A stretch of 37,845 nt of DNA from an uncultured Bacteroidia bacterium (lineage in GTDB: Bacteria; Bacteroidota; Bacteroidia; Bacteroidales; UBA932), in NCBI GenBank assembly GCA_902784785.1, contig CACZWF010000012.1, positions 1-37,845 of the forward strand, written 5' to 3'. The notes under the pieces were generated by a model that was not told where the DNA came from, made no database searches, and saw only the letters and a program-made list of their open reading frames with translations. Position 1 is the first letter of the stretch; each line of letters opens with the position of its first letter. Made by a program: the position numbers and the translations under genes. Positions 1-37,845 of the stretch are shown here, in pieces.

Positions 1-1169
1 GATTTGCCCTTGACGTTTTCTTCAGCCTTGGCCTCTATAGGAATGACTCGTTTTTCTGTCTGGACAGAGAAATCTATCTCGCACTCAGACTCATTGGACG
101 AATGGTAGAAGGTGGGGATCTGAATGCGTGCGAGCTGCTCGTTGACGTAGCACTCCGTGAAAGCACCTTTGAACTCCTTGAAGATGTTGTCGCCCACCAG
201 CATCTGGGAGGCCGGCACATCTGTCATCGCGCCCAGTAGACCCACATCCAGCGGGAAGATCTTGAACACATCGAAATCTTCGTAGAATTTGAGCGGGTAC
301 TCGATCTTGGAGACGCGGTGGATTTTGTAGATGAGACCGGCATCCTTGAGCCAGGTGATGGCCACTTCAAAGTCTTTGGCCCTGCCACCTTTTCGAACGG
401 CGCCGTAGATGAATTTCTTGTTTTCCTTGGCCAAATGCGATGGCAGGGAGTCCCAGACCATCTCGATGCGGGGAACCTCTTTCTTGGGTGCGTGTTTGGA
501 GAAGTCCTTGCGGTATCCAGCAAGGATATCTTTCTGGATCATGCGAACGGCATTGAGGCCTTTCCCTTCGATATAGCCGGCTACGGCCTCGGGCATGCCA
601 CCAACGTAGTAGTATTGGCGCAGGAGGTCAATATACTTCTGGCTAAGGGTGTTTACGGCGGGCCAGTCACAGCTGAGGAGGAGCTGCGTGAGTTTCTCAT
701 TTCCGGTGGCGTTCAGGAACTCGTGCAGGGACATCGGGAACATTCGGACCAGTTCCACCATGCCGACCGGGAAAGACTGGTCTTCGTGGATGGAGATACC
801 CAGCAGCGAACCGGCGACGGCGACGTCGTACTGCGGGAAGTCTTCCTTGAAGTATTTGAGACAGCCGAGGGCGGCGGCGCTTTCCTGAATTTCATCAATG
901 ATGATGAGGGTGTCCTTCGGCACAATGTCTACGCCGGTATGGGCGGATAGAGTGCGAAGAATGCGCGGTATGTCGTGGTCCGGCTCGAAGATGGACTTGG
1001 CCACGGCATCTTTGTCCAGGTTGACGTAGGAGAAGTTTTTGTACTCCTTGCTGCCAAACTCTTTGAGAATGTAGGTCTTGCCTACCTGACGGGCACCGTC
1101 AAGGACGAGGGGCTTATGGTCTCTACGAGACTTCCACTCAAGTAGTTTTTCGTATATTTCTCTCTTCAT
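1..1169 (-). CDS. AAA ATPase, AAA_14 + DUF4143 family (3' end outside window)
   Basis: Partial gene; 389 codons lie in the window and the frame stays open to position 1, so the C-terminus is missing. The start is ATG at 1167-1169. The protein has a Walker A (GARQVGKTY, about residues 25-33), a Walker B (LIIIDEIQE, about 85-93), the signature VELVRMFPMSLHEFL near 135-150, YYYVGGMPEAV near 187-197, and near the end PIEAKAEENVKGK, the PD-(D/E)xK-like core of DUF4143. By family knowledge these are cytoplasmic P-loop ATPases with a fused nuclease-like fold; no firm function is known. The start codon lies 9 bp from a 33-bp-period repeat array (1179-1289), which with a -7 box at 1232-1239 suggests autoregulation. 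Family assignment is firm; function is open. Confidence 0.9.
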   Translation of the reverse strand, partial: MKREIYEKLLEWKSRRDHKPLVLDGARQVGKTYILKEFGSKEYKNFSYVNLDKDAVAKSIFEPDHDIPRILRTLSAHTGVDIVPKDTLIIIDEIQESAAALGCLKYFKEDFPQYDVAVAGSLLGISIHEDQSFPVGMVELVRMFPMSLHEFLNATGNEKLTQLLLSCDWPAVNTLSQKYIDLLRQYYYVGGMPEAVAGYIEGKGLNAVRMIQKDILAGYRKDFSKHAPKKEVPRIEMVWDSLPSHLAKENKKFIYGAVRKGGRAKDFEVAITWLKDAGLIYKIHRVSKIEYPLKFYEDFDVFKIFPLDVGLLGAMTDVPASQMLVGDNIFKEFKGAFTECYVNEQLARIQIPTFYHSSNESECEIDFSVQTEKRVIPIEAKAEENVKGK

Positions 1170-1178
1170 ATTACAAAA

Positions 1179-1289
1179 ATTCTGACGAATATGAGATTGT
1201 TTTTAACATAAATTCGGACGAATTACGGAGGCAAATATACATTTATTCCGACGAATACGGAAATGTTTTCAACAATAATTCCGACTATT
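1179..1289. repeat. Four direct repeats at exact 33-bp period upstream of the DUF4143 ATPase
   Basis: Copies of ATTCNGACGAAT start at 1179, 1212, 1245 and 1278; the last is degenerate (ATTCCGACTATT) and lies over the 3' end of the integrase gene. The full 33-bp units at 1179 and 1245 match at about 25 of 33 positions, so the array looks like a decayed tandem repeat whose 12-bp core is conserved. The spacing equals about three helical turns. The array begins 9 bp from the ATPase start codon and covers its promoter, so it is a likely operator. Confidence 0.85.
1232..1239 (-). promoter_or_regulatory. -7 box (TATATTTG) of the first DUF4143 ATPase
   Basis: Exact match to the Bacteroidetes TAnnTTTG -7 element on the minus strand, lying between the second and third repeat units. 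A transcript start would fall near 1224, on the second unit. Confidence 0.6.
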
Positions 1290-2669
1290 TCCTCTTAAAA
1301 GCTTCCTCCATCTTCTTGATAGCGTCTTTCTTGGCGGATTCAGTAATGTCGATGTAGGGGCGCATGGACTTGTAGTCGCAGTGGCCGGTGACACATCAGG
1401 AGCGATGCCGTTGGAGAGAGCGAAGCAGATGAAGGTCTTGCGGCCGGTGTGGGTGCCAACCTGGGACCATTTGGGGAAGACGTCATCGTGCCGTACTCCG
1501 TTGCGGTAGAGGGTGATCTTGACGGGCGTATTGAATTCGCAGATCTCGCAGAGGTCTTTGAGGCAGCGGTTCATCTGCTGGTTGGTCATGTACGGGAGGG
1601 CGCGGTTGCCGGGGAATTCTTTGTCTTTGTACTTCTCCAGGATAGCCAGAGCGTTTTGGTGGAGGACGATGGGCAGGCGGTCGTGGGTCTTCTGGGTGGT
1701 GATGGTTAGGACGCCATCGTGGATGTCAGTTCGCCTGACCTCAACGACATCGGAGTAGCGGAGGCTGGTGAATGCGCAGAAGCAGAAGAGGTCGCGGGCG
1801 ATGGACATGCCTTCGTGCTCGATGACTTTCTTCTCGTACTCCTTGCCGTTCATATCGTGGAGTTTGAGCTTGGTGCCGGTCTTGGGAATCTCGAGATTGA
1901 AGACTTTGTCCAATTCGTCCTGCGTGAGGAAGATGACGGGCTTTTTGACGGTCTTGAAGACGGGCTCGTAGGACTCTATATCGCGCACCTGCGTGTATTT
2001 CTTACGTATGGCCCAGCGGAGGAACCAGGCGAGGTTCTTGTAGACTTTTTCGGCTGAACTCTCCTCCAGGCCGGCAGTGGAGCGAAGGTAATTGATGAAT
2101 TTGTCGATGCCGTTCTGGTCATAGAAGTCCAGGCCCACGTTTTTCTTGAACTTATTCAGGTGGTTCTTGAGGGACTTGACCATCTTGCGTGTCTCCATGC
2201 TCCACTCTTTGATGCGGCTCTCTTCGTTGATGAATTCGTCCATGTAGTCAACGGCCGGCTTTACCTTCACCTTAGGCTCCTTTTCCTCAGCAGCCGCTAC
2301 CTTCTTTTCGATGACCTCCTCGCTGTCTTTGCTGCTGATGGCGGCGATCTTTGCTGCGTTTTTGTTCATGACCTTCTGAAACTCCTTCAGCATAGCCTCC
2401 GAAGTGGGCTTGTCATCCAGGGTGAGGTCGTACGTTGTGAAGTGGGTGCGGATGTCAGCGATGCGGGAATTGATGACGCGGTAGTCCTTGCCTTCTTTAT
2501 TGATGGCGCCGTGCTTGACCTGCTCTTTGACGTCATCCCATTTGTCGGCGCTGCAGGTGTAGCCGATGAGCTTCTGCAGGCGGGTGCCGCGGATGTTTAT
2601 GTCGGCCCTGATGGGGCACTCTCCCGACTTGTTGATGTCGTTCTTTTTGAGGTAGAATCTGATCTTCAT
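1285..2669 (-). pseudogene. Tyrosine recombinase/integrase with a frameshift before the catalytic His/Tyr
   Basis: Bacteroidetes-type integrase with an arm-DNA-binding start (MKIRFYLKKNDINKSGECPIRADINIRG), a SAM-like core-binding domain (about residues 135-230) and a catalytic domain with Arg304 (SLRYSDV) and the HTGRKTF box (His407, Arg410). After Val426 the frame breaks. The next expected residues, roughly V-x-K-W, are missing; only TC remains between GTG and ACC, a loss of about 10 bp by family comparison. The correct C-terminus continues in another frame (GHCDYKSMRPYIDITESAKK..., 34 codons, stop at 1285-1287) and holds the last His and the Tyr nucleophile. Read straight, the frame ends at 1269 with an unrelated tail. 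The enzyme should be inactive unless this is an assembly error or a frameshift occurs. Confidence 0.85.
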
Positions 2670-2702
2670 ACGCTTCCTTTTTGGCTTCCGGTGTAGTGTT
2701 CA

Positions 2703-2719
2703 GTATTACGTAGTAATAC
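2703..2719. repeat. Perfect inverted repeat in integrase leader
   Basis: GTATTAC-gta-GTAATAC, a 7-bp perfect palindrome with a 3-bp centre, 34 bp upstream of the integrase start. It could be a repressor or integrase binding site; no other support. Confidence 0.5.
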
Positions 2720-2735
2720 CAGGGGTTTTGGGTTG

Positions 2736-2842
2736 TCCGTCCCAGTTGGGAAATCGGCCTTGTAGCTACGTGAGAGGGCGATTTTGGGGTTAATCTGGGA
2801 CGCTCCTGGGCTTCCGTCCCAGTCCGTCCCACTTCCGTCCCA
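2736..2842. repeat. Cluster of TCCGTCCCA motifs in the integrase leader
   Basis: TCCGTCCCA occurs at 2736-2744, 2813-2821, 2823-2831 and 2834-2842, with an inverted TGGGACG at 2796-2802. The last three are spaced 10 and 11 bp apart, one helical turn, as for a protein that binds cooperatively on one DNA face. They lie just downstream of the -7 box at 2858-2865, so they fall in the start region or 5' leader. Confidence 0.65.
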
Positions 2843-2857
2843 CTTTTTATCTATATG

Positions 2858-2865
2858 CAAATATA
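2858..2865 (-). promoter_or_regulatory. -7 box (TATATTTG) of the integrase
   Basis: Exact TAnnTTTG on the minus strand about 190 bp before the integrase start codon. This implies a long leader carrying the TCCGTCCCA cluster and the palindrome. Confidence 0.5.
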
Positions 2866-3001
2866 CGCCATTATTCCCTAACATACAAATTTATTTGCAA
2901 TTCGTTGTGTTAGCGATAGTTACGAGGATATTATTATACGGTAAAAAACCTTAGAATATTCATTTCGATTCTTCCCAGTACCACAAAATGTGCCTCATTG
3001 G

Positions 3002-3026
3002 CAGGGGTTTTCAGAACCCTGTTTTT
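3002..3026 (+). terminator. Possible small hairpin with T-run
   Basis: CAGGG (3002-3006) pairs with CCCTG (3017-3021), followed by five T. No plus-strand gene ends here, so it may be a relic or a chance structure. Confidence 0.3.
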
Positions 3027-3112
3027 ACAAGGAATCGTAGGCCGCTATGGCCTTTGTAAAGCGCTTTTCCACATCCGAGAGCTTATAAAGGCGGTTGGCA
3101 TTCGATTCTCGA
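3025..3112 (-). pseudogene. C-terminal fragment of an unrecognised protein
   Basis: On the minus strand a frame of about 29 codons reads NHRESNANRLYKLSD, then VEKRFTKAIAAYDSL and a TAA at 3025-3027. It is preceded by an in-frame TGA. The amphipathic composition looks like a real protein end rather than random sequence. It abuts the truncated oxidoreductase copy, so it may be debris left by an insertion or deletion. Not recognised. Confidence 0.35.
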
Positions 3113-3140
3113 TGGTTTCAAACGAAATTGATACTTCCCG

Positions 3141-3295
3141 TTTTATACCCTTAAAATACCCTGCGACTTGACAATCTCGATGCCTTGACGGCCGGATTGG
3201 GCGAGGCGGATCATCGCGGCGGCGACGGATTCGGTGGGCATAGGGGCCCAGGAACGGAGAAGACCAATCGCGTTAAGCCCTTTCATAACGGCCAC
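3141..3295 (-). pseudogene. Duplicated 3' end of the NAD(P)-binding oxidoreductase gene (copy 1)
   Basis: This 155-bp stretch matches 6684-6838, the end of the intact oxidoreductase gene, with about a dozen differences. It encodes the last ~50 residues (AVMKGLNAIGLLRSW, then PMPTESVAAAMIRLAQ, then the stop) but is fused upstream to unrelated DNA. Some similarity goes on left of it (TTTCAAACG near 3118 and near 6661). It has no start of its own and should be non-functional. It marks the left edge of the Fic module. Confidence 0.88.
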
Positions 3296-3436
3296 GGCAA
3301 TAGAGGGGTGGTAGTGTAAAGATTCTACTATTTTGGAGAAATGCGATAGGTGGGTGGAGAATCCCACCGCAAAATCTTGCAATGAGCCATCTGTCGCTCT
3401 TTTCAGTATTTCAATCCAAAACGAAAAGTTTTTTAT

Positions 3437-3444
3437 TATATTTG
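3437..3444 (+). promoter_or_regulatory. -7 box (TATATTTG) of the Fic gene
   Basis: Exact TAnnTTTG on the plus strand, 14 bp before the Fic start codon, implying a very short leader. Confidence 0.6.
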
Positions 3445-3458
3445 TGGTGTTGTAGTTT

Positions 3459-4625
3459 ATGGAAGACGGCTATATAGATTTTGATGAATACATCAGGCAG
3501 GGGGAACCGGATCAGAAAGAGAAGGCTGCTCTTTGGCGGACCGCTATCGGCCTGCAGGCTGTTGACGGGCTGCAGACTTCTGATTACCTGAAAGAGACGG
3601 CCCGAAAGCATATCGAGGGTGAGATTGATATTGACAAAGCACGGGAACTGATTAAAGGTTATTATCAATCTAAGCAATTGCGGGAGCCGGATGATGACCA
3701 AAAGCAGGAAGCTGACAAAGTATCTGCCAATATCACCAAAATTCTGTCGTCAGACGCGCTGGATTTCAGCTCGCAAGGTATCATTGCCCTTCATCGAAGA
3801 ATCTTTGAGGGGGTGTACAAACACGCCGGCAAGATTCGGGATTATGACTTTACAAAAAAGGAATGGGTGCTGGAGTACGATACCATTCATTATCTGAACT
3901 GGGAAGACCTTCGACGGGCACTAGATTACGATTTTGAACAAGAGTGTGGTTTCAGCTACAAGGGAATCTCGACAGACGAACTTATCGCCCATATCACCTC
4001 CTTTGTTTCAGGCATCTGGCAGATTCATGCTTTCTGTGAAGGAAATACCCGTACAACGGCCGTATTCACGATTCTCTACCTTAGAGACCTTGGCTTCAAA
4101 GTGAATAATGATATGTTCGCCAAACACGCCTGGTATTTCCGCAATGCTTTGGTACGGGCGAAATATCGCAATGTGCTCAAGGATATTGATTACAGCCCCC
4201 TCTATCTAGAGCGGTTCTTCCGTAATTTGCTACTGAATGAACAGTGGGATTTACGCAACCGCTACTTACATATCAATCCTTCCCCGGAATGGAGTGTTCA
4301 GCCCAATCTTGCTGACCCGACAAGTACAGATTCGGCACCCGACAAGCACCCGACAAGTACCCGACAAGTACCCGACAAGTTACATACGGACAATCCTCAA
4401 ATTCTCAAGTTAATTACAACGATAGGTTATCAGCAGCTATCGGTAAAAGAAATGCTTGCAGTTCTGGATTTAAAAGATCGGGAAAACTTTATGAATCTCT
4501 TCCTTTCACCCGCAATAAGGGAAGGATTTGTGTGTATGCTTTATCCGGAATCGCCCCGTCACCCCAGACAGAAGTATCTGCTTACCGAAAAGGGAAAAGC
4601 ATTCCTGAATAGACTTGAAAAATAG
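3459..4625 (+). CDS. Fic family protein with N-terminal VbhA-like antitoxin domain
   Basis: 388 residues. Residues 17-75 (ALWRTAIGLQAVDGLQ, then HIEGEIDIDKARELI) resemble the VbhA antitoxin fold that inhibits Fic enzymes. The Fic core follows (about 85-250) with the active loop HAFCEGNTRT at 190-199. The catalytic His, Glu, Asn and Arg are present, but the second Arg of the canonical HxFx(D/E)GNGRxxR is replaced (NTRTTA), a variant I recall from other Bacteroides Fic proteins. A repetitive polar linker (about 286-310) leads to a C-terminal winged-helix-like domain (about 312-388). Fic enzymes usually transfer AMP from ATP to a target hydroxyl. The fused antitoxin suggests a self-restrained toxin. 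The module is bracketed by copies of the oxidoreductase 3' end. Confidence 0.9.
   Translation: MEDGYIDFDEYIRQGEPDQKEKAALWRTAIGLQAVDGLQTSDYLKETARKHIEGEIDIDKARELIKGYYQSKQLREPDDDQKQEADKVSANITKILSSDALDFSSQGIIALHRRIFEGVYKHAGKIRDYDFTKKEWVLEYDTIHYLNWEDLRRALDYDFEQECGFSYKGISTDELIAHITSFVSGIWQIHAFCEGNTRTTAVFTILYLRDLGFKVNNDMFAKHAWYFRNALVRAKYRNVLKDIDYSPLYLERFFRNLLLNEQWDLRNRYLHINPSPEWSVQPNLADPTSTDSAPDKHPTSTRQVPDKLHTDNPQILKLITTIGYQQLSVKEMLAVLDLKDRENFMNLFLSPAIREGFVCMLYPESPRHPRQKYLLTEKGKAFLNRLEK
4315..4380 (+). repeat. Tandem CCCGACAAGTA repeats in the Fic linker
   Basis: Five copies of an 11-bp unit (one or two degenerate) encode the Asp-Lys, Pro-Thr-Ser, Arg-Gln-rich linker between the Fic core and the C-terminal domain. 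Eleven is not a multiple of three, so each unit is read in a different frame, and unit gain or loss would shift the frame and remove the C-terminal domain. Confidence 0.75.
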
Positions 4626-4677
4626 CCTTTTATACCTTTAAATCTCCTGCGACTTGTCAATCTCGATGCCGTGACGG
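4626..4677. repeat. Copy 2 of the oxidoreductase 3' end (attachment-site-like)
   Basis: A 52-bp match to 6682-6734 with one deletion and two substitutions. It begins at the base after the Fic stop codon and ends before the AbiE module, so it separates the two toxin modules. Confidence 0.85.
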
Positions 4678-4744
4678 TTTGAAATAAAGACGTCTACGAG
4701 GCTTGGACATGTTGTTGGGTGTGTGTTGGGTGTGGACGAGGTTT

Positions 4745-5812
4745 CTATATCAGTTCTTCTAAGCGTTTACAGTAGAAGAAGGCCTCGATATTGACTTTCT
4801 TCAATCTGTTAAGTTTGTTAAGTGTCTGATCTTCGATAATCTCCGAAGCAAGGGATGCATCGGCTTTCTTGGTATAGTGCTGGACTTCATTGATTCTGAG
4901 CTGAATAAGGCGTGCTAAGTATGCAAGTTTAGCGGCATCACGGACGGCACGTTCCATCGTGTAGTTCTCTATGAGAATGAAACTGTTCACGCGGTGGGCG
5001 CCGTCAGTGAGATAAGTGTATTCCTGCTTATTGAGAGCGCCATACTGGCAGATGTTCATGGCCGTGGCGTAGGCATCTGTGAGAACGTCCTGGGCTGTGA
5101 GAGTATCTAGGCCGCGGTAGCTTAGTTCGATGGGAACGAGTTTGTGGAAGGTGCTGCTGACAGATTCCAGGGTATCGGTGCGATCTAGGATGGAACTAAC
5201 GTCGAAGAGTTGCTTCATAATCTCCATGGAGAAGGGCTTGTCGCCCTTGAAGAACGGGATTCCTGTGGTGTGCGGGGCGAAGGCAGTGAGTTTGTCGCCC
5301 AGCATGTCTTCCAGGCTGGGAACTTGGACCATAGCGGGTTCTCCTTCGGTTTTGAGCAAAGGGCTCTCAATGGGAAGTGTAAGTAACCGAGTGTAATCAA
5401 TGTCTTCATACAGAACATCAAGCAGAATCTCCCCGCTTGAGTAGCCGGCAGGATAGGAGACCAAGTATTCATAGGCGGCGTGGCTCTTAGGGACATTGGT
5501 GCGGGCTTTCCGGGAAACTTCTTTTACACCGGTAAAGCCGTACTCGCCGGCATAGCGTTCCAGATAGTCCCAGACGTTGGTCCCGGGTTTGCAGACGATG
5601 TCAATGTCTATGCTGAGCCTGCGGGAGGACCCCAGATGAAGCATTAACGCGGTACCTCCTTTGAAAATAAAGGGGCAGCCGGAGCGCGCCAGGGATTCCA
5701 GCAGGGAAAATGCCCGGATGGTTTTCTCCAACAGGGATGCGTCTTTGATGTAAGGATAATGGGTACGGAGGGATTCTATCCACTCACGGGTGCGGCTTTC
5801 GGGGCTAATCAT
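4745..5812 (-). CDS. AbiEii-type nucleotidyltransferase toxin
   Basis: 355 residues. The nucleotidyltransferase signature is at 51-71: KGGTALMLHL followed by SIDIDIV, the GG-T/S and D-x-D motif of the AbiEii/DUF1814 family. Members of this family are toxins that modify nucleic acid (tRNA 3' ends for some relatives) and block phage growth when not held in check. The C-terminal half is helical. The ATG overlaps the end of the upstream antitoxin gene by 8 bp, so the two are translationally coupled. The pair lies between copies 2 and 3 of the oxidoreductase end repeat. Confidence 0.9.
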   Translation of the reverse strand: MISPESRTREWIESLRTHYPYIKDASLLEKTIRAFSLLESLARSGCPFIFKGGTALMLHLGSSRRLSIDIDIVCKPGTNVWDYLERYAGEYGFTGVKEVSRKARTNVPKSHAAYEYLVSYPAGYSSGEILLDVLYEDIDYTRLLTLPIESPLLKTEGEPAMVQVPSLEDMLGDKLTAFAPHTTGIPFFKGDKPFSMEIMKQLFDVSSILDRTDTLESVSSTFHKLVPIELSYRGLDTLTAQDVLTDAYATAMNICQYGALNKQEYTYLTDGAHRVNSFILIENYTMERAVRDAAKLAYLARLIQLRINEVQHYTKKADASLASEIIEDQTLNKLNRLKKVNIEAFFYCKRLEELI

Positions 5813-6542
5813 AGTCCGGTAAGTCTATGTTAGCAAGTATTTTCTGTATGGTGTCTAAACCCCTTCTGCGGCGGGCATAGCGGAGCAAGGCGGAACGGGA
5901 AACAGAGCAGCTTCGGAACGCGTTCTCAAAAATGGTGAATACCTCCGAACCTTGGAGGTAGTCAAATTCCGGATTGACGGCGATGTCCACCAGCACCTTT
6001 TCAGCCATGGGAACCCTCAGTCCGGCAAATGACTCCAGCGGAGATTCGGTGTAGAGCGGATGGATAACGATGCTGTCCTTGCCGTCTCCATAGGTGTAGA
6101 ATTCCTCTTTGGTGGGGTGTGGCAGGACGCTGTACTGCGGGAACATCTCCTTGAGGGCATCAAAGAACGTGGGCTCCACGCCCCTTTCCACATCCACGAC
6201 GGTAATGTTCACATTGGGTATGTGGAGCATAAGCGGTACCACACTGAAGGAATCCCATATGCAGAAATTCACCAGCGGATAGCGCTCCCTCAGCGCCCGG
6301 CCTATTCCCAGCGCCTCTTCCTGCGGACGTACCAAAAAACGTGGCTTGATCCCTTCTGGAAGGGCATATTCTCCCCATCCGGTCTTGACCAGCTTGCCCG
6401 TGGCTACCAGGCGGCTAAGCAGGGCCGATAAGCTGGCTTCATTGATGGTCGCATCCGTGCGTAGCGTTTTAAGCAGATCCTTCTTTTTGAAAGAACCACC
6501 CTGCTGCGCTGCGAAGTTGATAATATTCTCTGTTACAGCCAT
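5805..6542 (-). CDS. AbiEi-type antitoxin/transcriptional repressor
   Basis: 245 residues from ATG at 6540-6542. An upstream ATG at 6605 is open in frame but its 21 codons overlap the promoter, so I reject it. A winged helix-turn-helix occupies about residues 1-65 (KKKDLLKTLRTDATINEASLS, then LLSRLVATGKLVKTG); the rest is an AbiEi C-terminal-like domain with a DUF6577-type look (VNFCIWDSFSV, then LMLHIPNVNITVVDVERG). Antitoxins of this type neutralise the toxin without tight binding and repress their own operon. The stop overlaps the toxin start. The operator at 6580-6603 supports autorepression. Confidence 0.85.
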   Translation of the reverse strand: MAVTENIINFAAQQGGSFKKKDLLKTLRTDATINEASLSALLSRLVATGKLVKTGWGEYALPEGIKPRFLVRPQEEALGIGRALRERYPLVNFCIWDSFSVVPLMLHIPNVNITVVDVERGVEPTFFDALKEMFPQYSVLPHPTKEEFYTYGDGKDSIVIHPLYTESPLESFAGLRVPMAEKVLVDIAVNPEFDYLQGSEVFTIFENAFRSCSVSRSALLRYARRRRGLDTIQKILANIDLPDYD

Positions 6543-6561
6543 TCGTTCATTAATCTCGCTG

Positions 6562-6569
6562 CAAAAGTA
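6562..6569 (-). promoter_or_regulatory. -7 box (TACTTTTG) of the AbiE operon
   Basis: Exact TAnnTTTG on the minus strand, 20 bp before the chosen start codon. Confidence 0.65.
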
Positions 6570-6579
6570 TAACAAAAAA

Positions 6580-6603
6580 GGCACAAAACAAAAGAATTGT
6601 GCC
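6580..6603. promoter_or_regulatory. Inverted-repeat operator of the AbiE operon
   Basis: GGCACAA (6580-6586) and TTGTGCC (6597-6603) form a perfect 7-bp inverted repeat with a 10-bp centre. It covers the -33 region of the operon promoter, where the AbiEi winged-helix protein would block RNA polymerase. Confidence 0.75.
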
Positions 6604-6681
6604 AAAATTGTTAAATATTCTAGGAGAAACTTCCCTGAAGTTTGAAGTACCCAAATGGTATTTCAAACGGCAATATCTTAC

Positions 6682-6734
6682 CCTTTTATACCTTTAAAAT
6701 CTCCTGCGACTTGACAATCTCGATGCCGGGACGG
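6682..6734. repeat. Copy 3 (native) of the repeated oxidoreductase 3' end
   Basis: The 53-bp core shared with 4626-4677, and part of the 155-bp match to 3141-3295. It holds the last codons and stop of the intact gene. This is the position expected for a recombinase attachment site whose use restores the gene end. Confidence 0.8.
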
Positions 6735-7324
6735 CCGGATTGGGCGAGGCGGATCATCGCGGTGGCGACGGATTCGGTGGGCATCGGGGTCCAGGAACGG
6801 AGAAGGCCGATGGCGTTGAGCCCTTTCATAACGGCCACACCCACTTTTTCTCCGAAGCGGTCGCTCTCCTTGCGGACCAAGGACGGAGGCTGAAGAATGA
6901 AACAACCCTCGAATCCGAGTTTCTGCACAGCGTCATCCAGCGCTCCTTTCATTCTGCTGTAGAAAAACTTGGAGTTGACATCCGCACCGATGGCAGAGAC
7001 AAGGACATACGTCTTGACTCCGTTCGCTCGGGCGGCTTTGGCGACCTCGTACTGATAGGTATAGTCCACCTTCCACTGCGCCTCCTGACTGCCCGCCGCC
7101 TTGATGGTCGTTCCCAGACAGGAGAAAAGGACGTCGCCCTGAAGCTCATCGGCCCAGGCTTCAGGATGGTCGAAGTCCACCACGTGAACGGTCAGTTTGG
7201 ATGAATCCATCTTGACCTCGCGGCGAACAAAAATATCTACGGATTCAAAAGAGTCGTCAGCCAGAAGTTGCTGAACCAAATCCTTTCCCACTGCGCCCGT
7301 GGCGCCAAGAACAAGAGCTTTCAT
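6686..7324 (-). CDS. NAD(P)-binding Rossmann oxidoreductase (NmrA/HTATIP2-like)
   Basis: 212 residues from ATG at 7322-7324; the longer open frame runs through the promoter and is rejected. The dinucleotide-binding motif LGATGAVGKDLV lies at residues 5-16. Later come SCLGTTIKAAGS, a VDYTYQYEVAKAA helix and LVSAIGADVNSKFFYSRMKG, which contains the Y-x-x-x-K-like element of atypical short-chain dehydrogenases. Substrate unknown. The 3' end is duplicated twice to the left, so this gene looks like the target of insertions. The protein itself appears intact. Confidence 0.87.
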   Translation of the reverse strand: MKALVLGATGAVGKDLVQQLLADDSFESVDIFVRREVKMDSSKLTVHVVDFDHPEAWADELQGDVLFSCLGTTIKAAGSQEAQWKVDYTYQYEVAKAARANGVKTYVLVSAIGADVNSKFFYSRMKGALDDAVQKLGFEGCFILQPPSLVRKESDRFGEKVGVAVMKGLNAIGLLRSWTPMPTESVATAMIRLAQSGRPGIEIVKSQEILKV

Positions 7325-7355
7325 AAGAGGATCTGTTAAGATAATTGGATGATTG

Positions 7356-7363
7356 CAAAGATA
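7356..7363 (-). promoter_or_regulatory. -7 box (TATCTTTG) of the oxidoreductase gene
   Basis: Exact TAnnTTTG on the minus strand, 32 bp before the start codon. It supports the start at 7324. Confidence 0.65.
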
Positions 7364-7386
7364 CGGAATTTGGGAAAAACAGAGCA

Positions 7387-8373
7387 CTATAATTTCGAGA
7401 GAAGGACTTCAGGGTTAGTTTCTGACATTAGGGAAACTGCAAACCATTTCTTGCCAAGGTCTTTTAACGATGCACCAACAAGATAAACCTTATCATCTAT
7501 CATTAGGAAGCGGTCATGAGATTTTTTGAATTCTTTAACTTCGATGACAGGATATTGAGCATTGTGTTTGGTGATGTCCAGCTGGAACTGTTGAGATATC
7601 TTTTGTGTGTAAATCGTAGCAGACACACCGCCCTCACGTTTATCCAGCATAGTTAGGATGGTCTCATCCACATAGTTGTCAATTAGAACAATACGTCTCT
7701 TGGCATTCTTAATGAGCCCGCAAATGAACTCATACGCATCATAAATTTGGCCGTCAAAGAAGATGCCTTGCTTGGGCGTAATTGAACGCTCGTCGATTTT
7801 TCTGAAGAGTTCTTCTATTCGATGATCAGCTTCTATCTGCTTATACTCTATCCGATCGAGACGCTGGAATATTTGTGCGTTAGATAGCAAGAAGTGGCGC
7901 ATTGCCACGAAAGCGTCCATTATACGAATGCTGACTTCTATTGCTTCATCACTATGTAGCACAGAAGATAACATCGCAACACCCTGCTCGGAATAAGCAT
8001 ATGGTTTTGAAGGATTGTATTGTAGAGAGAATAATCTATCGTTATTTGTGATGAGTCCCTTTATTTCTTCTGAAGTAAGTTGAAAACGGAATCGTTCGGG
8101 AAAACGTTTGATATTGCGTTTAACCTGCTCATTTAATCTATATGTGGGCACGCCATAAAGTTCTGCCAAGTCTCTATCAAGCATTACTTAAACTCCTCGA
8201 ATCGTAAAAATTCGCGTTTCTACAGCATTCTGTGGCAGGTTATCGCAAATTGCGATAACCCTCTTCGGATTGCTGATTTCTTGTTTTAACGGCTCATTAT
8301 TTGTAGTAGATTGCAACTGATTGCAACGTGTAATAGGCTCCAATATATTATTTATTGTTTTCTTCTTGTCCAT
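7387..8373 (-). pseudogene. ORF6N-domain protein split by an in-frame ochre stop
   Basis: The first part (8373-8188, 61 codons) ends ETRIFTIRGV-stop. Two codons later the same frame resumes with MLDRDLAELYGVPTYRLNEQVKRN, the core of the ORF6N DNA-binding domain. Family members read IRG-x-x-V-MLDRDLAELYGV without a break, so a single CAA-to-TAA change at 8188-8190 fits. The second part (7387-8184, 265 aa) holds ORF6N, a central helix, and a C-terminal domain ending in HDRFLMIDDKVYLVGASLKDLG, which resembles a phospholipase-D-like HxK-type motif. GAGGAG lies 9 bp before the second ATG, so reinitiation could still make the shorter protein. ORF6N proteins are phage- and mobile-element-linked regulators. 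Confidence 0.8.
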
Positions 8374-8522
8374 AGCAGGTATGTTTAACGGGGTAACAAA
8401 TGGGGAGATAGAATATCATTTCCCAATTTAACGATACAATTGTGAAGGGAGCTGCTTTCGAGCGAAAGACTTACTACTCCTGATTTCTTTACCGGCCGAT
8501 TCCACGACCGTCTTGCTTAGGG

Positions 8523-8530
8523 CAAAGATA
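8523..8530 (-). promoter_or_regulatory. -7 box (TATCTTTG) of the ORF6N gene
   Basis: Exact TAnnTTTG on the minus strand, about 150 bp before the first ORF6N start codon. The leader between contains a small CTTTCG/CGAAAG hairpin (8455-8468). Confidence 0.5.
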
Positions 8531-8578
8531 GTGATATTTGTCGAAAATTGCTTAAATTTGCGTATTATATATAGTGGT

Positions 8579-8763
8579 TTATTGTCTACCGATGTAAGCA
8601 AAGATCACTTCGGCGGCCTCGTCTTCGGTCTGGAAGTCCATGTCCAGAATGAGGTCATAATATGGTTTCCATCAATTGGGTGGCCTCTTCACGCGTCTTA
8701 TTCTACTTGGCCATGATGCGCTCGACGCGATGCTTCTGACAAATTATTCCGGAACGCCAAGGC
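8579..8763 (-). pseudogene. Remnant of a nucleotide/shikimate-kinase-like C-terminus
   Basis: On the minus strand one frame reads HRVERIMAK-stop-NKTREEATQLMETI, then after a frame change YYDLILDMDFQTEDEAAEVI and FAYIGRQ-stop. Both parts look like real protein and together resemble the end of a small P-loop kinase (cytidylate- or shikimate-kinase-like). A stop, a frameshift and loss of the N-terminal half make it dead. The exact family is uncertain. Confidence 0.5.
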
Positions 8764-8767
8764 ATTT

Positions 8768-10270
8768 TTATTTACACCGAAATTCAGCCAGCGGGGCATA
8801 GCCGAGTTCCGCCATCAGGGAATCCCAGTTGCGTGGCAGTTCGATCTTGATGGTGGCATATCCGCCGCCCGGCATCGTCTGGACCTTGTTGCGGGCTGCG
8901 TCGCCGGAGATGAGGAAGGCGGTCATTCCGCGCTTCATCGTGGGAATGGTCATCTGTTCGCTCTCGGGAGAATCATACCACTCCGGGGTGGGCGTCAACT
9001 CCCCTCCTTCATCCTTGCGGATATGGCCCTGATACTGACGCAGACTGTGTTTTCCACCGTCTTTGGCCCCGCCCGGATTGGCGTAATAATTGGCAAAAGC
9101 CCGCTCTTTGACCGGGCGGCGGGAAGCCTCGATCAGGTCCCGCTCCAAGGCCTCCGGACTCCGGTACTTGCCGGTCAAAATTTTCGCGACAGGTTCGGTC
9201 ATCAAAATCGTTCGGAAGGTAAACTGACGGCCGCTGCCCAGAGCGAACTGACTGCGTTCGCTGATGTCCCAGGCCAGCAGTTCCATCAGTTTCTCGGGGT
9301 TGGTGGTCGAAGGGGCCATATTGTTTCCCCAAAGCAGCGTGGAGCCCAGGGTGATGGTGCTTTCGTTCAGCCCATAACCCGCCCGAACGTGATAAGGTTT
9401 CCAGCCCACACGTAGACAAGCGGCGTCATCCTCCACCATACACCAGGACATAGGATAGCCGAAAGTCCCCATCCGGTCCTGCTTCACATAATAGCCGCAG
9501 AGGTTCATCAGAGCCAGATTCATAAAGCGGCCGATGGCCACGTTGGCGGCCTCGTTGATCTGCCCCTGGCCGCTGTCGATGCCCAGTTGCCGAGCCACCG
9601 GACCGTTGAGCCAACAATACGGAATCCAAGCGTGCGTGCTGGCGAGCGTGCGTCTGAAATTGGGGTCTCCGAGGCCTTTGGTTAGGGCTATCAGGATGGG
9701 CATATATTCCGGCTTGCACCCGGCCATCACCGCATTCACCGCCACGTGCCAGACCGTTGTGTTCCGATGGGCGATGGGCAAAATGGCGACTGTCTCATCC
9801 CATTTCTGGTCCGTATATTTAAGGAAAGAACTCACTTTTTCGAAGGTCGGCGGAACGATGGGAAGTCCGTCCGACCACTTCATTTCTTTGAAATAATCGT
9901 TGATTTCGTCAATCGTTCCGAAAAACGCATCGTCGCGGATATCCCCCGTCTTTCCACTTATGCCCGACGCACGTTCCTCCTCCGAAATCGGCTTGGTCAA
10001 CGCCTCAACGATCTGCGGCCACAGTATCTCCCGGGTATTCCGAATCAGTTCCTCGGCCGTATGCGTGGCAAAAGCGCCGGGGTACTGGGCCACCCGCATC
10101 ACGGGCACGCCGTTGTTGAGCGCCGTGTATTTCGCCTGGTCCACAAAACCGGGACCTGCAATCATCACGGAAGGGATGCCCAGATACTCGGCCGCGATGC
10201 AGGAACCCGTCTCTTTGGGCGTACAAAGGCCGCAGCCCCCGTTCCCCGAAATAACGGCGTCCACCCTCAT
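8768..10270 (-). CDS. UGSC-like family protein, main part (5' part in another frame)
   Basis: 500 residues. It begins inside a domain: MRVDAVISGNGGCGLC followed by TPKETGSCIAAEYLG. CGLC sits where (seleno)proteins of the UGSC family carry U/C-G-S-C. A second domain (about residues 130-490) has WSDGLPIVPPTFEKV, WHVAVNAVMAGCKPEY and a STHAWIPYCWLNGP block, shared in my memory by UGSC-family two-domain proteins of unknown activity. The N-terminal third of the expected protein, including its signal peptide, lies in the overlapping upstream frame (10267-10686). The ATG overlaps the upstream TGA (ATGA), so coupled translation is possible, but the product would then stay in the cytoplasm. Activity unknown. 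Confidence 0.65.
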   Translation of the reverse strand: MRVDAVISGNGGCGLCTPKETGSCIAAEYLGIPSVMIAGPGFVDQAKYTALNNGVPVMRVAQYPGAFATHTAEELIRNTREILWPQIVEALTKPISEEERASGISGKTGDIRDDAFFGTIDEINDYFKEMKWSDGLPIVPPTFEKVSSFLKYTDQKWDETVAILPIAHRNTTVWHVAVNAVMAGCKPEYMPILIALTKGLGDPNFRRTLASTHAWIPYCWLNGPVARQLGIDSGQGQINEAANVAIGRFMNLALMNLCGYYVKQDRMGTFGYPMSWCMVEDDAACLRVGWKPYHVRAGYGLNESTITLGSTLLWGNNMAPSTTNPEKLMELLAWDISERSQFALGSGRQFTFRTILMTEPVAKILTGKYRSPEALERDLIEASRRPVKERAFANYYANPGGAKDGGKHSLRQYQGHIRKDEGGELTPTPEWYDSPESEQMTIPTMKRGMTAFLISGDAARNKVQTMPGGGYATIKIELPRNWDSLMAELGYAPLAEFRCK

Positions 10271-10686
10271 TTCCCTGAGCCCGGGGCGGGATAAGGACCG
10301 GCAATGCCGATTTCGTCCAAAAGAATCACCCGGGCCGAAGGATAGTTTTCCCGAATCAGCCGCTTGATTTCCGGATGGGTGACGGCGGTCATAAAACTGA
10401 CGCCGACCACCGCGATGGTCTTCCCCTCCAGCGTCTCCAGCCGAGCCCCCTGCTCAATCATCTCGACCGACGACCGACCCACCGGACTCACCACCGCATA
10501 GGTTGGATCTTGGTGGGGAAAGGGGGTGGATTCGGCCGCAGGAGCGGACGACGCTGCGGATGTGAGCGTGGGCGCATCAGCCAACTTGCATTTGTCGTCA
10601 CAAACAATGCGCTGGGCACTTAATTCAACACAAAAGAAACTCACTGCCAGAGAAAGCAGAACAGTCCGAAAGAAACACAGGTTCAT
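10267..10686 (-). pseudogene. UGSC-like protein, signal peptide and N-terminal part
   Basis: 139 residues. A Sec signal peptide (residues 1-25, cut near LSAQ) is followed by a low-complexity Ala/Ser/Pro stretch and a conserved block, GKTIAVVGVSFMTAVTHPE, then RVILLDEIGIAGPYPAPG. It stops four codons later. The natural continuation (LREMRVDAVISGNGG) is found directly next to it in another frame, so a small deletion probably broke one gene into two. No canonical slippery heptamer is seen at the junction. Confidence 0.6.
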
Positions 10687-11140
10687 AGCAATTAGGCATT
10701 ACAAACATCTATTGGACGCCAAAATGCCTGGAAAGTTAAACGAGCAGAAGCAGTTGGGGGGGGGGGATAAGTTCTGTCTTGAAAAGTCTGATACCAGACA
10801 TCTATTGTTAACACCTGGTGCAGGCTTGCAGTCATGCGGGGACGCGCCTTTACTTTTTTTATCCCCCGCGAAGGACTTTTTTAAAAAAAGTTTGACCCCT
10901 TATAAAATTCGGGGACATTTGGGGGACAAACGTGAAAAGGGTTAAAAACTAAAATTGTTATTTACAACAAGTTATTGGATTATTCTATTTTGTGCATCGC
11001 AAATACGGCCAATTGGGTTTCTTTCCAAGACGCGGTTTTATTGGAAGTAACGCAGAAACTTTACCAATGAGCAGGATGACTTATAAAGAACTATTTATGT
11101 TCTCATCTATGACAACTATAGGCAGGACTCAATTATGGAA
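10687..11140. other. Gene-poor 450-bp stretch with G11 tract and inverted repeats
   Basis: No credible gene seen. It contains a run of eleven G (10756-10766), an A/T palindrome ACTTTTTT/AAAAAAGT (10875-10891) and a CCCC...GGGG inverted pair just after it. The short open frames on the plus strand have poor composition. Confidence 0.5.
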
Positions 11141-14100
11141 CTATTTCTTTTTATACCCGAACTTATTGTCGAGAATGAGTTCGGCGTATTTCTTATAGAT
11201 GGTTTCTTTTGTCAGGTTCTTGTTGCCTAAGGCGTTGTGTCTTTGAATCAGTTTTACAATATACTCCGGAACAAGTGCTTCCAACCGCCCGTTCTCAAAT
11301 AGATATTTCTCCGCCTTTTTCCGCGATTGAGGAAGGTCATCTTTGATTGATTTGGTTATGGGATATATCCAGCAGTAGTTATTTCCAAAGGGAAGACTAT
11401 GATCCAATAAAGGGGCGTTATTGTCGACAACAATTTCTTTGTATCGTTGGTATCCCAAATAGCAAAAATCCCCACATTTGAATCTTACATTATATGTTTC
11501 AAGGCGCATATCAAGTTTTTTTATGTCATAATTCAAGTGATTCACAAAATGGATCTTGTTGGATTTTCCTTTAATTAGTCGATAGTAGCAGCCATGTTGA
11601 CCGAGGGTAAATACTTCTGAACAGTAATAAGTGTCTGGAATGTCGTGTCCACTCACACGAACGATAATCTCGTCTTTATGAAATACGGAACCATTACTTA
11701 TAACTTCGCTTGTAAAAGAGGAGTTAAACGATGATATAACGAATTTCTCAGATTCAAGCAACTTTTTAATAGGCACGGCTTCTCCTGTATTGTCAATGCA
11801 AAGAAGGCCGCTTTGCTTTGTTTTGGGAATTTTATAGTCTTTCACTGGTACCAAATCCGGCTCGATAGATGTTTGATACTTCCAGTTGACAATACAAAAG
11901 TACACATACTGTTTAAGGACAGATTGATCTTTAGGATAGTCAATAAGCCGCCGTCTCAAAGGTTCATATATTAATTCGAGGCAATCGGGTATAAGGGACT
12001 CTCTAAACTTGTTGAACCACCTCCTCCCATGGGGCAGAAGACCGTCTCTAGATAATGTTACTAAAGAATCGGCTTCTCTACACCACAAATCCCAGCTGAA
12101 GGCATTGAAATTATTACTGGAATATATAGTAGATATAGGAATGTTACGCAAAAACAACTGTTCATCAAACTCATAAGTATCATCTGTAAATGATATCTTG
12201 ATTCGAGAGGCCATCTTGCCAGCGTTTTCAATGATAAAAGGAAACTCTTTCTGTCCCCATTTCCAATAGAGCCGGAAGTTGCCCTTCTCTTTTACAAATT
12301 CGTAGTCTTTTTGTTCCCTTCTTGTTTCAAAAGATGAATAAGGTGAATGATATCGGAGAGGAATACTGTCGATGTCCTGAAATGCGTACTTCACATAAAA
12401 ATCAGTATGTTCTGCTAGGTGATACTCAACAGCATCCGTGTTATCAAGCAGTTCTGTCACATTTTCTGGATTGATTTCAAAGAAATTGCTCCAATGCTCT
12501 TTATCAATCACAATCTTCACGGTTGAACCGTGAAGGACTTCTCTCTTCTCGCGGAGGAAATCAAAACCCTCCTCATTGATGGAGCAATAACTGCCGTCGG
12601 TAGAAGTTCGGAAAACAATACGTCGGGTAGGCTCGCCAGGGTAGTGGGTGTCAACGACAAATTCGTCGGTAACGTAAAAGATTGTCTGCAACCCTAAACC
12701 AAAGGATGCCGTTGGTTGGAGGAAAAAGGGCATCCCATTGATTATTTTCTCATAACCCTTGTCCGCTTTGCGGCTACTCCCAACTTGACTAGTCATTCGA
12801 ATTAGGCTTTCTTCAGAAATGCCTGTTCCCCAGTCTTCACAAATTACTGTGATGGTCTGCTCTTCCTTATTGTAATCAACTGTAAGGTCAATAGGATACT
12901 TTTCATATACTTGACTTGGGATGTCATCAGAAAACCGGATATCTTCCAGTTTTTGTATCTGCCGATCTGGATTCTTCAGTTCAAAAGGCAAGTGAATATC
13001 CATATCTCTCCATATCTGCAATTTTGTGGCGTCCAGAGCATTTTGAACTATCTCGCGGAGAAATACCCGCCCCGGATTCCTATAGATAGCCCCTCCTTTG
13101 AGCATTTCGAAGGTACGCTGGCTGGAAATATCAAACCGGAGATTACGTAATTCATACCGGGGGCGTGTCCCTCTGTAAAATATATTGATTTTGTCCTTAT
13201 GCAATACGGGAGGGAGCCCTCCAAGATTTGAGGGTGCGATGACACTCCATTCGCGGCACTGATTTGCGACTTCAGATTCCAGCCAATCAAACAATTCGCG
13301 GGCAACTCGGTAAGATGCCTCCGTCGGGCAATTCAGATCGACTTCGATGCCTTCCGGAGAAATAAGCAGGTGTTTTACTGCTTGATGTTTATCATAGTGT
13401 GCCCGTGAAGAATCTGGAATGTCTTTTACCATTGCTATGGAATACGGATTAAAACGATTGTTATCGATATCTAACAGATCGCCCAAACGAATCATACTGG
13501 CAATGAATCGAGGGTGTGCAAAGTCACTCTTGAATCCGGTTGCCTTTTGAGGTAGCTCCATGACTTCATCGAAGTCTGTACCATGAAGACGCGCCACCTG
13601 TGCAATAAGAGTCAGGTATCTTTCCGGCAGCGATTCAAAGTGGAACCTGCTTGCATTTTCACGGAAAAAGTCGCTTTTCTTAAGGAATTCTGAGCTACGA
13701 CCTCCATGTCCTTGGCGCAACTGGTGCGCCAAGATGATAGTTACAGCATTGCGAACCCCCAACGCCCATTTGAAACCCTCGGCAGCATTGGCAGGACGGG
13801 TATAGTAATCTTGCAACAATCTGGCAGCAGTAGCTATTATTTTGTCACTGCTTTTAGCATAACTTTCAATTAGTTTCTTGACCTCTGGCTTGTCCCATTC
13901 TTTCTCCACCATTTCATAGGTCATGTACATTCCAAGGTCATGTGTGAGTGCAGACATGAGCAAGAGAAACGTATCGGTAGCCCCAAGGCGTTCCACGCGA
14001 TCTCGCCCCAATAACCGCTGAATATTGTCAAGAATCGTAATCGAGTGACTAATGTCGTGTTGGCTGTAATGGGGAAATACTGATGCGATGTTATTTAACA

Positions 14101-14215
14101 CCGCTGCCAAGTTCTCCTTGTTCAGTCGCCAGACTGCATAAAGTATTTCATAGTCCTTATCGCCGTTGCAGATCGCTTCCAAGTGCTTTTCAAGTGAGTA
14201 ATTGCCCGTTTCCAT
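11141..14215 (-). CDS. HD-domain plus GHKL (Hsp90/MORC-type) ATPase, 1024 aa
   Basis: A large cytoplasmic protein. The N-terminal part is an HD-type metal-dependent hydrolase-like domain (HYSQHDISHS near residues 50-60, THDLGM near 94-99, a further HQLRQGHGG near 170, and RLGDLLDIDNNR near 250). A GHKL ATP-binding domain follows: N box REIVQNALDATK (about 388), G1 box DWGTGIS (about 465) and G2 box SFGLGLQTIFY (about 505). The C-terminal half has no motif I recognise. Such HD plus GHKL proteins are predicted from comparative genomics to act in prokaryotic conflict systems; their target is unknown. ATG at 14213-14215 is chosen over GTG at 14224, because the -7 box at 14235 leaves only a short leader. 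Base composition is visibly A+T-richer than in the right half of the window, a sign of transfer. Confidence 0.82.
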   Translation of the reverse strand: METGNYSLEKHLEAICNGDKDYEILYAVWRLNKENLAAVLNNIASVFPHYSQHDISHSITILDNIQRLLGRDRVERLGATDTFLLLMSALTHDLGMYMTYEMVEKEWDKPEVKKLIESYAKSSDKIIATAARLLQDYYTRPANAAEGFKWALGVRNAVTIILAHQLRQGHGGRSSEFLKKSDFFRENASRFHFESLPERYLTLIAQVARLHGTDFDEVMELPQKATGFKSDFAHPRFIASMIRLGDLLDIDNNRFNPYSIAMVKDIPDSSRAHYDKHQAVKHLLISPEGIEVDLNCPTEASYRVARELFDWLESEVANQCREWSVIAPSNLGGLPPVLHKDKINIFYRGTRPRYELRNLRFDISSQRTFEMLKGGAIYRNPGRVFLREIVQNALDATKLQIWRDMDIHLPFELKNPDRQIQKLEDIRFSDDIPSQVYEKYPIDLTVDYNKEEQTITVICEDWGTGISEESLIRMTSQVGSSRKADKGYEKIINGMPFFLQPTASFGLGLQTIFYVTDEFVVDTHYPGEPTRRIVFRTSTDGSYCSINEEGFDFLREKREVLHGSTVKIVIDKEHWSNFFEINPENVTELLDNTDAVEYHLAEHTDFYVKYAFQDIDSIPLRYHSPYSSFETRREQKDYEFVKEKGNFRLYWKWGQKEFPFIIENAGKMASRIKISFTDDTYEFDEQLFLRNIPISTIYSSNNFNAFSWDLWCREADSLVTLSRDGLLPHGRRWFNKFRESLIPDCLELIYEPLRRRLIDYPKDQSVLKQYVYFCIVNWKYQTSIEPDLVPVKDYKIPKTKQSGLLCIDNTGEAVPIKKLLESEKFVISSFNSSFTSEVISNGSVFHKDEIIVRVSGHDIPDTYYCSEVFTLGQHGCYYRLIKGKSNKIHFVNHLNYDIKKLDMRLETYNVRFKCGDFCYLGYQRYKEIVVDNNAPLLDHSLPFGNNYCWIYPITKSIKDDLPQSRKKAEKYLFENGRLEALVPEYIVKLIQRHNALGNKNLTKETIYKKYAELILDNKFGYKKK

Positions 14216-14234
14216 ATACGACACTTTTTTATAT

Positions 14235-14242
14235 CAAATATA
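14235..14242 (-). promoter_or_regulatory. -7 box (TATATTTG) of the HD-GHKL gene
   Basis: Exact TAnnTTTG on the minus strand, 19 bp before ATG 14215. It gives the gene its own promoter, separate from the DUF234 ATPase upstream. Confidence 0.6.
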
Positions 14243-14373
14243 ACAGTATATCAAGTATTCAATCATCTATTTATGCCTGTTTGTCGAAGCAGAAGATAAC
14301 CGTTTGTGGTCAGTGCGTTGCACTTTACATAATCCCGATATAGAGACCATTCAATTGCTTTAAGTTTTATCCA

Positions 14374-15723
14374 TCACATATCCTCCATCGAGAGACAAGA
14401 AAGCACGATCTTGTTCTTTCTGGCCTGCTTCTCTTTGGAGGAGAAGAAAGCTGTTTTCTCTTCAAGAAGTTCCTTGTTGAATTTGTCCGGATTACGCTTT
14501 ACCTCTATCACATCGAGAACATTTTCCTTGAGGCGCAGGGCAACGATATCCAATTCGGCCTGCTGATGATGTCCCTCATTGTCTGTGTACCCTTTAGGGT
14601 CCCACCAACTTCCAACGTCGCGGTAATCCAGACTCTCTACCAACTTCAGCTTAAAGTATCGTTCAAGGACATCACCGGAATAGGTTTCATAATCCTCTTC
14701 CATAATTCTGCACAGGGCCGGGTACTGTCCGATTTCGATGAGTCGCTGGTTCTTTTCCACATAGCGGAACCAGAAACGAAGGAAAATATCGCTGATCTCG
14801 TACCTTACGGTCTGGGTCTTGGGCTTTGCCCAAATAGGTCGAACCTTTCGGATGAGATCGTATGTCTCTTCGAGATTCAGCAACTGTCCGCCCACACTCT
14901 TTCCACCCAGGTAGTCTTCAATCGAGGACTGGGTATTGTACCCCATCGATATGGCCTGAAGGATGGAAAAGTAGGTCGCATATTTCTTTCCGAACTCCTG
15001 GATGAGGAGTTTCCTGCCCTCTTCTATCAACGGAGAGTCCTCCTTGCAGATTTTGGTAATCATCTTCTTGCAGGTGGTCGCATTCACATCCATAAATAGT
15101 TCTACATATTTCGGAATGCCACCCGTGAAAGTATAAAGCGCGAGAAGGTCATCGTTGGAATAGCCCGGAGCGTTGTCCTTCATAATCTGTTTGAGGACAG
15201 AAGTGGGGAATGCCTGCAGCTTGATGGTCGAATCCTGCCTGCCGTAAAGGGGTTCTTTCCTGTTTTTGAAAAGCTTCTCCATCAAGGAATATACGGATCC
15301 GCTGACTACCATATTCACGTGGGTCTCTTTCTGAGACTTGTCCCACCAATTCTGTATATCGCTGTATATGGATGGATTAATATCAAGGAAATTCTGAAAC
15401 TCATCAAAGACCAGGGTGTATTTCCGACGCTTTCCCTCCTCCATCAGGAAACGGAACACATCCCGGAAAGCGCTCATCGAAGGGACGAATGAACCCATCT
15501 TCTCCTGATACTCCTCACAGAACTCCCGGCAAAGTACCGATTCACTCTTTTTACCCACAAACAGATACACATAAGGTTCGTCTTTGTAGGCTTCCTTGAT
15601 AAGGGTGGTCTTTCCGATACGTCTCCGTCCGGTAACAACCGTCATTCGGGAATAACCATCGTATGATAGTTCCCTCATTTCGCGCAACATCTTCAGTTGC
15701 TCTTCCCTGTCATAAAATTTCAT
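14374..15723 (-). CDS. AAA ATPase, ATPase_2 + DUF234 family
   Basis: 449 residues. Walker A VVTGRRRIGKTTLI (about 29-42) and Walker B LVFDEFQNF (about 104-112), with a VSGSVYSLMEKLF sensor block near 140-152. A winged-helix segment (about 240-290) leads to the DUF234 C-terminus, which ends in a PD-(D/E)xK-like element ELDIVALRLKE...DVIEVKRN near 390-412. The family resembles archaeal ATPases and has no settled role. The gene starts 9 bp from palindromic repeats at 15733-15759. It follows its own promoter (15762-15769) and is 150 bp upstream of the HD-GHKL gene on the same strand, so the two may share a role. Confidence 0.88.
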   Translation of the reverse strand: MKFYDREEQLKMLREMRELSYDGYSRMTVVTGRRRIGKTTLIKEAYKDEPYVYLFVGKKSESVLCREFCEEYQEKMGSFVPSMSAFRDVFRFLMEEGKRRKYTLVFDEFQNFLDINPSIYSDIQNWWDKSQKETHVNMVVSGSVYSLMEKLFKNRKEPLYGRQDSTIKLQAFPTSVLKQIMKDNAPGYSNDDLLALYTFTGGIPKYVELFMDVNATTCKKMITKICKEDSPLIEEGRKLLIQEFGKKYATYFSILQAISMGYNTQSSIEDYLGGKSVGGQLLNLEETYDLIRKVRPIWAKPKTQTVRYEISDIFLRFWFRYVEKNQRLIEIGQYPALCRIMEEDYETYSGDVLERYFKLKLVESLDYRDVGSWWDPKGYTDNEGHHQQAELDIVALRLKENVLDVIEVKRNPDKFNKELLEEKTAFFSSKEKQARKNKIVLSCLSMEDM

Positions 15724-15732
15724 ACGTCCAAA

Positions 15733-15759
15733 TTTTACGGCCGTAAAATTTACGGCCGT
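15733..15759. repeat. Palindromic TTTACGGCCGTAAA repeat upstream of DUF234 ATPase
   Basis: TTTTACGGCCGTAAAA (15733-15748) is a perfect 16-bp palindrome, followed directly by a second TTTACGGCCGT (15749-15759). It lies between the -7 box and the start codon, 9 bp from the ATG, covering the likely transcription start. A probable operator, unrelated in sequence to those of the two DUF4143 genes. Confidence 0.8.
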
Positions 15760-15761
15760 TG

Positions 15762-15769
15762 CAAAGTTA
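15762..15769 (-). promoter_or_regulatory. -7 box (TAACTTTG) of the DUF234 ATPase
   Basis: Exact TAnnTTTG on the minus strand, adjacent to the palindromic operator. Confidence 0.65.
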
Positions 15770-15822
15770 GTAAAAAGAATTGAATCTCCAAATTTTGAAG
15801 ATGTTAGCGCACATTTTCACTC

Positions 15823-15870
15823 ATTTTATTCACTGTACTGCACAAAATCGGCGGATTTTATCCACTATAC
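15823..15870. repeat. Orphan direct-repeat pair at 32-bp period
   Basis: ATTTTATTCACTGTAC (15823-15838) recurs as ATTTTATCCACTATAC (15855-15870), 14 of 16 positions equal, 32 bp apart. On the minus strand an ATG lies 8 bp beyond it (15812-15814) but opens only 15 codons. Spacing and position copy the arrays before the two DUF4143 genes, yet no such gene follows. Confidence 0.6.
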
Positions 15871-16109
15871 AATAAATAATGAATAAAAACCGTATTATTC
15901 CGAACAGGATTATGATATTACCTTCATTCCCCTAAGTTTTTCCAGAAACTATTTTTCAACTTCCAGGTCACACCAGGCACGAGATAAACGCCCTGTTTCT
16001 CCGACCTAGACCTGCCCAAGAACCGAACTGGCATTTATTTACCAATATCATTTCTAATTCTAGCGTATTAATATGGGGCGAAAAACAAGGTTATTTGGGG
16101 CTGCGAACA
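15871..16109. other. Gene-poor stretch after the orphan repeat
   Basis: No supported gene. A 36-codon minus-strand frame (16034-15924, MPVRFLGRSRSEKQG...) is the only hint of coding and lacks a promoter or known similarity. It may be the remains of a deleted gene. Confidence 0.35.
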
Positions 16110-17456
16110 CTACTTCAGCCCATCCAATTCAATTTTGTAAGTCTGAACAGCCAATTTATCTTTCTCCAAAAACATAACCATATAAACCGGCACATAGGTT
16201 ATGCGGCCGCCGACGGTTAAGTTGTCGTTGTTCAGCACCAAAGCCTCAGAAAGATCGTACTCCTCACAATCCATAATGTTGGAGAGGGCACGATGGGATG
16301 TATAATCTTTTCCCGACTTGACCTCGATAGGGAGAACCGTTCCGTTTTGCTCAACGATAAAGTCCAACTCTCCTCGTTTCTTATTGTTGTAGTAGTAGGG
16401 CTCCAGACCATGCGCGACAAGTTCCTGGGCTATTGCATTCTCATAAATAGAGCCGAAATTAATGTCCTTATCACCCTTGATAATCCGCATCTGGATACCA
16501 TTGGCATATTGGGCGGCCAGCAAGCCGATATCGTTCAAGAAGAGTTTAAGAAGGTTGCGGGAGCGTGCCAGCAGAAGAGGGACCTTAGGCTCTTCCACAT
16601 TGTAAACGGGTATCGCGACGCCTGCATTCTTGAGCCAGAGGAAGCTATTCTCATAACGGTCGTACTTGGCATTTGCGTTGAGGCTTTTGAGAATGAAGCG
16701 CTTATTTTTAGCATTGAGTTCCGGCGGAATCAGGCTGAAAATTTCCTCTATGTACAACTTGTTGTCGGGGTCGTATTTAGCAATGTCTTTCTTATAAAGT
16801 TGAATAATCTCCTGCTGCACCGCCAGCACTTCCTGCAGGTTGTTGCTTTCAAGGTACTTGCTGACAGCCGCCGGCATACCTCCGACAATCAGGTAGAGCC
16901 GGAACAATTCTATCATCTTGTTATGAATGAACTCGTCAACAGGCCGCCTGTTCGTCCAAGCATCTTTCACCGAGGCTATCACATCCTCATTGATTCCAAC
17001 ACAGGTGATAAACTCTTCGAAGTCCATCGGGAACATTTGCTTTACGCCCATATACCCGACAGGGACCGAACGGATATCCTTCAATTCCACGCCGAGCAAG
17101 GAGCCGCTCAGGATATAACGGAATGAACCCTCATCGACAAGAAACTTGATTGCGGTGACAATATCCGGGCACTCCTGTACTTCATCAAAGAAAATCAAGG
17201 TTTCCCCCTTTATCAATGGAACATTCGCGATAGTGGATAAGCGCATCAATATATCGGCCGTTCCCCTTGCATCTTTGAACAAGCCAATGGCATCAGGATT
17301 CTCGATGAAGTTGATCTCGATAAAACTCTTGAAAGTCTTGCCAAACTCTCGAATTGAATAGGTCTTTCCTACCTGACGGGCACCTGTTATCAATAATGCA
17401 TTACCTGATTCTTGGTAATATTCTCGTAAGTAACTGTCTATCTTTCTTTTAATCAT
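16110..17456 (-). CDS. AAA ATPase, AAA_14 + DUF4143 family (second copy)
   Basis: 448 residues from ATG at 17454-17456. The open frame extends to 17531 but the extra 25 codons run through the repeat array, so I take the later start (MIKRKIDSYLREYYQE), which fits the family. Walker A ITGARQVGKTYS (about 23-34), Walker B LIFFDEVQE (about 86-94), SGSLLGVEL, MFPMDFEEFI, YLIVGGMPAAV, and in DUF4143 GELDFIVEQNG with PIEVKSGKDY, a PD-(D/E)xK-like core. Full length, unlike the first copy, which is cut by the window. The two proteins are clear relatives but diverged. Three repeats with 32-bp period stand before it. Confidence 0.9.
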   Translation of the reverse strand: MIKRKIDSYLREYYQESGNALLITGARQVGKTYSIREFGKTFKSFIEINFIENPDAIGLFKDARGTADILMRLSTIANVPLIKGETLIFFDEVQECPDIVTAIKFLVDEGSFRYILSGSLLGVELKDIRSVPVGYMGVKQMFPMDFEEFITCVGINEDVIASVKDAWTNRRPVDEFIHNKMIELFRLYLIVGGMPAAVSKYLESNNLQEVLAVQQEIIQLYKKDIAKYDPDNKLYIEEIFSLIPPELNAKNKRFILKSLNANAKYDRYENSFLWLKNAGVAIPVYNVEEPKVPLLLARSRNLLKLFLNDIGLLAAQYANGIQMRIIKGDKDINFGSIYENAIAQELVAHGLEPYYYNNKKRGELDFIVEQNGTVLPIEVKSGKDYTSHRALSNIMDCEEYDLSEALVLNNDNLTVGGRITYVPVYMVMFLEKDKLAVQTYKIELDGLK

Positions 17457-17461
17457 ATCTC

Positions 17462-17540
17462 TTCCATTTTTCCAACGCAATTTAGGGGAAAATTTCCACT
17501 TTTCCAACAGAAATTTGGCGATTTTTTCCACTTTTCCAAA
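17462..17540. repeat. Three direct repeats at exact 32-bp period upstream of second DUF4143 ATPase
   Basis: TTCCATTTTTCCAAC (17462), TTCCACTTTTCCAAC (17494) and TTCCACTTTTCCAAA (17526) start exactly 32 bp apart. The sequence between them is not conserved. The first unit ends 5 bp from the ATPase start codon. No exact TAnnTTTG box lies here; TAAATTGC on the minus strand near 17480-17487 is the best candidate, between units one and two. Confidence 0.85.
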
Positions 17541-17577
17541 AATTGACTAAGATTTCAAGTCAATGTGATGCACAAAA

Positions 17578-17967
17578 TCACCCTAATTCCGCAGCGATCA
17601 TGGGCAGCAATATCTCATCGGCAGGGAGCCAGTTGACGGAATGAATTTCCTCCTTGCTCAGCCAGCGAGCGGCTTCGTGCTCGTTGAGATGGAGGGCGTC
17701 CGACAGCAAAGAGGCCATATAACAATGCATCGTCAGATGAAACTGGGGATAATCCCATTCGACCGTATAGAGGAATTTGTCAATGCTGATTTCCGCATCC
17801 AGTTCTTCGTGAATCTCGCGGGCAAGTGCCTGTTCCGGCGTTTCTCCCGCCTCCATCTTTCCGCCCGGGAACTCCCACCAATCCTTGAAATCTCCATATC
17901 CCCGCTGGGTGGCAAAAATCTTGTCCCCTTTCCGGATAATCGCTGCAACTACTTCTATTCGCTTCAT
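17578..17967 (-). CDS. Nudix hydrolase, MutT-like (d)NTP pyrophosphohydrolase
   Basis: 129 residues from ATG at 17965-17967; the frame open upstream crosses the promoter and is rejected. The Nudix box runs from Gly36: GGKMEAGETPEQALAR then EIHEEL, so Glu42, Arg50, Glu51, Glu54 and Glu55 are in place; the usual Gly after EExx is Asp57. The start MKRIEVVAAII and KDWWEFPGGK are typical of 8-oxo-dGTP or (deoxy)nucleoside triphosphate pyrophosphohydrolases that clean the nucleotide pool. Divergent from the methyltransferase gene. Confidence 0.9.
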   Translation of the reverse strand: MKRIEVVAAIIRKGDKIFATQRGYGDFKDWWEFPGGKMEAGETPEQALAREIHEELDAEISIDKFLYTVEWDYPQFHLTMHCYMASLLSDALHLNEHEAARWLSKEEIHSVNWLPADEILLPMIAAELG

Positions 17968-18005
17968 AATGATTGTTATGGAAAAAGACCTCGCGGTTTC
18001 CGGTT

Positions 18006-18013
18006 CAAATTTA
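18006..18013 (-). promoter_or_regulatory. -7 box (TAAATTTG) of the Nudix gene
   Basis: Exact TAnnTTTG on the minus strand, 39 bp before the Nudix start codon. Confidence 0.6.
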
Positions 18014-18073
18014 CAAAAAATAGGGAAAAACGCGTTTTTTGCACAAAAATTTGGATCCCAAGAAAAAACTAAG

Positions 18074-18081
18074 TACCTTTG
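18074..18081 (+). promoter_or_regulatory. -7 box (TACCTTTG) of the DNA methyltransferase gene
   Basis: Exact TAnnTTTG on the plus strand with TTTG 20 bp upstream (18050-18053) as the -33 element. The leader is about 10-18 nt, which fixes the start codon at 18100 and excludes the TTG at 18079. Confidence 0.7.
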
Positions 18082-18099
18082 GTGTCCGAAAACATACAC

Positions 18100-19353
18100 A
18101 TGAACGAAATCAGAGTCATAGAATTATTCGCTGGAGTCGGAGGGTTCCGGGTTGGGCTGGAAAAGGCCGATGCGGATTTTTTCAAGACCATCTGGGCCAA
18201 TCAGTGGGAACCTTCCACCAAAGTCCAGCATGCAGCAATGGTTTATGAAAAGAATTTCGGGATGGGAAGTGTGGTCAATGTCGACATCAACCAGGTTAAG
18301 ACCAATGATATTCCCAATCACGATATGCTTGTTGGTGGTTTTCCATGTCAGGATTACTCCGTGGCCACAACGCTAAGCAATTCTAAAGGCATTGAGGGGA
18401 AAAAGGGTGTTCTTTGGTGGTCTATCTATCGCATCCTCAAAGAGAAAGAAGCCAATCGACCCGAAATTGTCTTTTTGGAGAATGTTGACCGCCTGTTACT
18501 TTCTCCGGCAAGCCAACGTGGACGTGATTTTGCAATCATTCTGGAGTGCTTGAATGAATTGGGGTATATTGTGGAATGGCGCGTCATCAACGCCGCAGAA
18601 TATGCCATGCCCCAGAAACGCCGCCGCACCTATATTGTGGGATATAAAAATGATGGCGTTATCGGGAAAACATTCACGACTCCCGAGGATTGGATATTCC
18701 ATTCCGGCATTTTTGCAAAAGCATTCCCTGTGCTAATCGCTGAGAAGCAACCGACGTTGCGTTCAATTAAACTTTCCAGCAGCAAGAAAAACAGACTTTA
18801 CGATATCACCAATAATTTTAACGAAAGCAACAAACTACATCCTTTCGAGAATAGCGGTTTGATGGCGAATGGTATTGCCTATTCTGTGTCCACCATCCCT
18901 GTTTGCGAGGAAAAACCGAGGAGGATTCGTGACATCATGGTTTCACCGGAAGAGGTTCCTGCCGAATTCTACGTTCCGGAGGAACAAATCGAACGATGGA
19001 AATACTACAAGGGCGCAAAGCGAGAGCCCCGTACCAAGAAGAATGGCATCCAGTATATGTATTCTGAAGGAGGGATGGAGTTCCCGGATTCAATTGACAA
19101 ACCGTCCAGAACTATCATCACGTCCGAAGGTGGTAAGAGTCCGGACCGTTGCCGGCACGTCATTCAGGATCAAACCGGTCGCCTGCGTCGTTTAGTTCCT
19201 GTGGAGTTGGAACGACTGAACATGTTCCCGGCCAACCACACCAAACTCGACGGCGTGGATGACGGAAGAAGGGCATTTTTGATGGGTAACGCCTTGGTCT
19301 GCGGAATCATTACCCGAGTGGGAAAGGAATTAGAAACCAGACTGAAAGGATAA
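18100..19353 (+). CDS. DNA (cytosine-5) methyltransferase of a Sau3AI-like system
   Basis: 417 residues. Motif I (ELFAGVGGFRVGL, 8-20), motif IV with the catalytic Cys83 (GGFPCQDYSVA), motif VI (VFLENVDRLL, about 126-135), motif VIII (MPQKRRRTYIVG, about 168-179), and motifs IX-X near the C-terminus (RRLVPVELERLNMFP, MGNALV). It transfers methyl from S-adenosylmethionine to C5 of cytosine. Its partner is Sau3AI-like, so the likely site is GATC, by analogy with M.Sau3AI; this is inference. The gene converges on the endonuclease gene and shares a terminator with it. Confidence 0.92.
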   Translation: MNEIRVIELFAGVGGFRVGLEKADADFFKTIWANQWEPSTKVQHAAMVYEKNFGMGSVVNVDINQVKTNDIPNHDMLVGGFPCQDYSVATTLSNSKGIEGKKGVLWWSIYRILKEKEANRPEIVFLENVDRLLLSPASQRGRDFAIILECLNELGYIVEWRVINAAEYAMPQKRRRTYIVGYKNDGVIGKTFTTPEDWIFHSGIFAKAFPVLIAEKQPTLRSIKLSSSKKNRLYDITNNFNESNKLHPFENSGLMANGIAYSVSTIPVCEEKPRRIRDIMVSPEEVPAEFYVPEEQIERWKYYKGAKREPRTKKNGIQYMYSEGGMEFPDSIDKPSRTIITSEGGKSPDRCRHVIQDQTGRLRRLVPVELERLNMFPANHTKLDGVDDGRRAFLMGNALVCGIITRVGKELETRLKG

Positions 19354-19385
19354 AATAAATGCGAGGCACAGGCCCCGCATTTATT
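19354..19385. terminator. Bidirectional terminator between methyltransferase and endonuclease
   Basis: A 10-bp stem (19354-19363 with 19376-19385) extended by two inner G-C pairs across one mismatch, flanked by A-rich sequence on the left and T-rich on the right. It lies between and partly within the two stop codons of the convergent genes. Confidence 0.8.
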
Positions 19386-20790
19386 ATTTTTGGCCCTCCA
19401 CAATCGCCTTTATATAGTCGTGATTGAACCAGTAACAGTATTTCTTGACGGTACCACCATGCGGATTCGCCGTCACATCGGCAGCATTCTTTGCCTTAGG
19501 GCGTACGTGGAATTTCTTATGTTCGCTCTCCTTGTAGAATGATTCTGGAGCTATGCGATTCTCTTTTACTGCGTTCTTTATGTTCTGCCAATATTCAGAC
19601 GCCTCGTCCAAGTCTTTTGCCGGCATGGTCCAGAAGAAGGCTTTCAGCAAGCGAACCTGGCCATCTTCTCCTTCTTGGAAAACAACAAATAGGAACCGGC
19701 CGGTAAAGATGTCATAAAGCCGGGATTCATACCAATCGTCTTCTTGCATGACGTCAAAATAATTGATGTTCTCAAAGGACATAGCTTCTGCCGGACGACC
19801 TTTCTTGTTGATACGGATGGTCTTCAGGACGATACCAGACTTGACAAACTCGTCAGTCTTGGTAACGTCCTCACCACGGGTTTCACGTTCCGTGAGAATT
19901 TCGTTTGCGAGGAGGAAATACTTACTTTTGGCACCGGTTTCTGGCGCATTGAACTCCACTACAAGTTCATCATAAGTGTATCCATAATAGGGCTTAAATC
20001 GATCCAAAAGGATGTCTTCGAAACTTTTCCTGCGCAACTCACTTACTTCAACTAAGTGGGACCCATAACCAAAATCGAGAGATGGCGTATTAAAGGACCC
20101 CTGACCTCCCGTCTTCTCAGCAAAGGCAAGAACCGTCCTCATATATTGAGGCTTAAGAGAAAAGGCCCTTCTGGGCGCAGGCATCTGGGAACGACTTCCG
20201 TCCGCAAGACGATAGAAGACGTCGGAATCGCCCTTTTGACCTTTCCTACAGGCACCCAGGTACGTTGTATCACCTTCAGACAATTCGTGAGCCTTTCCTG
20301 CGCGGATTTTTCCTATAATTCTCTCATAGTCCTGCTTCATAATTAGCAGGTCCTTTTCAGGAATCTGCCACAAGACTGAATAGATAAACAATAGTTGCTG
20401 AACCGGAACATCTGCCTTATGGAGATAAAAAAGAATCAGCATATAAGCGCACTTCAGATAAACATGAGACTGTTCGAATGACTTATTCTGATCCACATCA
20501 TAGTCAATCATCGTGCATACCAAGCGCTCTTTTATGGCCAACGCTTTATTCTTCAACTCCTTGAGAGGGGTAACCTTGAGTTCCAATCCGGCATCTGAGA
20601 AATCTGCATCGGGATTGGAATTAACATCATACCCGAAGAAATACTCCTCGACCAACTGTCCAAGGCGCCCTTTCCCTCTACGGGCTTCAATGACATCCGG
20701 CGCAATGGCCTGCTCCAAGGTCTTGCCAAGGAGTTGTTTGCTATACTCTAAAATTGAGTATTTATCGGTCCTGTCGTAGTTACTGTCCAT
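19384..20790 (-). CDS. Sau3AI/MutH-family type II restriction endonuclease
   Basis: 468 residues, close to the ~490 of Sau3AI. The N-terminal MutH-like nuclease domain shows KGRLGQLVEEYFFGYDV (about 40-56) then DAGLELKVTPLK (66-77), giving Glu49, Asp66, Glu70 and Lys72 as the likely metal and catalytic residues. The C-terminal half repeats the fold weakly (ELRRKSFEDILLDRFKPYYG near 245-265), as the pseudo-dimeric Sau3AI does. By relationship it should cut GATC and be blocked by the neighbouring cytosine methylation. Its promoter is divergent from vsr. Confidence 0.87.
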   Translation of the reverse strand: MDSNYDRTDKYSILEYSKQLLGKTLEQAIAPDVIEARRGKGRLGQLVEEYFFGYDVNSNPDADFSDAGLELKVTPLKELKNKALAIKERLVCTMIDYDVDQNKSFEQSHVYLKCAYMLILFYLHKADVPVQQLLFIYSVLWQIPEKDLLIMKQDYERIIGKIRAGKAHELSEGDTTYLGACRKGQKGDSDVFYRLADGSRSQMPAPRRAFSLKPQYMRTVLAFAEKTGGQGSFNTPSLDFGYGSHLVEVSELRRKSFEDILLDRFKPYYGYTYDELVVEFNAPETGAKSKYFLLANEILTERETRGEDVTKTDEFVKSGIVLKTIRINKKGRPAEAMSFENINYFDVMQEDDWYESRLYDIFTGRFLFVVFQEGEDGQVRLLKAFFWTMPAKDLDEASEYWQNIKNAVKENRIAPESFYKESEHKKFHVRPKAKNAADVTANPHGGTVKKYCYWFNHDYIKAIVEGQK

Positions 20791-20809
20791 AAATCAAATT
20801 TCTAACTGC

Positions 20810-20817
20810 CAAAGATA
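20810..20817 (-). promoter_or_regulatory. -7 box (TATCTTTG) of the endonuclease gene
   Basis: Exact TAnnTTTG on the minus strand, 20 bp before the start codon. It lies back-to-back with the vsr promoter. Confidence 0.65.
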
Positions 20818-20838
20818 ATTATTTTGTTTAAATCTACG

Positions 20839-20846
20839 TAAATTTG
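20839..20846 (+). promoter_or_regulatory. -7 box (TAAATTTG) of vsr
   Basis: Exact TAnnTTTG on the plus strand, 18 bp before the vsr start codon. Confidence 0.6.
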
Positions 20847-20864
20847 CAAAGCAAATAACTTGAA

Positions 20865-21413
20865 ATGACTTCCGAACAGATTTCCAGATGTATGTCGAGC
20901 AATCGAGCCATAAATACTGGCCCGGAACTGAAGTTGCGTCACGCACTCTGGCACTTGGGATTTCGATACCGGATGAATGACAAGAAACTTCCCGGATCCC
21001 CCGATATCGTTCTCCCCAAATATAGGACAGTCATCTTTGTTCACGGATGTTTTTGGCACGGGCATAAGGGATGCAAAGCATATACGGTCCCTAAGACGAA
21101 TACCGACTTTTGGACTGAGAAGGTTGCACGAAATCAGCAGCGCGACCAGAAGGTATGGCGTCAGCTGGAAGCAAAAGGATGGGCCGTCATCATCGTCTGG
21201 GAGTGCCAGTTAAAGAATGCCGTCATAGAAGAAACTATTTCCCGAGTGCAAGGTGAAATTATCTTTAGCGGAGAACATTTCCGCAAAGCACAGGAAGAAA
21301 GACAAATCGCCCGTGAAGCCTATCGCCAAGAATGTCGCGCCAGGAAGGAGCGGGAATCTAAGTTGATGGCAGAAATCAAACAAGCCAAAGATTTTCCCGG
21401 GCACCGAGACTAA
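20865..21413 (+). CDS. vsr: Very short patch repair endonuclease
   Basis: 182 residues. Vsr signatures: MSSNRAINTGPELKLRHALW, PGSPDIVLPKY (catalytic Asp47 expected here), FVHGCFWHGHKGC (59-70, zinc and active-site His/Cys), TNTDFWTEKVARNQQRD and WAVIIVWECQL. Vsr nicks 5' of the T in T:G mismatches that arise when 5-methylcytosine is deaminated. It suits a neighbouring cytosine-C5 methyltransferase. Beyond about residue 140 there is a charged helical tail (EERQIAREAYRQECRARKE...) longer than in E. coli Vsr, which may be a coiled coil. Confidence 0.92.
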   Translation: MTSEQISRCMSSNRAINTGPELKLRHALWHLGFRYRMNDKKLPGSPDIVLPKYRTVIFVHGCFWHGHKGCKAYTVPKTNTDFWTEKVARNQQRDQKVWRQLEAKGWAVIIVWECQLKNAVIEETISRVQGEIIFSGEHFRKAQEERQIAREAYRQECRARKERESKLMAEIKQAKDFPGHRD

Positions 21414-21423
21414 AATAATTTCC

Positions 21424-21431
21424 TATCTTTG
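21424..21431 (+). promoter_or_regulatory. -7 box (TATCTTTG) of the flavodoxin-fold gene
   Basis: Exact TAnnTTTG on the plus strand, 22 bp before the start codon. Confidence 0.65.
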
Positions 21432-21453
21432 CAGAAATCAATACTTAACGGAT

Positions 21454-22251
21454 ATGAATCGCAGGGAGTTTATTGAGAAGTCGGCGTTGGCGGCGGGCGG
21501 CGTTCTGCTGTCGGCCAGCGGAGCGAAAGCCGGCAACTCGCAAGCAAAAGGCGAGCAAGCCGGAAGCGAGCAAGCCAAGACCGAACAGGCGAACAGCGCG
21601 AATGCAGCGGACAACAAGGATAGCAAGAAAGATATGAAGGTATTACTGATCAACGGAAGCCCCCGTCCCAAGGGCAACACGTCCATCGCTTTGGCCGAGG
21701 TGGCCAAGCAGTTGGAGAAGAACGGAATCGAGAGCGAGACCGTATGGGTCGGCAACAAGGCCGTCCGGGGCTGCATCGCCTGTAACAAATGCAAGGAGAA
21801 ACCCGGGGCGTGCGTCTTTAACGACGATGTCTGCAACAGCATCAGCGCCAAGTTCGCGGAGTGCGACGCGCTGATTGTAGGCTCGCCCGTTTACTGGGGT
21901 CAGCCGAACGGAGCCGTGTTGTCCGTCATCCAGCGCGCATTCTATTCCAACGGGGGCGCGATTGCCGGGAAGCCGGCCGCAGCCATCGCCGTCTGTCGCA
22001 GGGGAGGCGCCACAGCGACTTTCGAGGCGCTGAACATGCCTTTCCAAATGATGAATATGCCGGTGGTGACGTCCCAATACTGGAACATCGTTTACGGGCG
22101 TGAAGCCGGTCAGGCCGCATTGGATAAAGAGGGTATGCAAACAATGAGAACGCTGGCCAACAACATGGCTTGGATGCTGAAAGCCACGGAGGGCAAGCCC
22201 GCTCCCGGACGCGGCGAAGAGCCTTGGGAGCCGATGCATTTCATCCGATAA
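21454..22251 (+). CDS. Tat-exported NAD(P)H-dependent FMN reductase-like flavoprotein
   Basis: 265 residues. The N-terminus has a twin-arginine signal (NRREFIEKSALAAGG, then a hydrophobic stretch and ASGAKA). A polar Gln/Ala/Glu/Lys linker (about 27-60) follows. The flavodoxin-like fold starts at MKVLLINGSPRPKGNTS (61-77), the phosphate loop for FMN, followed by GCIACNKC and VGSPVYWGQPNG. Cytoplasmic relatives start at the MKVLL, so this is a family member given an export signal; Tat export suits a protein folded with its cofactor. Substrate unknown. Confidence 0.85.
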   Translation: MNRREFIEKSALAAGGVLLSASGAKAGNSQAKGEQAGSEQAKTEQANSANAADNKDSKKDMKVLLINGSPRPKGNTSIALAEVAKQLEKNGIESETVWVGNKAVRGCIACNKCKEKPGACVFNDDVCNSISAKFAECDALIVGSPVYWGQPNGAVLSVIQRAFYSNGGAIAGKPAAAIAVCRRGGATATFEALNMPFQMMNMPVVTSQYWNIVYGREAGQAALDKEGMQTMRTLANNMAWMLKATEGKPAPGRGEEPWEPMHFIR

Positions 22252-22334
22252 GGCACCCGACATCGGCATTCTTATTATGAATTTCGAATAAGTTTTGCTA
22301 ACTTCGCACATCGGATTGAGTATTGCTGCATCTG

Positions 22335-23495
22335 ATGAGTCAAATTTTCCAATATAAGTCCGCCATCCGTTTCGCGGTCATCCTCACAAGCTGCGTGGCG
22401 CTGAGCTTATGGCTGTCCCGCTACATCCCCGAGGATTTTTTCGAAAAAGTCATTACACCCATTATGATCGTCAGCACAATGACGGTGGCCATCATCGGCG
22501 CTGTGATTGTCTTCCGGCATTCGGATGGGCTGCGCGTCCGGAAAATTTGGGGCTGGACGCTGCTGATCTGGGGTTTGGGAGACTTCACTTATATCTTGTC
22601 CCTGGTGATTTCTCCGATGCCCGCAATGAATATGAGCGCCTACCAACTGACGACTTACGAACTTTTGATCGGGAATCTGTTGGGCTGGTTTCTGATTCTC
22701 TACCCGACCGAAGCGCTCCGTCCGGGCTGGATGAACCTCAAAATCGCCGCTTGGCAAGTCCTTCCCATGATTTTACTGGTAGCGCTGGACTACTTCATTC
22801 CATTCAACCTGCAACCGATTATCACGCTCTATCCTGTCGCCCTCGTCGTCCTTCTTCTTTCCCATATACGCGCGTATAGAATATGGTGTGAGGAAAACTT
22901 CTCCACGCTGGACGACATCGATGTGGATTGGATTCTACGCTATCTGGTGATGCTGACGCTGGTCGGCTTTGTGTACCTTTATATCTGTTTATCGCACGAC
23001 CACAACCGCGGATTCACGCAACTGTGGCTGATGGTGATGATGCTGGGGTACGGGACGGAACAGATCCTCTTCCGCCGAGACCCGTGGGAGGTCCTTCGCC
23101 AAACGGAAAACGCGGAGGAGGAAGAAGTGTTGGCGGAGACGAATGCCGAGACCGCCCATTCCGCCTACCGCCAGACATTGGAAGAATGGATGGAGAATGA
23201 GAAGCCTTTCCTCAACCCCGACTTCAAGTTGCTCGACTTACGCAAAGTCCTTCCCCTGAACAGGACTTATCTTTCCCAGTTCATCCATAACGAATACGGT
23301 TGTAGTTTTTACCAATTCGTCAACCGATACCGCATCGAAGAGTACCAGCGCTTGAAGACCGAACACCCCGAGATGAAAATCGGTGAACTTTCCGTCCGCT
23401 GCGGATTCTCTTCTCCGACGGTTTTCACCCGTACGTTTACGCAAATCACCGGCACTACCCCCAGCGAATGGGGCAAGAAATTCCACTCTGCGTAA
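22335..23495 (+). CDS. Membrane-anchored AraC-type transcriptional regulator
   Basis: 386 residues from ATG 22335; the frame also opens at TTG 22323, which I think less likely. About seven hydrophobic segments span residues 10-245 (for example FAVILTSCVALSLWL, VITPIMIVSTMTVAIIGAVI, VALVVLLLSHI, LVMLTLVGFVYLYICL). A cytoplasmic linker and an AraC-type double helix-turn-helix follow (about 290-386, ending SVRCGFSSPTVFTRTFTQITG, TPSEW). Such proteins sense an envelope signal and regulate nearby genes. It stands directly upstream of the OmpA/fimbrillin operon, its likely target. Two short GCGT...ACGC hairpins lie at and after its stop. Confidence 0.87.
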   Translation: MSQIFQYKSAIRFAVILTSCVALSLWLSRYIPEDFFEKVITPIMIVSTMTVAIIGAVIVFRHSDGLRVRKIWGWTLLIWGLGDFTYILSLVISPMPAMNMSAYQLTTYELLIGNLLGWFLILYPTEALRPGWMNLKIAAWQVLPMILLVALDYFIPFNLQPIITLYPVALVVLLLSHIRAYRIWCEENFSTLDDIDVDWILRYLVMLTLVGFVYLYICLSHDHNRGFTQLWLMVMMLGYGTEQILFRRDPWEVLRQTENAEEEEVLAETNAETAHSAYRQTLEEWMENEKPFLNPDFKLLDLRKVLPLNRTYLSQFIHNEYGCSFYQFVNRYRIEEYQRLKTEHPEMKIGELSVRCGFSSPTVFTRTFTQITGTTPSEWGKKFHSA

Positions 23496-23566
23496 AAACG
23501 CACCTCCTTTTCTCTACTTTGCGTAAAAAAAACGCCCCACACCTTGTTCGGGCGCATCTTATCTCG

Positions 23567-23574
23567 TAATTTTG
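23567..23574 (+). promoter_or_regulatory. -7 box (TAATTTTG) of the OmpA/fimbrillin operon
   Basis: Exact TAnnTTTG on the plus strand, with TTG about 21 bp upstream. It is the only clear promoter before the six-gene operon. Confidence 0.6.
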
Positions 23575-23596
23575 TTCGGTTTAATACTTTTCAATT

Positions 23597-24889
23597 ATGG
23601 CAAAACAACTCAAAGCGCTTCTGTCGCTGGCACTGTTCGCCGCGATGACCGCCCCGCTCCAAGCCGAGGAAAAGACCGGCGCGATGGCACCAGTGGAGAA
23701 CCCCGGTTACATCGGAATCGGAGGCGGAACATCCTTCGGACAAGGAACCTTCTGCAGCATCACCGAAAACGGTGTCCGCAGCTGGGGTCTGCAAGGCGGC
23801 ATATTCGGCGGTTACAAGTTCAACCGCCTCGCCTCGTTGGAACTCGGTTTCCAATACGGTCAGCAAAGTCAATACAACCTGCAATGCTGCCCTTATTGGC
23901 TGTCTACAACCGGGGAATGGAGAGCCACTCAGGTCATCGACCAGGACGGCTGGTATTATGACGACCTCCAGACCTTCTCACGCTGGTTCAAGCTGGCGCT
24001 CCAGGCCAACTTCGACCTCCTCTCCTTCATCCCGGACAACCGTCACTGGTCTTTGGACGTATCACCCCAAATCTCCGTATTGAACACCCAGACTACCTGG
24101 AAAGGAAACCTTTCCTATACGGGTGTTTACACCGAATCGGTCCGGCCTGCCAACTGGCATCTGGGCCTGGGCGGACAGGTGGCGGTCGCCTGCGCGTTCA
24201 ACGAGAACTGGAAACTGGCTCTCTACGGCGGCGTCACCGCCCTGACCGGGAAGCGCTTCGACTGCATACCCACCAAGGCGCACAAGACCAACCTGATCTG
24301 GGACGCCGGACTCAAGCTGACCATCAGCTTCGGCGGCAACAAGAAGAAGAAACAGGCTGAGGCCGAGATGGCCGCCGCCCAGGAAGCCGCCAGACTGGCT
24401 GCCGAGCGGGAGGCCCAGGAACGCGAACAGGCACGCCTGGCTGCCGAGAAGGCCGCCAAGGAGAAGGCCGAGCGCGAGGCCGCCGAGCTGGCCGCCAAGG
24501 AGAAAGCCGAACGCGAAGCTGCGGAGGAGGCTGCCAGACTGGCCGCGGAAGAGGCCGCCAAGTATTATCACGGCACCTTCCCGACCGTCTACTTCGGCGA
24601 CAGCAGCTACAAGCTGGGACCCGAGACCGAGAAGCTGAAAGAGGTGGCCCGCATCATGGCGGAATATCCCAACACCACCCTCTCGCTGGACGGATTCGCA
24701 TCCCCCTATGGCACGCCGTCATACAACCAGATTCTCACCGACAAACGCTTGAAGAAAGTCAAGGATTATCTGGTGGAACTGGGCGTGGAAGAGAGCCGCA
24801 TTGTGAATGTCACCAACCACGGCATGGACCGCACGGTGAAGAAGAGCAGGGACGGCCGCCGCGTCGAAATCGCTCCCATCGAAAAATAA
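23597..24889 (+). CDS. OmpA-family outer membrane protein with charged coiled-coil linker
   Basis: 430 residues. Signal peptide 1-23 (cut near LQAEE). A beta-barrel-like region (about 35-245; IGIGGGTSFGQG, LELGFQYGQQ, WHLGLGGQVAVACAF, IWDAGLKLTISFG). A long Ala/Glu/Lys/Arg linker (about 250-328; repeats of EREAAELAAKEKA) predicted as coiled coil. An OmpA C-terminal domain (about 330-430; VYFGDSSYKLGPETEKL, LDGFASPYGTPSYNQILTDKRLKKVKDYL, RDGRRVEI) that binds peptidoglycan. First gene of the operon, seven bases from the next. In Porphyromonas-type pili OmpA-like proteins help anchor fimbriae; here that is inference from context. Confidence 0.9.
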   Translation: MAKQLKALLSLALFAAMTAPLQAEEKTGAMAPVENPGYIGIGGGTSFGQGTFCSITENGVRSWGLQGGIFGGYKFNRLASLELGFQYGQQSQYNLQCCPYWLSTTGEWRATQVIDQDGWYYDDLQTFSRWFKLALQANFDLLSFIPDNRHWSLDVSPQISVLNTQTTWKGNLSYTGVYTESVRPANWHLGLGGQVAVACAFNENWKLALYGGVTALTGKRFDCIPTKAHKTNLIWDAGLKLTISFGGNKKKKQAEAEMAAAQEAARLAAEREAQEREQARLAAEKAAKEKAEREAAELAAKEKAEREAAEEAARLAAEEAAKYYHGTFPTVYFGDSSYKLGPETEKLKEVARIMAEYPNTTLSLDGFASPYGTPSYNQILTDKRLKKVKDYLVELGVEESRIVNVTNHGMDRTVKKSRDGRRVEIAPIEK

Positions 24890-24895
24890 GCGCGT

Positions 24896-25846
24896 ATGAA
24901 AAAGATCAGATCAATAATGATGCTGGCAGCCCTGCTCATGGCGGGCGCCTGCACCCACAAGATTCACTTCGAAGTGGATATGCCCCAGGATGAAGACGGG
25001 GGCAAATATCCCGCCCCGGAAGGCCTCGGATACTTGGGCAACGACCTCGCCTGGGAAGACATTGCCGATCAAAAAAGTGAAATCACGCACTTGAAGTACA
25101 CCGTGACCGGTGCCAACGGCGTGAAAGAGGTCAAGGAGTTCAATTCGCCGAAGGAAGCGTGCGAATGGATGATTCCCCTTCCCGTAGGAGAATATGACGT
25201 GCTGGTCGCCGCTAACATGAACGACGCCAACGGCTTCGTTCTGTCGGAGACGGGCGGAAAGGCTCCGAACCTCACCCTCCCGACGACCGTCGCACGGCTC
25301 AAGAACCCGTCCTCCAACCCCAACCAGGCCTGGAACGGTATTGCTCACGTGAAGGTAGAAGCGAACAAGATGACCACTGTCCACCTCGACCTCGACCGTC
25401 TGATGGCGTTGTTTACCCTAAAAGTCAACAATGTTCCCGAGGGTACCCTTATTGATGTGAGCATCCGCAATGCGTGCGAGTTCGTCACCCTCACGGAACT
25501 TCGCGCCGAAGGCCACTATGGACTTCCCAGCACGACTATCAGCGAAGATGTCATCCTGGGCCGGCTCACGGCGGAAAATGCCACGACGGGCATCAATGAA
25601 TTCAAGGTCTATCCTACCGCCAAGAGCCTGGACAAGACCATCCTGATGTTCCACATCAAGACCCACGCCGGCATTGACTTGGATTATGTCGGCGAGGCGC
25701 CCGTGATGGAAAACGGCAAGAAATATGTCCTTACACTCGACTACACGAAACTCACGCCGTATATGTATATCACCTCCACCGCCATCAACGACTGGACCGA
25801 CGCCTGGTCCTTTGACGGGGAAGTGTTGAATCCTCAAGCGAATTAA
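24896..25846 (+). CDS. Fimbrial-subunit-like lipoprotein (Mfa2/FimB or DUF5119-like)
   Basis: 316 residues. Lipoprotein signal with lipobox LMAGAC (Cys19). The body is beta-rich: a first domain with MIPLPVGEYDVLVAANMND (about 90-108), a second with LFTLKVNNVPEGTLIDVS (about 172-190). This plan, and the place between the OmpA gene and fimbrillin genes, fit the anchor-type subunits of Bacteroidales fimbriae. Exact family not certain. Confidence 0.7.
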   Translation: MKKIRSIMMLAALLMAGACTHKIHFEVDMPQDEDGGKYPAPEGLGYLGNDLAWEDIADQKSEITHLKYTVTGANGVKEVKEFNSPKEACEWMIPLPVGEYDVLVAANMNDANGFVLSETGGKAPNLTLPTTVARLKNPSSNPNQAWNGIAHVKVEANKMTTVHLDLDRLMALFTLKVNNVPEGTLIDVSIRNACEFVTLTELRAEGHYGLPSTTISEDVILGRLTAENATTGINEFKVYPTAKSLDKTILMFHIKTHAGIDLDYVGEAPVMENGKKYVLTLDYTKLTPYMYITSTAINDWTDAWSFDGEVLNPQAN

Positions 25847-25864
25847 AATTAAAGGTATAATACA

Positions 25865-26815
25865 ATGAAAATAGTTCGACTTTTCACTGTAGCGGCGCTT
25901 GCCCTTGCGCTTGCAGCCTGTAACAAAGACGGAGAGAAGCGGGTCCCCTCCGGCATCATTTCGGTGGATGCGACCATCGGAACGATGACCAAAGTTGCTT
26001 ACAGCGGCAACTCTTCCGCATTTGAGACGGGCGACAATCTCACCCTGACCGCCTGGACGGGCAGCAATACGGCCGTTCCCGAACAACGGGTGGTGGATCG
26101 TGTCAATCACACACTCACTTCCGGCGAATGGGTGCCGGCCACGCAGATCAAATGGGCCGATATGGTTACGCCTCATTATTTCATCGCCGTCTCTCCTGTG
26201 AGGAACATTGCTTCTTTCACGGCCGACGCCTACACCCTGGACCCCTCGGCTGACAAATTCCAGCAGAGCGACCTGCTCATAGCCACCCGTTTGGACGGTC
26301 TGGTCGCCGATGACCACCGGGTAGAACTGGTCTTTGATCACGCCATGGCCAAACTCAATGTCAACCTTACTTTCCGCGACCAATGGACTGCCCTGCCCAA
26401 AGAAAATCCGGAAGCCCCCGACACCGAAGCCCTCGTCGCGTCCGTCTCCGCCACCGGCAAGACGACAGCGACCGTCAATTATCTCTCCAAGGCCGTCACG
26501 GCGACCGGGGATGCCTCCGCCATCGCGATGAACAAACTGGCCAATGCGAACTGGACTACCCTGATGGTTCCCCAGACGGGTTTCCGCACTGTGACCATCG
26601 TCCTCTCCGGCAACGATGAATGGCTGGGCGGCAACGGAACCTTTGTTTATAATGCTCCTGCGGACATCACCCTAGAGAGCGGCAAGATTACGACCCTCAA
26701 CCTGATTCTCGGCCGTGACCAGATTGTCCTGGCCGATAACGGCATCACGATTACGGACTGGGCCACCGGCGTTTCCCTGCCCGATGGCGAGGCCGTAATT
26801 CCGGAGGAAGACTAA
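25865..26815 (+). CDS. Fimbrillin family lipoprotein (Mfa-like 1)
   Basis: 316 residues. Lipobox LALAAC (Cys19). The segment TMTKVAYSGNSSAFETGDNLTLTAWTG (about 38-64) is the standard start of the Mfa-like-1 fold, with a Lys that in Porphyromonas relatives is near the maturation cut. Then VELVFDHAMAKLNVNLTF (about 158-175) and a C-terminal strand ITLESGKITTLNLILG...ITDWATG. A likely structural or tip subunit of a fimbria. 14 bp before the next gene. Confidence 0.85.
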   Translation: MKIVRLFTVAALALALAACNKDGEKRVPSGIISVDATIGTMTKVAYSGNSSAFETGDNLTLTAWTGSNTAVPEQRVVDRVNHTLTSGEWVPATQIKWADMVTPHYFIAVSPVRNIASFTADAYTLDPSADKFQQSDLLIATRLDGLVADDHRVELVFDHAMAKLNVNLTFRDQWTALPKENPEAPDTEALVASVSATGKTTATVNYLSKAVTATGDASAIAMNKLANANWTTLMVPQTGFRTVTIVLSGNDEWLGGNGTFVYNAPADITLESGKITTLNLILGRDQIVLADNGITITDWATGVSLPDGEAVIPEED

Positions 26816-26828
26816 CCCCTAAGACTGA

Positions 26829-29612
26829 ATGCGTATGAAAAGAATACAAACCTTTTTCCTCCTGGCTGCCCTGGCGCCCCTGAGCCTTTCCTGCAACAAA
26901 GAAGCGGGCAACGATGTCAGTGTGACCGATGCCGGTGACATCCGCCTGAACGCCGTCGTCAGTGAGATGGCGACGAAGGCTACCACCAACGAGAGCGGCG
27001 TAACGACTTTCGAAGCCGGCGACAAACTCACCCTCTATGCCTGGACCGGCGCCGCAGATCCGACTGCCGCCACAGTGAAGATGGTGGTGAACGGGATGGT
27101 GAATACCTATGACGGTCAAGCCTGGAAGCCCAACACCCAGATGCGCTGGCGCAATGTCCGCGACAACCACTATTTCGTAGGTATTTATCCCAAACATACC
27201 GTCACCTCCCTGGTAAATGACGACGTGGCACTCAATCCCGCCGCAGAAGCCTACGAGCAGTCCGACCTCCTGGTCGCCCGCCGTCTGGAAGGTCTTTCCG
27301 CCCAGAACGACGGCATTACCGTGGACCTGGTCTTTGACCATATGATGGCCAAGTTCAACCTCAACCTGCGTTACCGCAACCAGTGGGGAACCTCCCCCTG
27401 CCCCTCCGCCGTCACCATTCAAGCAGCCCAGAGCGGCAAAATCAACTATCTGACCGGTGTCATTACCCCGGGAGAGAAGAGCACACAGGCCCTCAATAAG
27501 GTCACTTCCGCCCAATTTACCTCTCTCGTGATGCCCCAAGGAGGTATCCGGGATGTCGTCCTCACCATAGACGGAAAGGACTATACCTACACCCACACGG
27601 AAGACATCAAGTTCGAGGCCGGCAAGGTCACCACGTTGAGCCTGCTGGTGGGCAAGGACTTGATAACCTTGAATGACAATACCGTCGAGGACTGGACGGA
27701 TGGCGGCAGCAGCGTATCTCCCGATGCTCCCGAGCAAATCATTGAACAGACCCGCCCGCTGACGATGCGCGCCCTTGTGGACGGAACCTCCGTCACCTTT
27801 ACCAACCGCTCCAACGCTCCCGTCAGTTGGATTACCAACGACGGGCGCAGCGGCGTAATCTCCACCGAGAATATGTCTTCCGTTTCCCTTGACGAAGGCC
27901 AGCGCGTCTGGTTTATGGGCGAAGGCGGCAACGAACCCTACGGAGATGGCACCTCGACTGGATCCAGCCACATTGCCGTCAACAAGGACTGCCAGGTCTA
28001 TGGCAACGTGATGAGTCTCCTCACGCCGGACTACTCCACTGCCACGACCCTCTCCGCCCCCAACAGTTTCTCCTATCTGTTCAGCGGTCAGGTCCACTTG
28101 AAGAACAAAGCGGACGAGAGCCTTCTGCTTCCGGCTACCACCCTTACCAAGGGCTGCTACAAGAATATGTTTGCCGGCTGTACCGGCCTGAGCAAGCTGA
28201 CGGTTCTTGGAACGGATACGAGCGCTGCCGGCAGCACCGATGGCTGGCTGGACGGCGTGTCAGAAAACCTCTCCATCGTGACCGCCCAACCGACGATTTG
28301 GCCGGTTGCCGCCGGCGTCACCGTCTATGAGACGCAGGCCGGTGCAGATCCTGTCAAAATCTTCAAAGCCCCGATGCCCAAGACCGGCCTTGCTTACAAC
28401 AAGAATGCGCAGGCGCTTGTCACGGCGGGTACGTCTTATGACAGCGAAGTGACGCTCGAATACAGCACGGACGGCGCCACCTGGTCCACTTCCGTTTCCA
28501 CGGCGACCAATGCCGGAAGTTACACGGTTTATACCCGCATCCAGGAATCCGGCAAGGTGATTCTTACCCTGCCGGCATCCATTGCGAAGATTAACCCGGT
28601 CGTCACGGCCCCCACGCCCAAGAGCGGCCTGACTTACAACGGCAACAACCAGGCGCTGGTCAATGCCGCCTCCACGACAGGCGGTACGCTCCAGTATAGT
28701 CTCAACAACTCTTCCTGGAACACTTCCGTCCCCACCGGAAAGAACGCCGGAAGTTATACCGTATATTATAAGGTGGTCGGCGGAACCAACTATAATGATG
28801 TCGCCGCCCGCAGTGTATCGGCCAGCATCGCCAAGAAGACGCCGAACTTCAGCGTAAGCGCCAGCAGCGTGAGTTTTGCCTCAACGGACGCAGTGGACGC
28901 TACCAAGACGGTGACCATCACCTACGACGGCGACGGCACCCTCAGCGCATCTTCCAACAATACGTCTCTGGCAACCGTCTCGCGTAGCGACAAGACACTC
29001 ACCATTACCCGTAAGAGCACTGATGAGGGTTCCTGCACCATCACGGTTTCCGCTACGGCGGGTACTAATTATGCGGCTCCTTCCAGCAAGACCATCAATG
29101 TCAGCCTCGCGCTGGGAGACACAGGAAAGCCTCTTCAGGATTCTTCTTATGGAGATTATGTAGGCAGCAACGGCAAGGCATATTCCTCAAAAGCAGAAAT
29201 GCCTTCGGGAACTTCTGATGTAGGCTTCGTGATTTATAAAAACGGGAAGAACGGATATGTCATCGGCCCTCGTCAGATATTCGACGCATCCTCCAAGGAA
29301 GATCACAGTTCATGGGCCAAGGCTGCCGGGAATTTTTACGTACAGAATCTCAACGATACACAAGCCTTGAATTGGGTCATAGGCTCTAAGTCAGACTACG
29401 GCAATTGTGGGATTTCGGATAGCAGCATGGGGTCCTTCTTTACTGTTTTGAGTACGTATGGTTATGCTTCCGTGGATGACCAGGGTTACTATCCTGTTGC
29501 CGAGCCCAATACCATATTCACCGCAGTAGCTGCATACAGCGGATTTTATACATTCACGGATACGACATACGGTCTTTGGCTCGTGTACGCATACCCCATC
29601 ATTAAATTCTAG
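26829..29612 (+). CDS. Large fimbrillin lipoprotein with MBG-type repeats and unique tail
   Basis: 927 residues. Lipobox SLSLSC (Cys22). Fimbrillin core at about 30-300 (ATKATTNESGVTTFEAGDKLTLYAW; VDLVFDHMMAKFNLNL). A central block (about 315-510) has SVTFTNRSNAPVSWI and a BspA-like CYKNMFAGCTGLSKL. Two MBG-type repeats (about 514-670; PKTGLAYNKNAQALV, PKSGLTYNGNNQALV) and an Ig-like strand block (about 672-768; FSVSASSVSF, ITYDGDGTLSASSNNTSLA). The tail (about 770-927) begins DYVGSNGKAYSSKAEMP and is not shared fully with the paralogue. The domain string suggests a long adhesive stalk with a variable tip. Confidence 0.85.
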   Translation: MRMKRIQTFFLLAALAPLSLSCNKEAGNDVSVTDAGDIRLNAVVSEMATKATTNESGVTTFEAGDKLTLYAWTGAADPTAATVKMVVNGMVNTYDGQAWKPNTQMRWRNVRDNHYFVGIYPKHTVTSLVNDDVALNPAAEAYEQSDLLVARRLEGLSAQNDGITVDLVFDHMMAKFNLNLRYRNQWGTSPCPSAVTIQAAQSGKINYLTGVITPGEKSTQALNKVTSAQFTSLVMPQGGIRDVVLTIDGKDYTYTHTEDIKFEAGKVTTLSLLVGKDLITLNDNTVEDWTDGGSSVSPDAPEQIIEQTRPLTMRALVDGTSVTFTNRSNAPVSWITNDGRSGVISTENMSSVSLDEGQRVWFMGEGGNEPYGDGTSTGSSHIAVNKDCQVYGNVMSLLTPDYSTATTLSAPNSFSYLFSGQVHLKNKADESLLLPATTLTKGCYKNMFAGCTGLSKLTVLGTDTSAAGSTDGWLDGVSENLSIVTAQPTIWPVAAGVTVYETQAGADPVKIFKAPMPKTGLAYNKNAQALVTAGTSYDSEVTLEYSTDGATWSTSVSTATNAGSYTVYTRIQESGKVILTLPASIAKINPVVTAPTPKSGLTYNGNNQALVNAASTTGGTLQYSLNNSSWNTSVPTGKNAGSYTVYYKVVGGTNYNDVAARSVSASIAKKTPNFSVSASSVSFASTDAVDATKTVTITYDGDGTLSASSNNTSLATVSRSDKTLTITRKSTDEGSCTITVSATAGTNYAAPSSKTINVSLALGDTGKPLQDSSYGDYVGSNGKAYSSKAEMPSGTSDVGFVIYKNGKNGYVIGPRQIFDASSKEDHSSWAKAAGNFYVQNLNDTQALNWVIGSKSDYGNCGISDSSMGSFFTVLSTYGYASVDDQGYYPVAEPNTIFTAVAAYSGFYTFTDTTYGLWLVYAYPIIKF

Positions 29613-29625
29613 GGCCGATTAAAAT

Positions 29626-30531
29626 ATGAATAGAATGAAAAATTACAAGACAATTTTATTGGCAGCTATTTCGGCCTTGACGCTGGCTTCCTGCGCGAAG
29701 GAAGCGGTCTGCGGGCCGGAGCAGAGCGCGACCCCGATGACGTTCTCCGTCAGCGTAGACGGCACCCGCTCCAGTATGACGACCTCGGACCTGGAGGTGT
29801 TTTTCCTCAAGGTGACGGGGCCCAACAACGTGTTCAGTTACTTTGAGCCCATCGTCAAGAATGACGGTGGAACGTGGTCGGCGTCGAAACGTCTCTTGTG
29901 GAAGGATGAATCCTCGTCCATCACTTATTCGGCCGCTTGGTATGGCGCGCTCGGTCCCGACTATTTCAATGTGTCCGTCAGCGACGCCATGTACACGGCG
30001 GGAGCCGACTTGAGCCTCTGGACCGACCAAAGTACGCAGAAAAACCTCAACGCAGCAGACCTGCTGAGCATGAAAGCGACGACACTTTCCTTCTCGGACG
30101 CGCAGGGGGGACTCGTTCCCGTCGTCCTCTCCCATGCCCTTGCCAAGTTGAACTTCGTCTTCAAGTTGGCTGACGGCTACTACGATGCCGGCATCGGTCT
30201 GAGCGACAATCCCGTCAAGGACATTGTCGTGAAGGGCATCCATCCTGCTTTCCATTTCACGCCCCTGACCGGCGAAGTCTCCGTCCTGACATCGGTGCGC
30301 ACAAGCACGATGAGTCCTTTTATGGGAAATTATGTTCCCGGTAGCGACAGCGACAAGAAGGCGAGTCTGAACGTCGAATCCGTCCTGGTCCCCGAGACCT
30401 TTGCGGCAGGCGAATTGAAAGTCTATTTCTCCGTAGGAAACGATGATTTTGAGTGGAGCAACACGGAAGCCATTGCCTTGCAGCAAGGGAAGGAAACGAC
30501 CATCGTTATTGACGTAGCCTACAAGCACTGA
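29626..30531 (+). CDS. Fimbrillin-like lipoprotein
   Basis: 301 residues. Lipobox TLASC (Cys23). The mature start TPMTFSVSVDGTRSSMTTSDLEVFFLKVTG and VVLSHALAKLNFVFKLADG (about 166-184) match the fimbrillin pattern; it ends with EAIALQQGKETTIVIDVAYK. It stands between the two large repeat-bearing paralogues, 14 and 16 bp from them. Confidence 0.75.
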   Translation: MNRMKNYKTILLAAISALTLASCAKEAVCGPEQSATPMTFSVSVDGTRSSMTTSDLEVFFLKVTGPNNVFSYFEPIVKNDGGTWSASKRLLWKDESSSITYSAAWYGALGPDYFNVSVSDAMYTAGADLSLWTDQSTQKNLNAADLLSMKATTLSFSDAQGGLVPVVLSHALAKLNFVFKLADGYYDAGIGLSDNPVKDIVVKGIHPAFHFTPLTGEVSVLTSVRTSTMSPFMGNYVPGSDSDKKASLNVESVLVPETFAAGELKVYFSVGNDDFEWSNTEAIALQQGKETTIVIDVAYKH

Positions 30532-30546
30532 TAGGAGGAATCGAGT

Positions 30547-33500
30547 ATGAAAATGAATAAAATCATAGCCCTTTCGGCCGTTGCGACGCTTTTCGCCCTT
30601 TCGGCCTGTAATAAAGAAGACATCGCCGTGGAAACGGCTCTCTCTTCCGAGGAAATTCGGATTGAGGCCGGTGTCGGCGATCTGAGCAAAGTCAGTTATA
30701 ACGGAGCCTCCTGCCAGTTTACGACGGGCGACAAGATTGCCGTCTGGGCCTGGACGGATGGTGCCGCACAGGTTCCCGCCGAGCGCGTGGTCAACGGTGT
30801 GGTCAATACGCTGGGCACCGAAGGCCGTTGGACGCCGGCGGTGCAGATGCTGTGGAAAAATCCCCGGGATGCGCACTACTTTTTAGGTGTGTATCCTGAC
30901 AAGGTCATCGAAAATTTCACGGCGGACGCCTACACGCTGGGAGCCGACCTGATGGTTGCCACCGAACTTTCCGGGATTGTGGCGACGGAAAAGCCCGCTC
31001 CGGTATCTCTTTCCTTCAGCCACGTCCTTTCCCGACTGGACATCAACCTGAAATTCCGTTCCCAGTGGGATGCGACGCCAGTGGTCACTTCGGTCGCCAC
31101 GACGGCGCGCAATCACTATACGGTGAATTATCTGACCAAGGCGGTGACTCCTACAGGAGAGAATGCCCAGGTGGCGCTTTCTGCCGGAGCCCCTGTTCCG
31201 ACCGGCTATGCCCTCAGTTACAGCGGCTTGCAGGTCCCTCAGAACACGGTCAGCATCGTGACCGTCACCATCGATGGCCTGGCTTATATCTTTGAGGCCG
31301 CAGAGCCTATCGCCCTGCAGAGCGGCTGTATCACGACGCTCGGTCTCATCGTCGGCCAGGAGAAGATTGAACTGGATGAAGTCAGCGTGACGCCCTGGGT
31401 GGCGGGAACGACCCTTCCCGAAGGCGAGGCGGTCATCCCCGTGACCGGACTGAGCTTCAAAGAGGGAGCCAGCGGCATCATTCCTTTCGGTGGTTCGCAG
31501 CAACTTACGCCTATCTTTGCCCCTGAAGATGCGACCGGTACGGATTGCGTCTGGGAGTCCCTCGATCCGACGATTGCGCAGGTGGACCAGAATGGTTTCA
31601 TCTCCGCGGTCTTCCAGGGTAAGGCAACCATCAAGTGTACTTGCGGCAAGCAGGAAGCCCTGTTCGATCTCTTCGTAGAGCCCAAGACCGGAACCCTTGT
31701 CGCCCAAGCGAGCGCCAACAGTACGACGGTCTCCTTCATCAATAGAGCCACCGGCCCCGTCTATTATATGACGAGCAACGGGGTGGCGGGTGTCATCGAA
31801 GCCGGCAAGACAGGCGACATCAGCCTGAATGCCGGGGCAAAAGTCTGGTTCTATGGTGACAATGCCGCTTATGGCAACGGAACGCCCGAAGGTTCCAGTT
31901 CTATCTCGATGGACAAGGACTGCCTGGTATCCGGCAATCTGATGAGCCTGGTGGATGCCGCTAATTTCGAAACGGCGACGCTCACCGAGCCCGACGCCTT
32001 CTCTTATTTCTTCTCGGGCGAAAGCCATCTGAAGAATGATGCCTCCAATCCGATTGTGCTTTCTGCCCCGAACCTTACCCCGGGTTGCTACAAGGGTCTC
32101 TTTGAGGGTTGCAGCGGCTTGAAAGCCATCGACGTGAAAGCCACTGACATCAGCGCCTCCGGCGCGACTGACGGCTGGCTCGACGGCGTATCCTCTTCCG
32201 GCCAGTTCATCACGCCCAAGCCGTCCCAGTGGTGCAGCGGCGGCAATCTGCCCGAAAGTTGGACGGTGTATGAGCCTTCCGGCGAGGGTTCCGTCCTTGC
32301 CCAGCAGGCTCCTGCCGTAGGCGAAGGGAAAACGGGTACGACGATTACCCCCATTTCGGGCATCGACGCCCACGACGGAAGCATCCATATCGATAGTCCC
32401 GCCGACCTGGCCTATTCCACCGACGGTGGCGCGACCTGGACGGATGTTCCTGCCAGCGGCGACATTACCGGCCTGGGCCTGGGCAAAGTCTTTGTCCATA
32501 AGAAAGCGGCTGAGCCGCTGGATGCCAGCGCTTATGTTTCCATTTCCCTTAAAGCCGTTCCCGCCTACACGGCCCCGGTCGCCAAGAGCGGTCTGGTCTA
32601 TTCGAGCTCTGCCCAAAATCTGGTCACCGCAGGTTCCACGTCCGAGGGTACGACGATGGAATACAAGGTGGGTAGCGGCTCGTGGTCGTCATCGCTGCCT
32701 ACGGGCACCAATGCCGGCAATTACACCGTTTCCTGGCGCATCAAGGGCAATGCCCAATATGTCGATGTGCCCGAGTCCAGCCTCGGAACCATCAACATTG
32801 CCAAGGCGGCTCCCACCTACACGGCTCCCACTGCCAAGAGCGGCCTTACCCACAATGGCTCGGCCCAGACGCTGGTGAATGCGGGTACGGTCAACGGCGG
32901 TACATTCCAGTACAAGGTGAGTAGCGGTTCGTGGACGACGACGGCTCCTTCCGCCACCAACGCCGGCAGTTACGCGGTCTCCTGGCAGATTGTCGGAGAC
33001 TCCAACCACAACAACGTATCCGCCACCTCTTTGGGCAATGTTTCCATCGCCAAGAAGGCACCTTCCTTCAGCGTGAGCCCGAGCAGCGTGAGTTTCGCTA
33101 CAACGGATGCGGTGAACTCCACCAAGACGGCGACCATCACCTACGATGGCGACGGAACGCTTTCCGCCTCGTCCAACAACACGGGCATGGCGACCGTTTC
33201 GCGTAACAACAAGACGCTCACCATTACCCGAAAGAGCGGCAACGGCGGGTCGGTAACCATCACCGTCTCTGCAGCAGCCGGAACCAACTATTCCGCAGCT
33301 ACCAATCAGACTATTACTGTATCCCTGACAGCGGTGCCCAGCGGTGTTCTTTTGAAAGATGCCGCCGTAGGCTATCCTGTGGCCAGCGACGGTTTCGCCT
33401 ACAAGAAGACCGAGGACATTCCAGAGGGCAAGACCGTCATCGGCATGGTTGCCTATAAGAACGGGAACGGTGGCCTGGTGATGCAGTACGACTGGTGCGC

Positions 33501-33834
33501 TAATTTCAACGCATCCTCTAAGGATGATATCGTCACGGCCAACAACAATCATACATTCGGCTCGGCCAAACTTCATACCACCAGCAGCACTTCTACGACG
33601 ACTTGCTATTGGTTTGGTGGAACAAAGGCAGACTATGTGAACTGCGGAATGGCGGATCAAGCCGGTTTCAATACCGTCAATGCGAGACGATTGGCTGCGG
33701 GATGCGAGGATATCAACGCGTATCGCACCTACGGGACGAGCGATGGCTGGGAATTCTTTGGCAATAACTCAACATTCTGGTATAATTACTGGAGCGGTGG
33801 TTCCCACCTCGTCGCCCTGCTGATTTCCTTCTAA
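30547..33834 (+). CDS. Large fimbrillin lipoprotein with Big2, MBG-type repeats and lectin-like tail
   Basis: 1095 residues. Lipobox FALSAC (Cys21). Fimbrillin core about 35-295 (LSKVSYNGASCQFTTGDKIAVWAW; SFSHVLSRLDINL). A Big2-like Ig domain (about 299-380; VTGLSFKEG, WESLDPTIAQVDQNG, GKATIKC). A BspA-like block (about 395-570; CYKGLFEGCSGLKAI). MBG-type repeats (about 674-755 and 758-838) and an Ig-like block (839-930). The tail (about 935-1095) starts YPVASDGFAYKKTEDIPEG and ends YNYWSGGSHLVALLISF, like C-type-lectin-like tails of other Bacteroidales fimbrillins. A clear paralogue of the 927-residue protein two genes upstream; last gene of the operon. Confidence 0.85.
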   Translation: MKMNKIIALSAVATLFALSACNKEDIAVETALSSEEIRIEAGVGDLSKVSYNGASCQFTTGDKIAVWAWTDGAAQVPAERVVNGVVNTLGTEGRWTPAVQMLWKNPRDAHYFLGVYPDKVIENFTADAYTLGADLMVATELSGIVATEKPAPVSLSFSHVLSRLDINLKFRSQWDATPVVTSVATTARNHYTVNYLTKAVTPTGENAQVALSAGAPVPTGYALSYSGLQVPQNTVSIVTVTIDGLAYIFEAAEPIALQSGCITTLGLIVGQEKIELDEVSVTPWVAGTTLPEGEAVIPVTGLSFKEGASGIIPFGGSQQLTPIFAPEDATGTDCVWESLDPTIAQVDQNGFISAVFQGKATIKCTCGKQEALFDLFVEPKTGTLVAQASANSTTVSFINRATGPVYYMTSNGVAGVIEAGKTGDISLNAGAKVWFYGDNAAYGNGTPEGSSSISMDKDCLVSGNLMSLVDAANFETATLTEPDAFSYFFSGESHLKNDASNPIVLSAPNLTPGCYKGLFEGCSGLKAIDVKATDISASGATDGWLDGVSSSGQFITPKPSQWCSGGNLPESWTVYEPSGEGSVLAQQAPAVGEGKTGTTITPISGIDAHDGSIHIDSPADLAYSTDGGATWTDVPASGDITGLGLGKVFVHKKAAEPLDASAYVSISLKAVPAYTAPVAKSGLVYSSSAQNLVTAGSTSEGTTMEYKVGSGSWSSSLPTGTNAGNYTVSWRIKGNAQYVDVPESSLGTINIAKAAPTYTAPTAKSGLTHNGSAQTLVNAGTVNGGTFQYKVSSGSWTTTAPSATNAGSYAVSWQIVGDSNHNNVSATSLGNVSIAKKAPSFSVSPSSVSFATTDAVNSTKTATITYDGDGTLSASSNNTGMATVSRNNKTLTITRKSGNGGSVTITVSAAAGTNYSAATNQTITVSLTAVPSGVLLKDAAVGYPVASDGFAYKKTEDIPEGKTVIGMVAYKNGNGGLVMQYDWCANFNASSKDDIVTANNNHTFGSAKLHTTSSTSTTTCYWFGGTKADYVNCGMADQAGFNTVNARRLAAGCEDINAYRTYGTSDGWEFFGNNSTFWYNYWSGGSHLVALLISF

Positions 33835-33862
33835 CAGATTATTCAGGAAACAACCTATTTTG

Positions 33863-33896
33863 AAAAACGGAGATGTCTTGCGGCATCTCCGTTTTT
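33863..33896. terminator. Strong bidirectional terminator after the fimbrial operon
   Basis: A 13-bp perfect stem (AAAAACGGAGATG at 33863-33875 with CATCTCCGTTTTT at 33884-33896) and 8-nt loop. The A-tract on one side and T-tract on the other serve both the fimbrillin operon and the convergent peroxidase gene. Confidence 0.92.
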
Positions 33897-33897
33897 A

Positions 33898-34440
33898 CTA
33901 CAGCATCGCTTGAATGTCTTTCTCGATGTCTTCGGGAGTGGTTGTGGGAGGGAAGCGTTTGATGACGGAGCCGTCGCGGTTGACGAGGAACTTGGTAAAG
34001 TTCCACTGAATATCGCTCTTCTTCCCGACACTCTTGCTGATGGCCTTGAAAAGGGTGGAAGCGGCCTTGGCCTTGAGGCCCTTGTATTCTTCGGTCGGAG
34101 CCTGCTCTTTCAGATATTCAAAAACAGGTTCGGCGTTCGGACCGTTGACCTCGCATTTGGCCATCAACGGGAAGGTGACCCCGTGATTGAGGCGGCAGAA
34201 CTCAGCAATCTCCCCGTCGGAACCCGGTTCCTGACCGGCGAACTGGTCGCAAGGGAAGCCGACGATGACCAGTCCCTGCTCTTTGTACTTCTGATAGAGG
34301 GCCTCCAGGCCGTCATACTGCGGAGTGAAGCCGCATTTGGAGGCGGTGTTGACAACCATCAGGACTTTGCCTTCAAACTGTGCGAAGTCCACTTCTTTGC
34401 CCTTGTTGGAGAGGGTCTTGAAATCGTAAATTTTAGCCAT
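33898..34440 (-). CDS. Glutathione peroxidase family protein
   Basis: 180 residues. Peroxidatic Cys36 in NTASKCGFTPQYDGLEALY (a Cys, not selenocysteine), Gln67 region GFPCDQFAGQEPG, and WNFTKFLVNRDG near 147-158, the catalytic tetrad elements of the family. Bacterial members usually use thioredoxin to reduce peroxides. The second cysteine of FPCDQF (Cys64) could be the resolving one. Single gene, with TATCTTGC as a weak -7 candidate about 34474 on the minus strand. Confidence 0.94.
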   Translation of the reverse strand: MAKIYDFKTLSNKGKEVDFAQFEGKVLMVVNTASKCGFTPQYDGLEALYQKYKEQGLVIVGFPCDQFAGQEPGSDGEIAEFCRLNHGVTFPLMAKCEVNGPNAEPVFEYLKEQAPTEEYKGLKAKAASTLFKAISKSVGKKSDIQWNFTKFLVNRDGSVIKRFPPTTTPEDIEKDIQAML

Positions 34441-34493
34441 AATGGATTTTCTTTAAGTGTTTTGACGCAAGATACGGATTATTTTTGAAAATC

Positions 34494-35114
34494 CTACCAG
34501 CGGTAGAACAAAAAGCCCAAATAGACGCGAGGCCCCATCGGCAAACTTTGTCGTCCTTTGACGAGGGTATGCAGGCAATCGACCTTCAGCGTCACGTGAA
34601 AGGCGGGTGATACAATGAAATCACAGCCGATAAAAGGGTCGATGACCATAAAGCCCTGTCGGTGGAAAATCGTATTGTTGACGGGTGCGCCGGGCTCCAC
34701 AGGAGTTTCATTCATCAGCAATGTGGTGGCGGCGCCTCCTCCGAGGGTCAGGCCGACATAAGGCATCCACCAGCCGAGCGTCCAGTAGCCGTCCACCACC
34801 AGTCCGCCCCAACCGGCTTGATAATAACTGCCGTTCCCTTTCTGGGGCAGGACGGAAAGATACCCCTCCCCGCCGACGCGGAAATGATCCCACAAATGTA
34901 CGCGTGCCACACCCCCGATGCCGAAGGGCGCGCCGGAAGCCTCGTAGCCCAGCGGCTGGATGGTTCCACGCAGATAACCGGTATGGATCATCATTCCCCC
35001 GTCAAACCCGCGGAAGACCTTCTTCTCCTGAGCCTCCTGACTCTTTGGGCTCTCCTGAGCCCCGGCCCAGAGGCTTATCAGCAGGGTCAATAATAGAAAG
35101 GTAAGTTTTTTCAT
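34494..35114 (-). CDS. Outer-membrane beta-barrel-like protein
   Basis: 206 residues from ATG 35114 (an in-frame ATG three codons earlier is possible). Signal peptide MKKLTFLLLTLLISLWAGAQ. The mature part is Gly- and aromatic-rich with alternating strands (FDGGMMIHTGYLRG, FRVGGEGYLSVLPQ, WWMPYVGLTLGGGAATTLL) and ends in an aromatic residue (VYLGFLFYRW), typical of barrel proteins. Function unknown. It follows the DUF4491 gene by 13 bp in one operon. Confidence 0.7.
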   Translation of the reverse strand: MKKLTFLLLTLLISLWAGAQESPKSQEAQEKKVFRGFDGGMMIHTGYLRGTIQPLGYEASGAPFGIGGVARVHLWDHFRVGGEGYLSVLPQKGNGSYYQAGWGGLVVDGYWTLGWWMPYVGLTLGGGAATTLLMNETPVEPGAPVNNTIFHRQGFMVIDPFIGCDFIVSPAFHVTLKVDCLHTLVKGRQSLPMGPRVYLGFLFYRW

Positions 35115-35127
35115 CGATTGCAATGTC

Positions 35128-35481
35128 TTATTGGGGCTGAATTTCGCTATGGCCGGCTGCCTTCAACCGGCTTTCCTCACGCTTTTTCTGATAATATTCG
35201 TGGCGTTTCGGATTCTCCGGGAACCACCCCTTCAACACGCGCTGCTCCTGCTTGAACACTTCGTGGATGCTCCAGAAACTCGAGAAAGCCACCGCGCCCG
35301 TGATCGTGGAACCGATATAGGACTCGATAAACAGCGAAAGACAGACGCAGAGGATGCCCAGCACAAGGAAAATCCACCACGACTTGAGCCCCCAACGGTA
35401 TTCCCAACGAATGACCAGCGGATGGAAGATGCCGATACAGGCAAAGACGGCCGCGCCGATAATGATTCCGTTAAAATTCAT
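35128..35481 (-). CDS. DUF4491 family small membrane protein
   Basis: 117 residues with three hydrophobic segments (about 5-24, 34-52, 58-72): IIIGAAVFACIGIFHPLVI, WWIFLVLGILCVCLSLFI. The start MNFNGIIIGAAVF...IFHPLVIRWEYRWG is characteristic of this Bacteroidetes family. The basic C-terminus is cytoplasmic. Function unknown. Promoter -7 TAAATTTG at 35502-35509. Confidence 0.82.
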   Translation of the reverse strand: MNFNGIIIGAAVFACIGIFHPLVIRWEYRWGLKSWWIFLVLGILCVCLSLFIESYIGSTITGAVAFSSFWSIHEVFKQEQRVLKGWFPENPKRHEYYQKKREESRLKAAGHSEIQPQ

Positions 35482-35501
35482 CTCCTGATTTTTTCAGGGT
35501 G

Positions 35502-35509
35502 CAAATTTA
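35502..35509 (-). promoter_or_regulatory. -7 box (TAAATTTG) of the DUF4491 operon
   Basis: Exact TAnnTTTG on the minus strand, 21 bp before the start codon. Confidence 0.6.
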
Positions 35510-35550
35510 CGGCAGAATCTACATATTTGATAGGAAGGTGAGGGCAAAAA

Positions 35551-36366
35551 TTAGGACAATCCGTGCATCTTTTTCCGAAAGGCAAGCGGCGATATGCCAG
35601 CGTGTTTCTTAAAAAAGCGCGAAAAATAGGACGAATCGTCCAATCCTACCGCCGTGGCAATCTCCGAAACAGGCTGCTCCGTATCCCGCAACAGGCGTTT
35701 GGCCATTCCCAGACGGGCGATGTCAATCCACTCGCCTACGCTTTTCCCGGTCGCATTCCGTACCATCCGGTTCAGATGGCCGGGACTGACACAGGCCTCC
35801 TGGGCATAAATGGACAGTGTTTGGGGCGGACGGACCGTTGAGAACACGCTTTCAAGAAATTTCGACACCACCTGAGAGGGTTGGTTGAGAGACTGCGATT
35901 TGACCCGTGAGAGCAAGAGATCCAGACCTTTTCCGAGAAACTCACGGTCACCCCGCTGGAAAGAAAGGACCATCATATTGAACAGTTCCCCGACAAAGAC
36001 CGCCTCGTCGAACCAGAAGGCCTGATGGACGGGCTCCAACCACTGCAGGACCACTTCGGGACGGGAAAGCAAATCGGCGCGGAACCCCCCGGTATAGCCG
36101 ACCGCATCGGAATAATAGCGAATGGAGAACGAGCGGCCCTCGGGAATCAGCAACAGGTGGCCGATGCCGCACAGGAACTGGGTTCCATCGACTTCCGCCA
36201 GAACCTCGCCCCCGGTCAGGAATAAAAAGCCCACGAAAGGCAGATGGGCCGAAGGAACTTCCGGCACAGACACTTGCTCCCGCGTGTTCATACGCCGGAT
36301 GAAGAACGGGACCTGCGAATAATCCGCGTCCTTGCTCCAATGGGGGTGTACTCGATGAGCATCCAT
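35551..36366 (-). CDS. AraC-family transcriptional regulator
   Basis: 271 residues. An N-terminal cupin-like sensing domain (about 20-110; PFVGFLFLTGGEVLAEVDG, LLLIPEGRSFSIRYY) and a C-terminal double helix-turn-helix (about 170-268; IYAQEACVSPGHLNRMVRNATG, VSEIATAVGLDDSSYFSRFFKKHAGISPLAFRK). Soluble, unlike the membrane regulator at 22335. Its ligand and target are not evident; it is divergent from the YifB/ComM-type gene. Confidence 0.92.
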   Translation of the reverse strand: MDAHRVHPHWSKDADYSQVPFFIRRMNTREQVSVPEVPSAHLPFVGFLFLTGGEVLAEVDGTQFLCGIGHLLLIPEGRSFSIRYYSDAVGYTGGFRADLLSRPEVVLQWLEPVHQAFWFDEAVFVGELFNMMVLSFQRGDREFLGKGLDLLLSRVKSQSLNQPSQVVSKFLESVFSTVRPPQTLSIYAQEACVSPGHLNRMVRNATGKSVGEWIDIARLGMAKRLLRDTEQPVSEIATAVGLDDSSYFSRFFKKHAGISPLAFRKKMHGLS

Positions 36367-36386
36367 TTGAAAATCCTTAAGCCGTG

Positions 36387-36394
36387 CAAAGATA
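36387..36394 (-). promoter_or_regulatory. -7 box (TATCTTTG) of the AraC-family gene
   Basis: Exact TAnnTTTG on the minus strand, 20 bp before the start codon. Confidence 0.6.
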
Positions 36395-36528
36395 GGTCTT
36401 TTTGGACTTTCAAATCGTAAAACACGAAAAAGTTTTTCCGGATTTTAAAAAAGTAAAGAAAAAATTTTCTTTTTCCGAGCACTTTTTGTTTTTGCAAACC
36501 GCATCTTTGCGCAAAAAAACAGACACGT

Positions 36529-37845
36529 ATGATAGTAAATGTTTTGAGCGCAAAATGCATCGGCATCGAAGCGGTGCCGGTGACCGTGGAGGTCGATATC
36601 ACCCCCGGAATCGGTATTCATCTGGTCGGTCTGGCCGACGTCGCCGTCAAAGAAAGTCTGTTGCGGACCGTGACGGCCCTGCAGTCGTTGGGCTTCCGCA
36701 TTCCCGGCAAAAAAATCGTGATCAACCTGGCTCCGGCCGACCTCCACAAAAAGGGGAGTGGGTATGACCTGCCTATCGCGTTGGGAATCATCGCCGCCTC
36801 CGAACAGGCCCTGCTGCCGCGGTTGAATGAACTGCTCTTCGTGGGAGAACTGGGGCTGGACGGGCACATTCGGACCATCCAGGGTGCCCTGCCCATCGTG
36901 GAAATGGCTGCCAGCCTGGGCATAAAGGGGACGGTGCTGCCCTATGACGCGGCGTTGGAGGCATCCGACTATGGGGAAGAAAATATCTATGCGGTGGATA
37001 CCCTGACTGACGTATTGCGCATTGCGAGCGGGCAGGAGGATGTCTCCGACTTGCTGGTACGTCATCGCTTGAAAGCGAAAAAAAAGACTGAAGACGAAGA
37101 GCAGACGGGCGACCACGGAAAGAAGGGCTTGCCCTCGCCCTATCCCGATTTTGCGGATATTATCGGACAGGATGCAGCCAAAAGAGGCATAGAGATTGCG
37201 GCCAGCGGCTGTCACAATGTCATTCTTGTCGGTCCTCCGGGAGCCGGAAAAAGCTCTTTGGCCAAAGCGCTGGCCGGCATCCTGCCCGAAATGTCTCGGG
37301 GAGAGGCTTTGCAGACGAGCAAGATTTACTCCGTTTCCGGCATCTCCCACGAGGGGCTGATTCGCCGTCGGCCTTTCCGGCAACCGCATTACACATCCTC
37401 TCTTCCGGCGTTGCTGGGTGGCGGCAGCGACGCCGTGCTTCCCGGAGAGGTGTCTTTGGCACACAACGGGGTGCTTTTTCTGGATGAATTCTGCGAAGCG
37501 CCCAAACGGGTGACTGAGTCGCTGCGAGCCCCTATCGAAGACCGCAAAGTGGTGATTTCCCGCCTGCGCTCGAAGGTGGAATTCCCAGCCTCGTTTATGC
37601 TGGTAGCGGCCACCAACCCCTGCCCTTGCGGCTATTATGGCGAAGGCAATCGATGCATCTGCTCGGAAGGCCGGCGCCAGGCCTATCTCAGCAAACTCTC
37701 CGGCCCGATGATGGACCGAATTGACCTGCAGCTTTGGCTCCATCCGGTAGAGCCGGCGCGGCTGATGAGCAAGGAACGGGGTGAGTCTTCTGCGGCGGTC
37801 GCCCGAAGAGTGGCGCTGGCGAGGGAGATTCAGCGGCGGCGTTTT
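36529..37845 (+). CDS. YifB/ComM-family Mg-chelatase-like AAA+ ATPase (3' end outside window)
   Basis: 439 codons of the usual ~510. An N-terminal ChlI-type domain (about 1-165; VNVLSAKCIGIEAVPVTVEVDITPG, GLADVAVKESLLR, PADLHKKGSGYDLPIALGI, GELGLDG) precedes the AAA+ core with Walker A VGPPGAGKSSLAKAL (about 234-248), Walker B GVLFLDEFCEA (about 314-324) and AATNPCPCGYYG (about 362-373). ComM relatives act as hexameric helicases that extend branch migration in natural transformation; YifB names the same family. The start ATG 36529 matches the family start. Confidence 0.93.
   Translation, partial: MIVNVLSAKCIGIEAVPVTVEVDITPGIGIHLVGLADVAVKESLLRTVTALQSLGFRIPGKKIVINLAPADLHKKGSGYDLPIALGIIAASEQALLPRLNELLFVGELGLDGHIRTIQGALPIVEMAASLGIKGTVLPYDAALEASDYGEENIYAVDTLTDVLRIASGQEDVSDLLVRHRLKAKKKTEDEEQTGDHGKKGLPSPYPDFADIIGQDAAKRGIEIAASGCHNVILVGPPGAGKSSLAKALAGILPEMSRGEALQTSKIYSVSGISHEGLIRRRPFRQPHYTSSLPALLGGGSDAVLPGEVSLAHNGVLFLDEFCEAPKRVTESLRAPIEDRKVVISRLRSKVEFPASFMLVAATNPCPCGYYGEGNRCICSEGRRQAYLSKLSGPMMDRIDLQLWLHPVEPARLMSKERGESSAAVARRVALAREIQRRRF

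Follow-up and report, generated by a model that had tools for sequence, protein, structure and literature searches.

Private repeat arrays upstream of bacterial DUF4143 ATPase genes diverge in step with the adjoining protein and probably serve as its operators

The question raised by this locus is why a gene for a DUF4143 ATPase should be preceded, almost up to its start codon, by a regular array of short repeats, and whether the motif of such an array belongs to the particular ATPase that it adjoins. In the window (the whole stretch of 37,845 nucleotides that was analyzed; Table 1), the three 15-bp cores that a sequence-only reading had placed at 17462, 17494, and 17526 are borne out. The core-to-core step is exactly 32 bp, Tandem Repeats Finder reports a period of 32 with a score of 98, and the proximal core lies 5 bp before the ATG (17456-17454), as had been stated. 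The repeat score of the array reached p = 0.005, the floor of the 200 dinucleotide shuffles. On the coding (minus) strand the cores conform to GTTGGAAAARTGGAA, with TTTGGAAAAGTGGAA as the third and distal copy; since the gene lies on that strand, the cores read toward the gene as GTTGGAAAAATGGAA, GTTGGAAAAGTGGAA, and TTTGGAAAAGTGGAA. The motif printed in the earlier reading is that of core 2 and is one base off from each of cores 1 and 3. A CRISPR array was ruled out: the cores are 15 bp, the spacers 17 bp, and there are three copies here and two to four copies in 105 arrays. Likewise, Cas families were absent among the ten window proteins scanned.

Table 1. Positions of the arrays, genes, and predicted elements in the window
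Feature	Position	Strand	Basis
Second DUF4143 ATPase gene, 448 aa; AAA_14 19-149, DUF4143 222-382	16110..17456	(-)	Pfam
Predicted helix-turn-helix, codons 248-278, last helix 265-278	16623..16715	(-)	Model and motif-change window scan
PD-(D/E)XK-like nuclease domain, codons 335-430	16167..16454	(-)	Conserved residues; fold matches weak
Repeat core 1 (proximal), GTTGGAAAAATGGAA	17462..17476	(-)	Sequence inspection and mismatch scan
Repeat core 2, GTTGGAAAAGTGGAA	17494..17508	(-)	Sequence inspection and mismatch scan
Repeat core 3 (distal), TTTGGAAAAGTGGAA	17526..17540	(-)	Sequence inspection and mismatch scan
TAAATTG, candidate -7 element between cores 1 and 2, 4/6 letters of consensus	17478..17484	(-)	
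TTG inside core 2, candidate -33 element	within 17494..17508	(-)	Putative promoter role
Array of first DUF4143 ATPase, ATTCGTCNGAAT, four positions about 33 bp apart, distal one degenerate	1173..1289	(-)	
First DUF4143 ATPase, cut by contig end; 30% identical to second	3..1169	(-)	
Repeats around ACGGCCGTAAA, before ATPase_2+DUF234 gene 14374-15723	15730..15759	(-)	

The likeness in layout to the first DUF4143 ATPase gene of the window is real, with ATTCGTCNGAAT present three times before that gene, together with a degenerate fourth copy at the distal end, in steps of about 33 bp. The claim that the motifs are unrelated holds for the two window ATPases, which are 30% identical, but not for a nearer paralogue in the same genome (C15, L003/L012; 59 to 60% identical), which has a closely related key, one copy being GTTGGAAAAAAGGAA. 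The related key of this paralogue suggests that keys drift gradually and that close paralogues could cross-talk. DUF4143 matches number eight in the genome: one lacks its N terminus at a contig end, and the other seven all have upstream repeats. Six of these seven upstream regions outscore every one of 40 single-base shuffles; the seventh (L012, with GTTGGAAAAA-type copies) is below that mark but, under its other handle L003, reaches p ≤ 0.05 against dinucleotide shuffles. The motifs include ATTCGTCNGAAT, TCGCGAAAAGGTGTATA, CGGCCAACTTCCCAAGTAAAAA, and one around CCGAA, with best periods of 32 to 34 or 22 to 23 bp. A broken homologue with a 110-aa frame (L016, G000:C1:25784-26050) still has TTGATTTCGTGTAGA-type repeats three times upstream. 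Private repeats, often inverted, also accompany the ATPase_2 genes of this genome (L251-L264); an ATPase_2+DUF234 gene sits between the two window DUF4143 ATPases. A significant direct or inverted repeat was found in 10 of 14 ATPase_2 genes as against 21 of 101 controls (Fisher, 0.0003), where 14 of 17 matches were tested and the start of L254 is poorly placed.

Many bacterial relatives of this ATPase carry an array of their own. A relative of the second ATPase gene is present at E ≤ 0.001 in 40 of the 61 genomes of the genus, and 42 of 48 genus homologues have significant direct repeats upstream, compared with 8 of 101 control promoters (Fisher, 2e-22); the 48 genes come from 77 match rows, the rest being fragments, cut starts, or not fetched. 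Among named homologues, the best 80 of at least 583 from one scan of public genomes, significant direct repeats were found before 70 of the 79 tested (Fisher, 4e-30, against the same 8 of 101), L177 being too short. L157, which has a miscalled start, is counted in the 79 and left out of later sets. The period was 31 to 35 bp, mostly 32 to 34 bp, in 40 of the 42 genus arrays and in 67 of the 70 named arrays from these best 80 of at least 583. A significant direct repeat was missing before 6 of the 48 genus homologues and 9 of the 79 named ones, the latter again from the best 80 of at least 583. The 101 controls derive from 20 stretches of the window's genus only, none from other phyla, and 8 of them, or 10 with new shuffles, fell at p ≤ 0.05, 1 of the 10 at a lag of 31 to 35. 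The named loci (the best 80 of at least 583) span Bacteroidota, Bacillota, Actinomycetota, Spirochaetota, Verrucomicrobiota, and others, though many are from metagenome assemblies, so that single phylum labels may be wrong. Isolates among the significant named loci include Bifidobacterium callitrichos, Collinsella, Oscillibacter, and Bacteroides.

Matches to the family also occur in 61 plasmid records and 11 unannotated faecal phage records. Thirteen such records were fetched, 11 with a parsable gene, and 8 of these 11, including Acinetobacter, Vibrio, and Glaesserella loci, have significant direct repeats. In the plasmid homologues of Acinetobacter and Vibrio (L240, L241) the repeats are three units of 32 bp, and each unit is an approximate palindrome about ATGCGCAT or a similar sequence. 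DUF4143 genes of about 370 to 420 aa from other genera of the phylum (L083-L111) mainly show inverted repeats just upstream of the start. At p ≤ 0.05, 22 of the 27 loci parsed from this set had inverted and 10 had direct repeats, with inverted repeats in 13 of 101 controls; the 27 are part of the 29 new DUF4143 loci taken from a larger number of matches, L105 and L106 being unparsed.

The two window motifs are private to their genes. In the own assembly (2.39 Mb in 164 contigs, about 91% complete), TTGGAAAANTGGAA has three matches, 3 of 3 in this array, and the reversed control has one. The 15-bp core was not found at zero or one mismatch in 200 kb of other own-genome DNA, and its nearest match in the rest of the window is one at two mismatches. 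Across the 61 genus genomes, the two-copy pattern TTGGAAAANNGG-N16..21-TTGGAAAANNGG gave 12 matches in 6 genomes, and all 12 stand before a homologue: 11 precede the closest homologues in five genomes, and the twelfth precedes a homologue cut by a contig end (G052:C37). The pattern was found nowhere else in these genomes, and the reversed control gave none. Likewise, the array pattern of the first ATPase has its own promoter as its only match in the 61 genomes; its G037 orthologue (97% identical over the compared part) has the same motif, one copy being one base off the strict pattern. Occurrence across the genome without linkage to ATPase genes was thus looked for in the own assembly and the 61 genomes and was found for neither window motif.

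The sequence-only reading had proposed that specificity coevolves with each ATPase, and the comparison of motif divergence with ATPase divergence supports this at the level of co-divergence. Over 104 genes, motif similarity tracked protein identity with a Mantel r (Spearman) of 0.485 (permutation p, 0.0005), the largest r in 2,000 permutations being 0.188, whereas the spacer between the last two copies gave 0.054 (p, 0.055). The set started from 107 significant genes at a lag of 31 to 35, reduced to 105 without identical proteins and to 104 without the cut protein L190; the genus and named sets overlap by two loci (L036/L132 and L038/L160). In the 29 protein pairs that are 80 to 100% identical, the median similarity was 15.8 bits for the motif and 0.6 for the spacer. 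The relation was also found between phyla, with 0.44 for the motif and 0.01 for the spacer over 2,931 pairs (p, 0.001, labels permuted within phyla); here, two genes with no phylum name were omitted, and genus loci were assigned to Bacteroidota by hand. Shared descent alone would keep spacers as well as cores, and the cores therefore appear to be under selection, for which a tie to the protein is the simplest reading. In the larger class of cores, one half (GGAAAA) changes little, and the other is variable (TGGAA, CGGAC, CGGCA, GTTAC, GGGGC, and others).

The second ATPase, which we take to be of the type labeled COG1373 (AAA_14 plus DUF4143), scores 91.6 bits for AAA_14 (cutoff, 27) and 102.5 bits for DUF4143 (cutoff, 28.1). 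Among 47 sequences, the Walker A/B residues are kept (G25, R27, G30, K31, and E92 invariant; D91 at ≥90%), as are nuclease-like residues (E339 and K380 invariant; E378 at ≥90%), with D365 at ≥90% in a 24-sequence alignment only. An AlphaFold model (pLDDT, 87; pTM, 0.88) predicts an AAA+ domain, a helical region, a winged-helix-like region at about residues 236 to 290, and a nuclease-like C-terminal part, names that we assigned from helix and strand order and from fold matches. The top PDB fold matches are PABY2304 (2qen) and SSO1545 (2fna), both archaeal AAA+ ATPases; DNA-bound Orc1 comes next, and Orc1/Cdc6 on origin DNA ranks twelfth. Residues 229 to 448 alone give weak fold matches, all with E above 0.001, FokI first, and further McrC, DdmD, and some winged-helix proteins. 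No sequence match to the second ATPase was found in the PDB.

Which part of the protein best predicts motif change depends on the pairs considered. We computed the partial correlation of 21-residue windows with motif similarity, given the rest of the protein. In the 874 pairs of at least 50% identity, the peak lies at residues 248 to 268, in the predicted helix-turn-helix, with 0.419 (window mean, 0.061; standard deviation, 0.117), a value above the at most 0.369 reached by 1,000 random column sets. For these pairs, the top window fell inside the helix-turn-helix region in 165 of 200 gene bootstraps, and residues 248 to 268 also ranked first when the GGAC class was removed (0.405) and when just the genome_contigs loci were used (0.484). 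At 40% identity or more, this helix-turn-helix window was not first in any set (ranks 69, 75, 122, and 91 of 428); in the full set, where it ranked 69, residues 170 to 190 were best, and rank 91 is that of the genus loci alone. In the genus loci alone it was not first at 50% either (rank 81 of 428, 96 pairs). Whole-region correlations put the winged helix slightly ahead (0.470), followed by the nuclease (0.456), lid (0.449), and AAA (0.435) regions. Mutual information, computed column by column for protein and motif, proved noisy and was left out of account. Ser266, at the start of the last helix-turn-helix helix, is present in 11 of 12 proteins with a CGGAC or CGGAT motif (the other has Thr) and in 6 of 62 in other classes. 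This pairing with GGAC was picked by eye after looking at the data; in a tree from which the winged-helix columns had been omitted, four supported pairs were independent of one another, and these went the same way in 3.8 cases on average and the opposite way in none, too few for significance. A pairing of N266 with GTTAC failed, as of four pairs, on average, 1.7 went the same way, 0.5 went the opposite way, and 1.9 did not differ.

The arrays overlap promoter-like elements. The -7 promoter consensus is TAnnTTTG, and TAAATTGCG at the candidate -7 position of the window array is kept in the orthologues L034, L035, and L036, whose other spacer letters differ. Of the 64 Bacteroidota-type genes in which a -7-like element (5/6 letters) was found, 60 have it within the span of the array, with 74% predicted by uniform placement. 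A TTGNAA -35 candidate falls inside a copy in 12 of 39 other loci, an uncontrolled count made by eye. L049 and L066 are themselves two similar copies in one genome, with 92.9% DNA identity, and L066 is without one 34-bp repeat unit, which includes the -7-like TATATTTG. Action of the repeats at the RNA level was set aside, since transcription probably starts downstream of the distal copies.

Taken together, we consider it likely that the array is a private operator of the adjoining gene, bound by that gene's own ATPase and controlling, probably repressing, its own promoter. Each core would be recognized by the winged helix of the ATPase whose gene follows the array directly, and, with copies about three helical turns apart, several ATPase molecules may line up next to one another. 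Bound in this way they would cover the gene's promoter, most likely holding expression low; we infer repression from the expectation that occupied copies would block RNA polymerase. Release might follow when the ATPase changes, be it in nucleotide state or by loss to another substrate. The variable half-site and the helix-turn-helix would change together, each lineage thereby keeping its own lock and key, with separate control of paralogues in one genome.

Other readings have to be weighed against this operator. The Orc/Cdc6-like fold of the model, the nuclease-like C-terminal part with its conserved residues (fold matches weak), and the even spacing of the direct repeats would also suit a recognition site for DNA transactions of an Orc-like ATPase-nuclease (origin-like, iteron-like, or self-marking), at which promoter overlap is secondary; haloarchaeal Orc/Cdc6 genes, according to the accessible part of one source, lie beside their own ORB repeats with linkage-specificity (PMC3528665). 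However, eight DUF4143 matches in one genome, seven with upstream repeats, are hard to square with origins, and the -7-like elements that lie in the array in 60 of the 64 Bacteroidota-type genes with such an element likewise count against it, so that we regard this reading as unlikely. We think it highly improbable that an unlinked global regulator binds the repeats or that they are low-complexity promoter sequence that arose by chance. The cores are A-rich and the GGAAAA half is widely shared, which speaks for these readings, but the motif varies between paralogues in one genome, tracks the protein across phyla, and forms an array pattern found nowhere else in 61 genomes, and 8 of 101 control promoters reach p ≤ 0.05.

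Conceivably, array and gene could form a one-gene mobile or selfish unit of which the array is the left end. In most listed homologue pairs, DNA similarity sets in at the array and is lost close to the stop codon; relatives occur in many phyla, in the 61 plasmid records, and in the 11 faecal phage records, and COG1373 is listed, in the available part of the source, among genes common to different genera (PMC10782964). Selection on promoter and open reading frame alone would yield the same boundaries, however, and the close pair L044/L065 (94.8%), with different upstream DNA, shares DNA again about 120 to 180 bp downstream. Furthermore, the joined flanks of L035 had no match across the junction in 250 genomes, and a protein scan of viral_contigs, in which 10 stretches matched a pattern, gave no relative. 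A precise mobile cassette is not supported, given this downstream resumption and the lack of a joined-flank match, and we hold the mobile unit to be very unlikely. In two other pairs of homologues in different places, L003/L038 and L049/L066, DNA similarity extends further downstream.

A private operator leaves the role of the ATPase itself to be considered. Positions 1 to 20790 of the window form an island with an integrase, Fic, AbiEii, ORF6N, HD-CE, NUDIX, and three AAA-type ATPases, and the same island contains a C5-methylase adjoining a MutH-type gene. Of nine annotated plasmid relatives, five have DUF262, type III restriction, AbiE, HipA, or Fic genes nearby and four do not, in an uncontrolled count. 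In Thermus thermophilus, as given in the accessible portion of the source, RNA of a DUF4143 gene was 6.6-fold higher with a plasmid in the presence of Argonaute, and the genes raised alongside had no clear common function (PMC4406477). A role around foreign DNA would fit these neighbors in the window and on plasmids, the COG1373 list, and the Thermus RNA. Possibly, though this is rather doubtful, these ATPases constitute a large Orc-like ATPase-nuclease family across phyla with an evolving protein-DNA code, formed by the helix-turn-helix and the variable half-site, in which each gene has its own keyed array that marks "self" and lets many such genes share a genome without mutual interference, whether they act in conflicts with foreign DNA or are selfish units.

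The DUF4143/COG1373 family is hardly treated in the literature searched, where the COG1373 mentions looked into are in passing, yet a relative is present in 40 of 61 genus genomes and the window genome alone has eight DUF4143 matches. No report of these arrays was found in that literature, most subscription papers lying outside its scope. A recognizable private array would hand each gene its likely DNA target without experiment. The arrays supply a natural set of proteins paired with their likely sites, from which a winged-helix recognition code might be read, and they make autoregulation and orthogonality directly testable.

In comparison with known systems, the arrangement recalls the autorepressed controllers of toxin-antitoxin and restriction-modification systems, in which a DNA-binding module occupies repeats in its own promoter. 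Here, in contrast, ATPase, DNA-binding, and nuclease-like parts are predicted in one protein, with no evident partner gene. PABY2304 (2qen) and SSO1545 (2fna) are archaeal AAA+ ATPases that are alike by fold only. A DUF1703-type AAA+ ATPase likewise joins an AAA+ module to a C-terminal PD-(D/E)XK (restriction-endonuclease-like) domain, but it belongs to a different family, and the available part of its description mentions no operator array (PMC1913061). The closest precedent, as far as the accessible parts of the sources go, is archaeal Orc1/Cdc6 with its ORB repeats. In haloarchaea, members of one Orc/Cdc6 family have similar repeats next to their genes, and these repeats differ from one family to the next (PMC3528665); individual origins require the cdc6 gene that belongs to them (PMC3936714). 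Both cases combine an AAA+ ATPase that has a winged helix, here a predicted one, with repeats beside its own gene, and in both the sites differ between paralogues in step with the protein. The Orc1/Cdc6 arrays, however, are replication origins, whereas the present arrays overlap promoter-like elements, in bacteria, and the present ATPase has an extra nuclease-like domain. Only AAA_14, DUF4143, and AAA_16 were reported by Pfam at E ≤ 0.01, and because no Orc/Cdc6 match was among them, we do not file these ATPases as Orc/Cdc6; the likeness is one of anatomy, in that the arrays appear to work like the Orc/Cdc6-ORB pairing, and not of membership. With that qualification, a pattern known from archaeal Orc/Cdc6 would extend to bacterial proteins of related fold.
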